Assembly (NCBI GenBank): GCA_003170295.1
Contig: PNAJ01000022.1
Coordinates: 62,001 to 126,000 of the forward strand
From: Bryobacterales bacterium
GTDB lineage: Bacteria; Acidobacteriota; Terriglobia; Bryobacterales; Bryobacteraceae
Direction of reading: 5' to 3'
Length of the DNA stretch: 64,000 bases
In this document: positions 1 through 64,000 of the stretch, one piece after another
How positions within the stretch are numbered: position 1 is the first letter of the stretch
Layout of the letters: each line of letters opens with the position of its first letter
Notes under the pieces: generated by a model
The model's database searches: none
Told to the model about the DNA's origin: nothing
What the model saw: only the letters and a program-made list of their open reading frames with translations
Position numbers and translations under genes: made by a program

Positions 1-1
1 G

Positions 2-583
2 GTGATCGATTGCCCCGAAAATTTCGTCGGCGTGGTGATTGAAAAGCTCGGGTCGCGCAAGGGCAAGATGGAGAAGATGGTGAACCACGGCTCGGGCCGC
101 GTGCGCCTGGAATTTAAGATCCCTTCGCGCGGGCTGATCGGTTTGCGGAGCGAAATGCTGACCGATACCAAGGGCACCGCGATCATGAACTCGCTGTTTT
201 CTGGCTACATCGAATGGCAAGGCGACATTCCTTCGCGGCCCACGGGCTCGCTGGTGGCCGATCGCCCGGGGCGAACCACCGGCTACGCGCTGTTCAATCT
301 TCAGGAACGCGGCGACATGTTCGTCTCGCCCGGCACCGAAGTATATGAAGGCATGATTGTCGGCGAAAATTCCCGCGATTCCGACTTGGACGTCAACATT
401 GTCAAGGAAAAGAAGCTCACCAATATGCGAGCCTCCAGCGCGGATGAGGCGATTCGCCTGGTCCCCCCTCGCCTGCTGAACCTGGAACAAGCCATCGAAT
501 TCATCCGCGATGACGAGTACGTCGAAGTGACCCCGGTTTCCATCCGATTGAGGAAAAAGGTCTTAAAGCAGAATCAGCGTTAA
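2..583 (+). CDS. typA: Ribosome-associated GTPase TypA/BipA, C-terminal part (5' truncated by the window)
   Basis: This is the last 193 residues of the translational GTPase BipA, which binds ribosomes and helps 50S assembly and stress adaptation. The GTPase domain lies outside the window. What remains matches the EF-G-like domain V and the BipA-specific C-terminal domain: a GSRKGKM segment, then '[18 protein letters not shown]', then a C-terminal region containing '[13 protein letters not shown]' and '[15 protein letters not shown]'. The first codon shown is internal, so position 2 is not a start. The gene ends with TAA and is followed by an AT-rich spacer of about 110 bp. The family is highly conserved and I see nothing unusual in the visible part. 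Confidence 0.95.
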
Positions 584-695
584 CATTGAATTATTTTATA
601 TAAACGCTTGTATTTCAATAAGATAGACGGTATTTCCTAGTCCGATTGTCTTTTCAACTGTTGGTTCGCCATGCGATACTAACCGTTAAGGACAC

Positions 696-2045
696 ATGAC
701 TCAGGTCGGCGAAGCTATCGCCCGGTATCACAAGTTAATTGAGAGCGGACCTTATATTGACCTTGGATGGGCGCAGGCTCTCCAGGAGCAGTTGAAGGCC
801 GCGAAGCTCGGCGGACGAGCGATCTCGCCGGTATTACGCCCGCATTTTCTGAGCGGCCGCGATTATGCCTCGATGACGAAAACCGTCGAGACCATTTCCT
901 CCGCGATCTCGCGCATGGAGCAGATGGCGCTTGCCACACCGGCGCTGCTCGCGCGTATCCAACTCCTTCCCGCGGAGCGAATGCTCGCGCAAGTCGATCC
1001 CGGATACTCGGTCGCGGGCGTCACAGGTCAGCTCGATACGGTGCTGAACAACGGAACGCTCAAATTCTCCAATCATCACGCCGACGCGCCGGCCGGAGTT
1101 CTTTACGGCGATACGCTCGCCGACTTGTATTACGATGCGCCTCCGGTGAAGGAGTTTCGCAGGAAATACAAATTGAAGAAGCTCGGGGGAACGAAATTCC
1201 TGTTGAGCGCGCTGCTCAAATCGTACAAGGAGTTCGGGGGCAAGCAGAAAAAACCTCGCATCGCGATCGCGGAGCTGAAGCAGCCGTTTTCCGGCGGTCC
1301 GGGCGATTACGCGCAGCTGGCCGCGTTTTTCACGAAAGAAGGATATCCGACCGAAGTTGTCTCGCCCGATCATCTCGAATATCGAAACGGCGTGCTGCGT
1401 CGCGGCGAATTCGCGATCGATATTTTATACCGCCGCATCCGCCTCCAGGATTTTTTGGTTCGATTCGATCTTTCGCATCCCATGGTGCGCGCCTATAAGG
1501 AACACGGCGTCTGCATGGTGAACAGCTTCCGCGCGGAGGTGAGCGCCAAGCGCGCGATCTTCGATCTGCTTACCGACGACGCCCTTACCGCGAAATTTCC
1601 CGCCGCGGAGCGCAGAGCGATCAAGGAACATATTCCGTGGACGCGTATGGTACAGGCCGCCAAGACCACGCATAAAAACCATACCGTCGACCTGCCCGAC
1701 TTCGTCATGAAGCATCGGGCGAAACTGATTTTAAAGCCCAATGACGATTCGCCCGATCAGCATTCCTTCCGAGGCTCGGAAACCGACGACATCGGTTGGG
1801 AAAAAGCGCTTCGCCAGGCGATGCGGACGCCTTACGTGGTGCAGGAAATCGCCGATCCGGCGAAGGTCGTGTTTCCGCTGATGCAGTACGGCAGCCTGAT
1901 GATGAAGGAGATGCAGGTGGACGTTCACCCGCACTCGTTTTATGGAAAAGTGCACGGTTGTTCCAGTTGGCTGAGCATCATCGGCTCGCAGAGCTTTTCG
2001 ACGCTCACCGGCCTGGCTCCGACGTTCGTTCTCGAAGGTAAATAG
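696..2045 (+). CDS. ATP-grasp-like protein (circularly permuted ATP-grasp / glutathionylspermidine-synthase type)
   Basis: A 449-residue soluble protein with no signal peptide. From about residue 345 to 400 it has a pattern expected of ATP-grasp nucleotide binding: 'KLILKPNDDSPDQHSF' followed by a 'YVVQE' strand. This resembles the KPNDD...VVQE core of circularly permuted ATP-grasp enzymes, which form amide bonds with ATP. The usual glycine-rich loop after KPNDD is replaced by SPDQHSFRG, so activity is uncertain. The ATG is preceded by AAGGA at a suitable distance. The TAG stop overlaps the GTG start of the next gene by one base, so the two are probably co-translated. No substrate can be named from the sequence. 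Confidence 0.6.
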   Translation: MTQVGEAIARYHKLIESGPYIDLGWAQALQEQLKAAKLGGRAISPVLRPHFLSGRDYASMTKTVETISSAISRMEQMALATPALLARIQLLPAERMLAQVDPGYSVAGVTGQLDTVLNNGTLKFSNHHADAPAGVLYGDTLADLYYDAPPVKEFRRKYKLKKLGGTKFLLSALLKSYKEFGGKQKKPRIAIAELKQPFSGGPGDYAQLAAFFTKEGYPTEVVSPDHLEYRNGVLRRGEFAIDILYRRIRLQDFLVRFDLSHPMVRAYKEHGVCMVNSFRAEVSAKRAIFDLLTDDALTAKFPAAERRAIKEHIPWTRMVQAAKTTHKNHTVDLPDFVMKHRAKLILKPNDDSPDQHSFRGSETDDIGWEKALRQAMRTPYVVQEIADPAKVVFPLMQYGSLMMKEMQVDVHPHSFYGKVHGCSSWLSIIGSQSFSTLTGLAPTFVLEGK

Positions 2046-2500
2046 TGAAACGCCTCGCTTGCGCGGTTTTTCTGGCGTCGCGAATCGCGATCGCCGCGGA
2101 CGCGTGCGCCATGCTGCCGCGCGATCAAATCGCCAAAATGTTGGGAACGACCAAGAACATCAGTCTCAACACCTTGAAGCTGCCGCCCAAGGCGACAGAA
2201 GGCAAAGCATGCTCCTATGCCGGTCAGGAAAATGCAGCGACCGTGATTCTGATTAAATTCGAGTCGCCCGCCGCCGCGCGCGCGTATCTGGAAACCGTCC
2301 GCAAGGGGCTGGAAAAGCAATCCATGAAGACGATCTCCGCGAAGTTCGACGGAGAGGATGGCTTTTCCTTCATCAACGGCATGATCGCCGTCAAGAAGAA
2401 CACCTGGTTGAGAGTCAATGTGAACACTCGCGACGGACAAAAGGTAGTCAACCTGGAGCTGACCCGTCAGCTGTTGACGCTCGCCCTCCAGGCCAATTGA
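2045..2500 (+). CDS. Small secreted protein of unknown function
   Basis: A 151-residue protein with a basic start (MKR), a hydrophobic stretch and an Ala-rich cleavage region near residues 17-21, indicating Sec export. The mature part starts 'DACAMLPRDQIAKMLG' and has two Cys (C21 and C57) that could form a disulphide. The 'LPRDQIAKMLG...CSY' pattern resembles small exported domains that begin with a conserved 'C.LLt..ev...lG' motif, for example DUF3558-like proteins, but this is only a loose resemblance. It starts with GTG overlapping the stop of the ATP-grasp-like gene, so it is probably made from the same transcript. Function unknown. Confidence 0.6.
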   Translation: MKRLACAVFLASRIAIAADACAMLPRDQIAKMLGTTKNISLNTLKLPPKATEGKACSYAGQENAATVILIKFESPAAARAYLETVRKGLEKQSMKTISAKFDGEDGFSFINGMIAVKKNTWLRVNVNTRDGQKVVNLELTRQLLTLALQAN

Positions 2501-2591
2501 CAGAACTTTGGCGCTGCGCCAAGAACCCGCCGCCCGCATTTCCTTTTTTTCACCCATATAGCGGCGGCTGCCGGATTGCAACGAAACGGGC

Positions 2592-3041
2592 ATGAACATC
2601 GGCGCCCTTTCCAATATCAAACCCGTACTATTCACCACCCACGACCCCGTCTCACCCAACAGCGCAAGCGCGCCCACGACTCCAATTCCGCCGGATGCTG
2701 TCCCGGCGAGTTCTTCCAATATCTCGCCCACGGCCAATTTTCTCAGCCAACTAGAGCAGCTTCAGCAACAGAACCCGGCGCAGTTCTCGAAGGTAGCATC
2801 GAGCATCGCCACCCAATTGCAAGCCGACGCCAAGACCGCACTCAGCAACGGGAACACAACGCAGGCAAATTCGCTGAACCAACTCGCGGCATTGTTTCAG
2901 AACTCCGCGAAATCCGGCCAGGTTCCGACCGTCGAGGCATTCGAGCAAGCGGGACGCTCCGGACATCATCATCATCACGATGCGGCGTCATCCTCCTCGA
3001 GTCTCCTCGCCACCGCAGTCTCGAACGCATTGAAATCGTAA
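2592..3041 (+). CDS. Ser/Gln-rich hypothetical protein with a pentahistidine run
   Basis: 149 residues, no signal peptide and no membrane segment. The N-terminal 50 residues are rich in Pro, Ser and Thr and look disordered. Residues 50-110 ('FLSQLEQLQQQNPAQF', then 'IATQLQADAKTAL') look helical and possibly coiled coil. A GHHHHHD run at about residues 124-129 is followed by a Ser-rich stretch and a final short helix. The His run is natural sequence and could bind metal. Proteins of this layout are common as hypotheticals in acidobacteria as far as I recall, but I cannot assign a function. It stands alone between the secreted protein gene and the APC permease. Confidence 0.55.
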   Translation: MNIGALSNIKPVLFTTHDPVSPNSASAPTTPIPPDAVPASSSNISPTANFLSQLEQLQQQNPAQFSKVASSIATQLQADAKTALSNGNTTQANSLNQLAALFQNSAKSGQVPTVEAFEQAGRSGHHHHHDAASSSSSLLATAVSNALKS

Positions 3042-3080
3042 GTTCGCGCGAGCCACCGTCTGTGCGATCTTAATAGGCCG

Positions 3081-4343
3081 GTGCTCAAGAAAACGAAGCT
3101 TGGATTACTCCCTCTGGTGGCCGCGACTTTCTTCATGGTGTCGGGCGGCCCTTACGGGATTGAGGGGCTCGTTCGCCAATCGGGCTACGCCGGCGCCATC
3201 GCGACGCTATTCCTGATCCCGCTGATCTGGGCCTTGCCCACCGGCCTCATGGTAGGCGAATTGGCCGCCGCGATCCCGGCAGAGGGAGGCTTCTATGTTT
3301 GGGTGCGGCGCGCGCTCGGTCCATTTTGGGGATTTCAGGAAGCCTGGCTTTCCATGTCCGCGAGCGTCTTCGAATTGGCCGCATATCCCGCGATCTTCGT
3401 TCTCTCTCTCGGTCAACTGTGGCCCACTGCGCTTCACAATCCCTATCGCGTCCTGATTCCAGCCGTCGTGATTCTAGGGTGCGTTGCTTGGAACATGCTC
3501 GGCGCGAAGGCAGTAGGAAATGGCTCCATTGTTCTCGGTGTATTGCTGCTCGCGCCGTTCGGACTCATGATCGCCTTGGCTCCACATCGTCAGTTTGCAA
3601 CCAGCGCCGTGCATCCGAGCTGGTATTCCGGTCTGATAATCGCGATGTGGAATTTCATGGGCTGGGATAATGCGTCCACCGTCGCCCAGGAAGTGAACGA
3701 TCCGCAGAAAACATATCCGCGAACAATGTTCTGGGCCGTGGCAGCCGTGACCCTGGTTTACATCGCTCCGATTTTAGCCGTCGGATATTCCGGCGTCCCC
3801 TCCTCCAGTTGGACCGACGGCGGTTGGGTGAGTCTCGCCGGCGGCATTCGACCTTGGCTGGCCGTGCCTGTTTTGCTGACGATCATGGTGAGCGTAATAG
3901 GACAAGTGAACTCGCTCACCATGTCGTACTCGCGCATCCCGCTCGCGGTGGCGGAAGACCATCTGGCTCCGTCAGCTCTTCGTAACCTATGGTGTTCGCT
4001 ATTGTTTTGCGGCTTGATCTGGACGCTCGCGCTGAGCTTGAGCCTGGACCGAATCCTACTGCTCGACATCCTGCTATACGGAGCCAGTCTAATTCTGGAA
4101 TTCGTAGCATTGATCGTCCTCAGAATCCGCGAGCCAGATCTAGTGCGCCCGTTCCGAATCCCGGGAGGCACACGCGGAGCAGTCCTGATCGTAGCGAGCC
4201 CTTGCCTTCTGCTCGTAGTGGCCGCTGTGTTGAACCGCAATGAACAGATCGGATCGATCAGCGCCGCAATGCTCGCGAGCGTCGTCGCGATTTGCGGCGT
4301 GTTCGTTTACCCGTTGGCAAAAAAGATCTGCTCATCGGAGTAA
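3081..4343 (+). CDS. APC superfamily amino acid permease
   Basis: A 420-residue inner-membrane protein with about twelve hydrophobic segments. The N-terminal half has the APC helix-1 signature 'FFMVSGGPYGIEGLV' and the 'PAEGGFYVWVRRALG' loop typical of amino acid/polyamine/organocation permeases. 'WNFMGWDNASTVAQEV' corresponds to the conserved helix-6 unwound region. This makes it a cation- or proton-coupled amino acid or polyamine importer; the substrate cannot be read from sequence. The start is GTG with only a weak upstream purine run (AATAGG). Its 3' end lies about 30 bp before the UPF0175 gene, so read-through into the toxin-antitoxin genes is possible. Confidence 0.85.
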   Translation: MLKKTKLGLLPLVAATFFMVSGGPYGIEGLVRQSGYAGAIATLFLIPLIWALPTGLMVGELAAAIPAEGGFYVWVRRALGPFWGFQEAWLSMSASVFELAAYPAIFVLSLGQLWPTALHNPYRVLIPAVVILGCVAWNMLGAKAVGNGSIVLGVLLLAPFGLMIALAPHRQFATSAVHPSWYSGLIIAMWNFMGWDNASTVAQEVNDPQKTYPRTMFWAVAAVTLVYIAPILAVGYSGVPSSSWTDGGWVSLAGGIRPWLAVPVLLTIMVSVIGQVNSLTMSYSRIPLAVAEDHLAPSALRNLWCSLLFCGLIWTLALSLSLDRILLLDILLYGASLILEFVALIVLRIREPDLVRPFRIPGGTRGAVLIVASPCLLLVVAAVLNRNEQIGSISAAMLASVVAICGVFVYPLAKKICSSE

Positions 4344-4375
4344 CTAGGACCGACTCCTCCTGCTACTCTGAGATC

Positions 4376-4624
4376 ATGCAGATCATCGTCACGATTCCCG
4401 ACGACCTGGCTCAGCATCCCGATCCTGCTAGAGAAGCCCTGGAGGCCTTCGCCATCGAAGGGTATCGATCCGGCGTGCTCTCCGCCTATCAGACCCGATT
4501 GCTGCTAGGATTCGAGACTCGTGACGAATTGGACGGCTTTCTCAAAGCCCACGAAGTCTGGGACCGTGCCTATAGTGTCGAGGATCTGGAGAAGGATGCC
4601 GCCGGATTTGAACAGCAGGCATGA
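4376..4624 (+). CDS. UPF0175 family protein (putative antitoxin)
   Basis: An 82-residue protein beginning MQIIVTIPDD. It has the UPF0175 pattern: an N-terminal strand, a central helix 'REALEAFAIEGYRSGVLS' and 'QTRLLLGFETRDELDGFLK', a degenerate helix-turn-helix. UPF0175 proteins are usually encoded next to PIN toxins and are thought to act as their antitoxins. The ATG at 4376 is preferred over an upstream in-frame GTG at 4292, because that start would run inside the APC permease gene. Its TGA overlaps the start of the PIN gene (ATGA at 4621-4624), a clear sign of translational coupling. Confidence 0.8.
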   Translation: MQIIVTIPDDLAQHPDPAREALEAFAIEGYRSGVLSAYQTRLLLGFETRDELDGFLKAHEVWDRAYSVEDLEKDAAGFEQQA

Positions 4625-5094
4625 TCGTCGTTGCCGACACGTCTCCGCTGAACTATCTTATTCTGATCGATGAGATCCATCTCTTGCCCGCTCTTTTCGG
4701 ACATGTGCTTCTCCCGCGAGCGGTCTTTCAGGAATTGCAACATCCAAAGACATCGTCAAAGGTATCGCAATGGGTAGCCCAGCTTCCTCCATGGCTGGAG
4801 GTGCGGGTCGTCACTTCTGTCCCAGGCGACGAACTGATGCGGCTCGATCCAGGAGAGCGCGAAGCTATTCAATTGGCACTGGAGCTGGGCATCGGCACTG
4901 TGCTTCTCGATGAAGCAGATGGGCGGCAACTCGCGGAAAAGCTGCACCTTGAAGTGCGCGGGACTCTGGGTATCTTGGAGCGCGGCGCGAAATTGGGCAA
5001 AGTCAATTTTCGCCAGGCGTTGAACAAACTGGGGCAGACGAATTTTCGAGTGTCGCCTGCGGTGCATGCGGCCTTTCTAAAACGAAACCAGTGA
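4621..5094 (+). CDS. PIN-domain (DUF3368-like) putative ribonuclease toxin
   Basis: 157 residues beginning 'MIVVADTSPLNYLI', the first acidic motif of the PIN fold (D6, with S8 and N11). Further acidic residues are at 'DPGEREAIQLALELG' (E94 region) and 'VLLDEADGRQLA' (D-E-A-D). This spacing is typical of the DUF3368 group of PIN proteins, which are metal-dependent RNases. It is translationally coupled on both sides: ATGA overlap with UPF0175 upstream and GTGA overlap with the ribbon-helix-helix gene downstream. The expected role is the toxin of a type II toxin-antitoxin module. Confidence 0.82.
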   Translation: MIVVADTSPLNYLILIDEIHLLPALFGHVLLPRAVFQELQHPKTSSKVSQWVAQLPPWLEVRVVTSVPGDELMRLDPGEREAIQLALELGIGTVLLDEADGRQLAEKLHLEVRGTLGILERGAKLGKVNFRQALNKLGQTNFRVSPAVHAAFLKRNQ

Positions 5095-5375
5095 AACCAA
5101 TTTTGTTTCGGGGGAAGAAGAAATCCAGATCCGTCGCGATTCGTAGTCAGCGTATTGACACCAGCGAGATCCCCGACTTGGCGAACACCACAGGGTGGGT
5201 CCGTGGCCTCATGTATCGCCCCGTGTTGCAGCCAATATCAATCCGCTTGCCCGCGCCAGACATTGCGACGGCACAGAAACTAGCCCGGAAGAAGGGTATC
5301 CCGTATCAGACCTACATCAAGACGCTGCTTCACGATGCGCTAGAGCGCGAGCTCGGCACTAATTCGCTTCGCTGA
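5091..5375 (+). CDS. Ribbon-helix-helix (CopG-like) protein, putative second antitoxin or regulator
   Basis: 94 residues. The C-terminal half 'ISIRLPAPDIATAQKLARKKG' followed by 'IPYQTYIKTLLHDALERE' is a clear ribbon-helix-helix: a strand with alternating residues, then two helices with the turn at KKGIPY. The basic N-terminal extension (RGKKKSRS) is unusual for minimal CopG proteins. It starts with GTG overlapping the PIN gene stop, so it is the third gene of one operon. Ribbon-helix-helix antitoxins usually sit directly upstream of their toxin; here the protein is downstream of a PIN gene that already has a UPF0175 partner. It may autoregulate the operon or be an orphan of another module. 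Confidence 0.75.
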   Translation: MKPILFRGKKKSRSVAIRSQRIDTSEIPDLANTTGWVRGLMYRPVLQPISIRLPAPDIATAQKLARKKGIPYQTYIKTLLHDALERELGTNSLR

Positions 5376-5527
5376 CTGGCCCGGCCGGACAACTGACATT
5401 CTGTACAAGTTGTAGCGACCGATTGCGGTCCACCTGTTCGTTGAATGGATCGAGCTGCCGAAAGCGGAAAAATTGAAGCAATGAGTTTTCGATGACTCCG
5501 CGTGACATCCATTCCCTCTTCCGGCCG

Positions 5528-6460
5528 CTATTTCTCCACCACCACCTTCGCCCGCAAATTCGCCACGCCCGCCGTGTACCTTTCATCGGTCACCGTGAAC
5601 GCCACCGCATCCTCCAACCAATCGTGAGCCGTCCCATCCGGATCGTGCGACGCAATCGTGATCGTATACGGATGCGGGCACAGGTCGCATAGAAACGAGA
5701 TCGTCAGCGTCACCGTATCGCCCGCCGCGCGCGGTCCGATCTTCACGCGTTCCAGCTCCGTGTTCGTGCCGTATACTTCAAACCCGATCTGCGTGCGGAT
5801 CAGAATGCCCAGCACCGGGTCCTCGACCGCTTCATGAAATCTGACGGCCGCTTTGATGCTTACCATCTCGCCGCTTTTCCACACGATGGTCGGCTTCCCG
5901 TCGGTGCCCAGCGTCTCGATCGAGAGCACCTCCGCCCGACCATCGCCTCTGCGATAGGACGGCGCCAGGCGTGGCGAAATCGTCTCGCCCCATGCGCGGA
6001 TCTTCTCCGACACCGCGCGCCGGTACTTCCGCAGAGTCTCGCTCGGATCGCCCTTCGCGGCCAGTTGCCCTGCTTCGAGCCACCACACTTCATCGCACAG
6101 CGCTTCGAGCAGACGGTCTTCGTGCGATGCCAGCAGCACCGTCGTTCCAGAGCGCCGCAGCCGGTCGAGCCCCGTCAGCGTGCGCGCCCGCACTAGCGCA
6201 TCCTGTGTCGCGAGCGCTTGATCGAGCGCCACCACCGCCGCTGGCGCAAGGTTCAACGTTTCGCCCAAGGCCACGAATCGCCTCTCCGGTTCAGCCACCA
6301 CTTCTCCCTCGTCCGGCTTCAAGATTCCGCAGGCGAGCTTCAACAGTTCGGTCACGCCGGAATTCTTTTCACCGATCACTCCGATGATCGCGCCCGAAGG
6401 GGCAACCGCCCGGAACCCGTTCAGGGGAGGCGCGGAGACGTTCTTAAACTCGATAGACAT
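5528..6460 (-). CDS. Degenerate ABC-type ATP-binding protein with a Wzt-like C-terminal domain
   Basis: 310 residues. The N-terminal third is a reduced ABC ATPase. The P-loop position reads GEKNSGVT (residues 30-37), with Val where the catalytic Lys should be. A Walker B-like strand 'AAVVALDQ' follows only about 40 residues later, and an H-loop His is present in 'VLLASHEDRL' (H113). The Q-loop, helical subdomain and LSGGQ signature are absent. The C-terminal half (about 170-310) resembles the substrate-binding domain of Wzt, the ATPase of O-antigen exporters ('VLGILIRTQIGFEVYGTNTE', 'DGTAHDWLEDAVAFTV'). No Wzm-type permease is adjacent. It may bind a glycan end group without hydrolysing ATP. 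It stands alone on the minus strand. Confidence 0.65.
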   Translation of the reverse strand: MSIEFKNVSAPPLNGFRAVAPSGAIIGVIGEKNSGVTELLKLACGILKPDEGEVVAEPERRFVALGETLNLAPAAVVALDQALATQDALVRARTLTGLDRLRRSGTTVLLASHEDRLLEALCDEVWWLEAGQLAAKGDPSETLRKYRRAVSEKIRAWGETISPRLAPSYRRGDGRAEVLSIETLGTDGKPTIVWKSGEMVSIKAAVRFHEAVEDPVLGILIRTQIGFEVYGTNTELERVKIGPRAAGDTVTLTISFLCDLCPHPYTITIASHDPDGTAHDWLEDAVAFTVTDERYTAGVANLRAKVVVEK

Positions 6461-6491
6461 TCAAAAACAGCATACGCCATCTCAGCCTCTC

Positions 6492-6523
6492 ACCGAGCCG
6501 TGACTGCAGGGAGTGGAGTTCTA
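6492..6523. repeat. REP-like 32-bp element, copy 1
   Basis: The core ccgagccgtgactgcaggga sits just beyond the stop of the beta-helix gene. It matches 30 of 32 positions with the reverse complement of 47251-47282, and its 24-bp core is also inside the long repeats at 35343-35366 and 36008-36031. Confidence 0.6.
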
Positions 6524-6525
6524 AC

Positions 6526-7962
6526 TTACTTCCCATCGGAAGCAGACGGATGCAAAGGATGCAGCGGGACCGTCGTGTAATCCTCGCATTCATTCGGGCC
6601 AATAGAATTTTCGCCGGGACGAACTCCCGGCCCCGCCGCGATGCAACGCGACTTCATCTTGTGGCCCGAGATCTTGTTATCGCGAATCACATTGCCGCGC
6701 ACGGGACCCATCTGCTCAAACCCCTTGCTCAGATAAATTCCGCTTTCGAGCATTTTCGGCTCATCCGCTTTATAGATGCACCCGAATTGCTTCGCGTTCT
6801 CGTTGCACTGGGCCGTGTTTAGATGCAGGAACGAATTGCCAATCACCCGGTGCCCGCTGCCCACCAGGAACAATCCTCCGAACTTAGTGCCATCGATCAC
6901 GTTGCCGCGGATCTCGACATTTTGCGACCGCATGCTCCGATCCGTGTCGTTCATCACGATTCCAAAATGTCCAAACGGATAGGACACCGCCGAGCCCCGG
7001 CTGGTGCACTTGTTCTCGACAATCGAACCATCGTGAAAACCGTCCAGGTCGATACACTTTCCGTCGATCTCCTCGAACTTGTTCCGCGCATACGTCGAGT
7101 GGTCGACATTGCCGGCCGTGTCGATCGCCACCGGAGTCCCCATATTCTCGACGTCCACGGCCTCTGGTGGATATCCGATGTGGTCGCCGGTATTCTCCTC
7201 CACGCGCACGCGCGATGCATGACCCACCTGAATCGCATCGCGTCCAATCGTCTCGAAGCGATTCGCGGCAAACACTCCATCGTGGAGCCTTGGCGAGATG
7301 TATAGTGAATGCGTCCACAAAGCGTTTCCGCGGATGCGCCGGAATCGCGAGTCTCTCACTTCGAAATCGGACGAACCTTCCTCGATCGCAATCCCGCCCG
7401 TGGTATTGTTGCGGCGCTTCGCATTGAGCGTTCCGGAGTCTTCCACCAGAACGCTTTTAATCTTGACTCCCGCAGAACGGCTCACCAGAATCGCGAAACT
7501 CGGAATTGCCGAGAACTGTATTTGCGAAATCTCAGCGCCCTGCACGCGGTCGAGCAGGATGCCGCTGTTGGAATAAAAAACCCGGAAGTAGTTCTCCGGC
7601 GGAGCCATCTCCTTGGGCTGGGGGAACGCCACGCGATTCCCGTCGATCGAAAAATCGCGAAGCCGGATCGCCCGCGCCTCCTCCACCACCAGCACCGCGC
7701 GTCCTTTAAAATCGCTCGCCGCTTTGAGAATCGTCCCCGAGCCGACAATCTCCAGATCGTGCGCACCCGGTGTCAAATGCAATTCGGAGGAAACCTCGAT
7801 CACTCCGGTCGGCAATTGAATCACGCCGGTGATCTCCGACGCCAGCGTTTTTCGCAAACGCGATTCCGCAGTGCCTCCACAACCGGTGAAATTAAGGTCG
7901 ATTATGGCTACGCTGAGGGCACATAACGTGAATTTAAGGGCTAATAAGGCTTCTTTAGCCAT
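6526..7962 (-). CDS. Right-handed parallel beta-helix repeat lipoprotein
   Basis: About 478 residues from the chosen ATG. The N-terminus MAKEALLALKF is hydrophobic and ends at a lipobox-like FTGC, suggesting a lipid-anchored exported protein. From about residue 60 to the end there are repeating short turns built on 'V.I..N.F..I....I' patterns ('GVFAANRFETIGRDAIQVG', 'HFGIVMNDTDRS', 'VEIRGNVIDGTKFGGLFL'). These are typical of NosD/pectate-lyase-like beta-helix proteins that bind or cleave polysaccharides. The start at 7962 is preferred over an in-frame codon at 7995 because it gives the clean signal peptide. It overlaps the 3' end of the S9 peptidase gene by about 22 bp, so the two are probably one operon. 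Confidence 0.75.
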   Translation of the reverse strand: MAKEALLALKFTLCALSVAIIDLNFTGCGGTAESRLRKTLASEITGVIQLPTGVIEVSSELHLTPGAHDLEIVGSGTILKAASDFKGRAVLVVEEARAIRLRDFSIDGNRVAFPQPKEMAPPENYFRVFYSNSGILLDRVQGAEISQIQFSAIPSFAILVSRSAGVKIKSVLVEDSGTLNAKRRNNTTGGIAIEEGSSDFEVRDSRFRRIRGNALWTHSLYISPRLHDGVFAANRFETIGRDAIQVGHASRVRVEENTGDHIGYPPEAVDVENMGTPVAIDTAGNVDHSTYARNKFEEIDGKCIDLDGFHDGSIVENKCTSRGSAVSYPFGHFGIVMNDTDRSMRSQNVEIRGNVIDGTKFGGLFLVGSGHRVIGNSFLHLNTAQCNENAKQFGCIYKADEPKMLESGIYLSKGFEQMGPVRGNVIRDNKISGHKMKSRCIAAGPGVRPGENSIGPNECEDYTTVPLHPLHPSASDGK

Positions 7963-9947
7963 TCGCCGATCCACTCCAGGAACTGCCCGTACCACAACAC
8001 GCTATTTTGCGGCTTCGAAATCCAATGCCCCTCGTCAGGAAACAGCACCATTTTCGACGGCACCTTTTGCGTCTGGAGCGCCGTGAACAATTGCATCCCC
8101 TGGCCCACCGGAACCCGGTAATCGAGCTCGCCGTGCAGCACTAAGGTGGGCGTTTTGAAGTCCTTAGCAAAGTAACTGGGGGACCACTTCTCATACATGT
8201 CCGGATTGTCCCACGGCATGCCTTTGAACTCCCATTGCGGAAACCACAACTCCTCGGTTTCTCCCGCCATGCTGCGCAGATCGAAAACTCCTGCATGTGA
8301 AATAAGTGCTTTGAATCGAGTAGTATGCCCCAGCAGCCAGTCGACCATATAGCCTCCGTACGAACCACCCGCCGCCGCCATTCGGTCCGCATCCGCGTAG
8401 GGAAGCGCGGCCACATGATCGACCACCGCCATGATGTCTTCGTAGACCTTGCCGCCCCAGTCGCCGTTGATATCGTCGATGAACTTTTGCCCGTACCCCG
8501 TCGACCCGCGAGGGTTCGGCATCACCACCAAATACCCCGCCGATGCAAACACTTGCGGGTTCCAGCGATAGCTCCACGTCTCGCCCCACGCGCCTTGGGG
8601 ACCGCCGTGAATCAGAAACAGCACCGGGTATTTTTTCAACGGCGAAAAGTCCGGCGGCTTTACGATAAACGTTTGAATGCTATCGACCCATATTTCTTCG
8701 AGCGGCCGCACCGTGGAGGATGAAAGCGCCAAATCGTTGAAATGTGTGAGCGCAACGCCGGTGCCGGAGCCCGCCGTGGCGCGAAAAATCTCCACTGGTT
8801 TCGATCCGCTCTGCTGAGTGTAAATCATCGTCTCGCCGTCGGGCGTGAATTGAACATCATCGAGCGTCGATGCGCCGGAAATGATGGGACGCAAGCCGCC
8901 GCCTGACGCTGCAATCATCTGCAACCCAGTGCGGCCGCGATCTTCCGAGGTAAATACCAGCCTTTCCGAATCCGGCAGCCAGGTCATGCCTCCCACCCAA
9001 CGATCAAGGCCCTCCGTTAAGTTTGTAGTTTTTCCGCTGGCGCGATCGAGCACCATTAACCGCCAGCGATCGCTTTCATACCCGGCGCGAAACTGGGAGC
9101 GAAACGCGAGCATTTTTCCGTCGGGCGAATAGAGCGGCGAATTGTCCGCGCCCAGTCCGATGGTGATTTTGTGAATTTCTCCGCCTGCGATGGGAACGGT
9201 GTAGATATCGGAATTCGTGCTGGTGGCGGGATCCGGATCGACGTTCATCACGAACGCAACTTCAATTGAATCAGGCGAAATCGTGTAATCCTCGGGACCG
9301 CCGAGCGAAAACGGCGGGACATCGTAAGGGCCCGGCGTCAAATCCTTCACGTTCGAACCATCGGCATCGACTACTAACAAATGTTGGCGGCGCTTGGTTT
9401 GCCAAGCGGTCCAATGCCGGTAGAGCAGCGACGTGTAAACGCGCGCCTTGACCTTGTTCTGAGCCTCGGCGTCGATCTTATCCTTATTACACCGGTCGTC
9501 CGCGCCGCATTCGGGGTAGACGCTGGACTCAAAAACAATCTTTTTTCCATCGGGCGAAAGGAGCAGGCCGCCGGCCTCGGTAGAAAGCCGCGTGATCTGA
9601 CGTGCGTGACCGCCGGCGTTATCCATCACCCAAACCTGCGACGAGCCGCTCCTATCCGAAATGAAATAAATCAGTTCCGCATCGGGGGACCAGCGCGGGC
9701 GCTCATTATCGTTGCCTTCGTGGGTCAACTGGCGAGGCGCCGAGCCATCGATGCCCACTACGTAAATTTGCTTCGGCTTGACGTTCCTCTCGACATCCAC
9801 CGTTTGCACCGTGAACGCAACTTGCTTGCCGTTGGGAGAGAGCGCTGGCTCACTGACGCGCGATAAGCCGAGCATCATTTGAACGTCGAAGGTCTGCCGT
9901 TGCGCAAACAGGGCGCCAGATGTAAACAAAACCAGTACAAACCGCAT
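7941..9947 (-). CDS. S9 family prolyl oligopeptidase (acylaminoacyl-peptidase type)
   Basis: 668 residues with a signal peptide (MRFVLVLFTSGALFAQ), so it is exported. Residues 25-400 form a beta-propeller with TolB/WD40-like blades ('SPDGKKIVFES', 'SPDAELIYFISD', 'SPDGKMLAFRS'). The C-terminal alpha/beta hydrolase domain has the oxyanion region 'FLIHGGPQGAWGE', nucleophile motif GGSYGGYM (S529), acid D609 in 'HGELDYRVP' and H641 in 'DEGHWI'. All three catalytic residues are present. It should cleave short peptides in the periplasm. It is transcribed divergently from the YVTN gene across about 50 bp and is followed by the beta-helix lipoprotein. Confidence 0.93.
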   Translation of the reverse strand: MRFVLVLFTSGALFAQRQTFDVQMMLGLSRVSEPALSPNGKQVAFTVQTVDVERNVKPKQIYVVGIDGSAPRQLTHEGNDNERPRWSPDAELIYFISDRSGSSQVWVMDNAGGHARQITRLSTEAGGLLLSPDGKKIVFESSVYPECGADDRCNKDKIDAEAQNKVKARVYTSLLYRHWTAWQTKRRQHLLVVDADGSNVKDLTPGPYDVPPFSLGGPEDYTISPDSIEVAFVMNVDPDPATSTNSDIYTVPIAGGEIHKITIGLGADNSPLYSPDGKMLAFRSQFRAGYESDRWRLMVLDRASGKTTNLTEGLDRWVGGMTWLPDSERLVFTSEDRGRTGLQMIAASGGGLRPIISGASTLDDVQFTPDGETMIYTQQSGSKPVEIFRATAGSGTGVALTHFNDLALSSSTVRPLEEIWVDSIQTFIVKPPDFSPLKKYPVLFLIHGGPQGAWGETWSYRWNPQVFASAGYLVVMPNPRGSTGYGQKFIDDINGDWGGKVYEDIMAVVDHVAALPYADADRMAAAGGSYGGYMVDWLLGHTTRFKALISHAGVFDLRSMAGETEELWFPQWEFKGMPWDNPDMYEKWSPSYFAKDFKTPTLVLHGELDYRVPVGQGMQLFTALQTQKVPSKMVLFPDEGHWISKPQNSVLWYGQFLEWIGEWLKKPY

Positions 9948-9997
9948 GGACTTTCATTTTAGCGCGCTGCTGGAAGCATGATGCACAATAGAAAGAT

Positions 9998-10969
9998 ATG
10001 AAAACGATAGCGGCGGCACTGCTCGTGGGCGCCCATATTCTGGCGGCGCAAACGGCCTCTTTGATTGTGTTGAATAAAGAGGACAAGACGCTTGCCATTG
10101 TCGAGCCTTCCAGCAATGTCTTCTTCGCGAAGATTCCGACCGGGGAAGGTCCGCACGAAGTTGCCGTTTCTACCGATGGGCGATTCGCATTCGTTGGGAA
10201 CTACGGCAGCGGGCAAACGCCGGGCAGCACGATTTCCGTCATCGATCTGGTCGCACGAAAAGAGGTGCGGCGCGTGGATGTGAGCCCTCTGCGGCGTCCG
10301 CACGGCATCGCGTTTAACAACGGAAAAGTCTATTTCACCGCCGAGGTAAACAAAATCGTCGCGCGCTACGATCCCGCGACCAATCAGATCGACTGGATGA
10401 TCGGCACGGGGCAGAACAGCACGCACATGGTGATGCTGAACAAGGACGGCAGCAAGATTTTCACGGCGAATATTGGCTCCGACAGCATATCGATATTCGA
10501 ACGCGGGACGAATCCGATGAACTGGAACCAAACGGTGATCCCGGTGGGGAAGGGTCCCGAGGGCATGGATATTTCGCCGGACGGCACGGAGTTGTGGACC
10601 GCGCATTCGCGCGACGGCGGAGTTTCCATTATCGACATCGAGGCGAAGAAGGTGACAGAGACGTTGAGCCTCGGGACCAAGCGGTCGAATCGTTTGAAAT
10701 TTACGCCCGACGGGAAGATGGTGCTGATCACCGATCTGGACGCGGGACATCTGATCGTGCTGGACCGGGCTTCACGCAAAGAGGTGAAGCGCTTTGCGAT
10801 GGGAAAAACTCCGGAGGGCATTCTGATTACACCCGATGGATCCCGCGCCTACGTCGGCGTGGCGGGTGACAACCAAGTGGCGATTGTCGATCTGAACACA
10901 CTGGAAGTTATCGAACGAATCGCCACTGGCGCCGGCCCTGATGGGATGGCGTGGGCAGTACGGAAATAA
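9998..10969 (+). CDS. Secreted YVTN-type beta-propeller protein
   Basis: 323 residues with a signal peptide (MKTIAAALLVGAHILAAQ). The mature protein is a chain of about seven blades of roughly 42 residues, with the recurring pattern 'P.G.GP.....S.DG...' and 'I.ViDl....'. Examples are 'IPTGEGPHEVAVSTDGRFAF', 'ISPDGTELWTAHSRDGG' and 'TPDGSRAYVGVAGDN'. These YVTN/lactonase-like propellers are usually extracellular binding proteins; no catalytic function can be assigned. Its TAA is immediately followed by the ATG of the M20 peptidase gene, so the two are coupled. Confidence 0.85.
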   Translation: MKTIAAALLVGAHILAAQTASLIVLNKEDKTLAIVEPSSNVFFAKIPTGEGPHEVAVSTDGRFAFVGNYGSGQTPGSTISVIDLVARKEVRRVDVSPLRRPHGIAFNNGKVYFTAEVNKIVARYDPATNQIDWMIGTGQNSTHMVMLNKDGSKIFTANIGSDSISIFERGTNPMNWNQTVIPVGKGPEGMDISPDGTELWTAHSRDGGVSIIDIEAKKVTETLSLGTKRSNRLKFTPDGKMVLITDLDAGHLIVLDRASRKEVKRFAMGKTPEGILITPDGSRAYVGVAGDNQVAIVDLNTLEVIERIATGAGPDGMAWAVRK

Positions 10970-12196
10970 ATGAAACATTATTGTCTATACCTGACGATCG
11001 CGGCGCTTGCGAGTGCGCAGGATGCTGTGAGGCTCGCGGAGGATCCGACGGTGAAGGCTGCGCTCGACGCGGCGAAGCGCAACGAAGCGCACTTCATCGA
11101 CGAGCAGGCGCGGTTCTGCGAAATCGCTGCGCCGCCATTTAAAGAAGAGGCGCGCGGCAAAGAGTTCGAGCGGCTGTTCAAGAGTCTGGGCCTGGAAAAC
11201 GTCCGGATCGATAAGGCAGGCAACGTGATCGGCGTACGGAGTGGAGCCGCAGCGCATCCGAACCTGGTGTTCGCGGCGCATCTGGACACGGTGTTTCCGC
11301 CAGAAACCAACGTGAAAGTAACGCGCGAAGGAACGGTGCTGAAAGGACCCGGCATCGGCGACGATTGCCGGGGGCTCGCGGTCATGCTGGGCGTGATCCA
11401 AGCGTTAAAGGACGGCAACGTGAAGACACCTGGCACCATCACGTTTGTCGCCGACACGGGCGAAGAAGGGCTCGGCGATCTGCGCGGCACTAAGAATCTT
11501 TTTGCCGATAGCCTGAAGGGGCAAATCGATAAATTTATTTCCGTGGACGGCACGGGCTTGAGCATCACCAACATCGGCGTGGGAAGCTATCGTTACCGCG
11601 TGACATTCAAGGGGCCCGGCGGGCATAGCTTCGGCGCTTTCGGCATGGCCAATCCGATTCAGGCGATGGGTCGCGCGATTGCGAAGATCGACGCGTTCGA
11701 AGTGCCCACGAATCCGAAAACGACGTTCAACGTGGGACGCGTGGGAGGCGGAACGTCGGTGAATGCGATTCCGTTTGAAGCGTGGATGGAGGTCGATATG
11801 CGGTCCTCCGATAAAACCTCGCTCGAAGCGCTGCATGCGAAGTTCAAGAACGCGGTGCAGGAGGCGGTGGACGAGGAGAATAAGCGATGGACCGGTCGCG
11901 GCGCTGTTTCGGTGTCACCGGATCTGGTGGGCTATAGGCCTGCGGGAAGCACGTCTGCCGATTCCGCGATCGTGATTACGGCGCTGGCGGTGTCTAAGAT
12001 TTTTGGGCACAAAGAGGGCCTCCGCGAAGGGTCGACGGATTCCAATGTCCCCATGAATGCGGGAATTCCCGCAATCACGATTGGCGGGGGAGGCATCGGA
12101 ACGGGCGCGCATGCGTTGACCGAGGCGTTCGATACGAAAGATTCGTGGTTGGGAACGCAGAGAGCGCTGTTGCTGGCAGTGGCGCTGGCGCGGTAG
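10970..12196 (+). CDS. Secreted M20 family metallopeptidase (peptidase T-like)
   Basis: 408 residues with a short signal peptide (cleavage near ASAQ, residue 17). Two-zinc M20 motifs are intact: 'FAAHLDTV' (H104, D106), 'GPGIGDDCRG' (bridging Asp at 131-132), and 'ADTGEEGLGDL' (E165/E166). 'GPGGHSFGAFGMANP' marks the dimerisation lid domain, and 'GGGGIGTGAHALTEAF' carries the last His ligand. It is a di-zinc exo- or dipeptidase, here probably periplasmic. Its start abuts the stop of the propeller gene, and the HEAT-repeat gene follows 13 bp downstream. The three look like one operon for exported proteins. Confidence 0.92.
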   Translation: MKHYCLYLTIAALASAQDAVRLAEDPTVKAALDAAKRNEAHFIDEQARFCEIAAPPFKEEARGKEFERLFKSLGLENVRIDKAGNVIGVRSGAAAHPNLVFAAHLDTVFPPETNVKVTREGTVLKGPGIGDDCRGLAVMLGVIQALKDGNVKTPGTITFVADTGEEGLGDLRGTKNLFADSLKGQIDKFISVDGTGLSITNIGVGSYRYRVTFKGPGGHSFGAFGMANPIQAMGRAIAKIDAFEVPTNPKTTFNVGRVGGGTSVNAIPFEAWMEVDMRSSDKTSLEALHAKFKNAVQEAVDEENKRWTGRGAVSVSPDLVGYRPAGSTSADSAIVITALAVSKIFGHKEGLREGSTDSNVPMNAGIPAITIGGGGIGTGAHALTEAFDTKDSWLGTQRALLLAVALAR

Positions 12197-12209
12197 CAGG
12201 GTGAAATTT

Positions 12210-13076
12210 ATGAAAAATCTGATTGTTCTGATTTTCGTGTCCAGTGCATTCGCGCAAACTCCGGCGCCTGGTTCTGTAACACAACAATCTTGGAGTTTAA
12301 TCACCGAAGCGCTGGGCGACAAGAATCCCGACACGCGCGTGCAGGCGGTGCAATCGATGGGATTGATTGGCGCGCACGAGCCTTACATCAAGGCGCTCGA
12401 AGGGATGCTCGACGATAAAGACGTCGAGGTGCGCCTGGCTACCGTGACGAGTCTTGTCGACCTGAAGAACAAGGGCACGGTGGCGGCGCTGAAAAAAGCA
12501 CTCAACGAGGACATTCCCGAAGTCAGTTTCGCGGCGGCGAAGGCGCTGTGGGTTTTGAAGGATCCAGATGGCCAAGATGCGCTGATCTCGGTATTGAGCG
12601 GTGAAACGAAGGCATCCTCCGGATTCATTACCAAACAGAAGCGCGAAGCGCTGCGTATGCTGCACACCCCGCGGCCATTGATGATGTTTGCGATTAAAGC
12701 GGGAGCCGGGTTCGCGCCTGTGCCCGGTTTAGGTGCGGGCATTTCTTCCCTGCAAGGGATTCTGTCCGATCCCAGTATGTCGGGCCGTGCCGCAACCGCA
12801 CTGCTTCTGAGTTCCGAGAAAGATCCGCGCGTGCTGGCGGCGCTGATCGACGCGCTGCAGGATAAAGAAACATCGGTGCGCGCGGCGGCGTGTCACGCAC
12901 TGGCGCTTCGCAACGATCGAAAACTGGAGAAGGAGTTGATTCCGCTGCTCGACGACAAGAAAGCCTCGGTGCGGCTGCGCGCGGCCGCCGGGTGCTTGCG
13001 GCTGGAATCGTTGCCGGTGCCGGTGAAGCGCGCGGTTGCGCCGAAGGCGGCCGCGAAGGCGGACGCAAAGAAGTAA
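12210..13076 (+). CDS. Exported HEAT-repeat protein
   Basis: About 288 residues with a signal peptide (MKNLIVLIFVSSAFAQ). The ATG at 12210 is chosen over an in-frame GTG at 12201 because AGGGTGA lies five bases upstream. The mature part contains repeated helical pairs of about 31 residues ('DKNPDTRVQAVQSMGLIGA', 'DKDVEVRLATVTSLVDLKN', 'EDIPEVSFAAAKALWVLKD', 'DKETSVRAAACHALALRND', 'DKKASVRLRAAAGCLRLES'). They match PBS-lyase HEAT-like repeats, a protein-binding scaffold. The tail is Ala/Lys-rich. Third gene of the YVTN/M20 operon. No partner is known. Confidence 0.85.
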   Translation: MKNLIVLIFVSSAFAQTPAPGSVTQQSWSLITEALGDKNPDTRVQAVQSMGLIGAHEPYIKALEGMLDDKDVEVRLATVTSLVDLKNKGTVAALKKALNEDIPEVSFAAAKALWVLKDPDGQDALISVLSGETKASSGFITKQKREALRMLHTPRPLMMFAIKAGAGFAPVPGLGAGISSLQGILSDPSMSGRAATALLLSSEKDPRVLAALIDALQDKETSVRAAACHALALRNDRKLEKELIPLLDDKKASVRLRAAAGCLRLESLPVPVKRAVAPKAAAKADAKK

Positions 13077-13100
13077 GCTGAAAGTTCTCACAGGCTAAAG

Positions 13101-15272
13101 CTAGCGGACAAAGGCCTCTTGCAGCCCGCCGTCGACCTGCAGCGTCTGCCCGGTGATTTTCGCCGAGCGGTCCGACAGCAGGAAATAAGCGGCCTCCGCC
13201 TGATCCTCCGGCGTGATGGCCGCCTTGGTCAGCGTCCGCTGCGCGTAATAATTCGCGAGTTTGTCGCGCAGCGATTCATCGCTCTCAGACTCCTCAAACG
13301 CGATCGAGTACTTCACCAGCGACGCAATCACGCGGTCGCGCGGGAACATGGTCGATCCCGCCACGACCGTCGCGGGCGCCAGCGCGTTGACGCGCACCAG
13401 CGGCGATAATTCCACCGCCAGCCCGCGCACCAGATGATTCGCGGCGGCCTTCGATGCGTCATAGGCGAGCGAACCTTTTTTCGCCACTACCGCGTTTACG
13501 CTGGTGGTGATCACCAGGCTTCCGCGCAGTCCCTGCCGCGCGAAAATATGCCGAGCCTCGTCACCCACCAGGTAGCCGCCCATCACGTTGACGTCGAAAG
13601 TCAGTTTCCATTGATCGTCCGTCACGTGGCCGGCGCGATCCGGCGCAACATACACGCCCGCCGTGACGACGATGTTATCGACACCGCCGTAGGCGAGCAC
13701 GGCCTGCTTGAACATCTCGCGAACGCTCGCCCGATCGGTGATGTTTACCTCGACCCCGATGGCGGGCCCGCATCCGGAAATTCCCGTGCCCGCGACACCG
13801 ATCCCGAGCCCGTAGATTTTCGTCAGCTCCTTCGCCGTCGCGTCGGCCGCATTCTTATCGAGGTCGGCACAGACCACGTGCGCGCCTTCTTTGGCGACCC
13901 GATGCGCCACCGCGCGCCCGATGCCGTTGCCCGCGCCAACCACGATCACCACGTTGCGCGCCAGTTCTTTTTCCGGCGGCATGCGCTTCAGCTTCGCCTC
14001 TTCGAGCAGCCAATATTCAATGTCGAACGCTTCCTGCTGCGGCAGCGCGATGTATTCGTCAATCGCTTCCGCGCCGCGCATCACTTCCACTGCGCAGTTG
14101 TAAAACTCGGCGGTCACGCGCGATTCGCTCTTGTCCTTGCCGAACGCGATCATCCCGATGCCGGGAATCAGAATCACCGTCGGATTGGGATCGCGCATCG
14201 CGGGGGAATTCGCATGCTTCGAGCGCTCATAGTACGCGGCGTAATCCTTGCGATATTGCTCCAGACCCGCGGTCAGCTTGGTCTTGAGCGTGTCGAGATT
14301 TTCCTTTTGCGGATTCCAAGCGATGTAAAGAGGCTTGATTTTCGTGCGCAGGAAGTGATCCGGGCAGGACGTCCCCAGTTCCGCGAGGCGCGGCGCATCG
14401 TGGCTGTTGACGAATCGCAGAATGGTCGGATCGGATTGCAGCGTCGCGATGAAGCGCTTCTTTTTGGACACTTGCCCTCGCAGCCAGGGCAGCAACTCGA
14501 ACAGCAACTCGTCGCGCTCCGCATCGGGGATGGTGTCGTATTTCTTACCGCCGAACGTTTTCGCGCCTTTGTCGCGAGCTTCAATATAGTCCGCCGCTTT
14601 CTCGATCAGCGCCAGCGTCAGCTCGTAGCATTCTTTATCGTCATCGGCCCAATTAATCAGCCCATGCTGGCCCAGAATCACGCCCTTTCCCTTCGACTCG
14701 GCCTTGGCGATGCGTTCCAACTCCAGGCCAAGCTCGAAACCAGGCCGCAGCCAAGGCGTCCAGGTGATCTCGTTCCCAAAAATTTCCTTGGTCAGTTCCT
14801 TCGAACGTTTCGACGCAGCCACGGCGATCACCGAATTCGGATGCATGTGGTCGACGAATTTCTGCGGGACGAAAGAGTGAAGCGTCGTATCGATCGAGGA
14901 CGCGCGCGGATTCAGATTGAACGTGCAATGCGTGAACAGCCCGACCATCATGTCTTCATGCGGCGTCTTCGGACCTTTCTCTTTTCCCGAGGCATAGATC
15001 GCCTGCAACGCGAGCAGCTTGTCCTGATAGAGCGAAGAAAAATTTTCGAGCTTGCTGGTGCGCAGGTCGCCGCCCGAGCCCTTCACCCATAGCACTTCGA
15101 TTTCTTCGCCCGACAGCGGATCTTTTTCCATCAGTTTTGACGAGGTATTTCCGCCGCCCGTGTTGGTGATGCGCTGATCGGAGCCCAGCAGGTTGGAGCG
15201 ATAGACGAGACGCTCCGCCGGAGACAGAGATTTAGCCTTCTGGTCGTCCCAGAGGTGATTTACGTGTTTCAT
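13101..15272 (-). CDS. rhaD: Bifunctional rhamnulose-1-phosphate aldolase / L-lactaldehyde (short-chain) dehydrogenase
   Basis: 723 residues with two enzymes fused. Residues 1-420 are a class II aldolase of the FucA/RhaD/AraD group: metal-site His residues in 'VDHMHPNSVIAVAAS' and a third in 'LGQHGLINWADD'. Residues 435-723 are a short-chain dehydrogenase with 'VIVVGAGNGIGRAVAHRVA' (NAD-binding glycine motif), the YxxxK catalytic pair in 'LAYDASKAAANHL', and a final 'QTLQVDGGLQEAFV'. The fusion would split rhamnulose-1-phosphate into DHAP and L-lactaldehyde and oxidise or reduce the latter, completing rhamnose catabolism. No rhamnose isomerase or kinase gene is nearby. It is divergent from the DUF2089 regulator gene. 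Confidence 0.93.
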   Translation of the reverse strand: MKHVNHLWDDQKAKSLSPAERLVYRSNLLGSDQRITNTGGGNTSSKLMEKDPLSGEEIEVLWVKGSGGDLRTSKLENFSSLYQDKLLALQAIYASGKEKGPKTPHEDMMVGLFTHCTFNLNPRASSIDTTLHSFVPQKFVDHMHPNSVIAVAASKRSKELTKEIFGNEITWTPWLRPGFELGLELERIAKAESKGKGVILGQHGLINWADDDKECYELTLALIEKAADYIEARDKGAKTFGGKKYDTIPDAERDELLFELLPWLRGQVSKKKRFIATLQSDPTILRFVNSHDAPRLAELGTSCPDHFLRTKIKPLYIAWNPQKENLDTLKTKLTAGLEQYRKDYAAYYERSKHANSPAMRDPNPTVILIPGIGMIAFGKDKSESRVTAEFYNCAVEVMRGAEAIDEYIALPQQEAFDIEYWLLEEAKLKRMPPEKELARNVVIVVGAGNGIGRAVAHRVAKEGAHVVCADLDKNAADATAKELTKIYGLGIGVAGTGISGCGPAIGVEVNITDRASVREMFKQAVLAYGGVDNIVVTAGVYVAPDRAGHVTDDQWKLTFDVNVMGGYLVGDEARHIFARQGLRGSLVITTSVNAVVAKKGSLAYDASKAAANHLVRGLAVELSPLVRVNALAPATVVAGSTMFPRDRVIASLVKYSIAFEESESDESLRDKLANYYAQRTLTKAAITPEDQAEAAYFLLSDRSAKITGQTLQVDGGLQEAFVR

Positions 15273-15385
15273 GGTTTCTAGCGTTAGGATACCAGCGGTA
15301 GCGCTATTCTCGAAAGTTGAATCGTCTCAAGCGAGGCGTGCCGAGGGGGTCCCCCTAAAGGTTATTAAAGTGTGGTTGAAGTTTA

Positions 15386-15414
15386 TTGACTTTAATAAAG
15401 TTAAAGTGTATATT
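15386..15414 (+). promoter_or_regulatory. Sigma-70-type promoter with embedded palindrome, upstream of the DUF2089 gene
   Basis: TTGACT (15386-15391), a 17-bp spacer and TATATT (15409-15414) form a near-consensus promoter. The perfect 6-1-6 palindrome actttaataaagt (15389-15401) overlaps the -35 box and spacer. The 9-mer ttaaagtgt occurs at 15365-15373 and again at 15401-15409. The predicted transcription start is at or within a base or two of the ATG at 15421, and there is no Shine-Dalgarno sequence, which suggests a leaderless mRNA. The palindrome and direct repeats are good candidates for an autoregulatory operator. Confidence 0.7.
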
Positions 15415-15420
15415 CAATTC

Positions 15421-15723
15421 ATGAAGGAGCAGCCGCCGTGGTTGGACGCGCTGGACGAGGAAGATCTTCAGTTTTTGAAGCGATTCGTCCTCAGTTCGGG
15501 ATCGCTGAAAGCTTTGTGTGACGAGTACGAGGTGTCCTATCCGACGCTGCGCTCCCGGCTGGATCGTTTGATCGCGAAGGTGCAGGCGGCGGAAGACCCG
15601 AAGGTGGTGGATTCATTCCAGCGCAAACTGCATGTTCTGGTGGCCGATGGAAAACTGCCGGCGGCGATGGCTCGGGAATTGTGGAAAGCTCACCGCCTGG
15701 TCGGGGACGAAAGGACGAAGTAA
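15421..15723 (+). CDS. DUF2089 family helix-turn-helix protein
   Basis: 100 residues from the ATG at 15421. The core 'WLDALDEEDLQFLKRFVLSS' followed by 'GSLKALCDEYEVSYPTLRSR' is the helix-turn-helix of DUF2089, with the recognition helix at YPTLRSRLD. The C-terminal 40 residues form another helical segment. These are small transcriptional regulators, often next to a membrane protein gene, as here. An in-frame upstream GTG at 15271 would add 50 residues across the promoter and is rejected. The stop is two bases before the start of the membrane protein gene, so they form one transcript. It may autoregulate through the palindrome in its promoter. Confidence 0.85.
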   Translation: MKEQPPWLDALDEEDLQFLKRFVLSSGSLKALCDEYEVSYPTLRSRLDRLIAKVQAAEDPKVVDSFQRKLHVLVADGKLPAAMARELWKAHRLVGDERTK

Positions 15724-15725
15724 TC

Positions 15726-16067
15726 ATGACACAGCCGTGGTTCGATCCGAATCAATATGCTTGGATTCCAGGCACAGCCTATGGAGTCGCTGCCGGCCTG
15801 ATGGGAGGGCTCGTGGGTTGGCTGGTGCCTCGCGGCATTGCCCGGGGATTCATTCTCCGCGCCTGGTTCACGCTGTGGTTAGTGGCGATCGCACTTCTCA
15901 TTGTTGGGACGATAGCGCTGATCAACAAGCAGCCGTGGGGCGTTTGGTACGGCCTGCTGTTGCCTGGCGCGATCGGAACGCTGGTAGTGGGCGGGAACTC
16001 GCTGGTCATATTGAAGAGGTATCGCGAAGTGGAAGAGCGGCGGTTGGCGGCTAAGGATCTGCTGTAA
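15726..16067 (+). CDS. Small membrane protein co-transcribed with the DUF2089 regulator
   Basis: 113 residues with three clear hydrophobic segments and a possible fourth: 'GVAAGLMGGLVGWLV', 'FTLWLVAIALLIVGTIALI' and 'YGLLLPGAIGTLVVG'. It ends in a charged cytoplasmic tail (LKRYREVEERRLAAKDLL). The ATG is separated from the upstream stop by two bases and preceded by GAAAGGACGAAG. I cannot assign a function. The pairing of a DUF2089 regulator with a small polytopic membrane protein suggests the regulator may respond to an envelope signal or control membrane content; this is inference. Confidence 0.75.
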   Translation: MTQPWFDPNQYAWIPGTAYGVAAGLMGGLVGWLVPRGIARGFILRAWFTLWLVAIALLIVGTIALINKQPWGVWYGLLLPGAIGTLVVGGNSLVILKRYREVEERRLAAKDLL

Positions 16068-16081
16068 GGCCGGCCGGCGCG

Positions 16082-16288
16082 TCAAGCTCGGGCAAGCAAG
16101 AGTTCCTTCGCCAGTTCCAGAACTTCCAAAGCCAGTGCGCGGGACACCGTCGGGAATCCTTGAAGAAATTCGTCGAGTGTGTCGCCACCTTCCAAATAAT
16201 CGAACAAGTTCTGGACAGGCACTCGCGTTCCATGGAACACGGGTGTGCCGCGCATCGTTTCCGGATCTCGAATGATGGTGAGCGTCAT
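16082..16288 (-). CDS. DUF433 family protein (antitoxin-like), apparently without its toxin
   Basis: 68 residues from the ATG at 16288: 'MTLTIIRDPETMRGTPVFHG', 'TRVPVQNLFDYLEGGDTLDE', 'FLQGFPTVSRALALEVLELA'. This is the full DUF433 pattern (I..dp.i..G.Pvi.GTRIpV..l......g.s.eEi...fP.l....i..al). DUF433 proteins are winged-helix-like antitoxins normally followed by a DUF5615 PIN-like toxin. Here the next downstream gene is on the opposite strand, so it is an orphan. It starts 14 bp after the stop of the secreted protein gene and may share its transcript. Confidence 0.8.
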   Translation of the reverse strand: MTLTIIRDPETMRGTPVFHGTRVPVQNLFDYLEGGDTLDEFLQGFPTVSRALALEVLELAKELLLARA

Positions 16289-16302
16289 GCTCTCATCGTC
16301 GC

Positions 16303-16785
16303 TCAGTTGTTTTCTTCCTTGGTCGATTTCATCACAATTACAGCCCTGAGCCACCCATACTCGTCCGGAAGACTCATATAGTTTCCGTCCGCACGTCTAT
16401 AGGTCGGCGACCATGGCCTTCTCACGACCACGCCGGTGATGGTAAAGGTCGGCTCGTAGGGTCGCTTCTCCTTGCGCAATCGGCGGAGGAACGCAATATT
16501 CGATGCTTTCTGTTCTTCCGTGACTTCCACACCGAGAGCCGAAGCAAGATAAAGCCCGATGACGGCTGGCGCCGTGAAGAATCGTCGCGGCCAACCTGGA
16601 CACGGATCAGCATTGATTCCCTCACTCAAAAAGAATCCATGGTGTGAGGAGCCGGAGATTTTCCCACGGATCGTCGTCTCCCAATGATCCAATGTTGAAT
16701 TCAACACCTCGCACACGCTAAGCGACGCAGTCTGCGCGCCCGCGATGGAACAGGTACCGAGCATGATGAATACAAACTGGCGCAT
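16303..16785 (-). CDS. Small secreted protein of unknown function
   Basis: 160 residues from the ATG at 16785, giving a clear signal peptide (MRQFVFIMLGTCSIAGAQ). An alternative upstream start at 16992 would extend it across the M1 aminopeptidase gene in another frame and is rejected. The mature protein begins 'TASLSVCEVLNSTLDHWETT' and contains 'IRGKISGSSHHGFFLSEG', a pattern seen in several exported acidobacterial hypotheticals. It has two Cys (C25 and a second in DPCPGWP) that could pair. The start overlaps the stop of the M1 peptidase gene, suggesting an M1, secreted protein, DUF433 transcript. Confidence 0.65.
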   Translation of the reverse strand: MRQFVFIMLGTCSIAGAQTASLSVCEVLNSTLDHWETTIRGKISGSSHHGFFLSEGINADPCPGWPRRFFTAPAVIGLYLASALGVEVTEEQKASNIAFLRRLRKEKRPYEPTFTITGVVVRRPWSPTYRRADGNYMSLPDEYGWLRAVIVMKSTKEENN

Positions 16786-16789
16786 GACC

Positions 16790-19396
16790 CTATTGTCTCG
16801 CGAAATACGCCGCGATGTCGGCGGCTTGCGCTGCCTTCTCCGCCTCGCACAACCGGATTCCTTCCAGCATCTGATTGTAGTTTCTCGGACCGCCTGTGAA
16901 CTTCTTCGCGCGCTCGCCGAAGAAATCGATGTATTCTTTTTCCGACGCCGCATCGCAGAACGAGCTTGCGGAATAAGGCAGGGCCGCGCCAAAATCCAAG
17001 CCTCCTCCGCTCGGCGCGCGCTTTAGGATTTCATCGTAATTGGCCTTCACGAACTCAAAGGGCATTCGCTCGGTCGCGGCATTGTCGAGCCCGGAATAAA
17101 GCAGCCGCGCCGTTTCGCGGGTGTCGATATCGGAATGGATCACCAGGTCCAGCACCGCGGCCACAAGTTGCGGACCGCGAAAGGATCCGAAAGCGGCGAT
17201 AATCTGGTTGCGCACCCGCACATCTTGCACCTTCTTCAACTCGCGAACCATGGAATCGAAAAGCGCGCGGTCGCCATGATACGCGGCCGTCCATAGAACC
17301 GATCCGGTCATGTTGGCGTCCACTCCCTTTCGATTTTCCAACCATCCAGCCGCAAGTTTGCGCGCTTGCTCCGCCAGAGTCGCATCGTATCGCGCTACAA
17401 ACCACACCAAATCCCCGCGCAGCAGCCCCGTTTCCTGATCCTCGCCCGGTTTGGCCGACCAGCCGAGACTCCTCGCGCGGTCGCCGAAGACTTTCACAAC
17501 GAACCTCGCGTAGTTGGCTTCCAGCGCGGGCGGGACGAACGGTTTCACCCCGGCAATAATGGCCTTCGCCTGGCTCACAATTTCCCGTTCCGGCGAATTC
17601 GCAAAACTCACCGCGGCGTCGAGCGCGCGGCTAATCTTCAAATCGCCCGAGCCGGCCAACGACGACACATCGTGAATCAGCGTCAACTCCTCCGCCGGAT
17701 TCAAGAACTCCGGTCCTTGCGCCACCATTTTGTCGAGCAGATTGCCTTGATAGGACGAGATGTAATAGCCCGACGCGCTTTCGTTCGCGGCAATCAAGGC
17801 CGGACATCCGGACGCCTTGGTCAGCTTGAAATCGGCGCTCGATTTGTCCAGCAGAAAACATTCTCTTTCGATACCATTGGCACTCCGGTAGCGAACGCAA
17901 ACCGGCACCTGCCAGATCTGTTCGGCTGAGCCGCGTGAGCCGATGGGAAGATACCGCTTCTGGCTCAGAGCGACCGCTGGAGGACCGTCGCACTTCAGCG
18001 TCACCGAAATTTCCGGCACGCCCGGCTGATTCAGAAACGTCAGGAACGCCGCAGTCAAACGGGGCTGGCCGGTTTGACTGATCGCATCCAAAAAATCGCT
18101 CATTCGCGCGTTCTTGTACGCATAATGCTTTAAATAAGACGTAACGCCGCTTTGGAACTGTTTTTCGCCGGTCCACACTTCGAACATTCTGATAACTGCG
18201 GCTCCTTTTTCGTAGGTGATGTTGTCAAAAGCGTTGGAAATATCGTCGTTTGTGAGGATTTCCTGGCGGATCTTGCGAGTCGTCACGAGGCTATCCTTGC
18301 GCATCGCACCGAACTTCGGGGACAAATCGTCGAGGCGCGCTCTCCATTCCGGTTTCCACTCGGCCAGAATCTTCGACGCCGTCCAAGTTGCAAAGGCTTC
18401 ATTAAGCCAAGTGTCATCCCACCAGGTTAGTGTCACCAGATCGCCAAACCATTGATGCGCGAGCTCATGCGCGCCGGTACTGGCGTAGAGCCGATGGCGC
18501 TGCTCAGTGTCGGTCGCCGGATCCGCCAGCAAAATGCTCTGCGCATAGGTCACCAGACCAGCGTTTTCCATCGCACCAAAAAACAGAGGAACAGAGATGC
18601 TGTCGATTTTTTCAAACGGATAGGGAATCCCGAAATAGCTCTGGAGGCGCTCGACAATCGTGGATGTTACTTCCGCTGCGTATTTTGCCTGATTAAGCTT
18701 CCCTTTAGGGGTAATAATGCGTACTTTAAGGCCATTTAAGCCCACACTTCCGGCATCCACTACTTCAAAAGGACCTACTGCGAAGGCGACCAGATAACTC
18801 GGCAAAGGTTTGGTGGGCGCGAAGACGACTTTCTTCATTCCGCCCGGCTCCGCGGTCTCTGAAACCTGCGGCGTGTTCGCGAATGCCTTATCCTCCGACC
18901 GCACATGCAGAGTGATTTGCCAAGGTGTCTTGAAACCGGGTTCGTCGAAACACGGAAATGCCCGTCGCGCGTCGATTTCTTCAAACTGAGTAAACAGGTA
19001 GTTCACGTCGCCGTCGTGCTCCTGGAAAATGCCTTCGCTGCTTTTCGGGCTGATTTTTCCGGAATAGTCGAAGTGCAGTTTGGCGGCTCCCGCGGGGATT
19101 TCCGAAGGTGCTCGCAGGGCGATGAAGTTTTCGTTTACCTGCTCCACGGTCAGCTTCATTTTGTTGATTTGCGCGCTAGCGATCTCGATTTCCCGGGCAT
19201 TGAGATAGAACAGAGTGGCCGGCGCCGCGAAGGAAACGTCGATGTCGATTGTTGCGTGAAACGTCGGTGAATCGGGCAGCAATGTGAGGTCCGCGGCGTA
19301 TCGGACCGGGCGGACTCCTTCGGGTAGCCGCAACGTTGGCGGATCTGCCGCGAACACTGTCGAGACCAACACAATCAAGGAAAAACTGAGCCGCAT
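16790..19396 (-). CDS. Exported M1 family aminopeptidase
   Basis: 868 residues with a signal peptide (MRLSFSLIVLVSTVFAAD). The M1 exopeptidase motif GAMEN is at residues 274-278, HELAH at 310-314, and the third zinc ligand E333 lies in 'WWDDTWLNEAF', exactly the expected spacing. The N-terminal 200 residues form the beta-sandwich and the C-terminal 350 residues are ERAP1-like helices ('DIDTRETARLLYSGLDNAAT'). It removes N-terminal amino acids from peptides, here probably in the periplasm together with the S9 and M20 enzymes encoded nearby. Codons around 18690-18745 are noticeably AT-rich compared with the rest. Confidence 0.95.
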   Translation of the reverse strand: MRLSFSLIVLVSTVFAADPPTLRLPEGVRPVRYAADLTLLPDSPTFHATIDIDVSFAAPATLFYLNAREIEIASAQINKMKLTVEQVNENFIALRAPSEIPAGAAKLHFDYSGKISPKSSEGIFQEHDGDVNYLFTQFEEIDARRAFPCFDEPGFKTPWQITLHVRSEDKAFANTPQVSETAEPGGMKKVVFAPTKPLPSYLVAFAVGPFEVVDAGSVGLNGLKVRIITPKGKLNQAKYAAEVTSTIVERLQSYFGIPYPFEKIDSISVPLFFGAMENAGLVTYAQSILLADPATDTEQRHRLYASTGAHELAHQWFGDLVTLTWWDDTWLNEAFATWTASKILAEWKPEWRARLDDLSPKFGAMRKDSLVTTRKIRQEILTNDDISNAFDNITYEKGAAVIRMFEVWTGEKQFQSGVTSYLKHYAYKNARMSDFLDAISQTGQPRLTAAFLTFLNQPGVPEISVTLKCDGPPAVALSQKRYLPIGSRGSAEQIWQVPVCVRYRSANGIERECFLLDKSSADFKLTKASGCPALIAANESASGYYISSYQGNLLDKMVAQGPEFLNPAEELTLIHDVSSLAGSGDLKISRALDAAVSFANSPEREIVSQAKAIIAGVKPFVPPALEANYARFVVKVFGDRARSLGWSAKPGEDQETGLLRGDLVWFVARYDATLAEQARKLAAGWLENRKGVDANMTGSVLWTAAYHGDRALFDSMVRELKKVQDVRVRNQIIAAFGSFRGPQLVAAVLDLVIHSDIDTRETARLLYSGLDNAATERMPFEFVKANYDEILKRAPSGGGLDFGAALPYSASSFCDAASEKEYIDFFGERAKKFTGGPRNYNQMLEGIRLCEAEKAAQAADIAAYFARQ

Positions 19397-19408
19397 TCCG
19401 CCAGCGTA

Positions 19409-19814
19409 TCACTTCAATTGCTGGTACAGCGCGGCGACGACGCGCATGTCGTCGACACCGGAGCGGATCGATACCGGCGCTGGTTCTCCGTCGCGCGCGG
19501 CTTCGAGAAACGCTCGATGCTGATTGAGCGGATTGGACGCATCGCCCAACTCGGGCGCAACGATTTCCAGTTGTTCCGGTTCGCCGGTACAAGAGATTAC
19601 GCGACCTGAAAACGGACCCATGGGTTGAGAAGAAGATGCGAGCGAGAGCATCCGGTTGTTGTGATAATCGATGCGGCCACGCGTGCCGTTGACCGAGACG
19701 AGCTCGTTTTCAGGAGACCACGCGCACGAAGTCGAGGTCGCGATAAACACTCCAGTATTTCGCGGCGATTCCGCCGCATCCTACGAAGCAAACGGCTAGT
19801 TTTTTAGTGCCCAT
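19409..19814 (-). pseudogene. Gfo/Idh/MocA oxidoreductase remnant with a large internal deletion
   Basis: From 19814 the minus strand reads MGTKKLAVCFVGCGGIAAKY and continues to 34 residues before a TGA at 19710-19712. That is the Rossmann N-terminus of a Gfo/Idh/MocA oxidoreductase, with the GCGGIA nucleotide loop. In a different frame, ending at 19409, the strand encodes the C-terminus of the same family ('SPENELVSVNGTRGRIDYHN', 'PLNQHRAFLEAARDGEPAPV', 'GVDDMRVVAALYQQL'). A full family member has about 330-370 residues, so some 200 residues are missing and the two ends are out of frame. This is an inactivated gene. Confidence 0.8.
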
Positions 19815-20071
19815 CGTAATTCACATTGCGAAATTTCTGATTTCATAGGGATTGCGCGATCCGCCTTCTTAGGCGCGACTTATTTTAGTAACCCATTTTA
19901 ATTCAATTGATTCGATCAGAGTCTCTTTGAGGATTCGTTTCGCAATACAAAATGAACGTGGCCCAGCGGATTTCCCTGTCCATGTTGGCGGTCTTATGGT
20001 ATGCTCCTCCGATAAATCCCGCAAGCGCAGCTTGCCGCCGTCTCGCCTGGTTCGAAAAAAGGAGTTTTGCA

Positions 20072-23000
20072 ATGCAAACACGTCTTTGCATTTTTGTAGC
20101 GGCGCTACTCGTGTGCGCCTCCTTCCTCATTGGACAGACCAACCGCGGAGGTATCAGCGGCACGGTTTCCGATGCCAGCGGCGCGGTGGTTCCAAGCGCG
20201 AGTGTCACGATCACCAACGTTGGCACAAATGAGACCCGCAAGTTGACGACCTCGAATATCGGTACGTTTTCGGCGCAGGATCTGGAGCCGGTAGTCTACC
20301 GCGTCCTGGTGGAGGCGAAGGGCTTCAAGAAGGAAGTGATCGAAAACGTCAAGGTGGATACCGCGACGATTGAGACGCTTAACGTGAAGCTGGAGGCAGG
20401 CTCGATCAGCACGCAGATCACGATCAGCGCGGACGCCGTGATGGTCAACACCGAATCGGGCACCACGGGCAGCACCGTAACGGAGCGCGAGATTCAGGAC
20501 GTGCCGCTGATCAACCGCAGCGTGCTGGATCTGGCTATGACGCTCCCGAATGTCAGCGGCGACGCGGGCAGCGAGAATCCGACGATCACCACCTCGACGA
20601 CGTGCCCCGGCTGCAACCTCAGCATCAACGGCGGCCGTCCGCTGAACACCTTGATGCTGGCGGACGGAACGAACAATACGGGAATCAGCCTGGCGCGGAC
20701 GATCGTCAGTTTCACGCCGGAAACGGTGCAGGAATTTACGGTGCAGACGTCGGTATATTCAGCCGAGTACAGCAGCACGGGCGGAGGAGTGATCAACGCC
20801 ACCACGAAATCGGGATCGAACCGGATCACCGGTACCGCGCTCTGGTACAACCGGAATCCTGATTTTGCCGCCGCGCCGTTCACACTGGCAACCGCCAACC
20901 GGTCCCCTGCCACACTGAAATACAACCAGTTTTCGCTCGCCGCGGGAGGACCGGTGGTGATCCCGTCCTACAAGATCAAAGGGAAGCCCCTCTACGACGG
21001 TCGCAATAAGACGTTCTGGTTCGGCGCGATTGAGCCCGATTACCGGCGGGATTACCTGGATCAATACGCGCTGGTTCCCACCGCCGCGAATCGCACGGGC
21101 GATTTCAGCGGCATGGTGAATACAGCCAGCGGATTTCTGCCCGCCAATGTGGCGGCGCAGTTCGGCCAGGCGGTGACGGGCGACGCGACGATCTATCAGA
21201 ATTACAGCGTCAATTCGGCGAATCAATTCACGTTGCTTCCCGCGCCGACCGGCACGGCGACGTATGTGCCATTCCCAAACAACATCATTCCCAAGTCTCT
21301 GCTGGATCCGTCGGCCGTAAAGGCGCTGCAATATCTGGCGCCTGCGGGAGCAGGCGGGTATTATCTGAACTCCAACGGCACGGTATCGAATCTCGATAAT
21401 CCGCGTCTGCTGCGGCAGGACACCAAGCGGTACACGCTGCGCATCGATCAGATTATTAATGCGAACAACCGGTTGTATGGACGCTACACCGCGACGCCGA
21501 TCATCAAGACGCAGAACTATCCGGTGAGCCCGACCGGATCGGGCGCCGAGTATAGCTACGGGAAGCAGTTGATGCTCGCAGACACGCACACGTTTTCGCC
21601 GACCGGCATGAACGACCTGCGGCTGAACTACACGCGGGGACGGTTCAGCAACACGGTCGCTCCCCAGTTTGACGCGGCGACCGGCGAGAATCTGAACGCG
21701 ATCCTGGGGCTGCCGAATATTACCAAGGGCGGCGTGCCGCTGATTTCGGGGCTTGGCGTAGGCTCGGGTACGGGAGTTGGAATTGGTTCCGGCGGCTCAA
21801 CGGAAGTGGAGGATCGGGAGGAGCGTTATGCCGCTTCGGACATCCTCTATAAGACCAATGGGAGGATGAGCTGGAAATTCGGAGTCGATTTCAACAAGTC
21901 CCTACAGAACGTGATTCCGCTGTACGCGGCGCTGGGAGGGAACTACGCGTTCAGTAATATTCAGACGGATTCGACCGGGACCTCGAGCGGCACCGGCGGC
22001 AACGGCTTCGCGAGTTTCCTGCTGGGCGTGCCGAACGGCAACGTGACCTTGCGCGCCTTAGAGGTTCCTTACTACTACCGTTGGTTCGGCGGTGGCGCGT
22101 TCGTTCAGAACGATTGGAAGATCAAGCCGAACCTCACGCTGAACCTGGGCGTGCGCTGGAACGTCGAACTGCCGCGCACGGAAAAATACAACAATCAGGG
22201 AGCGTTCCGGCCGGATCTGGCGCAGCAGGTGAATCTGGCAACCCCGTTGACGCTGACCGACGGAGAAACCATTACCTCCACTCTGGTGCCGCCGTTTGAG
22301 TTCGCCGGTCGCGGTGGAAATTCACCGTATCTGACGCCGCCGGATTGGAAGGATATCGAGCCTCGTTTCGGATTCGCATGGAGTCCGACAAGGCTGCAGG
22401 AACATCGCATCGTAATCCGCGGCGGCTACGGACTCTCGCACGCGCCCGTGGGCGGCGCGAATCGTCTGCCGCAGCCGGATTTCGGAGCGACCGCGAATTA
22501 CACGACGCAAGCGCCTTCGAGCACGGCGAATCCGAACAACGTGATGCGCCTGGGCTACAATCCGCCGGTGATCATTCCGCAAACCGAGCAGCAGGTGATC
22601 TTCGGAAATGCCGGGCCGCCGTCAAACGGTCTGGTCACTGCGAACAGCCTCTACTATCAGAATGCAATCGGTGGATTTGCGATCTCGCCCAACTATCACA
22701 CGCCGTACGTGCAGAACTGGAATTTAACGATCTCCTGGCAGGTCAATTCGTCGACCACGATGGAAGTCACTTACGTGGGCAATAAGGGGACGCACCTGTT
22801 CATGCCGCATGAGGATCTGAACGCGAAGGATCAGAACCTGTTGAACGCGCAGAATGCTGCCAACATCAGCACGACAGCGACGGTGAGCGATCCTCTGGGG
22901 CGCATCAATCCAGGAACAGGAAAGGTCCTGACGGACCAGAACGGGAGCCTCGGCAGTCCGTATCTGGGCTTCTCGACGCTGTATGAACTGTTCGACGCGT

Positions 23001-24079
23001 CGGGCGACAGCATCCGCCATGCCGGCTATGTCAACGTGGTTCACCGGGTGGCTCGCGGGCTGACGTTCACTTCGAATTATACGTTCGGAAAATCGATTGA
23101 CGACGGTTCGAGCGCGGGCGGCGATAAGAACGTGCTGACGGCGGTGGGCGGACAAACCGACGGCCAGGTGGCCTATGGTGCGCCGCGTTATCTGGACCGG
23201 TCGGTCTCCACGTACAATCAGACGCATGTGATTCACGGCTCGTACATTTACGACCTGCCGTTCGGTCGCGGGCGCGCGATCGGCAACAACATGTGGAAGC
23301 CGCTGGATCTGATCGCGGGCGGATGGACCACATCGGGCACCATCACCTTCAACAGCGGATTCCCGGCGATGGTTTATCTGTCGGACTCGAATCAATTAGG
23401 CGACGTCACGCACACGGCGCGGCCGGAAATCGTGTCGGGAGTGCCGATCGTCAATCCGCTGTACAACGCGAGTTGTCCGACCGGTGCGGGATGCCAGCCT
23501 TATTTGAATCCGTCGGCGTTTGAGCGTCCTCCGTTGGGACAACTGGGCGATGCGCCTCGTACGCTGCCGGGGGCCACGGGACCGTGGAACCAGTTCTTCA
23601 ACTCCTCGATTCAGAAGAATTTCAAGTTCGGCGAAAGCAACAAGTACCGTTTGCAATTTCGCGTCGATTTGCTGAACGCGTTCAACCATCCGACGTTTGG
23701 AAACGTGCCGAACAACGCGGGCGGCGCCGATTTCATGGGCGCGCCAAGCACCGCGATGCTATCGACGGCGGCCTACAATCTATGGGCCACGGCGAACAAT
23801 CAGCCGCTGTTTGCGACCACGGCGGGGGCAGCGCTTTACAATCAAATCGTCGCGAATGTGAATACGAACAAGAGCGCGGCGGGCGTCTTGCCGACGAACT
23901 TCTTTACGATTCCGCTGCCGGCGAATTTTTATGGTGCGGCCGCGAATTCGTACGACATCAGAACGACGCAAGGATACAAGCTGTATCAGTTGCGGAACGC
24001 GTACAGCACGGCCTTCGGGACGCTGTACAACAACAACACCCCGCGGTACATCCAGTTCGGGCTGAAGTTCTATTTTTAG
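20072..24079 (+). CDS. Large TonB-dependent-receptor-like outer-membrane protein with carboxypeptidase regulatory-like domain
   Basis: 1335 residues from the ATG at 20072, preceded by AAAGGAG. An in-frame start 120 bp upstream is rejected because the downstream one gives a clean signal peptide (MQTRLCIFVAALLVCASFLIG). Residues 28-115 are a CarboxypepD-reg/Cna-B-like domain ('GGISGTVSDASGAVVPSASV'). A plug-like region follows ('REIQDVPLINRSVLDLAMTL', 'LSINGGRPLNTLMLADGTNN'), then a long beta-barrel ending in an aromatic strand (IQFGLKFYF). Acidobacteria carry many such proteins, thought to import plant or microbial glycans. The C-terminus ends 4 bp into the convergent ROK gene. Confidence 0.92.
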   Translation: MQTRLCIFVAALLVCASFLIGQTNRGGISGTVSDASGAVVPSASVTITNVGTNETRKLTTSNIGTFSAQDLEPVVYRVLVEAKGFKKEVIENVKVDTATIETLNVKLEAGSISTQITISADAVMVNTESGTTGSTVTEREIQDVPLINRSVLDLAMTLPNVSGDAGSENPTITTSTTCPGCNLSINGGRPLNTLMLADGTNNTGISLARTIVSFTPETVQEFTVQTSVYSAEYSSTGGGVINATTKSGSNRITGTALWYNRNPDFAAAPFTLATANRSPATLKYNQFSLAAGGPVVIPSYKIKGKPLYDGRNKTFWFGAIEPDYRRDYLDQYALVPTAANRTGDFSGMVNTASGFLPANVAAQFGQAVTGDATIYQNYSVNSANQFTLLPAPTGTATYVPFPNNIIPKSLLDPSAVKALQYLAPAGAGGYYLNSNGTVSNLDNPRLLRQDTKRYTLRIDQIINANNRLYGRYTATPIIKTQNYPVSPTGSGAEYSYGKQLMLADTHTFSPTGMNDLRLNYTRGRFSNTVAPQFDAATGENLNAILGLPNITKGGVPLISGLGVGSGTGVGIGSGGSTEVEDREERYAASDILYKTNGRMSWKFGVDFNKSLQNVIPLYAALGGNYAFSNIQTDSTGTSSGTGGNGFASFLLGVPNGNVTLRALEVPYYYRWFGGGAFVQNDWKIKPNLTLNLGVRWNVELPRTEKYNNQGAFRPDLAQQVNLATPLTLTDGETITSTLVPPFEFAGRGGNSPYLTPPDWKDIEPRFGFAWSPTRLQEHRIVIRGGYGLSHAPVGGANRLPQPDFGATANYTTQAPSSTANPNNVMRLGYNPPVIIPQTEQQVIFGNAGPPSNGLVTANSLYYQNAIGGFAISPNYHTPYVQNWNLTISWQVNSSTTMEVTYVGNKGTHLFMPHEDLNAKDQNLLNAQNAANISTTATVSDPLGRINPGTGKVLTDQNGSLGSPYLGFSTLYELFDASGDSIRHAGYVNVVHRVARGLTFTSNYTFGKSIDDGSSAGGDKNVLTAVGGQTDGQVAYGAPRYLDRSVSTYNQTHVIHGSYIYDLPFGRGRAIGNNMWKPLDLIAGGWTTSGTITFNSGFPAMVYLSDSNQLGDVTHTARPEIVSGVPIVNPLYNASCPTGAGCQPYLNPSAFERPPLGQLGDAPRTLPGATGPWNQFFNSSIQKNFKFGESNKYRLQFRVDLLNAFNHPTFGNVPNNAGGADFMGAPSTAMLSTAAYNLWATANNQPLFATTAGAALYNQIVANVNTNKSAAGVLPTNFFTIPLPANFYGAAANSYDIRTTQGYKLYQLRNAYSTAFGTLYNNNTPRYIQFGLKFYF

Positions 24080-24747
24080 GAAGTCGCGGAATGTTGGAAC
24101 AGCCGGATGCCGCCCTTCAGCGCGTTGGCGTTGTCGCCCAGGCGTACGCCGGTTGGCAGATCCTTGAGGAGCTTGGCGTTGCCTCCTCCGACGACGACGT
24201 AGTCCGCCTCCAGCGCGGCTTTGAGCTTCTCGATGACATCGATGACGTGTCCGGCCCAGCGCTTTTTACCGAGGCGCTCCAGGCCGCGTGCGCCGACGTA
24301 ATCCTCATAAGTGCGGCCTTTTTTGTAGGGCAGGTGCGCCAGCTCCATCGGCTCCAGCAGGCCGTCGACAATCAGCGCGGACCCGAGTCCCGTGCCGAAC
24401 CCGAGGAACAGCATGCGGCCGCCTTCATAGCTTCCGAGCGCCTGCATGGCGGCGTCGTTCACCAGTTTTACGGGCTTGCCGAAGGCTTTTCGAAAATCGA
24501 ACCCGACCCAGCCGACGCCCAGATTGTGAGGCTCGGCAACGGGCCGCCCGTGGAGCACGGGGCCGGGATAGCCGATCGCGACCGCGTCGTACTCCCATCC
24601 GGCGGTTGCCTTCTTCACGGCCGCGACCATAACGGCCGGCGTCACGGCGGGACCGGATTCGAGCTTCACGATGTCTTTGTGATCCGAGGAACCGACCTTC
24701 ACGTGCGTGCCTCCGACGTCGATCACAAGAACGTTCTTAGCGGGCAT
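24076..24747 (-). CDS. ROK family sugar kinase, polyphosphate-glucokinase-like
   Basis: 223 residues from the ATG at 24747 (MPAKNVLVIDVGGTHVKVG), preceded by GAGGAG. The phosphate-1 loop DVGGTHVK, the adenosine-region motif 'LFLGFGTGLGSALIVDG' and 'VVVGGGNAKLL' place it in the ROK/actin-fold kinases. The short length, the LGFGTGLGSAL motif and the 'YEDYVGARGLERLGKKRW' segment resemble polyphosphate/ATP glucokinases (PpgK). It should phosphorylate glucose or a related sugar. It overlaps the 3' end of rpiB by about 11 bp, so the two are one operon feeding sugar phosphates into glycolysis and the pentose phosphate pathway. The 3' end overlaps the receptor gene by 4 bp. Confidence 0.85.
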   Translation of the reverse strand: MPAKNVLVIDVGGTHVKVGSSDHKDIVKLESGPAVTPAVMVAAVKKATAGWEYDAVAIGYPGPVLHGRPVAEPHNLGVGWVGFDFRKAFGKPVKLVNDAAMQALGSYEGGRMLFLGFGTGLGSALIVDGLLEPMELAHLPYKKGRTYEDYVGARGLERLGKKRWAGHVIDVIEKLKAALEADYVVVGGGNAKLLKDLPTGVRLGDNANALKGGIRLFQHSATS

Positions 24748-25189
24748 ATTTCTCCTCAATGGCGTGGACCTTGGCGAGGCGGCGCACGTGGCGCGCTTCG
24801 TTCGAGAATCGCGCGGCGACGAAGGCGTTGACCAGTTCCTCAGCCATCGCTTCGCCGATCACGCGTCCGCCCAGCACCAGCATGTTCATGTTGTCATGTT
24901 CGACGCCCTGATGGGCTGAGTAAGTATCGTGGCAGAGACCGGCGCGGATGCCGGGGATTTTATTCGCCGCGACCGACGCACCGACACCACTGCCGCACAA
25001 CAGGATCGCTTTGTCGCATCCGCCGTCGAGAATCACTTTGGCGAGGGCTTCGGCGAAGTCGGGATAGTCGGATGGAGTCGTGTCGTAAGCGCCGAGATCC
25101 TGCAACTGGTGACCTTCGGCGGCGAGGAATGTCTTGATGTGCTCTTTCAGATCGAATCCAGCGTGGTCGCCGGCGATGGAGATGCGCAT
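24737..25189 (-). CDS. rpiB: Ribose-5-phosphate isomerase B
   Basis: 150 residues from the ATG at 25189: 'MRISIAGDHAGFDLKEHIKT' is the RpiB N-terminus, with 'YPDFAEALAKVILDGGCDKA' and 'AILLCGSGVGASVAANKIPG' carrying the active-site Cys and GSGVG loop. 'HDTYSAHQGVEHDNMNMLVL' and 'GGRVIGEAMAEELVNAF' complete the signature. It interconverts ribose-5-phosphate and ribulose-5-phosphate. A longer reading upstream to 25582 is open but lacks homology and crosses the divergent hydrolase gene. AGGTGA precedes the ATG. It is followed by the overlapping ROK kinase gene and is divergent from the serine hydrolase gene across 24 bp. Confidence 0.95.
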   Translation of the reverse strand: MRISIAGDHAGFDLKEHIKTFLAAEGHQLQDLGAYDTTPSDYPDFAEALAKVILDGGCDKAILLCGSGVGASVAANKIPGIRAGLCHDTYSAHQGVEHDNMNMLVLGGRVIGEAMAEELVNAFVAARFSNEARHVRRLAKVHAIEEKYAR

Positions 25190-25197
25190 TTCACCTG

Positions 25198-25203
25198 TAT
25201 AAT
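25198..25203 (+). promoter_or_regulatory. Consensus -10 box of the serine hydrolase gene
   Basis: A perfect TATAAT lies 10 bp before the ATG at 25214. I see no good -35 box at the usual spacing and no Shine-Dalgarno sequence, so if this is used the mRNA would have a leader of about four bases or none. The same 24-bp gap must also hold signals for the divergent rpiB gene. Confidence 0.4.
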
Positions 25204-25213
25204 AGCGCCAATT

Positions 25214-26758
25214 ATGAGATTCTTCCTTGTTCTTGCAATCGCGATCTCGGCGTTCGCACAGGAGTCGATCGACGCGGTGACGGAGAAAGCTCGCAAGACC
25301 TTCGAAGTCCCCGGCATCGCCGTTGCGGTGGTGAAGGACGGGCGCGTCGTATTTGCCAAAGGATTCGGCGTGCGCAAATTGGGCGAAGCTGCGCCAGTAA
25401 CGGAGAACACGCTGTTCGGAATCGCGTCGAATACGAAAGCGTTCACCGCGGCGTCCCTCGCCATGCTGGTCGATGAAGGCAAGCTGCACTGGACCGACCG
25501 CGTGATCGACTATCTGCCGTCGTTCCAGATGGCGGACCCGTACGTGTCGCGCGAAATGAGAGTGATGGATCTGCTGGTGCATCGCAGTGGGCTCGCGCTC
25601 GGTGCGGGCGATCTGATGTTTTTCCCGGCGTCCGATCTGACGAGCGACGAGATCGTGAAGCGCCTGCGCTACGTGCCGCTCGAAACGAGCTTCCGGAGCA
25701 CCTATGCTTACGACAACGTTCTTTACCTAGTGGCGGGGAAACTAATCGAGGCGGTCAGCGGGAAGCCGTGGGCTGCGTTTATTAAGGAACGAATTTTTTC
25801 TCCGCTCGGGATGTCCGCGAGCAAGACCAGCATTCGGGATATCAAGCCCGGTGACGATTCCGCCGAGCCACATGCGCATGTCGATGGCGTGTTGACGCTG
25901 GTCCGGCCCAGCGTGCTCGACAACAACGCTCCGGCCGGAGCGATTCAATCGAGCGTCGCGGAGATGTCGAAATGGATTGAGATGCAGCTGAACGCGGGCG
26001 AAATTCCGGGAGGGAAGCGGTTGTTCAGCGCGGCGCAATCGAAGGAAATGTGGTCGGCCATTACGCCGATTCCGATCGGCGATCCGCCCCCGGGGCTCGC
26101 GGCATTGAAGGCGAATTTTTCCGCGTACGGGCTGGGTTGGGGGTTAAGAGATTATCGCGGCTACAAGCTCGTGTCGCACACCGGCGGACTATCGGGAATG
26201 GTCTCGCAAGTGATGATGGTGCCAGAGCTAAAGCTCGGCGTGATCGTCCTGACCAATCAGGAGGCGGGCGGAGCGTTTTCGTCGATCACGATGGCGATTC
26301 TGGATCAATACATGAAGGCTCCGCCAACCGATTGGGTGGCGGCCCACGATGCCGCGGTGAAGCTTCGCGAGAAGAACGCGGCGGAGGTCATGAAAAAGGC
26401 AAGCGGTACTCGCGATACGACCTCGGAGCCGTCGCTCCCGCTATCGGGTTATGCCGGTCGATATCGCGACCCCTGGTATGGCGACGTGACCATCAAGGAG
26501 GAGAGCGGCAAGCTGGTCATGCGCTTCACGCATACGCCGGACCTCACGGGCGAGCTGGAGCATTGGCAATACGACACGTTCATCGCGCGATGGAAGAATC
26601 GGGCGATGGACGCGGACGCGTACGTGACGTTTTCGTTGAAACCGGACGGATCAGTGGATCAAATCAAGATGGCCGCGGTATCTCCGCTAACCGATTTCAG
26701 TTTCGATTTTCATCATTTGGTGTTGAGACCGGCGGGCGATGCCCCGGCTTACGAGTAG
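25214..26758 (+). CDS. Exported serine hydrolase, beta-lactamase/class C family
   Basis: 514 residues with a signal peptide (MRFFLVLAIAISAFAQ). The serine beta-lactamase-like motifs are SNTK in 'GIASNTKAFTAASLAML' (nucleophile Ser and general-base Lys), YAYDN (the YxN element) and 'VSHTGGLSGMVSQVM' (the HTG/KTG element). The C-terminal 110 residues from 'LPLSGYAGRYRDPWYGDVTI' form the DUF3471/lipocalin-like domain often attached to these enzymes. Family members include D-aminopeptidases, esterases and penicillin-binding-like carboxypeptidases; the substrate is unknown. The start at 25214 is chosen because upstream in-frame codons cross rpiB. It is divergent from rpiB. Confidence 0.9.
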   Translation: MRFFLVLAIAISAFAQESIDAVTEKARKTFEVPGIAVAVVKDGRVVFAKGFGVRKLGEAAPVTENTLFGIASNTKAFTAASLAMLVDEGKLHWTDRVIDYLPSFQMADPYVSREMRVMDLLVHRSGLALGAGDLMFFPASDLTSDEIVKRLRYVPLETSFRSTYAYDNVLYLVAGKLIEAVSGKPWAAFIKERIFSPLGMSASKTSIRDIKPGDDSAEPHAHVDGVLTLVRPSVLDNNAPAGAIQSSVAEMSKWIEMQLNAGEIPGGKRLFSAAQSKEMWSAITPIPIGDPPPGLAALKANFSAYGLGWGLRDYRGYKLVSHTGGLSGMVSQVMMVPELKLGVIVLTNQEAGGAFSSITMAILDQYMKAPPTDWVAAHDAAVKLREKNAAEVMKKASGTRDTTSEPSLPLSGYAGRYRDPWYGDVTIKEESGKLVMRFTHTPDLTGELEHWQYDTFIARWKNRAMDADAYVTFSLKPDGSVDQIKMAAVSPLTDFSFDFHHLVLRPAGDAPAYE

Positions 26759-26809
26759 GATATCTTCGACTTGCGCGGCGACGCCTCACGGAGTAGCTTT
26801 AAAGAAGCC

Positions 26810-27007
26810 GTGAGCAAACTGGAAGTCATCGTTGAGGAGTTGAAGACCCTGCCGCCGGATCGTTTGGATAGCGCGGCGGACTACATCCACCGCCTGAAAA
26901 CGATCGGTCGCGCCGAAAGACAGGCAATCATCGAGCGCACGGCGGGTTCACTGACTCCTGAGGAAGGCGACAAGTTAGCGCGCATCATCGAAGAAGGTCG
27001 CCGCTGA
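26810..27007 (+). CDS. Small helical protein, possibly an orphan antitoxin
   Basis: About 65 residues if translated from the GTG at 26810 (SKLEVIVEELKTLPPDRLDS). A TTG at 26771 would add 13 residues. The sequence is fully helical in character: 'LEVIVEELKTLPPDRLDSAA' and 'ADYIHRLKTIGRAERQAIIE' resemble the DUF2281-type antitoxin start in which 'lp...l..v..fi..L' is conserved. No toxin gene follows within the 90 bp before the ATP-grasp gene. It lies 50 bp after the hydrolase stop. Function uncertain. Confidence 0.5.
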   Translation: MSKLEVIVEELKTLPPDRLDSAADYIHRLKTIGRAERQAIIERTAGSLTPEEGDKLARIIEEGRR

Positions 27008-27095
27008 ACGGGGCGCGCTTTTCGTTTGCATGCTAAACTAACTTTCTATTCATTGCTCTTCCCCGTCAGAAGAGGCCGGCCCAAGGGATGGTTCG

Positions 27096-28559
27096 ATGGC
27101 GGGTACAGTAACTCAGAGCGCCCTTCCAGCTCCTTTTCAGGATTACGGACTGGACGAAGCTTACGACGAGATGGTCGCACCGGATGGGACGCCTCGTCCG
27201 CATTACGAACATCTGTATCAAGCGCTGCGCGAGTTGCCCGCGAGCGAGTTTCGGCGGCGGCAGCAAATCTCCGATCTCTCCTTTCTGCATCAGGGCATCA
27301 CCTTCACCGTTTACGGACGCACGGAAGGCACCGAACGCATCTTCCCGAACGATCTGCTGCCCCGGATTATCACGAATGAAGAGTGGTCGCACATTGAGAA
27401 GGGCCTCGCGCAGCGCATCACCGCGCTGAATCTTTTCCTCAAGGACCTTTATCACGAGGGGCGCATCTTGAACGACGGTGTCGTGCCGCGCGAACTGGTC
27501 TACAGCTGCAAACATTTTCGACGCCAGATGCGAGGCTTGTACGTTCGCAAGGACGCCTATGTCACTGTCGCCGGAACCGACCTGATCCGCACGCCTTCGG
27601 GCGAATTCGTGGTGCTCGAAGACAATCTGCGCGTGCCCAGCGGCGTCAGCTATATGCTGGTCAGCCGGCAAGTGATGAAACGTATTTTCCCGGATTTGTT
27701 CCGGCAGTGCGGTGTGCAGGGAATCGAGCATTATAGCCAGGCGCTGCTCGCCACGCTGCGTGCGCTCGCGCCGCAAGGATGTGCCGAGCCGACCATCGTT
27801 CTGCTCACGCCGGGCGTTTATAATTCGGCGTATTTCGAGCACGCGTTCCTCGCGCGCCAGATGGGAATTGAGCTGGTGGAAGGCCGCGATCTCGTCGCCC
27901 ACGACAATTTCATTTACATGCGGACCACCGAAGGCCTGCGGCGCGTCGACGTGATCTACCGCCGCATCGACGACGATTTTATCGATCCTCTGGCTTTTCG
28001 CCAGGATTCGTCGCTGGGCGCGCCGGGCCTGTTCAACGCGTATCGCGCCGGGAACGTCAGCCTCGCGAATGCGCTGGGAACCGGAGTTGCCGACGATAAG
28101 GCTGTCTACGCCTACGTGCCTGCGATCATCAAGTATTATTTGAACGAAGATCCAGTGCTCAATAACGTCGAGACGTTTCAGATGTCGGACGCCGCCGAGC
28201 GCAATCGCGTGCTCGACCATCTCGAACAATACGTCGTCAAGGCGGTGGGCGAATCGGGCGGCTACGGCATGCTGATCGGCCCGCAGAGCACCGCTGCGGA
28301 GCGCGACGAATTTCGACGCCGCGTGGAGGCAGATCCGCGTAACTACATCGCCCAACCGACCATCATGCTGTCGCGCGCCCCCTGCATCATCGATGGAAAA
28401 GTGCAGCCGCGCCATGTCGATCTTCGGCCATATATCTTGTTCGGCGAGAAGATCACGGTCGTGCCCGGCGGGTTGACACGAGTCGCGCTCAAAAAAGGAT
28501 CGCTGGTCGTGAATTCGTCGCAAGGTGGCGGCAGCAAGGACACTTGGGTCCTTCACTAA
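27096..28559 (+). CDS. Circularly permuted type 2 ATP-grasp protein
   Basis: 487 residues with the well-known order of the cpATP-grasp family: '[20 protein letters not shown]' at the N-terminus, '[20 protein letters not shown]', '[20 protein letters not shown]', '[20 protein letters not shown]' and '[20 protein letters not shown]'. The last holds the glycine-rich nucleotide loop, and '[20 protein letters not shown]' is near the end. These proteins are predicted ATP-dependent carboxylate-amine ligases. They typically sit next to an alpha-E domain gene and a transglutaminase gene, exactly as here. The start ATG is preceded by only a weak purine run. The natural substrate of the family is not known to me. 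Confidence 0.92.
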
Positions 28560-28582
28560 ATGGTCACGTGGGTGTTGCACTA

Positions 28583-29530
28583 ATGCTTTCTCGTGTCGCG
28601 GAAAGTTTGTATTGGATGAGCCGCTATCTCGAGCGGGCGGAGCACACGGCTCGCGTAATCAGGGTCCAGTTGAACCTGATGCTGGAGCGCGAGACCGAGG
28701 ATGACGACCGCCACTGGAAACGCATGTTGAAATCGCTCGCCGTCGAGATGACGGATGTGAAGGAGGGTGAGGCGCACGCCGTGGCGAACTCGCTGATTCA
28801 TTCCACCGCCAGCCGCTCTTCGATCATTTCCTGCATCATGGCGGCGCGCGAAAATTCGCGCCAGGTGCGCGAACAGATCAGTTCCGAAATGTGGGAACAG
28901 TTGAACCGCATGTTCATCGAAGTGAAGCGAGCCGATGCCAATGAAGTATCCGACGTCGACGATTTCTTGCAGGCCATCAAAGAAGGCACGCATCTGTTTC
29001 AGGGCATCACGGATTCGACGATGACCCACGGCGAGGGCTGGCAATTCATTCAAGCCGGCCGGTCGCTCGAACGCGCGGCGGCGCTCTCCACCCTGCTAGG
29101 CGTGCATTTCCGCGAGTTTTACGGCACGGACGCGGAGCCGGAACCGCTCGAATGGATGGGCCTGCTGCGTTCCTGCACCGCGTTCGAGGCGTATTGCAAA
29201 GCCTACACCGCGGATCTCCGGCCGGACCGTATAGCCGAGTTTCTAATGCTGAGCCCAAGTTTTCCGCACTCCATCCGATTCTCGGCGGATGCACTTGAAA
29301 CCGCACTAAAACAGGTTGGCGCGGAAGTATCGAGCCGAAGATCGGCACGCGTAGAGCGAATCGCCGGCCGCATGCAGGCCACGCTCGCGTTCGGCCAGAT
29401 CGATGAAATCATGAGCGGCGGATTGCACGCCTATCTCGAAACGGTGCTTCGGCAGTGTTCGCAAGCGCATAGCGCACTCTATCAGACGTACATCACGTAT
29501 CCCATTGAAGCGGCCCTGCAAGCCTCATAA
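28583..29530 (+). CDS. Alpha-E domain protein
   Basis: 315 residues from the ATG at 28583: 'MLSRVAESLYWMSRYLERAE' is the conserved alpha-E N-terminus, followed by 'HTARVIRVQLNLMLE', 'AARENSRQVREQISSEMWEQ' and 'IQAGRSLERAAALSTLLGVH'. The domain is all-helical with conserved Arg and Glu residues. It is almost always encoded beside a cpATP-grasp gene and a transglutaminase gene, and has been proposed to take part in forming or modifying a peptide-like product. The start at 28583 is 23 bp after the ATP-grasp stop; an earlier in-frame codon at 28544 would overlap that gene and add non-conserved residues. Confidence 0.92.
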   Translation: MLSRVAESLYWMSRYLERAEHTARVIRVQLNLMLERETEDDDRHWKRMLKSLAVEMTDVKEGEAHAVANSLIHSTASRSSIISCIMAARENSRQVREQISSEMWEQLNRMFIEVKRADANEVSDVDDFLQAIKEGTHLFQGITDSTMTHGEGWQFIQAGRSLERAAALSTLLGVHFREFYGTDAEPEPLEWMGLLRSCTAFEAYCKAYTADLRPDRIAEFLMLSPSFPHSIRFSADALETALKQVGAEVSSRRSARVERIAGRMQATLAFGQIDEIMSGGLHAYLETVLRQCSQAHSALYQTYITYPIEAALQAS

Positions 29531-29582
29531 TATGCGAATACTAAGGACTGCGCGCCTTGTGGGGCGGGCTATTCAGCCGGCA

Positions 29583-29600
29583 GCCGCCTTTAAAGGCGGC
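29583..29600. repeat. Perfect 18-bp palindrome between the alpha-E and transglutaminase genes
   Basis: gccgcctttaaaggcggc is fully self-complementary. It has no T-run after it, so it is not a classical terminator. It could be a cruciform or protein site, or an RNA hairpin that sets the ratio of the flanking genes. Confidence 0.5.
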
Positions 29601-29629
29601 TCTCCGTGCGTCATCGATCTTGTCTTAAT

Positions 29630-30586
29630 ATGTTCTATTCCATCCGTCATCTAACCCAATTCCGCTACGATTCCGCCGTCAGCGAGAGTCTGATGGAAGC
29701 GCGCATGCATCCGCGCACGGAGGGTTCGCAGCGATGCCTCTCGTTCCAGCTCTCCGTCGACCCGCGCGCGATGGTCTATCAATATCGCGATTATCTCGGC
29801 AACAGCGTGCATCACTTCGATGTGCCGGGCAAGCATATTCAATTGCGGATCGTGGCCGAAGCGCTGGTCGAAGTGCAGGTGGTTCCGGAGTTGCCCAAGC
29901 GCCTCGGAGCCGATGCATGGATGCAGCTCGATTCGCTAGCGTCGACAGGAGATTATTGGGAAATGCTCGTGCCCAGCCAGTTCGCTCTGCCGACCGAGGC
30001 CCTGCTGGAATTGGCCGATGAGCTGTCCGTTCAACGGCGCGACGATCCACTCGCATTTCTGCGCGAGTTGAACGAGAGCATTTACAACTGGTTCGACTAC
30101 GTGCCTAAGGCCACGCACGTCGATTCGCCGATCGACCAGGCGATTGAGGCTCGCCGCGGCGTCTGCCAGGATTTCGCGCACATCATGACCGCGCTCGTGC
30201 GCCATGTGAAAATTCCCTGCCGCTACGTCAGCGGTTATTTGTACCCGCACGCGCTGCGGCCGGATCGATCGTCCGAAGGCGCGACGCACGCGTGGGTGGA
30301 GGCGCTGTTGCCCGGACTCGGCTGGGTGGGCTTCGATCCCACCAATAATTTGTTGGCCGGCGAGCGCCACATTCGAACCGCCATCGGCCGCGACTATGCC
30401 GACGTGCCTCCCACGCGCGGCGTCTTCAAAGGAAAAGCGTCGAGCGAGTTGAAGGTGTCGGTTCGCGTCGCGCCATCCGATGCCCCGCCGCCTCCCGAAA
30501 CGGAGATGAACGCCCCTCCCCAGTGGGAACCCGCCGCCGAGGCCGAGCCGATCGACGTGCAGCAGCAACAACAACAGCAACAATAA
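29630..30586 (+). CDS. Transglutaminase-like cysteine protease family protein
   Basis: 318 residues from the ATG at 29630 (MFYSIRHLTQFRYDSAVSES). The N-terminal bundle 'MEARMHPRTEGSQRCLSFQL' is the family's beta-sandwich. The catalytic triad is visible: Cys in 'EARRGVCQDFAHIMTALVRH', His in 'GATHAWVEALLPGLGWVGFD', and Asp in 'FDPTNNLLAG'. It is the third member of the ATP-grasp/alpha-E/transglutaminase cassette. Past residue 285 the protein is Pro/Glu-rich and ends in DVQ followed by a run of Gln encoded by mixed CAG/CAA codons, an unusual low-complexity tail. The P450 gene follows 14 bp later. Confidence 0.92.
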   Translation: MFYSIRHLTQFRYDSAVSESLMEARMHPRTEGSQRCLSFQLSVDPRAMVYQYRDYLGNSVHHFDVPGKHIQLRIVAEALVEVQVVPELPKRLGADAWMQLDSLASTGDYWEMLVPSQFALPTEALLELADELSVQRRDDPLAFLRELNESIYNWFDYVPKATHVDSPIDQAIEARRGVCQDFAHIMTALVRHVKIPCRYVSGYLYPHALRPDRSSEGATHAWVEALLPGLGWVGFDPTNNLLAGERHIRTAIGRDYADVPPTRGVFKGKASSELKVSVRVAPSDAPPPPETEMNAPPQWEPAAEAEPIDVQQQQQQQQ

Positions 30587-30600
30587 ACTAATCTGAAAGC

Positions 30601-31992
30601 ATGATTGCTGGCCCGCCTCTGCGCAAAGGACTGCCGCTGATCGGCTTGCTGCCGCAGTTTCGCAAAAATCCTCCCGCGTTCTTGCAAAGCCTCGCGCGCG
30701 ATCACGGCGACCTCGTGCATTTTCGGCTGGGCCGCCAGCATGTCTACCTCGTCAGCAATCCGGAGTGGATCAAAGACATTCTGGTAACGCATCAGACTAA
30801 TTTCACCAAGAGCCGTTTTCTCGAACGCGCGAAAGTGCTGCTCGGCGAAGGCCTGCTCACCAGTGAAGGCGAGTTTCATCACCGCCAGCGCCGCCTGGTC
30901 CAACCCGCGTTTCATCGCGACCGCCTTCTTGGTTACGCGTCGGCCATGGTCGAAACCACCGCCCGTGCGCGCGAAATCTGGCACGATAGCGCGGAGCTTG
31001 ATATGTCGCGCGAGATGATGCGCCTCACCCTCGGCGTCGTCGCGAAAACGCTCTTCAGCGCCGACGTGACCTCCGAAGCCGACGATATTGGAGCGGCTCT
31101 CACGCAGGTCATGGTCCTGTTCGACATGGTGCTGATGCCGTTTTCCGAATGGATCGAAAAACTTCCTCTGCCCTCCATCCGCCGCTTCGAAAAAGCGCGC
31201 GACTTTCTCGACCAGACCATCTACGGCATCATCGCCGAGCGCCGCGCCAGTAATGAGGATAAGGGCGACCTCCTTTCGATGCTGCTGCTCGCTCAGGACG
31301 AAGACGGCAACGGTTTGACCAATGTGTCAATGTCCGACAAGCAAATTCGCGACGAAGCCCTCACTCTCTTCCTCGCCGGACATGAGACCACCGCGAACGC
31401 CCTCATGTGGGCCTGGTACCTGCTCTCTGAAAATCCCTCTGCCGCTGAAAAGTTTTATGACGAGGTCGACCGAGTGCTCCAGGGGCGCCTGCCCACGTTC
31501 GACGATCTCGCGCAGCTCAAGTACACCGAGGGCGTGTTCGCCGAAGCCATGCGCCTCTATCCTCCGGCGTGGGTCATCGGGCGTCGCGTCAAAACCGAAT
31601 ACGCGATCGGTCCCTACTCCGTCCCGCCGCGATCGATTTTCATGATGAGCCCCTACGTGGTCCATCGCGACCCGCGCTGGTTTCCCGACCCCGATCGATT
31701 CCTCCCAGACCGCTGGCCCGCCCCGCCTGACCGCCCCAAATTTTCCTACTTCCCCTTCGGCGGAGGCACCCGGGTCTGCATCGGCGAGCGATTCGCGTGG
31801 ATGGAAGGCGTCCTGCTTCTCTCGACTGTCGCCCAACGATGGCGCTTCAAGCTGGTCCCCGGACATCCCGTCGCGACCGACGCGTTGATCACTCTACGCG
31901 CGAAACACGGGATGAAGATGGTCGCCGAAGCGCGGTATCCCCGCGTGATGTCGCCGTCCGAGTCCACGCAAGCTCACCCAATCCCAGCGTAA
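30601..31992 (+). CDS. Cytochrome P450
   Basis: 463 residues, soluble, with all P450 landmarks. The I-helix oxygen-activation motif is AGHETT in '[17 protein letters not shown]', the K-helix ExxR is in '[18 protein letters not shown]', and the haem-binding loop is '[17 protein letters not shown]' with the thiolate ligand C393. It resembles the CYP102/CYP4-like bacterial P450s in its N-terminal '[20 protein letters not shown]'. No ferredoxin or reductase gene is nearby. It starts 14 bp after the transglutaminase stop, so it is probably read in the same operon and could hydroxylate the product of that cassette. Its last 104 bp overlap the 3' end of the convergent ABC permease gene. Confidence 0.95.
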
Positions 31993-33625
31993 GAATCACC
32001 GGATCCGCCGCGTCGTCGAAGACCAACGCCACGCCCACCGAGTCGGCCCTCCGCCGCCACCATTCGAACCCGCCGAAAATAATCGCGACGATCAGATAGA
32101 ACGGAATCAGCCGCAGCGGCCGCTTCACCATCCACGATTCGAGCGACGCCATCGAGAACGCGTACACCAGAAACCCCGCCCAGTAAGCGCCCCACATTAT
32201 GGAAATGTTCGCCTTCCCCGGCGGATACGAACACGTGAACGGAATCTTGCGGAACTCCATCGTCAGCGCCTCGATCAAGATGAGCGAGATCGTGACGCTG
32301 AACAAAAAGTTTGCGAGCGCGATCGCGGGACTCCACAAAACGAAGTACACCGGCAACAATCCAAGAAACAGAGGCGCAACAGCGAACCATCGCATCGCTG
32401 TTCGCGTCCCATTCAAAGCCGCCCTCTGATGATTTGTATCGCTCACGCGAAACAGCCAGTTCGCCGGCAGCTCGCACGGGATCGTGAAGATAAATCGCAT
32501 TCCACTCAACACAAAAAATCCGACCACCAACGGCAGCGACAGCCATTGATCGTGGATCTTCGCCGCGGAGAATACCTGCGCCGCCAGCGCGCAGCCGACG
32601 CCCGCGTACACCGCGAGAAATACCCGGTGCTTCGCGCTCCTCGCCAGCGTTTTTCCGATAAACGCAACCGTCGCGCGCTCCACCGCATCCGGCGCGACAA
32701 GATCCGCGATCCGTCCAATCCATTCGTGGATCGCAGTCCTCGTCGAATCGCTGCCCTCCGTCGATTCAAGCGTCCGCCGCACGTGCCTCCGATACGCCAC
32801 GGTATACGAGAGCGCCGCGACGATGACCGCCACACTCAACCACATCTCCGCCCGATGCGCGAGTGCTACAAATACAGCATCGCGCGATCCCAGCAGCACT
32901 TCATTCAATCCCAGGAACCAAGCCGGTGGAAACGCGAACAGCACCGCCGGATTGTGCGCCTTCAGCCGCGCCACCGATATCGAGATGTCCGGGAACAGGA
33001 AGAACAACCACAGCAGCGCGAAAACCATCGCCCCTTGCACGTATGCGGATATCTTTCGAAACCACCGCACGCTCAAAATATTCAACAGCACGCCTTCGAG
33101 CGCAACCAGAAACAGAAATACAAAAGCGTTGGAAGCGAAGATCGATATCCCCTGCGCGGCCATGGCGCGCAGCAGTCCCGGGAAAGCTCCACGATAAGAT
33201 ACCGCAGGAAACGCCACGGTCGAAACAGCGTTGACTGACACAGTGAACGCAATCATGAACAGCGCCAGTGCCGCGATCTTGCTTAGAAATATCGTTCGCG
33301 CAGGGATCGGCAGCGGCATCAGCGATACATAATCGCGACGATCCGGGAACAGCGCATCCCATTCGAGCACGGTAACCGCGCCCATGATCAGCATCGAAAA
33401 CGACAGGTAAAGCGTCCGGTCCGACCAGAGCGCCGGATTGCGCATCTCGCGCGGCATGTAGTCGAGGCTCAGATACTCCAGGTATTGCAGGCAAGGCATG
33501 ATAATGCCTGGCGACGACAGCAGCGCCAGCAGCTTCGTCACCGTCACCTGCATCTCTGTATTCTGCGCGACGAACTCGTTATCGAAAAATCGCCCGAAGA
33601 AGTGTCTTACTAAAGCACCGAACAT
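31889..33625 (-). CDS. ABC-2-type transporter permease (large membrane protein)
   Basis: 578 residues with about a dozen hydrophobic segments. The N-terminus '[20 protein letters not shown]' leads into long loops and helices including '[20 protein letters not shown]', '[20 protein letters not shown]', '[17 protein letters not shown]'. It is encoded directly downstream of an ABC ATPase gene (2 bp gap), so it is the membrane part of that exporter. '[20 protein letters not shown]' resembles large acidobacterial ABC-2 permeases. The C-terminal stretch from 31992 downward overlaps the P450 gene on the other strand, so either the permease has an extended tail or one of the two 3' ends has grown by read-through. 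Confidence 0.75.
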
Positions 33626-33628
33626 GGT

Positions 33629-34396
33629 TTATGCACTCTTCATCACATCGACAATAGAACTCGCGGTCGTCAAGGTGTCCTGCTCCAGCACCAGCTCCGA
33701 AAAAATATCTTCGAGCGATGGAAGATGCATCAGGTTGCGCAGGCTCTCCACGGTATCGTGCGCCGCGACGCGTCCTTTGCGCAGAATCATCACGTGCGTG
33801 CAGATTTTCTCCACCACCTCCAGCACGTGCGAGCTATAAAGAATGATCTTCCCTTCGCGCGCCAGTGTCTTCACCAGGTCGCGAAACACCAGCCCCGTGG
33901 TCACGTCGAGCCCGGAAAGCGGTTCATCGAAAACCAGAATGTCGGGATTGTGAAGCAGCGCCGCTGAAATCAGCACCTTCTGCCGCATCCCTTTTGAATA
34001 GGAAGCAATCACCGAATGCCGCGCCGCGCCCAGCGAAAACAATTGCAGCAGGTCGTCGATTTTCCGGTCCAGCGATTTCTTCGGTAGCCCCCGCAGCCGC
34101 CCCACCAGTTGCAAATACTCGCGCCCCGATAAGTGAGGATAAAGATGCGGCTGCTCCGGAACATAGCCGAGCCGCCGCTTGTATTCGATCAATTGCGATT
34201 GAATACTGCGCCCCTCAAACAACACCTCGCCGCGCGTAGGCTCCAGCAAGCCGGTAATAATGTTAACCGTCGTGCTCTTGCCCGACCCATTCGGCCCCAG
34301 ATAGCCCAAAACCTCGTAGGGCTTGACGGTAAAACTAACGTCATCGACCGCCGTAGTAGTGGTATAGCGCTTCGTAAGCGAGCGAGCTTCGAGCAT
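33629..34396 (-). CDS. ABC transporter ATP-binding protein
   Basis: 255 residues with a complete nucleotide-binding domain: Walker A GPNGSGKST (residues 34-42), the Q-loop near 'YVPEQPHLYPHLSGREYLQL', signature 'YSKGMRQKVLISAALLHNPD', Walker B plus D-loop in 'ILVFDEPLSGLD', and the H-loop 'IILYSSHVLEVVEKI'. Its closest general class is the DrrA/CcmA-type ATPase of ABC-2 exporters. The permease gene follows after 2 bp. Substrate unknown. Upstream is a strong bidirectional hairpin that should insulate it from the GYD gene. Confidence 0.93.
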   Translation of the reverse strand: MLEARSLTKRYTTTTAVDDVSFTVKPYEVLGYLGPNGSGKSTTVNIITGLLEPTRGEVLFEGRSIQSQLIEYKRRLGYVPEQPHLYPHLSGREYLQLVGRLRGLPKKSLDRKIDDLLQLFSLGAARHSVIASYSKGMRQKVLISAALLHNPDILVFDEPLSGLDVTTGLVFRDLVKTLAREGKIILYSSHVLEVVEKICTHVMILRKGRVAAHDTVESLRNLMHLPSLEDIFSELVLEQDTLTTASSIVDVMKSA

Positions 34397-34446
34397 GGCC
34401 TATAGACGCCACCGATGTCGCGTTTGTTCCCGTGCGAAAATGCGCG

Positions 34447-34480
34447 AAAAATGGGGACTGACCACTCTGTCCCCATTTTT
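34447..34480 (-). terminator. Bidirectional rho-independent terminator after the GYD gene
   Basis: aaaaatggggac (34447-34458) and gtccccattttt (34469-34480) form a perfect 12-bp stem with a 10-base loop. On the minus strand the GC part of the stem is followed by ATTTTT, so it fits the end of the GYD gene, which stops at 34501. A related ggggac...gtcccc inverted repeat lies at 44166-44242. Confidence 0.75.
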
Positions 34481-34500
34481 AGTCCCCAAATCTCAGATGC

Positions 34501-34839
34501 TCAAGCGTGCGCCGCGCGCGACGGCGCCTTGTACCCCGATTTTGCCGCCTTCTTCATCGCCTCGATTCCCTCGGCTGTCGTCATCAGAGGCGTAGTCTTA
34601 ATCGTGCGGACGGCTCCTCCCGCCGCAGCCGCCAGGGAGAACGCGGCAGCCTCGACGTTGGAGGGCATTTCCACGATTGACACAATATCGTAATCGCCGA
34701 AGGCGAACCAGGCGTGAACCATCTTTCCGCCGAGCTTTTCGATCACCGGCCGGACAGCATCGAGACGGTCGTGTGGATGAGCAATCATATTGGCCCACGC
34801 TTCTGGCGTGTAGCCGACTTGGAGCAAATAGCTGGACAT
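34501..34839 (-). CDS. GYD domain protein
   Basis: 112 residues: 'MSSYLLQVGYTPEAWANMIA', 'RPVIEKLGGKMVHAWFAFGD', 'YDIVSIVEMPSNVEAAAFSL' and a C-terminal 'TTAEGIEAMKKAAKSGY'. This is the GYD domain (ferredoxin-like fold, named after a Gly-Tyr-Asp motif, here GDYD). The biochemical role of the family is unknown. A good Shine-Dalgarno-like AAAGGAGTCC precedes the ATG. It is a single-gene unit ended by the hairpin at 34447-34480. Confidence 0.9.
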   Translation of the reverse strand: MSSYLLQVGYTPEAWANMIAHPHDRLDAVRPVIEKLGGKMVHAWFAFGDYDIVSIVEMPSNVEAAAFSLAAAAGGAVRTIKTTPLMTTAEGIEAMKKAAKSGYKAPSRAAHA

Positions 34840-35001
34840 ACAGGACTCCTTTCTGTGAATCCGGTGCTAGCATACTCCAAAGCAACCACAACTTCCACCG
34901 GGGGGACTTTAAGGGACACTAAGGCTGTACGAAAAATCGTGCGCGACCGAGTGACCCGCCATCCCCCGGCCGCTAATGGCTTGGACTGCCTCTTGCGCTA
35001 A

Positions 35002-35100
35002 GCCATAGACGCCTACCGCGTGGTTTACACCATCGACGATACGAACCTTCAAGTGGATGTGACCCGAATCCGGCACCGCAGCAAAGTATACGAACGATGA
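35002..35100 (+). pseudogene. C-terminal remnant of a RelE/ParE-type toxin gene
   Basis: The reading frame AYRVVYTIDDTNLQVDVTRI followed by RHRSKVYER and TGA (35098-35100) is the conserved C-terminal strand pair of RelE-family RNases. It opens only after a TAA at 34999-35001. The upstream half of the gene (34915-35000) is no longer in frame. An ATG overlapping the stop (ATGA, 35097-35100) starts a 21-codon reading frame that ends 13 bp before the long repeat begins at 35168; it may be the stump of a partner antitoxin gene. Confidence 0.6.
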
Positions 35101-35167
35101 CTGCGAATGCAGAAGCGACGTTAGAATCGACGGGAACATTGCTGTTTAACCGATTCGCGTAGCAAAA

Positions 35168-35544
35168 CTCCCTCTGATTTGAGAGTACGCTAAGAAAAGA
35201 AAAACCCCTTTCATGCAATGTCGGAAAGCTCGCCAAGGAAAGAGATAAAAGTAGGGCCAGAGTGGTTTCGGCGGAGCAGCAGACCACAGGACGGTCTCGT
35301 CCGCCTCGGCTTCCCCCTCAGCCACCGCCCGCGTGACGTCTTCCGAGCCGTGACCACAGGGAGCGGTGCTCAACAAGTGATGCTTTCCTGGTGGTGCAGG
35401 TGCGGACCGATTGGCAATCTGTCCATCCGGTGCGTTCATAGAACCGCGACCAACGGGAGCGGTCAAAGCCCCAGTTTTCGAAAGCGCCGCCACGGACCAT
35501 CGGCATCCCCCACCGAACCCCGACCGTCAGGAAGGGGACAGGCG
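35168..35544. repeat. Long dispersed repeat, copy A (about 377 bp)
   Basis: It starts at ctgatttgagagtacgctaa and ends at gtcaggaaggggacaggcg, with most bases identical to copy B at 35834-36222. It contains an internal 24-bp REP-like core (35343-35366) and several inverted GC-rich arms (for example accgcgaccaacgggagcgg). It carries no convincing protein: all reading frames across it are short and differ between copies. The 170 bp to 35718 holds a fragment, gcttcagcttgcagcgtcgg, that recurs inverted at 43706-43747. I see no gene between 34840 and 36274 apart from the fragments listed. Confidence 0.75.
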
Positions 35545-35718
35545 GTCAAAGCACGTCCCGTCCGGGTGGCGCGAGCTTCAGCTTGCAGCGTCGGCTTCAG
35601 CCGACGTCTCTGAATTCAACCGCCTAAGTCCGTTCTTTATCCTTATCGTTTCCAGTCGCCAGCAGCTGTAAAACTCCGCGTGAAACAGTTTGACGTCACC
35701 TGAGGAATACTCGACGAT

Positions 35719-35859
35719 ATGTCTGTCCAGATCACGAGGCGGTTAAAGCCCGAAGAGGAGGAGGTCCTCCGCAAGCTCAGCACCACCGCAATACGACATT
35801 TCCTGCAGGAAAATCAAAAGAGCTTTGCCAAGGCTCCTTCTGATTTGAGAGTACGCTAA
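35719..35859 (+). pseudogene. Short 5' gene fragment interrupted by repeat copy B
   Basis: A 46-codon frame starts MSVQITRRLKPEEEEVLRKL and continues as STTAIRHFLQENQKSFA, then enters repeat copy B at codon 39 and stops. The first 38 residues look like a genuine helical protein start, while the rest is repeat sequence. I do not recognise the family. The likely reading is a gene truncated by the insertion of the repeat. Confidence 0.35.
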
Positions 35860-36222
35860 GAAAAGCAGAACCCATTTCACGCAAAGTTGCAAATCTCGCC
35901 AAGGAAAAGAGATAAAGGAGGGCCAGAGTGGTTTCGGCGGGAGCACCAGACCACAGGACGGTCTCGTCCGTCGGTTTCCTTCTCAGCCAACGCCCGCGTG
36001 ACGTCTTCCGAGCCGTGACCGCAGGGAGCGGTGCTCAACAAGTGATGCTTTCCTTGTGGTGCAGGTGCGGACCGAATGGCAATCGGTCCATCCGAGCGAA
36101 ATCCCGGACGGTTTAAAGAACCGCGACCAACGGGAGCGGTCAAAGCCCCAGTTTTCGAGAGCGCCGCCACGAGACCATCGGCATCCCCCACCGAACCCCG
36201 ACCGTCAGGAAGGGGACAGGCG
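35834..36222. repeat. Long dispersed repeat, copy B (about 389 bp)
   Basis: Direct repeat of copy A, 666-678 bp downstream, with an insertion of about 12 bp near 36095. It includes the REP-like core at 36008-36031. It ends 52 bp before the ATG of the nuclease-STAND gene, so any promoter for that gene probably lies within or right after the repeat. Confidence 0.75.
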
Positions 36223-36274
36223 CGGGATTCTCTGTACCCTCCTCAGTCCCCTACAATACAAGGCGGAGACCGCA

Positions 36275-38677
36275 ATGATCCGTTATAGGCTAGACGATCT
36301 CGGCTGGTACCAATTTGAATGGCTTGTGCAGGCTCTTCTGAAGGACCACCTAGGGATCGGCGTCGAGTCATGGGGCGGCCACGGCGACAACGGACGCGAC
36401 GCTTGGTGTAGCGAGCCACTGCACTTTCCGGCCAAGGAATTGAAATCGACTGGTCCGTTTCTTTTTCAAGCGAAATTCGTTGAGGGCGCCAACGCGGCAG
36501 GGGCTAAACCATTCCCACGGTTGATTGCTGCCGTGAAGGCCGAAATGGTCACAACACACCGACGCAGAACCCAATCCAAGGAAATTCAAAAATGCAGGTA
36601 CTATGTACTGATTACCAATTCCTTGATCTCTCCGCAGGGTCGCGACAAGGTACGAGAGGAGATAGAAAAGACCTTCCCAAACACGGTGGTCCACTGCCTA
36701 GGTGGCAACGACATCTGCGATCTTCTCGACGCCAATCCCACGCTGAAGCGATCCTTCCCACAGCTACTCTCCCTTCAGGATCTTGACGTCCTCCTAGCAA
36801 ATGTGGTTAATCGTGACGTCGTGGAGCGGAGTTCGGCAGCAATATCCTACGCCCGGGATCTCCCAGCCGTGTTCGTGCCTACGGATGCTTACGCGCAAGC
36901 TTGGGAAGTCCTGAAGAAACATCATTTTGTAGTCTTGGAAGGGCCACCGGAAATGGGCAAGAGCGCGATTGCCTGGATGGTGGCTTTCGCGCAACTGGCG
37001 AATTCATGGGAAGCGATCGTATGCGATGATCCGCGTGATTTCTTTCGGTCGCTTCGCGCAGATTCATCGCAGATCTTTATCGCAGACGACGCATTCGGCC
37101 GGACCGAATACGATCCATCGAGGGGTGCCCGCTGGGAAGCCCAATTGCATCGAGTGTTCGCACGCCTCGGAAATAAGACCTGGCTCATCTGGACTAGCCG
37201 AAAGCACATACTTGAGCGTGCCCGAAAGCAAATGGATGTTCAAGGTACTGCGCATCGCTTTCCTCAACCTGGCGAAGTATTAGTGAGCGCGGGGCGCCTG
37301 ACGGTCCGCGACAAGGCGCTAATCCTCTACAGGCATTCCAAGCACACTTTGAGCGGTGCTGACGCTAGGAATTTCGTAAAGAAGCATGCGGTTCAGATCG
37401 TCTCCAACGATGCCTTTACTCCGGAGCGCATCCGCCTTTTCATCTCCGACGGCGTCCCGCAATTGCTGTTGGATGCGCGGGGGCAAGACGATCCGAAGGC
37501 GCTAGCGGAAAGAATCAGCAAGGAGATTCAGAACCCAACGGACAGAATGCGCAAGTGCTTCCACGCTTTGCAGCTAAAACATCAATGGATGTTGCTGGCA
37601 CTACTCGAGAGCGAGCACTACTGCACAACCGAGGAACTGCTATCGAGGTATCAAAGCCAATATAACGACGCGGACGCAAGGCCAAAAGAGGACCTTGAGG
37701 AGCTGACCGAGGCGTTTGTCACGATCAAAGGAACAACACAGCGGTGGGTTGAGTGGATACACCCAAGCTATCGCGACCTGGTTATTGAGCAACTACGGGA
37801 CGGTGGTTCTCTGAAATCCGAGTTTTTACACCGCATGAACGTGACCGGCGTGAAATTAGCCCTGTCCGACACCGGCGGATCTACAGGCAAGCGGAGATTC
37901 CCACTCGTCACGTCGTCAAAGGACTGGGACGTCCTGCGCGATCGGACTTTACAACTGGCGGAGTCGTGCAGCATCGCGCAACTCACCGAGCTGTTGACGG
38001 TTTTAGCGAATGCGATGGGTGGTTCTGCGGCCCGTGAGCTGGCATTGTCGGAGATTCTCCGGAGCACGTGCCAAGCCGTTCGCGCGAAATGGGACGTGGA
38101 GCAAACTGAACTCGATGCCGCGGCAATTGAGGCCTTCTCTGCGGCAACTGAGTACACGTCTCCCATGGTGCCAATGCCAGCACTAGAGGCTACATGGCGC
38201 GCAGCGGTTTCGCGCCTGCGATCGCAAGCCTCGGAACCCGACCTCCCATTCCTTTTTTGGCCCGAACCGCTCGACGACTTCTTAGCGATCGTCCAGGCGA
38301 TTAAAGAGTCAGAGCCACGGCTTCTCCATCGAATGGGTTTCCCAAACGCTCTTGACGAAGACCTCAAGACGCTTCTCGAAGAGATCGACGCAGAATTGCG
38401 CGACCCTCAATCCTACGACGACAGAGACTCGTACGACGGCGAAGCTAGCGCTTCGTTCGGACTTGCAACCTCGCTCAACCGTCTCTGTGCCGTAGCGCCC
38501 AGCATCGAGGGCGCAGCGACAGAAACAATTAAGAACCTTACCGTAAATGCCAATCGATGCCGTCAAAAGTATGCGGAACTGGAGGAAGACGAAGACGAGG
38601 ATGATTCTTCGTACGAGAGCCATCGCTCAAGTTCAGACGCTGCATTCGATATCAATTCTGTTTTCGTAGACTTGTAG
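36275..38677 (+). CDS. Restriction-endonuclease-like / nSTAND NTPase fusion, candidate antiphage defence protein
   Basis: 800 residues from the ATG at 36275, preceded by AAGGCGGAG. Residues 1-165 look like a Mrr/PD-(D/E)xK nuclease: 'YQFEWLVQALLKDHLG', 'GGHGDNGRDAW' (D42), 'FLFQAKF' (QxK, K67) and 'YYVLITN'. Residues 195-420 form a STAND-type NTPase: 'AYAQAWEVLKKHHFVVLEGP', Walker A GPPEMGKS (223-230), Walker B 'SQIFIADDAFG' (267-272). The remaining 400 residues are mostly helical and could be the sensor, ending in a very acidic stretch (EEDEDEDDSS). The order nuclease, STAND, helical sensor is that of Avs-type antiviral ATPases, but I cannot name a subfamily. GC content looks lower than in flanking genes. 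It is flanked by repeats and toxin-antitoxin relics. Confidence 0.75.
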   Translation: MIRYRLDDLGWYQFEWLVQALLKDHLGIGVESWGGHGDNGRDAWCSEPLHFPAKELKSTGPFLFQAKFVEGANAAGAKPFPRLIAAVKAEMVTTHRRRTQSKEIQKCRYYVLITNSLISPQGRDKVREEIEKTFPNTVVHCLGGNDICDLLDANPTLKRSFPQLLSLQDLDVLLANVVNRDVVERSSAAISYARDLPAVFVPTDAYAQAWEVLKKHHFVVLEGPPEMGKSAIAWMVAFAQLANSWEAIVCDDPRDFFRSLRADSSQIFIADDAFGRTEYDPSRGARWEAQLHRVFARLGNKTWLIWTSRKHILERARKQMDVQGTAHRFPQPGEVLVSAGRLTVRDKALILYRHSKHTLSGADARNFVKKHAVQIVSNDAFTPERIRLFISDGVPQLLLDARGQDDPKALAERISKEIQNPTDRMRKCFHALQLKHQWMLLALLESEHYCTTEELLSRYQSQYNDADARPKEDLEELTEAFVTIKGTTQRWVEWIHPSYRDLVIEQLRDGGSLKSEFLHRMNVTGVKLALSDTGGSTGKRRFPLVTSSKDWDVLRDRTLQLAESCSIAQLTELLTVLANAMGGSAARELALSEILRSTCQAVRAKWDVEQTELDAAAIEAFSAATEYTSPMVPMPALEATWRAAVSRLRSQASEPDLPFLFWPEPLDDFLAIVQAIKESEPRLLHRMGFPNALDEDLKTLLEEIDAELRDPQSYDDRDSYDGEASASFGLATSLNRLCAVAPSIEGAATETIKNLTVNANRCRQKYAELEEDEDEDDSSYESHRSSSDAAFDINSVFVDL

Positions 38678-38682
38678 CTAGG

Positions 38683-38829
38683 AAAGCCCACAGCCGCGTC
38701 AAAGAGACGCGCGAGCTGATGGAAGAAGCCATCGAGTTCGAAATCGAGGGCATGCGCCTTCATGGCGAAACCGTGCCGAAACCCTCCTCGCTCGCCGAGA
38801 TGCTCGAAATTGCCCCAGTGGGCGGATAA
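38683..38829 (+). pseudogene. HicB antitoxin C-terminal remnant
   Basis: The frame KAHSRVKETRELMEEAIEFE, IEGMRLHGETVPKPSSLAEM, LEIAPVGG then TAA (38827-38829) is the C-terminal half of a HicB-family antitoxin ('..EAIefhIEGLre.Ge.vPePss'). The N-terminal half is absent: homology starts six bases after the stop of the nuclease-STAND gene. This looks like an old hicB gene cut by arrival of that gene. Confidence 0.6.
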
Positions 38830-38852
38830 GGCGGTTTATCACACGGATCACT

Positions 38853-38904
38853 GAATCCCCGCCCACGGTCGGGGTTATAACCCCTGGCGTGAGGCAGGGG
38901 ATTC
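38853..38904. repeat. Nested palindrome (imperfect 52-bp hairpin)
   Basis: gaatcccc (38853-38860) pairs with ggggattc (38897-38904), and an inner ggggttataacccc (38871-38884) is itself a perfect palindrome. The arrangement resembles the subterminal hairpins of IS200/IS605 elements or REP sequences, but no transposase gene is near. The rest of 38905-39266 holds no gene I can support. Confidence 0.5.
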
Positions 38905-38966
38905 GGCGGTAATGGGCCTTGCTAGTCGACCTCATCGCGCGGTCAAAATTTCCTCCTTCAATCCTA

Positions 38967-38995
38967 TTGACAAATACAACGCCCAGGCGCATATT
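38967..38995 (+). promoter_or_regulatory. Candidate sigma-70 promoter in the gap before the flavoprotein gene
   Basis: TTGACA (38967-38972), 17-bp spacer, CATATT (38990-38995). The -35 box is perfect. The nearest downstream gene starts 270 bp away, so either the leader is long or a short unannotated transcript begins here. A GAGGAGG at 39053-39059 lies downstream but is too close (3 bp) to the following TTG to support a peptide. Confidence 0.35.
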
Positions 38996-39266
38996 TCAAT
39001 CAGATCAAGAGTCAAGTGAAACGCACCGGCGAACGACGCCGGGGAAAGACGAGAGGAGGCCTTTGGACAATCCACCTTACCATTCTCAGGGCGGCGAAAC
39101 TTTGAGCTCCTTCATCAGCAGTTAGGGATCGCGAACGACCGGACAACACCCAAAAGGTAGCGCATTGCGCGCATCGTGATGGCGTCAACGTAAGATCCCG
39201 TATGAGGCAGTTCAGTAACGCCGCCCTTTTTCATTTCTAGCCTGCCAGCAACGCTACACTGAACAA

Positions 39267-40754
39267 GTGCCGACGCGACGGAGATTCCTCCGGACAGTAG
39301 CCGCTCCCGCCCTCATTGGACTCACCGCCAAAGCCGAAAAACGCATCGACGGTGGATTCGTTAACGACGGTTTTCGTCTCGGCCACCGTATTCGCGATCA
39401 CGCCGCCTTCTCCGCTCCCAAGCGAACCGAGAAAATCGGAGTAGTCATCGTTGGCGGAGGCATCGCCGGACTCAGCGCGGCTTGGCGTCTCCACAAAAAA
39501 GGCTATCGCGATTTCGTCGTCCTGGAAATGGAGCCCGACGCCGGAGGCAACTCCCGCTGGGGCGAGAACGAAATCACCGCGTATCCCTGGGCCGCCCATT
39601 ATGTGCCGGTGCCGGGACCTCATGAAACCCTCGCCCGCGAGCTTTTCGAGGATCTCGGTGTCTTCAAAGACGGCAAGTGGGACGAACGCCATTTGTGTTT
39701 TGCTCCCCAGGAGCGCCTCTTCCTCCACGGCCGCTGGCAGGAAGGAATCGAACCCGAAATCGCCGCAACGGAGCGCGACCGCGAAGATTACCGCCGCTTT
39801 CAGGGCTTCATTGAAGAAATGCGCGCCTCGGGCCAGTTCACGATTCCCATGGCGCGAGGCGCGAAACCTTCTCCTCTGGATAAAATGTCGATGCAGCAGT
39901 GGATGGAGTCGAATCGCTTCACGTCCCCCTATCTCAACTGGTACGTGAACTACGCCTGCCGCGACGATTACGGGGCGCTCGCAAGCGACACCTCCGCCTG
40001 GGCCGGCATTCATTACTTCGCATCGCGCGAGCCCGAAGAAAAAGGTCCGCTAGTCTGGCCCGAAGGCAACGGCTGGATTGTGCGCCAGCTCACCAATCGT
40101 CTGAAGCAATGGATTCGCACCAACTCGCCGGTCTTCCACATCTCCAAATCGCATGTATACACCGAGGCCATCGAGTACATCGCCGAGCGAGTAATTTTCG
40201 CCGCCCCGACATTTCTTGCGCCGTACATTATTGAAGGCGCAACCGCCCCCGGCTTCGTCTATTCGCCATGGCTCACCGCGAACCTCACGCTCGACCGTTT
40301 GCCTCAGGAAGAAACCGCGTGGGATAACGTGATTTACGATTCGCCCGCGCTCGGCTACGTGGTCGCAACGCACATGAGTCTCAGCTCGCACATCGATCGT
40401 TCTGTCTGGACATTTTACTGGGCGCTCGCGCACAAACCACCCGAAGAAATGCGAAGGCTGCTGCTTGAGAAGGATTGGATGTACTGGCGCGAAGCGATTC
40501 TTCACGATCTCTCGCGCGCCCATCCGAATATTCGCGATTGCGTTTCGCGTATTGACATCATGCGCTTCGGCCACGCCATGGCGCGGCCTGTTCCGGGCTT
40601 TCTGACATCGCAAAAGAGACGCGAATTATGGTCAATTAAGGGTCCGCTGAGCTACGCAAATAGCGATTTAAGCGGTTTTAGCATCTTCGAAGAAGCACAA
40701 TATCGAGGCGTAACGGCTGCGGATCGCGCTTTAAGGGACATCGGGCGTGGTTGA
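39267..40754 (+). CDS. Tat-exported FAD-dependent amine-oxidase-like protein
   Basis: 495 residues. The N-terminus MPTRRRFLRTVAAPALIGLT is a twin-arginine signal (RRRFLR). FAD binding is shown by 'IGVVIVGGGIAGLSAAWRLH' (GxGxxG) at about residues 57-75, with the ribose-binding acidic residue in 'FVVLEMEPDAGGNSRWG' and the second flavin motif in 'YPWAAHYVPVPGPHETLARE'. The family includes NAD(P)-binding Rossmann-like flavoproteins related to phytoene desaturases and amine oxidases. Substrate unknown. The GTG start is chosen because it gives the complete Tat signal. The 3' end overlaps the deacetylase gene by 8 bp, so they share an operon. Codons are AT-rich near 40625-40735. Confidence 0.82.
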   Translation: MPTRRRFLRTVAAPALIGLTAKAEKRIDGGFVNDGFRLGHRIRDHAAFSAPKRTEKIGVVIVGGGIAGLSAAWRLHKKGYRDFVVLEMEPDAGGNSRWGENEITAYPWAAHYVPVPGPHETLARELFEDLGVFKDGKWDERHLCFAPQERLFLHGRWQEGIEPEIAATERDREDYRRFQGFIEEMRASGQFTIPMARGAKPSPLDKMSMQQWMESNRFTSPYLNWYVNYACRDDYGALASDTSAWAGIHYFASREPEEKGPLVWPEGNGWIVRQLTNRLKQWIRTNSPVFHISKSHVYTEAIEYIAERVIFAAPTFLAPYIIEGATAPGFVYSPWLTANLTLDRLPQEETAWDNVIYDSPALGYVVATHMSLSSHIDRSVWTFYWALAHKPPEEMRRLLLEKDWMYWREAILHDLSRAHPNIRDCVSRIDIMRFGHAMARPVPGFLTSQKRRELWSIKGPLSYANSDLSGFSIFEEAQYRGVTAADRALRDIGRG

Positions 40755-41442
40755 GGCGGCCATAGTTTCCACAGCCGGGGCCGTCGGACTCGCGGCCTAT
40801 GCGGTGCGCGGAAGATCGTCCCAGTTGCTAGCGCCATCTATATGGCACGGCGATAGAAAACGGCCTTCGCTCGCACTGACTTTCGACGATGGGCCCAGCG
40901 AATCGACGCCAGCGCTGCTCGAAGTTCTCGCCAAGCACGGCGTAACAGCCACATTCTTCATGTGCGGCCGCAACGTCCGTCGCTGCAGTGAGATAGCGCG
41001 CGATGTTGTGGCCGCGGGACACGAAATCGGCAATCATACCGAATCCCACGCCCCGTTTTACTTCAAATCGGCGGAGTTTATTTACCGCGAAGCGGCGCTC
41101 GCGCAAGAGTCCATCTTTCAGATAACACGAGTGAATCCGAAATTATTTCGCGCGCCCTATGGAGTGCGATGGGTCGGCTTGCGGCAGGCGCAAGCCCGCC
41201 TGGATCTGACCGGCGTGATGTGGACCGCGATCGCGCACGATTGGAAATGGCCGGGGCCGCGTGTTGCGCGGATGCTGCTAAAAAGGGCCAAAAATGGGGC
41301 GATTTTGTGTTTGCACGATGGGCGGGCGATCCAGCGCACTCCGGATATTCGCGCGACGATCGAGGCGGTGGAGTTTGCTGTGCCGATTTTGAAAGAACGC
41401 GGATTTACTTTCGAAACCGTAAGTCAGTTATGCGGGTTGTGA
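40747..41442 (+). CDS. Polysaccharide deacetylase family protein (NodB homology)
   Basis: 231 residues. An N-terminal hydrophobic segment (IVSTAGAVGLAAYAV) probably anchors it to the membrane. The NodB motifs are complete: 'LTFDDGPSESTPALLEVL' (catalytic base and metal-binding Asp), 'HEIGNHTESH' (HxxxH metal ligands), 'LFRAPYGVRW' (RxPY/F), and 'ILCLHDG' (final His). It should remove acetyl groups from an N-acetylated sugar polymer such as peptidoglycan or an exopolysaccharide. It overlaps the flavoprotein gene by 8 bp. Its last 19 bp overlap the convergent TPR gene. Confidence 0.9.
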   Translation: MVEAAIVSTAGAVGLAAYAVRGRSSQLLAPSIWHGDRKRPSLALTFDDGPSESTPALLEVLAKHGVTATFFMCGRNVRRCSEIARDVVAAGHEIGNHTESHAPFYFKSAEFIYREAALAQESIFQITRVNPKLFRAPYGVRWVGLRQAQARLDLTGVMWTAIAHDWKWPGPRVARMLLKRAKNGAILCLHDGRAIQRTPDIRATIEAVEFAVPILKERGFTFETVSQLCGL

Positions 41443-42131
41443 CAACCGATGCACTGCGTTTCCGGAAGCTGCTGGGTCTCGAGCCATATGGCTGCGCGCT
41501 TGGCGTAGGGCGTGTTCGGCAAATCCGCGCGGATCTGTTCGAAATAGACGCGGGCTTTTTCTTCGTCGCCTAAACGGCTGTATCCTTCCGCGATGCCGAA
41601 GAGCAGTTCTCCGCGCGGGTGCGTGCCGAGCGTCTCGAAATATGGCTTCTGAATCTTATAGACGCGTTCGAAATCGGCCACACCATCTTTGACGAGGGAC
41701 TGCGCCAGTTCCGGGTCTGACACAAAACGCGAGATTGCGAGAAGATCGGCGCCGCGCGGAATACGGACTGCGGGGCTATCGGGCGCGAGATCAACGGCGG
41801 TCTGCATTTCCTTGACTCCCCGCGTCCATAGCTCCATGCCTTTCTGCTGATCGCCGGTCATGAACGACTGGCCGGATTGAAATGTGAGGCCGGAGCCGTG
41901 CCAGACGAGTGCCTCGGCGTTCTTGGGATTGGTTGCGAGCACTTCCTCGGATGCTTTCATGCCGCGGGCGAGCGCCTCCTTATCTCCGGCAAAGCCAGCG
42001 AAGAACGATTCGCGGACCTTCATATCGAAGCGATCCGTTTGTTGCGCGGGCGCGCTGCGGAGCGCCGTGAGGAATCCCACGATGAAGGCGATTGCTCCGG
42101 CGATGAATAGCTTCCACTTGGTGCGCTTCAT
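41424..42131 (-). CDS. TPR protein with a C-terminal c-type haem motif
   Basis: 235 residues. An N-terminal hydrophobic segment (KLFIAGAIAFIVGFLTAL) is a signal peptide or anchor. Residues 50-210 contain TPR-like helical pairs ('MKASEEVLATNPKNAEALVW', 'KEMQTAVDLAPDSPAVRIPR', 'GIAEGYSRLGDEEKARVYFE'). The last 15 residues include CIGCH, the CxxCH haem-attachment motif, a few residues from the end (PETQCIGCHNPHN). With export, a covalently attached haem is possible, but there is no room for the rest of a cytochrome fold after the motif, so the haem would be solvent-exposed or shared with a partner. I know no family with exactly this layout. Confidence 0.7.
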   Translation of the reverse strand: MKRTKWKLFIAGAIAFIVGFLTALRSAPAQQTDRFDMKVRESFFAGFAGDKEALARGMKASEEVLATNPKNAEALVWHGSGLTFQSGQSFMTGDQQKGMELWTRGVKEMQTAVDLAPDSPAVRIPRGADLLAISRFVSDPELAQSLVKDGVADFERVYKIQKPYFETLGTHPRGELLFGIAEGYSRLGDEEKARVYFEQIRADLPNTPYAKRAAIWLETQQLPETQCIGCHNPHN

Positions 42132-42218
42132 GATTAACAGTACCTTTGAATGTGAGAATAGGTTACCTGGCTCCGGGAGTCTTCACAAAACCGGCGAACG
42201 GCGGAGATTTCTGGACGA

Positions 42219-43396
42219 ATGACAATGCGCTGGCTGCCTGCGTTTTCCATGATGCTGGTCTCGACGATCAGCTATATCGACCGCAACACGCTGGCGCTGC
42301 TGGCTCCAACGATTCTTCGCGAAGCGCACCTTTCGAACGAACAGTACGGATTCATTATTTCGTCATTTTCGGTCGCCTACATGCTGGGGAACCCTTTGTG
42401 GGGGTATGTTCTCGACCGGATTGGCGTGAGGGCGGGGATGACGGCGGCGGTTTCGATCTGGACGTTCGCGTCGGTGGCGCATGTATTCGCTTTTGGATTC
42501 CGGGGATTTGCGGTAGCTCGGGCAGTACTGGGATTTGGCGAGGGCGCGACGTTTCCGGGAAGCTTGCGAACGGTGGTGCAGACGCTGCGGCCGGAGCAAC
42601 GCTCGCGCGGGATCGCGGTGGCCTATAGCGGAGGGTCGCTGGGCGCGGTGATCACGCCGGTGATTATCACTCCCATCGCCGCAATGTGGGGATGGAGAGG
42701 AGCGTTTTGGGCGACGGGCGCGGTGGGCGCGGCGTGGCTGCTGTTATGGGTGGTGTTATCGCGGCGGAAGGACATCGCGAGGGCTCCCAAAAGCGCTGCG
42801 GTGCGGAGCGATGCGCCGAGATTCGGCGATCCTCGCGTGTGGCGTTTATTGCGGCTTACGCGATGGGAGCGTTTCCGTCCGGCTTCGTGCTGTATCAGGC
42901 GTCGATCTTTTTGACGGCGGCATTTTCCAAATCGCAGGTCGAAATTGGGAAGGTGTTGTGGATTCCTCCGCTGGGGTGGGAGATTGGGTATTTTTTCTGG
43001 GGGTGGGCGACGGACCGGTTTTCGGGAGCAGGGGCGTCGATGCGGCGTCAGTTTGTGGTGTTGACGGTGTTGAGTACGCCACTGGCGCTGATTCCTCACG
43101 TTCACTTTTATGGCCTGACGCTGGCGATGATGTTTTTCGCGATGTTCGTCACCTCGGGATTCATCATCGGCGCGGTGGCGTATGCGACGCACCATTTTTC
43201 CATCGACCATGCGGGCTTTATCGCGGGGCTGGGAGCGGGGAGCTGGTCGCTGGTGATTGCGCTGGTGATGCCGGGGGTGGGAAGGCTGTTCGATATGCAT
43301 CGGTATGATTTTGCGTTTCTGGTTGCGGCGCTGTTTCCAATTGCGGGGTGTGGGGTGTGGACGTTGTGCAGTCGAAATAGCGCTAGACCTTGTTGA
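42219..43396 (+). pseudogene. MFS transporter gene with a single-base frameshift
   Basis: The first frame from ATG 42219 encodes TM helices 1-6 of a major facilitator ('MLVSTISYIDRNTLALLAPT', 'GYVLDRIGVRAGMTAAVSIW', 'GFGEGATFPGSLRTVVQTLR', the motif-A-like GYVLDRIG included). The match stops at about 42840, where the reading continues in the next frame ('AFIAAYAMGAFPSGFVLYQA', 'FFWGWATDRFSGAGASMRRQ', to 43396). Restoring one base at 42840-42843 (tgg to tggg) joins the halves into a normal ACS-like anion/hexuronate transporter of about 390 residues. Either the gene is recently inactivated or the base is a sequencing error. Confidence 0.8.
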
Positions 43397-43459
43397 CGCT
43401 TGGTTGGCTTGACGATTGGTGGACTGGCACGGTAGGTTAGGCTTGAGAGGAGGGCCAAG

Positions 43460-43735
43460 ATGACGATCACGGTTGACATCAAGCCAGAGGTGAAGGCTGA
43501 ACTCGCGCGTCAAGCTGCTGTACGAGGACAAGCGATTGAGGCGCACGTGGCGAGCCTGCTCGAAGAGGCTGCCCATCTTTCGTCTGACGCGAACCGGCCT
43601 CTCTTCGATAAGGAAAGGGCGCAGGCTGCAGGCGCCCGCATTCGCGAGTTGCGCGAAGGAGTCAGTCTCGGAGGTCTGACGATCCGCGAATTGATCGACG
43701 AAGGACGTCCGGCTGAAGCCGACGCTGCAAGCTGA
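43460..43735 (+). CDS. Orphan antitoxin-like protein with its 3' end in repeat copy C
   Basis: 91 residues, 'MTITVDIKPEVKAELARQAA', 'RGQAIEAHVASLLEEAAHLS'. This is a ribbon-helix-helix type start (strand then helix-turn-helix), seen in VapB/ParD-like antitoxins. The middle (RAQAAGARIRELREGVSLGG, LTIRELIDEGR) is the toxin-binding tail typical of VapB proteins encoded before a PIN toxin. The last ten or so codons (PAEADAAS and stop) lie in sequence shared with 35567-35605, so the original end and the expected PIN gene were probably replaced by the repeat. A strong GAGGAGGG precedes the ATG. Confidence 0.6.
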   Translation: MTITVDIKPEVKAELARQAAVRGQAIEAHVASLLEEAAHLSSDANRPLFDKERAQAAGARIRELREGVSLGGLTIRELIDEGRPAEADAAS

Positions 43736-43815
43736 AGCTCGCGCCACCCTGCTACGGAGATCGGCCTGTCCGCTCCCTGACGGTCGCGGTTCGGTGCGGG
43801 GTTTGAGCGGGACGT
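43690..43815. repeat. Inverted partial copy C of the 35.2-kb repeat
   Basis: Read on the minus strand it has, in order, caccgaacc, cgaccgtcaggga, ggacaggc and then ggtggcgcgagcttcagctt plus gcagcgtcggcttcagccg, the same order as 35505-35610. It overlaps the end of the orphan antitoxin gene. Confidence 0.65.
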
Positions 43816-43834
43816 GGGTTGCGGAGGTGCCAGT

Positions 43835-44038
43835 TTAATGACTGCAGTGGTCTAAGATCTCCCGGCTCACCGCCGAGCGCTCTTCATCGGGTAGAGTCTC
43901 TAAGAAGAGCTCGATTGCTTCGCGGATGTTCGCTAGTGCTTCCTCAACCGTCTTTCCTTGCGACTGGCAGCCCTTCAATTCTGGGCACCAAACGTAACAG
44001 GGTGCTCATCCTGCTCGATTTACGACGCTGACCTTGCC
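43835..44038 (-). pseudogene. HicB antitoxin relic with an in-frame stop
   Basis: The minus strand encodes YVWCPELKGCQSQGKTVEEA, LANIREAIELFLETLPDEER and SAVSREILDHCSH then TAA (43835-43837). This is the typical HicB core ('CPEL.GC.SQG.T.EEAlaNIrEAIeLfLE'). Upstream in the same frame is GKVSVVNRAG followed by TGA, where a normal HicB would continue, so the gene is broken near 44008. No HicA gene is readable upstream. The stretch 44039-44315 holds only an inverted repeat. Confidence 0.7.
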
Positions 44039-44165
44039 TGTTATGAGCCATCACTCCAGCTCCGGCAGCGCCCGAGTGGTGCGGTTGTCCTGTGCAGCGG
44101 CTGGGCAACGATAGAGATGCATAGGAGGACTTGTGCGCCTCGCTCGAACTGCGTTTGTGAGCCCA

Positions 44166-44242
44166 GGGGACAGACAGCCTTTTTCGCACCGACCGTGGCT
44201 CTGTTTTTCGTAGAGCGTGGGGTGAAAAAGGTGTCAGTCCCC
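44166..44242. repeat. Imperfect inverted repeat of the ggggac...gtcccc type
   Basis: ggggacagacagcctttttc (44166-44185) is nearly the reverse complement of gaaaaaggtgtcagtcccc (44224-44242). It is related to the 34447-34480 terminator arms and lies about 75 bp beyond the stop of the minus-strand DinB gene, so it may act as its terminator or be a mobile REP relic. Confidence 0.5.
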
Positions 44243-44315
44243 GAGTTTGTCTCGTCGAAGAGCCGCCTGAAAGAGCGGCTGCCGCCAAAATTAGCGGCCC
44301 CACAAGAATGGGTGC

Positions 44316-44852
44316 CTATGCGGTCTGCTGGGCGGCTTTGCGGGCTTCCGCGGCGTCGTAGCTTTCGCCGTAGATTGACGGCACTTTCGCTCCCATCGGG
44401 CGCAGGTACATCGATAACTGGCCGCGGTGGTGGACGGAGTGATGCAGCATGAAGCCCAGGTACATTACCGCGGGGAGCTGAAACATGCCTCGGAAGTCTA
44501 CGATCTTTAGTAGCTGATCATTCGACAGCTTCGTTAGCTTCTGGTAGCGCTGGTCAAAGTTTTCTGTGTACCAGGCGGTCAGATCTTTCGAGTTCTTGAT
44601 GGAATCCGGGAGAGGCGTGGGGGTGAGGTCGAACGCGCCGGTCGCTACTGCGTTCATAAACCGATTCTCGGTCGCGACGATGTGCCAGGCGAGATCCAAC
44701 CCGCTTTTCGAGATCCCATCCGGGCGATAGTCGCCTTTATCGGGCGGAATAGCTTCAATAACGCTCTTGGTGAGGCGGTGCTCGTTTTTTAGTCCAGGGA
44801 GATAAATAGTATTTAGCAAAAACGCGGCTTCATTGGGTTGGATTGGTTGCAT
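44316..44852 (-). CDS. DinB family protein
   Basis: 178 residues: a four-helix bundle with three metal-binding His positions in DinB order, the first in 'GLDLAWHIVATENRFMNAV' and the others in 'YLGFMLHHSVHHRGQLSMYL'. DinB/YfiT proteins bind a divalent metal and many are thiol transferases (bacillithiol- or mycothiol-dependent) or hydrolases; the actual reaction of this one is unknown. 'LRPMGAKVPSIYGESYDAAE' is the usual C-terminal segment. It is a single gene. Confidence 0.9.
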   Translation of the reverse strand: MQPIQPNEAAFLLNTIYLPGLKNEHRLTKSVIEAIPPDKGDYRPDGISKSGLDLAWHIVATENRFMNAVATGAFDLTPTPLPDSIKNSKDLTAWYTENFDQRYQKLTKLSNDQLLKIVDFRGMFQLPAVMYLGFMLHHSVHHRGQLSMYLRPMGAKVPSIYGESYDAAEARKAAQQTA

Positions 44853-44940
44853 GGGTACAGCATAACTCAGAGTTTCCGGCTGCGGAAGCTCAGGCTTTCG
44901 CCTGGTTCGACTCGCCTGCGGAAGCCCGCAGAATCATCAT

Positions 44941-45045
44941 GTGAGACTCTCTATATTCGCTCTGGGCCTTGCCGCGGCTAGTCTTTACGGCCAAAAATTA
45001 CGAACCCATTCCCCTCGACGCCCCAGAAGGCGACGCCTTCCCTGA
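44941..45045 (+). pseudogene. Detached signal peptide in front of the 45048 gene
   Basis: A GTG at 44941 starts MRLSIFALGLAAASLYGQKL, a perfect signal peptide, but the frame stops at 45043-45045 after Arg-rich out-of-frame sequence. The gene at 45048 is in another frame. Removing one base in the A-run at 44993-44997 gives KNYEPIPLDAPE, and one more near 45028 leads into TPSLIVVGGLDWRFA. This suggests two +1 changes in the original N-terminus. Confidence 0.5.
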
Positions 45046-45047
45046 TC

Positions 45048-45842
45048 GTGGTGGGCGGGCTTGACTGGAGATTCGCGGATCCTTGTGCGGACGCAGTCGC
45101 CGGATTCAATTTCAGCGGGCTTGCGGCGTCGCCTCTGGCTCGCGGTCTGATCGCCCAGTTGGGAGCCAAGCAGGGCCTGACTGAGGCGGACATGAAAAAG
45201 ATCTTCGACGGACTCTCGGGCGTGGATCAGGTGGCGCTCTCCATCCGCGACAACCGTGTCGTGGTTATGCTTAGCGGCAGCGTGGCGGATCTAACTCTTC
45301 CTGCGCCGGAGGCAGGATGGAAGGCGGTATCGGTGCATGCAAGCGCGATGCTGGTCGGGACTGCCGACTTAGTGGACCAGGCGGCACAGCGCATCGCGAT
45401 GAGGGTCCCTCTGAGTGAGTTAGCGCGGTCGGCGGAGGAGCGGCAGGCGAGTAGCGAGTTTTGGGCCAGCGGGTCGGCGCAGATTGTCGGGCCACAGGCT
45501 TTGAACGCGGGGGTGAAACGGTTCTGGCTGACGGTCTCGATCCGGAATCGCCTGACGAGCGACCTGGCTTTCGAATTCAACGGAGTGCCGAGCGCGAAGA
45601 CACTCGAAATGCTGCCGGGTGGCGCCACGCTTGAAGGCAACGTGCTCCACGCCAGGATGTCGATGGAAGCTGACGAAGTGCAGATGAAATTCGGTCAGAT
45701 TGTCGCCAGTCCCGTTGGCGAGCGGTTGGCGGCTTTGGTGGAAGCGGCGCGCTATCTTCCGGTGCGCGATCTCACGATCCAAAGGCAGACCAAACCCGTT
45801 ATTTATGGGTTAGATAGCGGACCTAAAGTAGTCAATCAGTAG
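45048..45842 (+). CDS. Hypothetical protein, probably secreted originally, N-terminus broken
   Basis: 264 residues in the open frame: 'GLDWRFADPCADAVAGFNFS', 'AQLGAKQGLTEADMKKIFDG', 'LSGVDQVALSIRDNRVVVML'. The mid part 'LSELARSAEERQASSEFWAS' and 'FWLTVSIRNRLTSDLAFEFN' alternates strands and helices. I recognise no named domain; the style matches exported acidobacterial hypotheticals that analyse as a duplicated alpha/beta unit. The open frame has only GTG codons at its start (45048, 45051) and no Shine-Dalgarno, and a signal peptide sits just upstream in another frame, so it is probably a decaying gene. Confidence 0.5.
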   Translation: MVGGLDWRFADPCADAVAGFNFSGLAASPLARGLIAQLGAKQGLTEADMKKIFDGLSGVDQVALSIRDNRVVVMLSGSVADLTLPAPEAGWKAVSVHASAMLVGTADLVDQAAQRIAMRVPLSELARSAEERQASSEFWASGSAQIVGPQALNAGVKRFWLTVSIRNRLTSDLAFEFNGVPSAKTLEMLPGGATLEGNVLHARMSMEADEVQMKFGQIVASPVGERLAALVEAARYLPVRDLTIQRQTKPVIYGLDSGPKVVNQ

Positions 45843-45853
45843 CCAAAAGAGTG

Positions 45854-45881
45854 TATAATTCCTCCGAAATGAGGAGGAATT
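45854..45881 (+). promoter_or_regulatory. -10 box and palindrome covering the ribosome binding site of the GDSL gene
   Basis: TATAAT at 45854-45859 overlaps the left arm of a perfect 9-bp inverted repeat, aattcctcc (45857-45865) and ggaggaatt (45873-45881), with a 7-base loop. The right arm contains the Shine-Dalgarno GAGGAGG (45871-45877) and ends at the base before the GTG start. If transcription begins near 45866 only the right arm is in the mRNA, so a DNA operator is likelier. If it starts further upstream, the hairpin would hide the ribosome site. Confidence 0.5.
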
Positions 45882-46787
45882 GTGGCGAATAATTTCAGAA
45901 TTGTTTGTCTCGGCGACTCGATTGTCTGGGGTCAGGGTCTGCTGCCCAACGAGAAGTTCAATACGCTGGTGCAACAGGCGCTATTGCCCAAGTATCCAGG
46001 CGGGGTTACACTCGAATCCGTGGCTCACTCGGGTGCGGTTATCGGCGCAACCGGAGCGAGCGGAACTCCGCAAGTAGGAGAAGTCCCGGCTTCGCGGCTT
46101 TCCATCATCGAACAGTGCGACGGATATAATAATGCTCCCGATAACGTGGATTTGGTGCTGATGGATGGGGGGATTAACGACGTCGGCGTGGCGTCGATCC
46201 TGAATCCATTTTCGCTGATTCCGCGGCTCAGTCAACGAGTCCAACATGCGTGTCACGACGGGATGGTGGTATTGCTCAAAAAAGTGACCGCGAAATTCTC
46301 AAAGCCCAGCTGTAAGATATTGGTGACGGGTTACTATGCGATCCTCAGTGGGCGGAGCGATCCGGTGGGAGTGACCAAGATCCTCAGCCTTTTCGGCATT
46401 GCGGTGCCTGATTTTCTCGACAAGGATCTCGACTTTATCAATCCCGTGCTCGATCGGTGCGAGGCATTTTACAAAGATTCGAACCAGCAACTTAAGCAGG
46501 CCGTGGTGGACGTGGGCGATCCCCGGGTTACTTTCGTTCCCACGGGATTCACGGACGCTAATTCCGTGTTCGTTCCCGGCACATCGCTGCTTTGGGCGCT
46601 GGATCTGGATGACGACATGAGCCCGCTCGATCCGGCCGCCCCGGCGCGGCATCCACTGTGCGATATCGCGCACTCCGATCCGGCACAACTCCTCGATCGC
46701 GAGCTCTGCTATCGCGCTTCGGCCGGACATCCGAACGTGCAGGGAGCGGTGCAATTCAGCAAGCAAATCCTGGCGGCGATACCGTAA
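45882..46787 (+). CDS. SGNH/GDSL-family hydrolase
   Basis: 301 residues without a signal peptide. The SGNH blocks are present: 'RIVCLGDSIVWGQGLLPNEK' (block I GDS, catalytic Ser13), 'VDLVLMDGGINDVGVASILN' (block III GxND), and 'CYRASAGHPNVQGAVQFSKQ' (block V with H in xxxHP). These residues make a lipase/esterase or acetylhydrolase acting on esters of fats or glycans. The GTG start is fixed by GAGGAGG at 45871-45877. The neighbouring convergent gene is apaG, 2 bp beyond its stop. Confidence 0.85.
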   Translation: MANNFRIVCLGDSIVWGQGLLPNEKFNTLVQQALLPKYPGGVTLESVAHSGAVIGATGASGTPQVGEVPASRLSIIEQCDGYNNAPDNVDLVLMDGGINDVGVASILNPFSLIPRLSQRVQHACHDGMVVLLKKVTAKFSKPSCKILVTGYYAILSGRSDPVGVTKILSLFGIAVPDFLDKDLDFINPVLDRCEAFYKDSNQQLKQAVVDVGDPRVTFVPTGFTDANSVFVPGTSLLWALDLDDDMSPLDPAAPARHPLCDIAHSDPAQLLDRELCYRASAGHPNVQGAVQFSKQILAAIP

Positions 46788-46789
46788 GA

Positions 46790-47203
46790 TCAGTTCACCA
46801 TGTAGCGGGCTTTTAGGGCGAAGGGAGCGATCTCGATATCGAACTGGGTTCCACCGGCGCGGCTCATTTGATAGGTCCCGCGCATCATGCCGGTTGGGGT
46901 TTTCAGAGGACACCACGACGAGTATTTGAAGGACTCGCCCGGCGCGAGGACGGGTTGTTCGCCGACGACGCCGGGACCTTGCACTTCTTCGACGTGGTCC
47001 AGGCCATCGGTGATGATCCAGTGGCGACTGATGAGCTGCACGGTTTCCTCGCCCTGATTCGTGATGCGGACGGTGTATTCGAACACCCACACGTCCTGGT
47101 GGGGCCGAGAATTTTCGGCCGAGTATTGCGACATCACCTCGACGCGGATGGAGTTGGTGACGGCCTCGGACATCGGAGCGGGTTGGGGCCGCAGGTTGGG
47201 CAT
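46790..47203 (-). CDS. apaG: ApaG family protein
   Basis: About 137 residues from the ATG at 47203, or 127 from the one at 47173; the fold starts at 'VTNSIRVEVMSQYSAENSRP'. 'YVFEYTVRITNQGEETVQLI'-like segments, 'RHWIITDGLDHVEEVQGPGV' and 'GEQPVLAPGESFKYSSWCPL' plus 'TPTGMMRGTYQMS' are the ApaG/DUF525 landmarks. The fold is fibronectin-III-like; family members are linked to cobalt/magnesium resistance and bind pyrophosphate-type ligands, but the molecular role is not settled. It is a single gene on the minus strand. Confidence 0.9.
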   Translation of the reverse strand: MPNLRPQPAPMSEAVTNSIRVEVMSQYSAENSRPHQDVWVFEYTVRITNQGEETVQLISRHWIITDGLDHVEEVQGPGVVGEQPVLAPGESFKYSSWCPLKTPTGMMRGTYQMSRAGGTQFDIEIAPFALKARYMVN

Positions 47204-47250
47204 GGTGGAAGCTTTTATCATAGCAATCGATGTCATCCGAGAGGGTGCTC

Positions 47251-47282
47251 TAGAACTCCGCTCCCTGCGGTCACGGCTCGGT
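47251..47282. repeat. REP-like 32-bp element, copy at the end of the ADOP gene
   Basis: tagaactccgctccctgcgg followed by tcacggctcggt is the reverse complement of 6492-6523 at 30 of 32 positions. It lies 11 bp beyond the stop of the minus-strand permease gene at 47294. Confidence 0.6.
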
Positions 47283-47293
47283 TGCGCATTTTG

Positions 47294-49747
47294 TTATTCG
47301 TAGCGGAGCGCGATTAACGGGTCTACTTTCGTCGCGCGGCGCGCTGGAATGATGCACGCCGCAACCGTGACTGCGCCGAGCAGGAGAGCCATGGCGCAGA
47401 AGGTGAGCGGATCAAAGGAGCTGACGCCGAAGAGGAGTCCGCGGATCAGGCGGGTGAGGGCGAGTGCACCGACGGCTCCGGCAAGCACTCCGGCGGCGGC
47501 GAGCTTGAGACCTTGCGAAAGGACCAGGCCGAGGACGTCGCTCGATTTTGCTCCCATCGCCATGCGGATGCCGAACTCGGTCATGCGGCGTGTGACGGAA
47601 TAGGAGATGACGCCGTATAATCCGACCGCGGCGAGCAGCAAGGCGATTGTCGAGAAGAGGCCGAGCAGAGTAGTGAGGAATTGGGGACGGGAGCGTGCGC
47701 CGGCGAGTACTTCGTCCATGGTGCGGACCTGCGCGAGGGGGAGCGATGGATCGATGGCCCCAACGGCGGCCCGGACGGCGCCGATTAGAGAGTGCGGGTC
47801 GCCCGCGGTGCGCATTGCAAGATAGACCTGATTGCGCGAATTGGCCTGGCGCTCCGGTAGAAACAGCTCGGTACCCGCGGGCTTGTCCAGGCCGGCGTTT
47901 TTCAGGTCCTCGACGACGCCGACGATGGTGCACCAGGGGTCCTGAAAGCCAGGGCGAATGCGGCGGCCTATAGGGCTCTCATTGCCGTAGTAGGTGCGCG
48001 CCATGGTGTGGTTGACGATTACTGTGGCGGGCGCGCCATCGATGTCGCGCGCGTCGAAGAAGCGACCTTCGAGGAGGCGAGTTCCCATGGTTTCGAAGAA
48101 ACGGTCGCCTACGATTTGCCAGTAGTCGATGTTGTTACCGGGGCCGCCAGGCACGGGCGTAAAGTTTTCAATCTGCGTGTCGTTGGCGTCGATGGGGCGT
48201 TCCGGAGGGAGGCCGCTCATGGCGGTTGCAGAAGTCACGCCCGGAATGGTCGCGATTGTTTCCTGTATTGAGTGCCAGAATCGGGTCCGATTCGCTTCCT
48301 GAGGATAGACCGTAGCTGGCAGATTCACGCGCAAGGTTAGAAGGCCTTCTGGGCGAAAACCGGGATCAACTTCGCTGAGCTTCCAAAAAGCCCGGATCAT
48401 GAGTCCGGTGCCGATGAGGAGGATCAATGCGAGGGCGAGCTCGCTCGAAACCAGCGCGGACCGGAATCGATTCGAGGAGACCGAGCCCGCGGAGCCTCGT
48501 CCGGCTGCGGCTTTTAGTGCGTCATGCAAAGTGCCGCCCGCGATTTGCGCCAGCGGTGCGAGTCCGAAGAAAAGCGCAGTGAATAAGGAGACGGCGATGG
48601 TGCCGGCGAGCACTGTGAGATCGATATTGACTTCCGCGGCGCGCGGGATGCTTGCTTTGCCGGTGGCGACGAGGACCTTCAAGCCGGCCATGGCGAAGGC
48701 CAAGCCGAGTGCCGCGCCGCACAGCGATAGAAGCAGGCCTTCCACGGTGAATTGGCGGGCGAGTTGTCCGGTACTCGCGCCGAGCGCTTTGCGGATCGCG
48801 ATTTCACGCTGGCGCGCTTCGGCGCGAGCGAGCAGAAGATTCGCGACGTTGACGCAGGCGATCAGCAACACGAAGGCGACCGCGCCCATCAGAGTCCACA
48901 ACGCGGGCCGGATCGAGCGCACTACTTCGTCCTGCAAGCCGTAGGCGACGATCGGATGATTGTCGGGGCTGAAGGGATGGTTCTTTTGACCGATGCGATC
49001 GGTGGATTGTTGCACGTGACGCGCAAGCTCGTCCTGCGCGCGAGTCAGCGGCACACCGGGCTTCAAGCGTCCGACCAGGTAAAGAAAGTGACTCCCGCGC
49101 CGCTGTGGATTTGGCGCGGGAAGCTGCAACGGGACCCATATCTCAGGAGGATCGAGCTCGCCCGGAGGGAACGAAAAGGTTTGCCGCATCACCCCGACAA
49201 TGTTCGCCTTGCTGCCATTGATCTGGATGGCGCGGCCGACGATGCCGCGATCGCCCGCGAAGGCGCGCTGCCACAGATCGTGCGAAATCAGGGCGACATT
49301 CGGTGCGCCGGGCACATCGTCCTGAGGGGTGATGGCGCGGCCAAGTTCGGGCGAAACTCCGAGGTCAGGGAAAAGCCCGCCGGTGACGAATGCGCTGGTG
49401 ATGCGGATAGGGTTTGCCGCGCCGGCGAGGTTGATGCCGCCGGTCGTCCACGCGTCGAGCGATTCCCAGGATTGGAGGCCGTGCTTCAGCTCGTCATATT
49501 CAGGCGGCGAGGTCCAGAAGCGGCGCAATCCGCCGTTCGGAAATTTTGGAAATTCGGTATAGAGGCGGACGAGCTGGCCGGGCTCGCGATAACCGAGGGG
49601 GCGGAGCAAGACTGCGTGCACCACGCTGAAAATCGCGCTGGTGGCGCCGATGCCGAGGGCGAGGCAAATGATCGCGGCCGCAGTGAACCCGGGGCTTTTC
49701 GCGAGCATCCTTGTGGCATAACGAAGATCCTTGAGGAAAGTCGACAC
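47294..49747 (-). CDS. ABC transporter permease of the ADOP (acidobacterial duplicated orphan permease) type
   Basis: 817 residues. An N-terminal segment '[20 protein letters not shown]' and TM helix lead into a periplasmic MacB-type core ('[20 protein letters not shown]', '[20 protein letters not shown]', '[20 protein letters not shown]'). Then come two FtsX units: the first around '[20 protein letters not shown]', '[11 protein letters not shown]'; the second near the end, '[20 protein letters not shown]', '[20 protein letters not shown]'. The doubled FtsX layout without an adjacent ATPase defines the ADOP family, abundant in acidobacteria. Their cargo is unknown; they are related to MacB, which pumps macrolides and lipoproteins. 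Confidence 0.93.
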
Positions 49748-49854
49748 GGGCGAGACTCCTTCCTGTTACATACGGCGCGGGGAGGGAATGGTTACGCTTA
49801 ATGCCCTTTTATCTGACGCACTCGTCGGGTCGAGTCTCGGAGTGCACTAGCAGA

Positions 49855-49891
49855 GCCGGACCGGGGGTCCGGCGCGGACCAGGGGGTCCGC
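49855..49891. repeat. Two tandem GC-rich hairpins
   Basis: gccggacc (49855-49862) pairs with ggtccggc (49866-49873), and gcggacc (49874-49880) with ggtccgc (49885-49891). They sit in the 187-bp gap between ADOP and OsmC genes, 44 bp beyond the OsmC stop (49935). They have no T-run after them. I see no other feature in that gap. Confidence 0.45.
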
Positions 49892-49934
49892 CCCACACAG
49901 AGTTATCGCGACCTTCAGAGAGGAACCTGGTTTT

Positions 49935-50360
49935 TCAAGAAGGTGCTTGCTCGTGAATTTCGTAGCTGGTCACGATTTCGGCGGTGGGGCGTAGGGTCGC
50001 CGCGACGCCGCAGTATTTTTCGTCGGAGAGCTGGATGGCGTGGGCGACGGACTTTTCGGTGAGGCCGCGGCCGTGGAGGATGTGGCGGACCTCGATGCGG
50101 CGGAAGCTCTTCGGATGTTCTTCACGACGCTCGCCGTGAACTTCCACGCGGTACTCGGTGACGACTTCGCGTTTCTTGCGAAGAATATCGATGACGTCGG
50201 CTCCGGTGCATCCGCCGAGCGCGACCAGGAGCAGTTCCATCGGGCTGGGCGCGCTGGATCGCTCGCCTTTGATATCGAGCGTAAGCGCGTGGCCGCTGGG
50301 AGAGACTCCGACAAAGAAATCGTCGCCGGCGTAGTGGAGGATGGCTTTGGTGTCTTTCAT
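49935..50360 (-). CDS. OsmC family protein
   Basis: 141 residues. 'ILHYAGDDFFVGVSPSGHAL' starts the fold; 'SSAPSPMELLLVALGGCTGA' contains the first conserved Cys (GGC), and 'KSVAHAIQLSDEKYCGVAAT' the second (KYC). Together they form the peroxidatic and resolving pair of OsmC/Ohr-type peroxiredoxins. Many members are YhfA-like proteins whose substrate is unknown; the length and the SDEKYC pattern place this one in the OsmC/YhfA rather than the Ohr subgroup. It is divergent from the threonine dehydratase gene. Confidence 0.92.
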   Translation of the reverse strand: MKDTKAILHYAGDDFFVGVSPSGHALTLDIKGERSSAPSPMELLLVALGGCTGADVIDILRKKREVVTEYRVEVHGERREEHPKSFRRIEVRHILHGRGLTEKSVAHAIQLSDEKYCGVAATLRPTAEIVTSYEIHEQAPS

Positions 50361-50407
50361 GGTTTCACAAATAACATAGACCCCGGGCCGGTTACACTAG
50401 TGTGTTC

Positions 50408-51367
50408 ATGGCTGAAACGCTATCGCTGTCCCATATTCAAACCGCTCGCAGGCGAATTGCTCCTTGTATCCGGCGGACGCCGCTGACGCCGAGTGTCACA
50501 TTGAGCGAGCGGCTGAAGTCGAACGCCTACGTGAAGCTCGAGATGTTCCAGAAAACCGGATCGTTCAAGGTGCGCGGAGCGTTCAACAAGGCGCTGAGCC
50601 TGAAGCCGGAGGAGCGGGGGCGAGGGATCGTCGCGGTGAGCGGAGGCAATCACGCGCAGGCGGTGGCCTACGTGGCGCGAGCACTGGGACTGCGGGCATT
50701 AGTGCTGATGCCGGAATCGACGCCGCGCAATTACGTCGAGGCCACGCGAGGCTATGGGGCGGAGGTAAAATTCGCAGCCACGGCTGCTGCGGCGTTCGCC
50801 GAAGTGGCGGAGTTTGAGCGCGAGGGATGGGCGTACGTTCATCCGTTCGACGATCTCCTCGTCATGGCGGGGCAGGGCACGGTGGGGCTCGAAATTTTGG
50901 AAGATGTGCCGCAGGTGACCGACGTCGTGATCAGCATCGGCGGGGGAGGCTTTGCGGCGGGTGTGGCGACTGCGATCAAATCGTTGAAGCCGGGTGTGCG
51001 GATTTGGGGCGTCGAGACGGAGGGCGCCGATTGCATGTCGAAATCTTTGGCGGCGGGAGAAATCGTGACGCTCGATGCGATCACGTCGATTGCGCGGACG
51101 CTGGGCGCGCCCGCTCCGAGCGAGACGACGTTCGCGCTGGCGAAGGAATTGTTCGAGAGCGTGACAGTGGTTTCCGATCGTCAGGCAATGGACGCCCTGG
51201 GATTCATCCTGGAACGGCTCAAGGTCATGACCGAGCCTGCGGCAGCCTGCACGCTGGCCGCGGCGGAGAAGCTGCACATGAAGTTTACGCCGGAGCAGCA
51301 CGTGGTGCTGATTTTCTGCGGCGGAAACATGTCGGTGGAAGATTTAGTGCGGTTCCAGTCGATCTAG
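50408..51367 (+). CDS. Threonine/serine dehydratase (PLP-dependent)
   Basis: 319 residues from the ATG at 50408. The PLP Lys is in 'MFQKTGSFKVRGAFNKALSL' (K54), the substrate loop is 'GGNHAQAVAYVARALGLRA', and the phosphate-binding glycine loop is 'ISIGGGGFAAGVATAIKSLK'. 'FCGGNMSVEDLVRF' closes the fold. It lacks the C-terminal ACT domain of biosynthetic IlvA, so it resembles catabolic threonine ammonia-lyases or serine racemases that make 2-oxobutyrate or pyruvate plus ammonia. A GTG two codons upstream (50402) is possible. Its stop overlaps the convergent small transporter gene by 4 bp. Confidence 0.92.
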   Translation: MAETLSLSHIQTARRRIAPCIRRTPLTPSVTLSERLKSNAYVKLEMFQKTGSFKVRGAFNKALSLKPEERGRGIVAVSGGNHAQAVAYVARALGLRALVLMPESTPRNYVEATRGYGAEVKFAATAAAAFAEVAEFEREGWAYVHPFDDLLVMAGQGTVGLEILEDVPQVTDVVISIGGGGFAAGVATAIKSLKPGVRIWGVETEGADCMSKSLAAGEIVTLDAITSIARTLGAPAPSETTFALAKELFESVTVVSDRQAMDALGFILERLKVMTEPAAACTLAAAEKLHMKFTPEQHVVLIFCGGNMSVEDLVRFQSI

Positions 51368-51717
51368 CGCTTGCCGAGGCCCAGCAACACGCAGCCAACG
51401 AGAATCAGCGCGAGACCCGCGAACTTGGCGGTGGTCATCGATTCGCCGAAGAAAAGCTTGGACCAAATCGCCGTCCAGATGTAGCCGAGCGATACCAGCG
51501 GGAACAGGATGCTGATCTCACCGTGGGCAATTCCCTTTATAAAAAAGACTGTGGAAATGAGATAGAGCGCAAGTCCTAACGCCAGTTTCCAGTTGGTCAG
51601 CAGAGCGCGGAGGTTCATTTCGACGTGCTTCGCGCCGGCTTTTAATCCGACCGCGCCGAGGCTGCCGATGAAGGATCCGACCGAAACCCACGCAATGGAC
51701 GAAAGCGGCGTGTTCAC
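51364..51717 (-). CDS. Small four-helix transporter (EamA/SMR-like), second of a pair
   Basis: 117 residues with four hydrophobic segments: 'IAWVSVGSFIGSLGAVGLKA', 'KLALGLALYLISTVFFIKGI', 'ISILFPLVSLGYIWTAIWSK', 'FAGLALILVGCVLLGLG'. 'FPLVSLGYIWTAIWSKLFFG' carries the SMR/EamA signature also found in the ArnE/ArnF undecaprenyl-phosphate-aminoarabinose flippase. It overlaps its paralogue upstream by ATGA, so the two are co-translated and probably form a heterodimer with antiparallel or complementary topology. Confidence 0.85.
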   Translation of the reverse strand: MNTPLSSIAWVSVGSFIGSLGAVGLKAGAKHVEMNLRALLTNWKLALGLALYLISTVFFIKGIAHGEISILFPLVSLGYIWTAIWSKLFFGESMTTAKFAGLALILVGCVLLGLGKR

Positions 51718-52091
51718 CGGTGCGCTCCTCTGCCCAACACCGCGACGCCCGCCATGATGACGCAGATACCGGCGATTTTCAGAGGGTTCATCGACTCGTT
51801 AAACAGCAGAACGGAGAGAATCGCCACCCATACGTAACTGAGCGAGATTAGTGGATAGAGCACGGAGAGTTCGCCATGCTTCAATGCCACGATCATCAAA
51901 ACGGCGCCGACGCCATAGACCGCCAGGCCCGCAATCAGCGGAACGTCGGTAATCGCGATCCGCAAGGTGGGATGGTCGCCCAGGCGCGCTGTTCCATATT
52001 TCCACATCACTTGCGCTGTGGCGGCCAGGAATGTGAACAGGATAATGAGAAACACCGAACGGCGTTTTTGTTGTGAAGTGGACGCAGTCAA
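51714..52091 (-). CDS. Small four-helix transporter (EamA/SMR-like), first of a pair
   Basis: 125 residues, four hydrophobic segments: 'VFLIILFTFLAATAQVMWKY', 'PLIAGLAVYGVGAVLMIVAL', 'LSVLYPLISLSYVWVAILSV', 'IAGICVIMAGVAVLG'. The 'YPLISLSYVWVAILSVLLFN' segment parallels that of its downstream partner, so the two come from a duplication. It lies 15 bp after the GH63-like glucosidase gene. Candidate roles are flipping a lipid-linked sugar or exporting a small cation; neither can be decided from sequence. Confidence 0.85.
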   Translation of the reverse strand: MTASTSQQKRRSVFLIILFTFLAATAQVMWKYGTARLGDHPTLRIAITDVPLIAGLAVYGVGAVLMIVALKHGELSVLYPLISLSYVWVAILSVLLFNESMNPLKIAGICVIMAGVAVLGRGAHR

Positions 52092-52106
52092 AATACCAGA
52101 ATAGCG

Positions 52107-54728
52107 TTACTCGCCGCTCTGCTGCAGAAGTTTCGCCACTAGCGCGGTCCATCCGGTTTGATGGTTGGCTCCGATGCCCGCGCCGTTGTCGCCATGGAAA
52201 TATTCGTAGAACAGGATGTGGTCCTTGAAATGAGGATCGTTCTGGAATTTTTGCGCTCCTCCGAAGACGGGGCGGTTGCCTTGGCCATCGCGCAGGAACA
52301 GATGCGAGAGACGCTTCGACAACTGTTGCGCGACATCGCTTAAATTCATCCGATTGCCGGAGCCTGTGGGAAACTCGACTTTCAGATCGTCGCCAAAATA
52401 ATAGTGGAAGCGCTGCAGGCTTTCGATCAGCAGAAAATTCAGAGGGAACCACACCGGTCCGCGCCAGTTGGAATTACCTCCGAACAGGCCGGTGCGCGAT
52501 TCGGCGGGCTCGTAATCGACACGGTATTCCTGCCCGTTCACGATCATTTTGTACGGATTGGCATCGTGAAACTTCGAAAGGGACCGGATTCCGTGGGGCG
52601 ACAGAAACTCCGCTTCGGCGAGCATGCGTTCGATGATTCGAACCAGGCGCGGGCGCGTCACCACGCTGAGCAGCCTGCGATGTTCGACGCCATGCCGCGC
52701 GAGCGATGCCAGATTTCCACAAAGGTCCGGACGATGGGTGGTGAACCAGTCCATGCGACGCTTAAATCCCGGCAGCTTGTCGATGGTTTCCTGCTCCATG
52801 GTATCGACGGCGAATAGTGGAATCAGGCCGACCATGGAGCGGACGCGCATCCGCATCAAGGTACCGTCGGGAAGATGTAGCGAGTCGTAGAAGAAGCCGT
52901 CGCTTTCGTCCCACAATCCGCCGTCCCCCATTTGATTCATTGCATGGGCGATATAGAGGAAATGCTCGAAGAATTTGCTGGCGACATCTTCATAGAGAGG
53001 GTCGACCTTCGTCGACAGTTCGAGCGCGATTTTCATCATGTTGAGGCAGTACATCGCCATCCAACTGGTGCCGTCGGACTGCTCGATGTGGCCGCCGGTC
53101 GGGAGCGGCGCGGAGCGGTCGAAGACGCCGATATTATCGAGACCCAGAAATCCGCCCTCAAAAATATTGCTGCCTTCGGAGTCTTTCCGGTTGACCCACC
53201 AGGTAAAATTCAGCAATAATTTGTGAAAAATAGTTTCGAGAAACGCGTAATCCGGACGGCCGGAGAGCTTGCGGTCGATCTGGAACACTCGCCAGCAAGC
53301 CCACGCGTGGACCGGAGGATTCACATCGCCAAAGGCCCATTCATAGGCTGGAATCTGCCCGTTCGGGTGCATGTACCATTCGCGAAGAAATAATTTCAAC
53401 TGACTCTTGGCGTAATCCGGATCGACCAGAGCCATCGAAATCATGTGAAACGATGTGTCCCAAGCCGCATACCACGGATATTCCCATGTATCGGGCATCG
53501 AAAGAACATCTTCATTGAACAAATGGACCCACTGCGAGTCCCGCCCTTTGAGCCGGTCGCGCGGCGGAACAGGCTGCGTGGGATCGCCATTCAGCCAGTC
53601 GTTAATGACAAAGTGGTAATACTGTTTGGACCAGAGCAGTCCTGCAAACGCCTGCCGCTGGACACGCTGTCCGTCCTCGGAGAGAAACGAGGGACAGAAC
53701 GAATAGAATTCGTCGGCCTCGGCGATGCGGCGCGCGAAGATGCCGTCGATGTCATGGACCAGCGTCGATGGTTGGGACTTTTCGGCGAGTCTCAATCGTA
53801 TGGTTTCACTTTGGCCGGGTGCCACATCCAGTTGATACCAGGCACACGCCTTGGTCCCTTTCTCAGCCGGGTTCACCGCGTCCAGGTCGTTGTGGACAAC
53901 GCGGCGATGAAACGCGTCCTTGACGAAGCGTTGAGGGTTTTCCGTGCCCCACAGCGCATGCGCGTTGGAATCGTTTTCGGTGAACAGCATCGGCTGGGCG
54001 CGATCCAGCGTGAATCGATACGAGCCGAGGGACGCCTCCTCAATATCGATGGTGGCATCGCCAGATCGCCCCATCGAGGGACGCTTTGGATCGAGCGTCC
54101 AGGACCACGTGTTGCGAAACCATAGCGTTGGCAGCACATGCAGAATGGCATTTTCCGGCCCGCGATTTGTCACCGTGATCCGAATCAGCACGTCGTCGGT
54201 GCTGACTTTGGCGTACTCGATCTCAATGTCGAAATAGCGATCGCTATCGAAGATGCCGGTGTCGATCAGCTCGAACTCAGGGTCCAGGCGCGTGCGGCGC
54301 CGGTTTTCTCCGTACAGCCGCGCGTAAGGAAATTCGGCTTGCGGATATTTGTACAGGCACTTCATGTAGGAGTGCGTCGGCGTGGAGTCGAGGTAGTAGT
54401 AAATCTCCTTGATGTCCTCGCCGTGATTGCCCTGATTCCCGGTGAGGCCGTACAGCCGCTCCTTTAGAATCGAGTCGCGGCCGTTCCAGAACGCCGGCGC
54501 GAAGCACAGGCGCTGATGGTTATCGCAAATCCCTGCAATACCGTCTTCGCCCCAGCGGTAGGCGCGGAGATGCGCATGTTCAAAAGGAAAATATTCCCAC
54601 GCCGTGCCGTCCGCGCTGTAGTCCTCCCGCACGGTACCCCATTCGCGATCCGAGAGAAAGGGTCCCCATCGCCGCCAATGCTGCGAGCGGCTGGAAGCTT
54701 CAAGAAGTCGTGTTTTTTCGGCGTCCAA
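52107..54728 (-). CDS. GH63/MGH1-like glucosidase
   Basis: About 873 residues. The TTG at 54728 gives [20 protein letters not shown], close to the normal family start; an ATG at 54800 would overlap yraN by 65 bp and add a non-conserved N-terminus. '[20 protein letters not shown]' and '[20 protein letters not shown]' are the family start. The (alpha/alpha)6 catalytic barrel follows with '[20 protein letters not shown]', 'WMYCLN'-like segments, '[20 protein letters not shown]' and '[20 protein letters not shown]'. The family includes mannosylglycerate/glucosylglycerate hydrolases and other alpha-glucosidases. It has no signal peptide, so it acts in the cytoplasm. It is between yraN and the small transporter pair. 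Confidence 0.88.
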
Positions 54729-54735
54729 GATTTTA

Positions 54736-55182
54736 TTATGCCCCTGCGCGGTTGCTCGACGCTTTGCTCCTGATGGACAATGCGCCGCGAAAGAGCTCAA
54801 TGGCAGGCGGTTTTGTCAGGACCACGCTCACGATGTCGAACCGGATCCGATCCCATGGCGTCCCGGTTTTCCGGGTGTATTCGCGGGCAATGCGTAGCAG
54901 ATGCTTGCGCTTCTCCTCGCCGATGGCGCGCTCCGGAGGTCCGAAATCGGCCGTTTCCCGCGATTTTACTTCGACGAAGACGAGACTCTCGCCGTCCCAG
55001 GCAATCAAATCCGCCTCCGCATCGCCCGACGACAGACGATAGTTGCGGGCGACGATAATGAATCCTCGGGCGCGTAAAAACCGATGGGCCAGATCTTCGC
55101 CGCGACGGCCAAGCGCGAGCGCCGGGGTCCATTCGCGACGCCGGCCGAGGTGGCGCAGCCAGTCGGATATTCGCAGAATCAC
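54736..55182 (-). CDS. yraN: UPF0102 (YraN) endonuclease-like protein
   Basis: 148 residues from the GTG at 55182, which overlaps the methyltransferase stop (GTGA). '[20 protein letters not shown]' is the family start; the catalytic PD-(D/E)xK core reads '[20 protein letters not shown]' followed by VKSRE, with D, E and K in order. The usual 'GGEIDLI' is replaced by GDAEADLI. YraN proteins are Holliday-junction-resolvase-like folds of uncertain role, often near the ribosome or division genes. The C-terminal tail ([14 protein letters not shown]) extends past the conserved end. A longer reading from 55308 is rejected because it crosses the methyltransferase gene. Confidence 0.9.
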
Positions 55183-55709
55183 TTTTTGATTGCTCGAAGC
55201 CGCCACTCGATCACCTTCCCGCGAACCACGTAACAGAGATAGTGTTCCCAGAATCGCCGGTAGCGGGGGAAGGCGTTGACGAGAAATTCGAATCCAAGCC
55301 ACCTCCACAACGCTAGTAGCTTTACGTGGACCGAAATCTCCTCAAATCGGACATTGGAATAATAACCGTAACCGGCATTGTCCTCGCCAAAATAGCGCAG
55401 CGAAAAACTGTTGAGGTGCCAGCGATGCGTGGGATCGCAGAAGGAGCTGAAGTCGGTATAGTGCGGCGTGACGATGAACACCTCGCCGCCGGGGCGGACC
55501 AGGCGGTGAAACTCCTCCATGGTTTTCATGACGTCGCGCAGGTGCTCCACCACGTGGACGGCTTGCAAAGCGTTGAAGGAGGAATCGCGAAATGGATAGG
55601 GAAAGTGGTCTAGATCGCAGATCACGTCCGCGCGGCTGGCCGCGTTGCGGTCGATGCCGATGGAGCCGGGGAGTTTGTTGATACCGCATCCGACGTCGAG
55701 GGTTCGCAT
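55179..55709 (-). CDS. Class I SAM-dependent methyltransferase
   Basis: 176 residues. The SAM motif I is 'MRTLDVGCGINKLPGSIGID', motif II region 'RADVICDLDHFPYPFRDSSF', and 'LQAVHVVEHLRDVMKTMEEF' plus 'RLVRPGGEVFIVTPHYTDFS' complete the Methyltransf_11-type fold. The 'SFCDPTHRWHLNSFSLRYFG' segment is a common substrate-binding loop in small-molecule or lipid-sugar methyltransferases. It overlaps yraN by 4 bp (GTGA). The substrate is unknown; the neighbouring glycosidase and flippase-like pair hint at a glycan or glycolipid, which is inference. Confidence 0.9.
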   Translation of the reverse strand: MRTLDVGCGINKLPGSIGIDRNAASRADVICDLDHFPYPFRDSSFNALQAVHVVEHLRDVMKTMEEFHRLVRPGGEVFIVTPHYTDFSSFCDPTHRWHLNSFSLRYFGEDNAGYGYYSNVRFEEISVHVKLLALWRWLGFEFLVNAFPRYRRFWEHYLCYVVRGKVIEWRLRAIKK

Positions 55710-55712
55710 GTT

Positions 55713-56336
55713 TTAGGAATCTTCCGGCAGGCCGGGAACGACCGCCTGTGCGAGCTGGCGGGCCATGACAACCAGGTCGGCAAACGGGCGAGCTTCAAAC
55801 ACCGATGACGCTCCGGCTTTGGTAAGAATCTGTGGGACCTTCTCTTTCAAGACGTCGAAAATATCTCGCATTTGCTCCGCAGCCGGTCGCACGTCGTGCC
55901 GCGAAAGCGCGTTGCGAATCTCGCGGAGAATCCCGTCTGCGCTCGATCCATAGATGAACGGGTCCGTGCCATTCATGTCACTCAACGATTTTTGGAGCCG
56001 GTGGCGCGACGACTCAAAAACAAACCATTCGTGACCGGAAGGCGAGGCATTCTGCCATCCGACCACCAAACCCAACTCAAAGGGCATATTGAATCGCGGT
56101 GTCGCCGGAAGCTTTCGATCCAGTTTCACAAATGACAAATCGTGAAAGGAATACCTACAAGCCTTAATGAGCTTGAAAATCCGGTCCAGCCTTCTCTCGC
56201 CGCCAGTTAATTCGAGGGTTGCGCGAGGATCAAGTCCGAACGCCGCTACTCCAGTGATATAAGCGAGAAAATGATCTTCATAGCCGGGATCGTACGGAAT
56301 ATTGAGAAATGCGCTGTCACGCTGAGCGCCAGGCAT
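55713..56336 (-). CDS. TIR/nucleoside-deoxyribosyltransferase-like protein of unknown function
   Basis: 207 residues, no signal peptide. 'AFLNIPYDPGYEDHFLAYIT', 'DRIFKLIKACRYSFHDLSFV' and 'TPRFNMPFELGLVVGWQNA' alternate strand and helix in a flavodoxin-like order. The MPFELG motif puts a Glu where N-deoxyribosyltransferases and TIR NADases place the catalytic one, and the start 'FLNIPYD' resembles the nucleotide-binding first strand of those folds. The C-terminal third is helical. The resemblance is by pattern and not by a named family. It lies 1 bp after the stop of a small HTH-like gene, and both lie 4 bp after the aminotransferase gene. Confidence 0.6.
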   Translation of the reverse strand: MPGAQRDSAFLNIPYDPGYEDHFLAYITGVAAFGLDPRATLELTGGERRLDRIFKLIKACRYSFHDLSFVKLDRKLPATPRFNMPFELGLVVGWQNASPSGHEWFVFESSRHRLQKSLSDMNGTDPFIYGSSADGILREIRNALSRHDVRPAAEQMRDIFDVLKEKVPQILTKAGASSVFEARPFADLVVMARQLAQAVVPGLPEDS

Positions 56337-56337
56337 C

Positions 56338-56523
56338 TCACGCCGTTTTCAGCCGTTTCTTTCGCGCGGCAGCTCGTTCCGCCTTCCGCTTCTCTTCCAG
56401 GCGAGCAAGGCCCTCATTCGCCATCTTGATCAACTCCAGCGTCCGTTTGCGCGAAACACCCATCTTTTTCGCCGTCTGCCAAACAGTCGGGTAAGGCGTG
56501 TCGACAATCACCGGCTTCCTCAT
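56338..56523 (-). CDS. Small HTH-like basic protein, partner of the 55713 gene
   Basis: 61 residues: 'DTPYPTVWQTAKKMGVSRKR' and 'TLELIKMANEGLARLEEKRK' form a plausible helix-turn-helix (TAKKMGVSRKRTLEL), followed by a very basic tail (AERAAARKKRLKTA). It starts 4 bp after the aminotransferase stop and ends 1 bp before the TIR/NDT-like gene, so the two small genes are coupled. Either an antitoxin/regulator or a short DNA-binding factor is possible. The family name is not known to me. Confidence 0.55.
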   Translation of the reverse strand: MRKPVIVDTPYPTVWQTAKKMGVSRKRTLELIKMANEGLARLEEKRKAERAAARKKRLKTA

Positions 56524-56527
56524 AACT

Positions 56528-57877
56528 TCACTTTATCATTTCACGCAAACACTCTTCGATTGTATCCACCGCGAAATCCGCCTGATTCTTCGTAATCACC
56601 AGAGGAGGGCAAATGCGCAGCGTATTCGGACCGGCGCCCAGCACTAGTACGCCTCGCTCGAAACACATCTCTTCCAGCCTGTCGCGCAGTTCCGGCGCGC
56701 GCTCCTTCGTCGATTGATCCCGGACCATCTCGATGCCGATCATCAATCCTAAACCCCGCACATCGCCGACGATTGGAAAACGTTTCGGCAGTTCGTCCAA
56801 CCGTCCCTTCATATGCGCGCCGACCTTCGCCGCGTTCTCGACCAATTCCTGTTCGAGCAGTTCGATGGTCGTGAGCGCCGCTGCCACGCACACAGGATTG
56901 CCCCCGAACGTCGATGCGTGCGCGCCGGGCTTCCAGTTCATGACCTCGGCACGGGCGATCGTCGCGCCCAGAGGCATTCCGCTGGCGATGCCTTTCGCGA
57001 TGGTCATAATATCGGGCGAGATGCCAAAATGCTCGGCCGCGAACATCTTGCCGGTGCGACCCATCCCGCACTGAATTTCGTCGAAGATCAGCAGGATGCC
57101 GTGTTTATCGGCGAGCCGTCGGAGTTCGTCGAAAAACTTCTGTGGAGGAACGACGTAGCCCCCTTCGCCCTGCACCGGTTCGACCACGATTGCCGCGACT
57201 TCTTCCACTGGGAGCGTATGCCGGAACAACGTATCCTCAATCGCCTTCACGCATTCGACCGCGCACGAATCGGGTGTTTCTCCATAGGCGCAGCGATAGC
57301 AATACGCATAGGGAACGTGGTGCGCGCCTTGCATGATCGGGAAAAATCCCTTCTTTTGGACGCTCTTCGATCCCGTCAGCGCCAGCGATCCCATCGTGCG
57401 GCCGTGAAACGCTCCAAAAAACGCCACAAACTGCCCGCGTCCGGTATGATAACGAGCCATTTTGAGTGCCGCTTCCACCGCCTCCGTGCCGGAGTTGCCG
57501 AAATAGACCCGCTTCGAAAAATCGCCCGGGGCCAGCGCAGCGAGCTTTTCCGCCAGCTCGACCATGTTTTCGTAGTAAAAATCCGTGCCCGACATGTGGA
57601 TCAGCTTGCCCGCCTGCTCCCGAATCGCCGCCACGACCTTGGGATGGCAATGCCCCGTCGCGACCACCGCGATGCCCGCGTTGCAGTCGAGAAAGCGGTT
57701 GCCGTCAACGTCCTCGATCATCGCGCCTTCGCCGCGCGCGACCACCAGCGGGTAGCCGCGAGTATAGGATGGTGACAAAACTGCTTGATCACGATCGATG
57801 ATGGCTTGCGCCTTGGGACCAGGCAGGGTCGTGGCCAAGTGAGGGAAGTCCGAACGGACTTCTTGTAAAGTATTCAT
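56528..57877 (-). CDS. Class III aminotransferase (acetylornithine/4-aminobutyrate type)
   Basis: 449 residues. 'FGNSGTEAVEAALKMARYHT' (residues 126-145) is the phosphate-binding region, 'LLIFDEIQCGMGRTGKMFAA' holds the conserved Asp (D266), and 'DIMTIAKGIASGMPLGATIA' carries the PLP Lys K295. 'EPVQGEGGYVVPP' and 'HASTFGGNPVCVAAALTTIE' complete the class III signature. Length and the N-terminal 'GPKAQAIIDRDQAVLSPSYT' fit 4-aminobutyrate or ornithine-type aminotransferases with broad substrates. It is the first gene of a minus-strand run that continues with the HTH/TIR-like cassette. Confidence 0.93.
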   Translation of the reverse strand: MNTLQEVRSDFPHLATTLPGPKAQAIIDRDQAVLSPSYTRGYPLVVARGEGAMIEDVDGNRFLDCNAGIAVVATGHCHPKVVAAIREQAGKLIHMSGTDFYYENMVELAEKLAALAPGDFSKRVYFGNSGTEAVEAALKMARYHTGRGQFVAFFGAFHGRTMGSLALTGSKSVQKKGFFPIMQGAHHVPYAYCYRCAYGETPDSCAVECVKAIEDTLFRHTLPVEEVAAIVVEPVQGEGGYVVPPQKFFDELRRLADKHGILLIFDEIQCGMGRTGKMFAAEHFGISPDIMTIAKGIASGMPLGATIARAEVMNWKPGAHASTFGGNPVCVAAALTTIELLEQELVENAAKVGAHMKGRLDELPKRFPIVGDVRGLGLMIGIEMVRDQSTKERAPELRDRLEEMCFERGVLVLGAGPNTLRICPPLVITKNQADFAVDTIEECLREMIK

Positions 57878-58070
57878 AAAACTACTCCTTCTTGCGGTAT
57901 CGACTTGTGAGGACGAGGGGCCGACGGGGAAGCAGTCTTAGTCGGAGCCGAACAAGGAAGGACGGGATGTCGATGGGGTCGCCATGCCTAACTCCAAGAT
58001 ATCACGAAAAGAGTTGAATCCAACCCGCGGAGTTCCGCGTCCATTATATGACAACATTGGGCTAAGATTA

Positions 58071-58100
58071 TTGAACTGTATTGCACTAACATGCTATACT
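58071..58100 (+). promoter_or_regulatory. Sigma-70-type promoter of clpB
   Basis: TTGAAC (58071-58076), 18-bp spacer, TATACT (58095-58100), about 22 bp before the clpB ATG; GAGAGG precedes the start codon. I looked for a CIRCE-type or HspR (HAIR) palindrome in the 244-bp intergenic region and did not find one. Confidence 0.55.
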
Positions 58101-58121
58101 TTTTCTGAGAGAGGTCGCTGA

Positions 58122-60647
58122 ATGGACTTCAACCGATTTACTGAAAAACTTCAAGAAGCCGTACGTACCGCCCAATCCCTCGCCAGCAGCCGGGGCCAGC
58201 AGCAGCTCGATGTCGAGCATCTTCTCGTTGGGCTGCTTGAGCAACAGGGCGGTCTTGCTCCATCTATTTTATTGAAGGCGGAAGCGAATCCAGAAACTCT
58301 GCACCGCCGCTTGATACAGGATCTCGACAAACTCCCCCGCGTCTCCGGCACCGCCACCGGAATTGACCAAATCTATGTCACTTCTCGCCTCCAAGCTCTT
58401 CTAACCAGCGCGGAACGCGAAGCGAAGAGACTCAAAGACGAGTATGTTTCGGTGGAGCATATTCTCCTGGCGGCGACCGAGGAAAAATCCTTTAAGGACC
58501 TGGGCCTGACTCGTGAACGCCTGATGAGGACGCTCCAGGAAGTACGCGGCAGCCAGCGGGTCACGTCGCAAAATCCCGAGTCGACCTACGAAGCCCTTGA
58601 AAAATATGGTCGCGACCTGACCAAGCTCGCGGCGGCTGGAAAACTCGACCCCGTCATTGGCCGCGACGACGAGATTCGCCGCGTGATTACGGTTCTCTCC
58701 CGCCGCACAAAAAATAACCCCGTGCTGATTGGCGAGCCGGGCGTGGGAAAAACCGCGATTGTGGAAGGACTCGCGCAAAGGATCGTCCGCCGCGATGTTC
58801 CCGAGGGGTTAAAGGATAAGAAGGTGGTCGCGCTCGACATGGGCGCGTTGATCGCCGGAGCGAAGTTTCGCGGCGAGTTCGAAGAGCGGCTCAAGGCTGT
58901 CCTCAAAGAGGTGCAGTCGGCCGAGGGCGGCATCGTCCTTTTTATAGACGAGCTGCATACGGTTGTAGGAGCGGGCGCGTCCGAGGGTTCGATGGACGCG
59001 AGCAATCTGCTGAAGCCGATGCTTGCGCGCGGTGAGCTGCATTGCATCGGAGCGACCACGCTCGACGAATATCGCAAGTACATTGAGAAGGACGCGGCGT
59101 TGGAGCGGCGCTTCCAGACAGTGCTTGTCGACCAGCCGACGGTCGAAGACACGATTTCGATTCTCCGCGGGCTCCGCGAGCGCTATGAACTGCATCACGG
59201 CGTCAGGATCAAGGACTCGAGCCTGGTCGCCGCCGCGGTCCTCAGCCAGCGCTATATTTCCGATCGTTTCCTGCCCGACAAGGCCATCGATCTAGTCGAC
59301 GAAGCCGCCGCGAAATTGCGGACGGAGATCGACTCCATGCCGGCCGAGCTCGACGAAACGCTGCGCCGGCAGATGCAGCTCGAAATCGAGCGCGAGGCAC
59401 TGAAGAAGGAATCGGACAAATCGTCGAAAGAGCGATTGAAGAAGCTCGAAAAGGAGCTGGCTGAGATCAAGACCGGCTCGGCGGCTCTGAAAGCGCAATG
59501 GAGCGCGGATCAGGAAGTGTTGCGCAAGCAACGCGAGCTGCGCGCGCAGATTGAACAAGTCAAGCAGGACATCGAACAGGCGGAGCGCGCCTACGATCTC
59601 AACCAGGCCGCCGAGCTTAAGTACGGCCGCATGACCGCGCTCGAAAAACAGCTCGAAGCGGCCAAGCACGAAACGACGCTGCTCAAAGAAGAGGTCACCG
59701 AGGAGGACATCGCGCAAGTCGTCAGCCGGTGGACCGGAATTCCTCTCTCCAAGCTGCTCGAAGGGGAGATCCAAAAGCTGCTCCATCTTTCCGACGAACT
59801 GCACAAGCGCGTTATCGGTCAAGATGAGGCCGTGGATGCCGTGGCCGACGCCGTGATGCGCGCGCGCGGTGGATTAAAGGATCCCAAGCGGCCGGTCGGC
59901 AGTTTTCTATTCCTGGGCCCAACCGGCGTCGGAAAAACCGAACTGGCGCGGGCGCTCGCGCAGTATTTATTCGACGATGAACGCGCGCTGATCCGCATCG
60001 ACATGTCTGAGTATCAGGAGAAACACTCCGTTTCGCGATTGGTGGGCGCGCCTCCGGGCTATGTCGGATACGACGAAGGAGGCCAGTTGACGGAGGCCGT
60101 GCGGCGTCATCCTTACTGCGTCGTATTGTTAGACGAAATCGAGAAAGCGAACAGCGACGTATTCCACGTGCTGTTGCAAGTGCTCGACGACGGGCGCTTG
60201 ACCGATGGGCAGGGGCGCACGGTCGACTTCAAAAACACGATTGTCGTGATGACGTCGAACGCGGCGCATGACGACCTGGTACGGCTGTTCCGCCCCGAGT
60301 TTCTCAATCGAGTGGACGAGATTATCACGTTCCACCGGTTGACGGAAGCGCAACTCAAAAAGATCGTCGACATTCAATTGGGCGGTCTGCGCGGCAGATT
60401 GGCCGAGCGTCACATCGAACTGATATTAACGGATGCGGCGCGCGAACGGCTGGTGAAGGTGGGTTACGATCCGGCGTTCGGCGCGCGTCCGCTGAAGCGC
60501 GCAATTCAGAAGGAGATTGAGACGCCGCTCGCCCGGAAACTGGTGGCTGGCGAAATTCGCGACGGCCAGAAAGTCGTTGTCGATGAACGCGATCGCGTAA
60601 TGGTGGTCGAGGTGGAATCGGCGGTACATGCCGAAGCATCTAAGTAA
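58122..60647 (+). CDS. clpB: ATP-dependent protein disaggregase ClpB
   Basis: 841 residues, slightly shorter than the usual 850-870. The N-terminal domain is '[20 protein letters not shown]'. The first AAA+ domain has Walker A GEPGVGKT (204-211) and Walker B '[20 protein letters not shown]'. The coiled-coil middle domain spans '[20 protein letters not shown]' to '[20 protein letters not shown]'. The second AAA+ domain has '[20 protein letters not shown]' (about residue 600), '[20 protein letters not shown]' and the C-terminal '[20 protein letters not shown]'. It rescues aggregated proteins with DnaK. A sigma-70-like promoter lies upstream and lon follows 95 bp downstream. Confidence 0.98.
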
Positions 60648-60742
60648 TGAGCGCGCAGGCCGCCGGGCCCCCTCCGGCACTTGAGTAATCGCCGCCCCGG
60701 CGGTCCGTTGCGCACGGTGTAAGAAAAGGAAAGAGGATCGGA

Positions 60743-63094
60743 ATGGAAAATAATCTTCGCTCGTTGCCTTTGCTGCCGCTGAAGAATTCAGTGTTGTTCC
60801 CTGGCTTGATGATGCCACTATCGGTCGGCCGCGAAGCCTCGCTTGGCGCGGTCGAGAAGGCGCTTTCGACCGAGGACAAGGAGATCGTCGTCGTCGTGCA
60901 ACGCGATCCTTCTTTCGATGCGCCGCGCGCGGAAGATCTGTTTACGCTCGGCACGCGCGCGGTGATCAAGAAGGTTTCGCGTCCGAACGGCTCCCAGATT
61001 GACGTTCTGGTTCTCGGTATCGAGCGCGTGGTGATCGTGAAAGTGGACGACACCGAAGGGTTTATGACCGCCCGCGTCCGCGCGCTTCCCATGCCCGACG
61101 ATTCCAGCCGCGAGACGGAGGCGTTGACGCTTTCGATCGTCGAAATGGGCTCGAAATTCGTCGGGCTAATTCAAAACGATCGCCACACGCCGCACGAACT
61201 GGCGCGCATGTTCACCACCCACGAGGATCCCCTGCAGCTCGCCTACATGGTCGCTTCGATCATGAACCTGGAAGGCACGCGCGAGCAAGCGCTGCTCGAA
61301 GCGCCGACGCGGGTCGAGGCTCTGCGCCTGGTACACGGCTGGTTGTCTCATGAAGTGGAGGTATTGAATCTCCGCAACAAAATCACCGAAGACGCCCGCG
61401 GCGAGATGTCGAAGGAGCAGCGCGATTACATTCTCAGGCAGCAGAAGCGAGCCATCGAGAACGAGCTGGGCGAGAAGAATCAGGACAAAGAAGAAGTCGA
61501 TTCGCTGCGCGAGACGCTGACGAAAATCGAGCTTCCAGACGATGTGCGCAAGGAAGCCGAACGCGAGCTGGCCCGTCTTGAAAGGATGAACCCAGCGCAG
61601 CCGGAGCACAACGTGATCCGCACATGGCTCGAATATGTGATCGAGCTGCCGTGGAAGACGCGCAGTGAGGACAATCTCGATATCGCGCGGGCGCGGCAAG
61701 TGCTCGACGAGGATCATTTCGGCATCACGAAGGTGAAGGAGCGCATTCTCGAACAGCTTGCGGTGCTGAAGCTCAATCCCGAGGCGAAGGCGCCGATCTT
61801 GTGCTTTGTCGGCGCGCCCGGCGTAGGAAAAACATCGCTTGGACAATCGATCGCGCGCGCCATCGGACGCAAGTTTGAACGCATGAGCCTCGGTGGTTTA
61901 CATGATGAGGCCGAACTGCGAGGCCATCGCCGCACGTATATCGGCGCGATGCCGGGCCGCTTGATTCAGGCCATGAGGCGCGCGGGTGCGAATAACCCCG
62001 TGCTGATGCTCGACGAGATCGACAAGCTCGGACGCGACTTCCGTGGCGATCCAGCCGCCGCTCTGCTCGAAGTGCTGGACCCGGAGCAGAACAAAGCGTT
62101 CCGCGATAACTATCTCGATCTGCCGTTCGATTTGTCGAAGGTGTTGTTCGTCACCACGGCAAATTCGCTCGATACGATACCAGCGCCTCTGCTCGATCGC
62201 ATGGAGATCATTCGCCTCTCCGGTTACAGCGAGGAGGAGAAGGCGCAGATCGCGCGCCGCTACCTGCTGCCCCGCCAGTTGGCCCATGCCGGTTTGACGG
62301 CGGAGCAGTGCAACATTACCGAGGAAGGGCTCCTCAAGATCATCGCGTCGTACACGCGCGAAGCGGGCGTGCGCCGGCTCGAACAGACGCTGGGCCGCGT
62401 GATTCGCAAGGTCGCGCTGAAGTTCGCCGAAAACGTGACCGACTCTGTCACCGTGAAAGCCGACGACGTAGCCGAGATGCTCGGACCGGAGCCGATCACG
62501 CCGGAAATGGCGCGGCGCGAACTGCCGGCGGGCGTTGCCACAGGGCTCGCCTGGACCGAAACCGGCGGCGACGTTCTATACATCGAAGCTACCTTGCTGC
62601 CGAACGGCAAGGACGTCACGATCACCGGCCAGCTCGGCGAGGTGATGCAGGAGTCGGCGAAAACGGCTCGTAGTTTTGTTTGGGCGCACGCCGCCGAATT
62701 GGGTATCAATGCCGAGTTGTTCCTGAACTCGGGCCTGCACATTCACGTCCCCGCGGGCGCGATCCCGAAGGATGGTCCATCGGCGGGCGTGACCATGGCG
62801 ACGGCGCTCGCGTCCGTCTACTCTGGAGTTCCCGCGCGCCAGGATACGGCGATGACGGGCGAAATCACGCTCACCGGACTCGTTCTGCCGATCGGCGGAT
62901 TGAAGGAAAAAGTGCTGGCGGCTCGGCGCGCGGGTCTGAAGCGCGTCATCGTGCCTCGCAGCAATCAGAAAGATCTGCGCGATCTGCCTGAGGAGGTTCG
63001 CAATGAGATGGAGTTCCTCTTCGCCGATCGTGTTGAGGATGTCCTAAGATTCATGCTGCCGAGCTTGAGGTTCACCCCGGCGAAAGCGGCATAA
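60743..63094 (+). CDS. lon: ATP-dependent protease Lon
   Basis: 783 residues. The N-terminal substrate-binding domain is '[20 protein letters not shown]'. The AAA+ module has Walker A '[20 protein letters not shown]', Walker B '[20 protein letters not shown]' and '[20 protein letters not shown]'. The protease domain has the Ser-Lys dyad S680 ('[20 protein letters not shown]') and K723 ('[20 protein letters not shown]'). It degrades damaged and regulatory proteins. The ATG is preceded by GGAAAGAGGATCGG. It follows clpB, so the two quality-control proteases and chaperones may be co-induced. Nothing is degenerate. Confidence 0.98.
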
Positions 63095-63111
63095 TCTGTC
63101 GCGGTTAGCCT

Positions 63112-63303
63112 AACCGATTCGAAAGGGACTTCGACCGCACCGCGAAATATCGCGTTGCTGCGAATGTCCCTTACACGCGATACTTCCTCGCCGACATCCT
63201 GCAATTCCAGCTTCAGCCGCAAAAACCGCTCGACGATCAGAATCGCGGAAACCCTCCGGGTGGTAACGACCCGCTGCTTCCGTTACAAGAAGGTTTCGGA
63301 CTT
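63112..63303 (+). pseudogene. Fragment of a peptidyl-dipeptidase A (M2, ACE-like) gene
   Basis: The open frame [20 protein letters not shown] followed by [15 protein letters not shown] matches the conserved ACE segment 'FDP.AK.H.p..VPYiRYF...iQFQFh..L'. It opens after a TAG at 63106-63108 and ends at TGA 63301-63303 after non-homologous sequence. Only about 35 residues of the roughly 600-residue enzyme remain, and the active-site HEMGH is not present. The rest of the 63095-63428 gap holds nothing else I can support. Confidence 0.6.
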
Positions 63304-63428
63304 GATTGACTGGCGTGACTGAATCTGGTAAACCAGAGAGAATACATTTGGGTGCCAAGTAGACGCTCGGGTGCATGCTTCATAGTGCCGAGGGGTTTAA
63401 ACGCTTTGGATCAACAAGGGGAAATTAC

Positions 63429-64000
63429 ATGCAAAAGTTTGTAAGATCGCTCCGTCCGCAGTGTGCTTTCGCGCTGCTGCTTTGTCTTGGCTTAATGAGC
63501 CTGCCCATCATGGCGCAGGATGCCACCGGCCGTATTATCGGCGTCGTTACCGATCCCTCAGGATCGGTGATCCCGAAGGTGAAAATTACGGTGACCAACG
63601 CGGAAACCGGCGCCACCGCCAACGCGACGACCGCGGACGATGGCAGCTATCAGGCGTTACTGCTGCCGATCGGCACGTATCGCGTTGCCGCGGAGGCACA
63701 GGGATTCCGCAAGGCCATTACCGCGCCGCAGCAGCTTGAGATCAACCAATCCCTAAAACTCGACATAAAAATGGAAGTCGGTTCTACGGCGGAGACGGTG
63801 CAAGTGGAATCGAGCGCCAGCGGCGTCGAAACAGTGAATGCCCAGCTTGGGATGTCGGTCACCGGCGCCGAAATCCATAGCGCGCCGCTCAACGGCCGCA
63901 ATGTCATGAGCCTCGCCACGCTGATGCCCGGCGTCATCCCGAATTCATCACTCACCACAGCCGGCGGAACGTCATTCAGTATCGCCGGAGGCCGGCCGGA
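63429..64000 (+). CDS. Large TonB-dependent-receptor-like outer-membrane protein, N-terminal part (cut by the window)
   Basis: The frame runs open to the window end. The ATG at 63429 (preceded by AAGGGG) starts MQKFVRSLRPQCAFALLLCL, a signal peptide ending near MAQ. Residues 34-120 are the carboxypeptidase regulatory-like (Cna-B) domain: 'GRIIGVVTDPSGSVIPKVKI', 'ADDGSYQALLLPIGTYRVAA', 'GFRKAITAPQQLEINQSLKL'. The plug begins at 'VTGAEIHSAPLNGRNVMSLA' with 'LMPGVIPNSSLTTAGGTSFS'. Same family as the gene at 20072-24079. Confidence 0.92.
   Translation, partial: MQKFVRSLRPQCAFALLLCLGLMSLPIMAQDATGRIIGVVTDPSGSVIPKVKITVTNAETGATANATTADDGSYQALLLPIGTYRVAAEAQGFRKAITAPQQLEINQSLKLDIKMEVGSTAETVQVESSASGVETVNAQLGMSVTGAEIHSAPLNGRNVMSLATLMPGVIPNSSLTTAGGTSFSIAGGRP

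What the first reader, a model, noticed from the sequence alone, without database searches (positions are those of the whole stretch)
36275..38677. Nuclease-STAND NTPase fusion in a repeat-flanked accessory island
The protein joins a Mrr/PD-(D/E)xK-like N-terminus (D42, QxK at 65-67), a STAND-type NTPase (GPPEMGKS, IFIADD) and a long helical C-terminus. That order matches the general logic of Avs-type antiviral STAND proteins: the effector is held off until the sensor region meets a phage product. The gene has lower GC than its neighbours and sits between long repeats, a RelE remnant and a HicB remnant. I do not recognise its sensor region, so the trigger may be new. The defence role is inference from architecture.
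Basis: partly seen in the sequence, partly recalled or inferred. Interest (0 to 1): 0.75.

Follow-up and report, generated by a model that had tools for sequence, protein, structure and literature searches.

The report
Nuclease-armed STAND immune switch gene
A bacterium carries one gene for a probable virus alarm protein, built from a DNA-cutting domain, an ATP-driven switch and a variable helical tail; it belongs to an already catalogued but apparently untested family of defence candidates, and one branch of its relatives has lost the cutting residues.

Summary
The protein is real: 800 aa, window 36275-38677 (+). Its N-terminus is an Mrr-type nuclease domain (Mrr_cat just over its cut-off; D42 and Q65-x-K67 present). 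Its middle is an nSTAND3 NTPase (E 2.5e-33). Its C-terminus is all-helical, with no Pfam match and no significant Foldseek match. Foldseek's best match to the whole model is Avs4; plant NLRs, CED-4 and Avs5 match the switch. It matches PADLOC's candidate PDC-S73, as do all 25 members of the close alignment. The Mrr_cat-STAND-repeat layout is in print (PMC9122126, passage). So: a new member of a known kind, most likely an abortive-infection switch; I found no test. The island claims are weaker: both long repeats lie upstream and the window's neighbours are ordinary. The gene is rare (1 of 297 genomes of the phylum, its own); some relatives sit beside CBASS, methylase/HNH or AAA_13 genes. The unexpected point is one actinobacterial, mostly Thermoleophilia, clade: 14 proteins lack Q65 and K67, and 13 of them D42, by one inferred loss, yet keep the Walker motifs and the C-terminal region. 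Two of these are split into two overlapping frames at the switch/sensor boundary.

The parts
36275..38677 (+). Whole gene: Mrr nuclease - nSTAND3 NTPase - helical C-terminus, 800 aa
36275..36769 (+). Residues 1-165: Mrr_cat PD-(D/E)xK-type nuclease domain; D42, Q65, K67, with E15, D38 and G40 also invariant in the 44 rows chosen for D42/Q65/K67
36872..37342 (+). Residues 200-356: nSTAND3 NTPase core (Walker A GPPEMGKS, Walker B IFIADD, conserved R309)
37343..37735 (+). Residues 357-487: mostly helical arm after the NTPase core; covered by alignments with NLR, CED-4 and Avs5 structures
37736..38674 (+). Residues 488-800: all-helical C-terminal region, presumed sensor; begins where L034, L036 and L038 are split
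35163..36222 (.). Two upstream direct repeats (35163-35544, 35829-36222; 89% alike) and, between them at 35564-35603, a 40-nt element with many copies in the genome; not part of the system
38680..38829 (+). HicB-like antitoxin remnant, weak match, probably unrelated

Best explanation
A single-gene, NLR-like anti-invader switch. At rest the nSTAND3 module holds the Mrr-type nuclease inactive. When the C-terminal helical region binds an invader-derived signal, ATP binding drives oligomerisation and brings nuclease domains together, so that DNA is cut and infection is aborted. Shown here: domain identity, conserved catalytic and Walker residues, predicted fold, patchy distribution, and defence-type neighbours in some relatives. 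Inferred: autoinhibition, oligomerisation, DNA cutting, the trigger and the antiphage role.
For: Pfam nSTAND3 E 2.5e-33 and Mrr_cat 21.9 bits against a cut-off of 21. Mrr_cat is matched by 40 of 44 N-terminal domains at E <= 0.01; these 44 (window included) were chosen for D42, Q65 and K67, so of the invariant E15/D38/G40/D42/Q65/K67 only E15, D38 and G40 are independent. Foldseek top hit Avs4 with phage portal, E 2.3e-7. The NTPase region aligns with plant NLRs at Z up to 18.1, CED-4 at 15.8 and EfAvs5 at 11.4. PADLOC PDC-S73 is matched by 25 of 25 A2 members, window included. Residues 545-800 are the most divergent part (14-29% identity against 41-51% in the NTPase, nine intact members). Found in 1 of 297 genomes of the phylum, its own. 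Neighbours: CBASS cyclase and Cap15 1.2 kb from L018; Eco57I-type methylase, HNH and AlbA_2/REase-like genes in line with L019; AAA_13 ATPases beside distant relatives. In print: Avs5 carries nSTAND3 and needs its Walker A motif (PMC12931631, passages).
Against: I saw no experiment on this family in the listings. In the full-length close set Mrr_cat reaches E <= 0.001 in only 1 of 25, the window protein. The window's own neighbours are ordinary metabolic and transport genes. The NTPase fold matches are not special to immune proteins: archaeal ATPases (Z 16.4, 15.6), ORC (14.0) and proteasome ATPases (up to 11.7) are in the same list. The C-terminus is short (about 310 aa) and has no Pfam repeat match, unlike the large repeat sensors recalled for Avs1-4. 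One clade has dropped the nuclease residues. Neighbour proteins were picked by eye, with no matched control; in L020 one of the two scanned neighbours is a 5'-nucleotidase.
Confidence: 0.72

Rival explanations
1. A type IV-like restriction enzyme: the Mrr domain cuts modified or foreign DNA that the protein recognises directly, with the NTPase giving DNA-dependent control (as in McrBC or Mrr) rather than protein-triggered abortive infection.
For: The nuclease belongs to Mrr_cat; L019 sits in line with methylase/HNH genes; the records of several plasmid homologues call them 'restriction endonuclease'; the weak PDB profile hits of A1 include McrB's P-loop (E 5e-4, 41 positions).
Against: The NTPase is nSTAND3 and NLR-like in fold; Pfam found no DNA-recognition domain in the C-terminus.
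Confidence: 0.13
2. A STAND signalling protein with a non-defence role (regulation or stress response) in which the nuclease fold is a scaffold.
For: 14 actinobacterial proteins lack QxK yet keep the Walker motifs; the window's neighbourhood is ordinary; the two Solirubrobacter loci share a neighbour gene cluster, also seen in L062.
Against: The catalytic residues are intact in the window protein and in 73 of 88 scorable rows of the tree, window included; the gene is rare even in the class that holds L036, 3 of 199 genomes, which does not fit a core function.
Confidence: 0.08
3. A plasmid- or transposon-exclusion or addiction factor rather than an antiphage one.
For: 34 plasmid records carry relatives, 19 of them predicted conjugative or mobilizable; an IrrE-like peptidase and a DUF4411 gene lie beside L013.
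Against: No plasmid gene was seen beside the window copy; defence genes are often carried on plasmids anyway (general knowledge).
Confidence: 0.07

Closest known systems
PDC-S73 (PADLOC-DB 2.0.0, PDLC05079), phage-defence candidate
   Same: Profile matched at E 2.4e-28 (residues 107-507), and by 25 of 25 members of A2, window included.
   Different: The match covers positions 85-487 of 752; the window's C-terminus falls outside it. Plasmid relatives are only about 21-28% identical to the window protein.
Avs4 (AVAST type 4), PDB 8dgf
   Same: Top fold match to the whole model; same order nuclease, STAND, sensor (that Avs4's effector is Mrr-like is recalled).
   Different: 1534 against 800 residues, 10% identity, TM-score 0.30 on the query; no Avs-named model in PADLOC at E <= 1.
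Avs5 (SIR2-STAND), PDB 9jap and 9nc9; PMC12931631
   Same: Same NTPase family, nSTAND3 (PF20720, stated in the paper's passages); fold Z 11.4 over 326 residues, 5.5 A, for 9jap.
   Different: Avs5 carries a Sir2 NADase in place of the Mrr nuclease; only the switch is shared.
Mrr_cat-STAND-repeat proteins of E. coli P4 satellites (PMC9122126, passage)
   Same: The paper names the layout: STAND NTPase with C-terminal repeats in which TIR can be replaced by SIR2 or by Mrr_cat or BpuSI_N.
   Different: Not compared here by sequence; the paper's supplementary table was not read, and which STAND family it has was not seen.

Membership tests
nSTAND3 NTPases (PF20720) | Profile match above the curated cut-off, with Walker A and B | tested here: met
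   115.4 bits, cut-off 27.2; 25 of 25 A2 members match; K229 and D271/D272 conserved
Mrr-type PD-(D/E)xK nucleases (PF04471) | Profile match above the curated cut-off | tested here: met
   21.9 bits (whole protein) and 26.5 bits (domain alone), cut-off 21
Mrr-type PD-(D/E)xK nucleases (PF04471) | Catalytic D...QxK present | tested here: met
   D42, Q65, K67; that these are the catalytic residues of the family is recalled
Mrr-type PD-(D/E)xK nucleases (PF04471) | Metal-dependent DNA cleavage | not testable with these tools
   needs biochemistry
PDC-S73 | HMM match to PDLC05079 | tested here: met
   E 2.4e-28
PDC-S73 | PADLOC's own coverage and score thresholds | tested here: inconclusive
   only 403 of 752 profile positions are spanned; the thresholds were not available
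Avs1-Avs4 | Sequence profile of Avs1-4 | tested here: inconclusive
   no Avs-named model at E <= 1 in PADLOC; that the library holds all Avs models is recalled, not checked
Avs1-Avs4 | Effector - STAND - sensor order in one chain | tested here: met
   that the C-terminus is a sensor is inferred
Avs1-Avs4 | Activation by terminase or portal | not testable with these tools
   needs co-expression
Avs5 | N-terminal Sir2 domain | tested here: not met
   Mrr_cat there, no Sir2 match at E <= 1

The most novel reading that the evidence does not exclude
The family is a modular receptor in which the nuclease is optional. In Actinomycetota a clade of full-length receptors whose nuclease domain has lost its catalytic residues was kept, and two members are encoded as two overlapping frames (effector-side switch plus sensor). 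These would be bacterial 'helper' or regulator STAND proteins that sense invasion but signal through another effector. The window protein's C-terminal region would be a sensor not yet seen in a solved structure.
Probability: 0.2. Interest if true: 0.6.

Novelty: new member of a known kind. Interest (0 to 1): 0.42.

Why it matters
It places a widely scattered family (rows from Acidobacteriota, Verrucomicrobiota, Myxococcota, Pseudomonadota, Actinomycetota, Bacteroidota and Bacillota among others) between Avs4 (nuclease effector) and Avs5 (nSTAND3 switch), and gives a compact 800-aa candidate for testing. The dead-nuclease clade offers a natural separation of sensing and killing: if those proteins still respond to infection, they must work through something other than their own nuclease.

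Tried and rejected
Solved-structure sequence searches with the protein, the full profile and the nuclease profile gave chance or generic P-loop hits; McrB's P-loop was the best (E 5e-4, 41 positions). NCBIfam gave none. PDC-S73 over 199 genomes of the phylum gave a match in 58, the window's own included. The other 57 best matches are short pieces at E 4e-11 to 1e-3, mostly around the P-loop, a few (G125, G136, G051, G150) at the profile's start; 7 of 14 control genomes also rang and only five candidates a genome were scored, so I did not use that count. nSTAND3 in the own genome: 7 matches, 2 over the cut-off, the window gene and an 824-aa frame on another contig; 14 of 14 controls rang, 7 over the cut-off. 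The C-terminal model gave no Foldseek match at E <= 0.001 and VIA Z of at most 10.4, to unrelated helical proteins, within what the tool says helical models give. Paper searches: PDC-S73 and nSTAND with Mrr found nothing; TrlF was off topic; passages of PMC7159879 and PMC12724215 name other systems. That the gene is core in Thermoleophilia is not supported (3 of 199 genomes, the centre genome included). An empty site in same-genus genomes was sought: the amine oxidase is present in 10 of 21 genomes searched, own included; in the four same-genus loci fetched, the deacetylase follows in two and none of the left-hand window genes was found, so the site is a synteny break, not a clean insertion. 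The left-hand ABC permease has only 30-34% relatives in 4 other genomes. Dropped or unscorable rows: L038b is an out-of-frame artefact (it counts among the 15 'lost' rows; I report 14); L021, L022 and L037 could not be scored in the tree; L012, L023 and the C-terminal pieces L023b, L034b and L036b are partial. The Foldseek library of viral proteins was not used.

Full report
What is there. The open frame 36275-38677 (+) encodes 800 aa. An upstream in-frame GTG (36056) would give 873 aa, but that part lies in a repeat, and L011 and L012 align from residue 1, L011 beginning with the same MIRYRLD. Pfam finds nSTAND3 at residues 200-356 (115.4 bits, cut-off 27.2) and Mrr_cat at 7-128 (21.9 bits, cut-off 21). 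The Mrr_cat match is only just over its cut-off in the whole protein; it rises to 26.5 bits for the domain alone. It is shared by 40 of 44 N-terminal domains at E <= 0.01 (window included), those 44 having been chosen for D42, Q65 and K67. Beyond these three, E15, D38 and G40 are invariant in the 44. In the full-length close set A2 Mrr_cat reached E <= 0.001 in only 1 of 25, the window protein.

Structure. An AlphaFold2 model from 57 sequences has mean pLDDT 87.9 and pTM 0.73. The first domain has the helix-strand-strand-helix-strand order expected of a PD-(D/E)xK core (my reading of the DSSP line). Foldseek against the PDB ranks Avs4 bound to a phage portal first (E 2.3e-7, TM-score 0.30 on the query, so the overall placement of domains does not superpose), then human SAMD9, a plant NLR resistosome (6j5t) and NLRC4. 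VIA-align puts residues about 190-545 on plant NLRs (Z up to 18.1), CED-4 (15.8) and EfAvs5 (Z 11.4, 326 residues, 5.5 A). Archaeal ATPases (16.4, 15.6), ORC (14.0) and proteasome ATPases (up to 11.7) are in the same list, so this shows the NTPase fold, not the function. The C-terminal 313 residues folded alone give an all-helical model (pLDDT 86.1). Pfam matches 0 of 24 members of that region; Foldseek gives nothing at E <= 0.001 and VIA only middling helical matches. I do not claim a new fold.

Family. Relatives: 34 plasmid records and 1 phage record; 239 confirmed stretches in genome contigs, of which 79 loci were kept; 8 viral contigs. The close set A2 (window plus 24 rows) is 26-43% identical to the window protein; L021 and L022 lack N-terminal parts there. 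L012 is 76% identical over residues 1-339, where its frame ends. PADLOC's PDC-S73 matches 25 of 25 of A2. In the window's phylum, which the tool does not name, the gene was found in 1 of 297 genomes, the window's own, which holds one copy. Among nine intact close members with a complete N-terminus (L011, L013-L020) identity to the window protein is 45-50% in the nuclease, 41-51% in the NTPase, 36-46% in the arm and 14-29% in residues 545-800; the more distant L031 has 40, 31, 27 and 11%. That is the pattern expected of a diversifying sensor, though relaxed constraint would look alike.

The dead-nuclease clade. In the alignment, 14 proteins from 13 loci (L024-L030, two of L032, L033, L035, L036, L038, L039) have neither Q65 nor K67. 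At position 42, 13 of them lack D (four have E: the two of L032, L035 and L036); L027 keeps a D. All other rows that cover these positions in frame have D, Q and K. On a tree of residues 196-545, which leaves out the nuclease columns, 73 of 91 rows are intact, 15 are lost and 3 unscorable; one of the 15 is an out-of-frame artefact (L038b). The lost rows lie in one group of 16 (with L037, unscorable) with SH-aLRT 100, and intact against lost needs one change. It is a quick tree: 25 of 85 inner branches have support under 80. All are Actinomycetota there, and most titles say Thermoleophilia or Solirubrobacterales; L018, also titled Thermoleophilia, is intact. The 14 keep Walker K229 and D271/D272. 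Twelve of them have 39-46% identity to the window in the NTPase but only 18-29% in the nuclease domain. None of 10 of their N-terminal domains matches any Pfam family at E <= 0.01. The gene is rare in the class of L036's genome too: 3 of 199 genomes, one of them that genome. In L036 and L038 the protein is split just before the conserved W-x-HPSWRD motif into two frames that overlap as ATGA; L034, outside the clade, has stops at the same junction. The second frame of L038 has one further TAG inside the matched stretch. I read this as a natural domain boundary near residue 488, but decay is not excluded, and L034 is from a metagenome bin.

Context. For 14 close loci outside the dead clade I listed neighbours within 6 kb and picked proteins of five of them by eye for profile scans. 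L018 has a CBASS cyclase and a Cap15 effector 1.2 kb downstream. L019 has, in line and on the same strand, an Eco57I-type methylase (DrmMI and type IIG profiles), an HNH endonuclease, an AlbA_2 gene with a restriction-endonuclease-like domain, and a DUF2726-zinc-ribbon gene directly before the STAND gene. L020, from the same assembly, has a 684-aa LmuB-like protein but also a 5'-nucleotidase. L013 has an IrrE-like peptidase and a DUF4411 gene ending 125 nt upstream; the latter has no PADLOC match. L031 has an NB-ARC/TPR protein 5 kb away. The other nine loci were not scanned, several looked ordinary, and there was no control set. In the distant branch an SMC/AAA_13-type gene cluster occurs in 13 loci, in 12 of them with a gap under 1 kb to the STAND gene by my crude gene calls; several of these loci are near-identical, so they are not independent. 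Of seven such neighbours scanned (six from the cluster and L006's TrlF gene), five match AAA_13 above its cut-off. The window's own neighbours are P450, ABC transporter, GYD, amine oxidase, deacetylase and DinB genes.

Mechanism and novelty. Published STAND immune proteins have an N-terminal effector, a central NTPase and a C-terminal sensor, and Avs1-4 kill by nuclease activity (PMC12931631, passages). That paper also reports that Walker A changes abolish Avs5 immunity and that Avs5 carries nSTAND3. PMC9122126 (passages) reports STAND proteins whose effector is Mrr_cat. With these, the best reading is an autoinhibited nuclease released on sensing an invader. Every step after domain identity is inference. 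The kind is known, the candidate family is catalogued, and this is a new, distant member; the dead-nuclease clade is the part that would surprise a specialist. That I know of no description of it rests only on the listings, in an open-access library; none of them searched for a dead-nuclease clade as such.

Noticed in passing
L024-L030, L032, L033, L035, L036, L038, L039: 14 actinobacterial proteins of one clade lack Q65 and K67 (13 also D42) of the nuclease but keep the Walker motifs.
   Followed up: partly
L036:10200-10290, L038:10330-10420, L034:10430-10540: Gene split at the switch/sensor boundary; ATGA overlap of two frames in both Solirubrobacter loci, in-frame stops in L034.
   Followed up: partly
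L032:1317-3464 and 8992-11211: Two copies of the dead-nuclease gene about 5.5 kb apart on one contig.
   Followed up: no
L008, L043-L045, L053, L055, L056, L065, L081: SMC/AAA_13-type ATPase gene within about 120 nt of the Mrr-nSTAND3 gene on the same strand; a possible two-gene unit; several loci are near-identical.
   Followed up: partly
L019:1786-9001: Methylase, HNH, AlbA_2/REase-like and DUF2726-zinc-ribbon genes in line before the STAND gene; looks like a composite restriction locus.
   Followed up: partly
L010 (MT836015.1): A faecal 'phage' record carries a gene 99.4% identical to that of a Pseudomonas plasmid.
   Followed up: no
window 35564-35603 and 43710-43749: 40-nt element with many copies in the genome; at least 26 of 44 matching places cover only this element.
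   Followed up: partly
L099 (own genome, contig C112): A second nSTAND3 match just over the cut-off (28.5 bits) in an 824-aa frame elsewhere in the genome.
   Followed up: no
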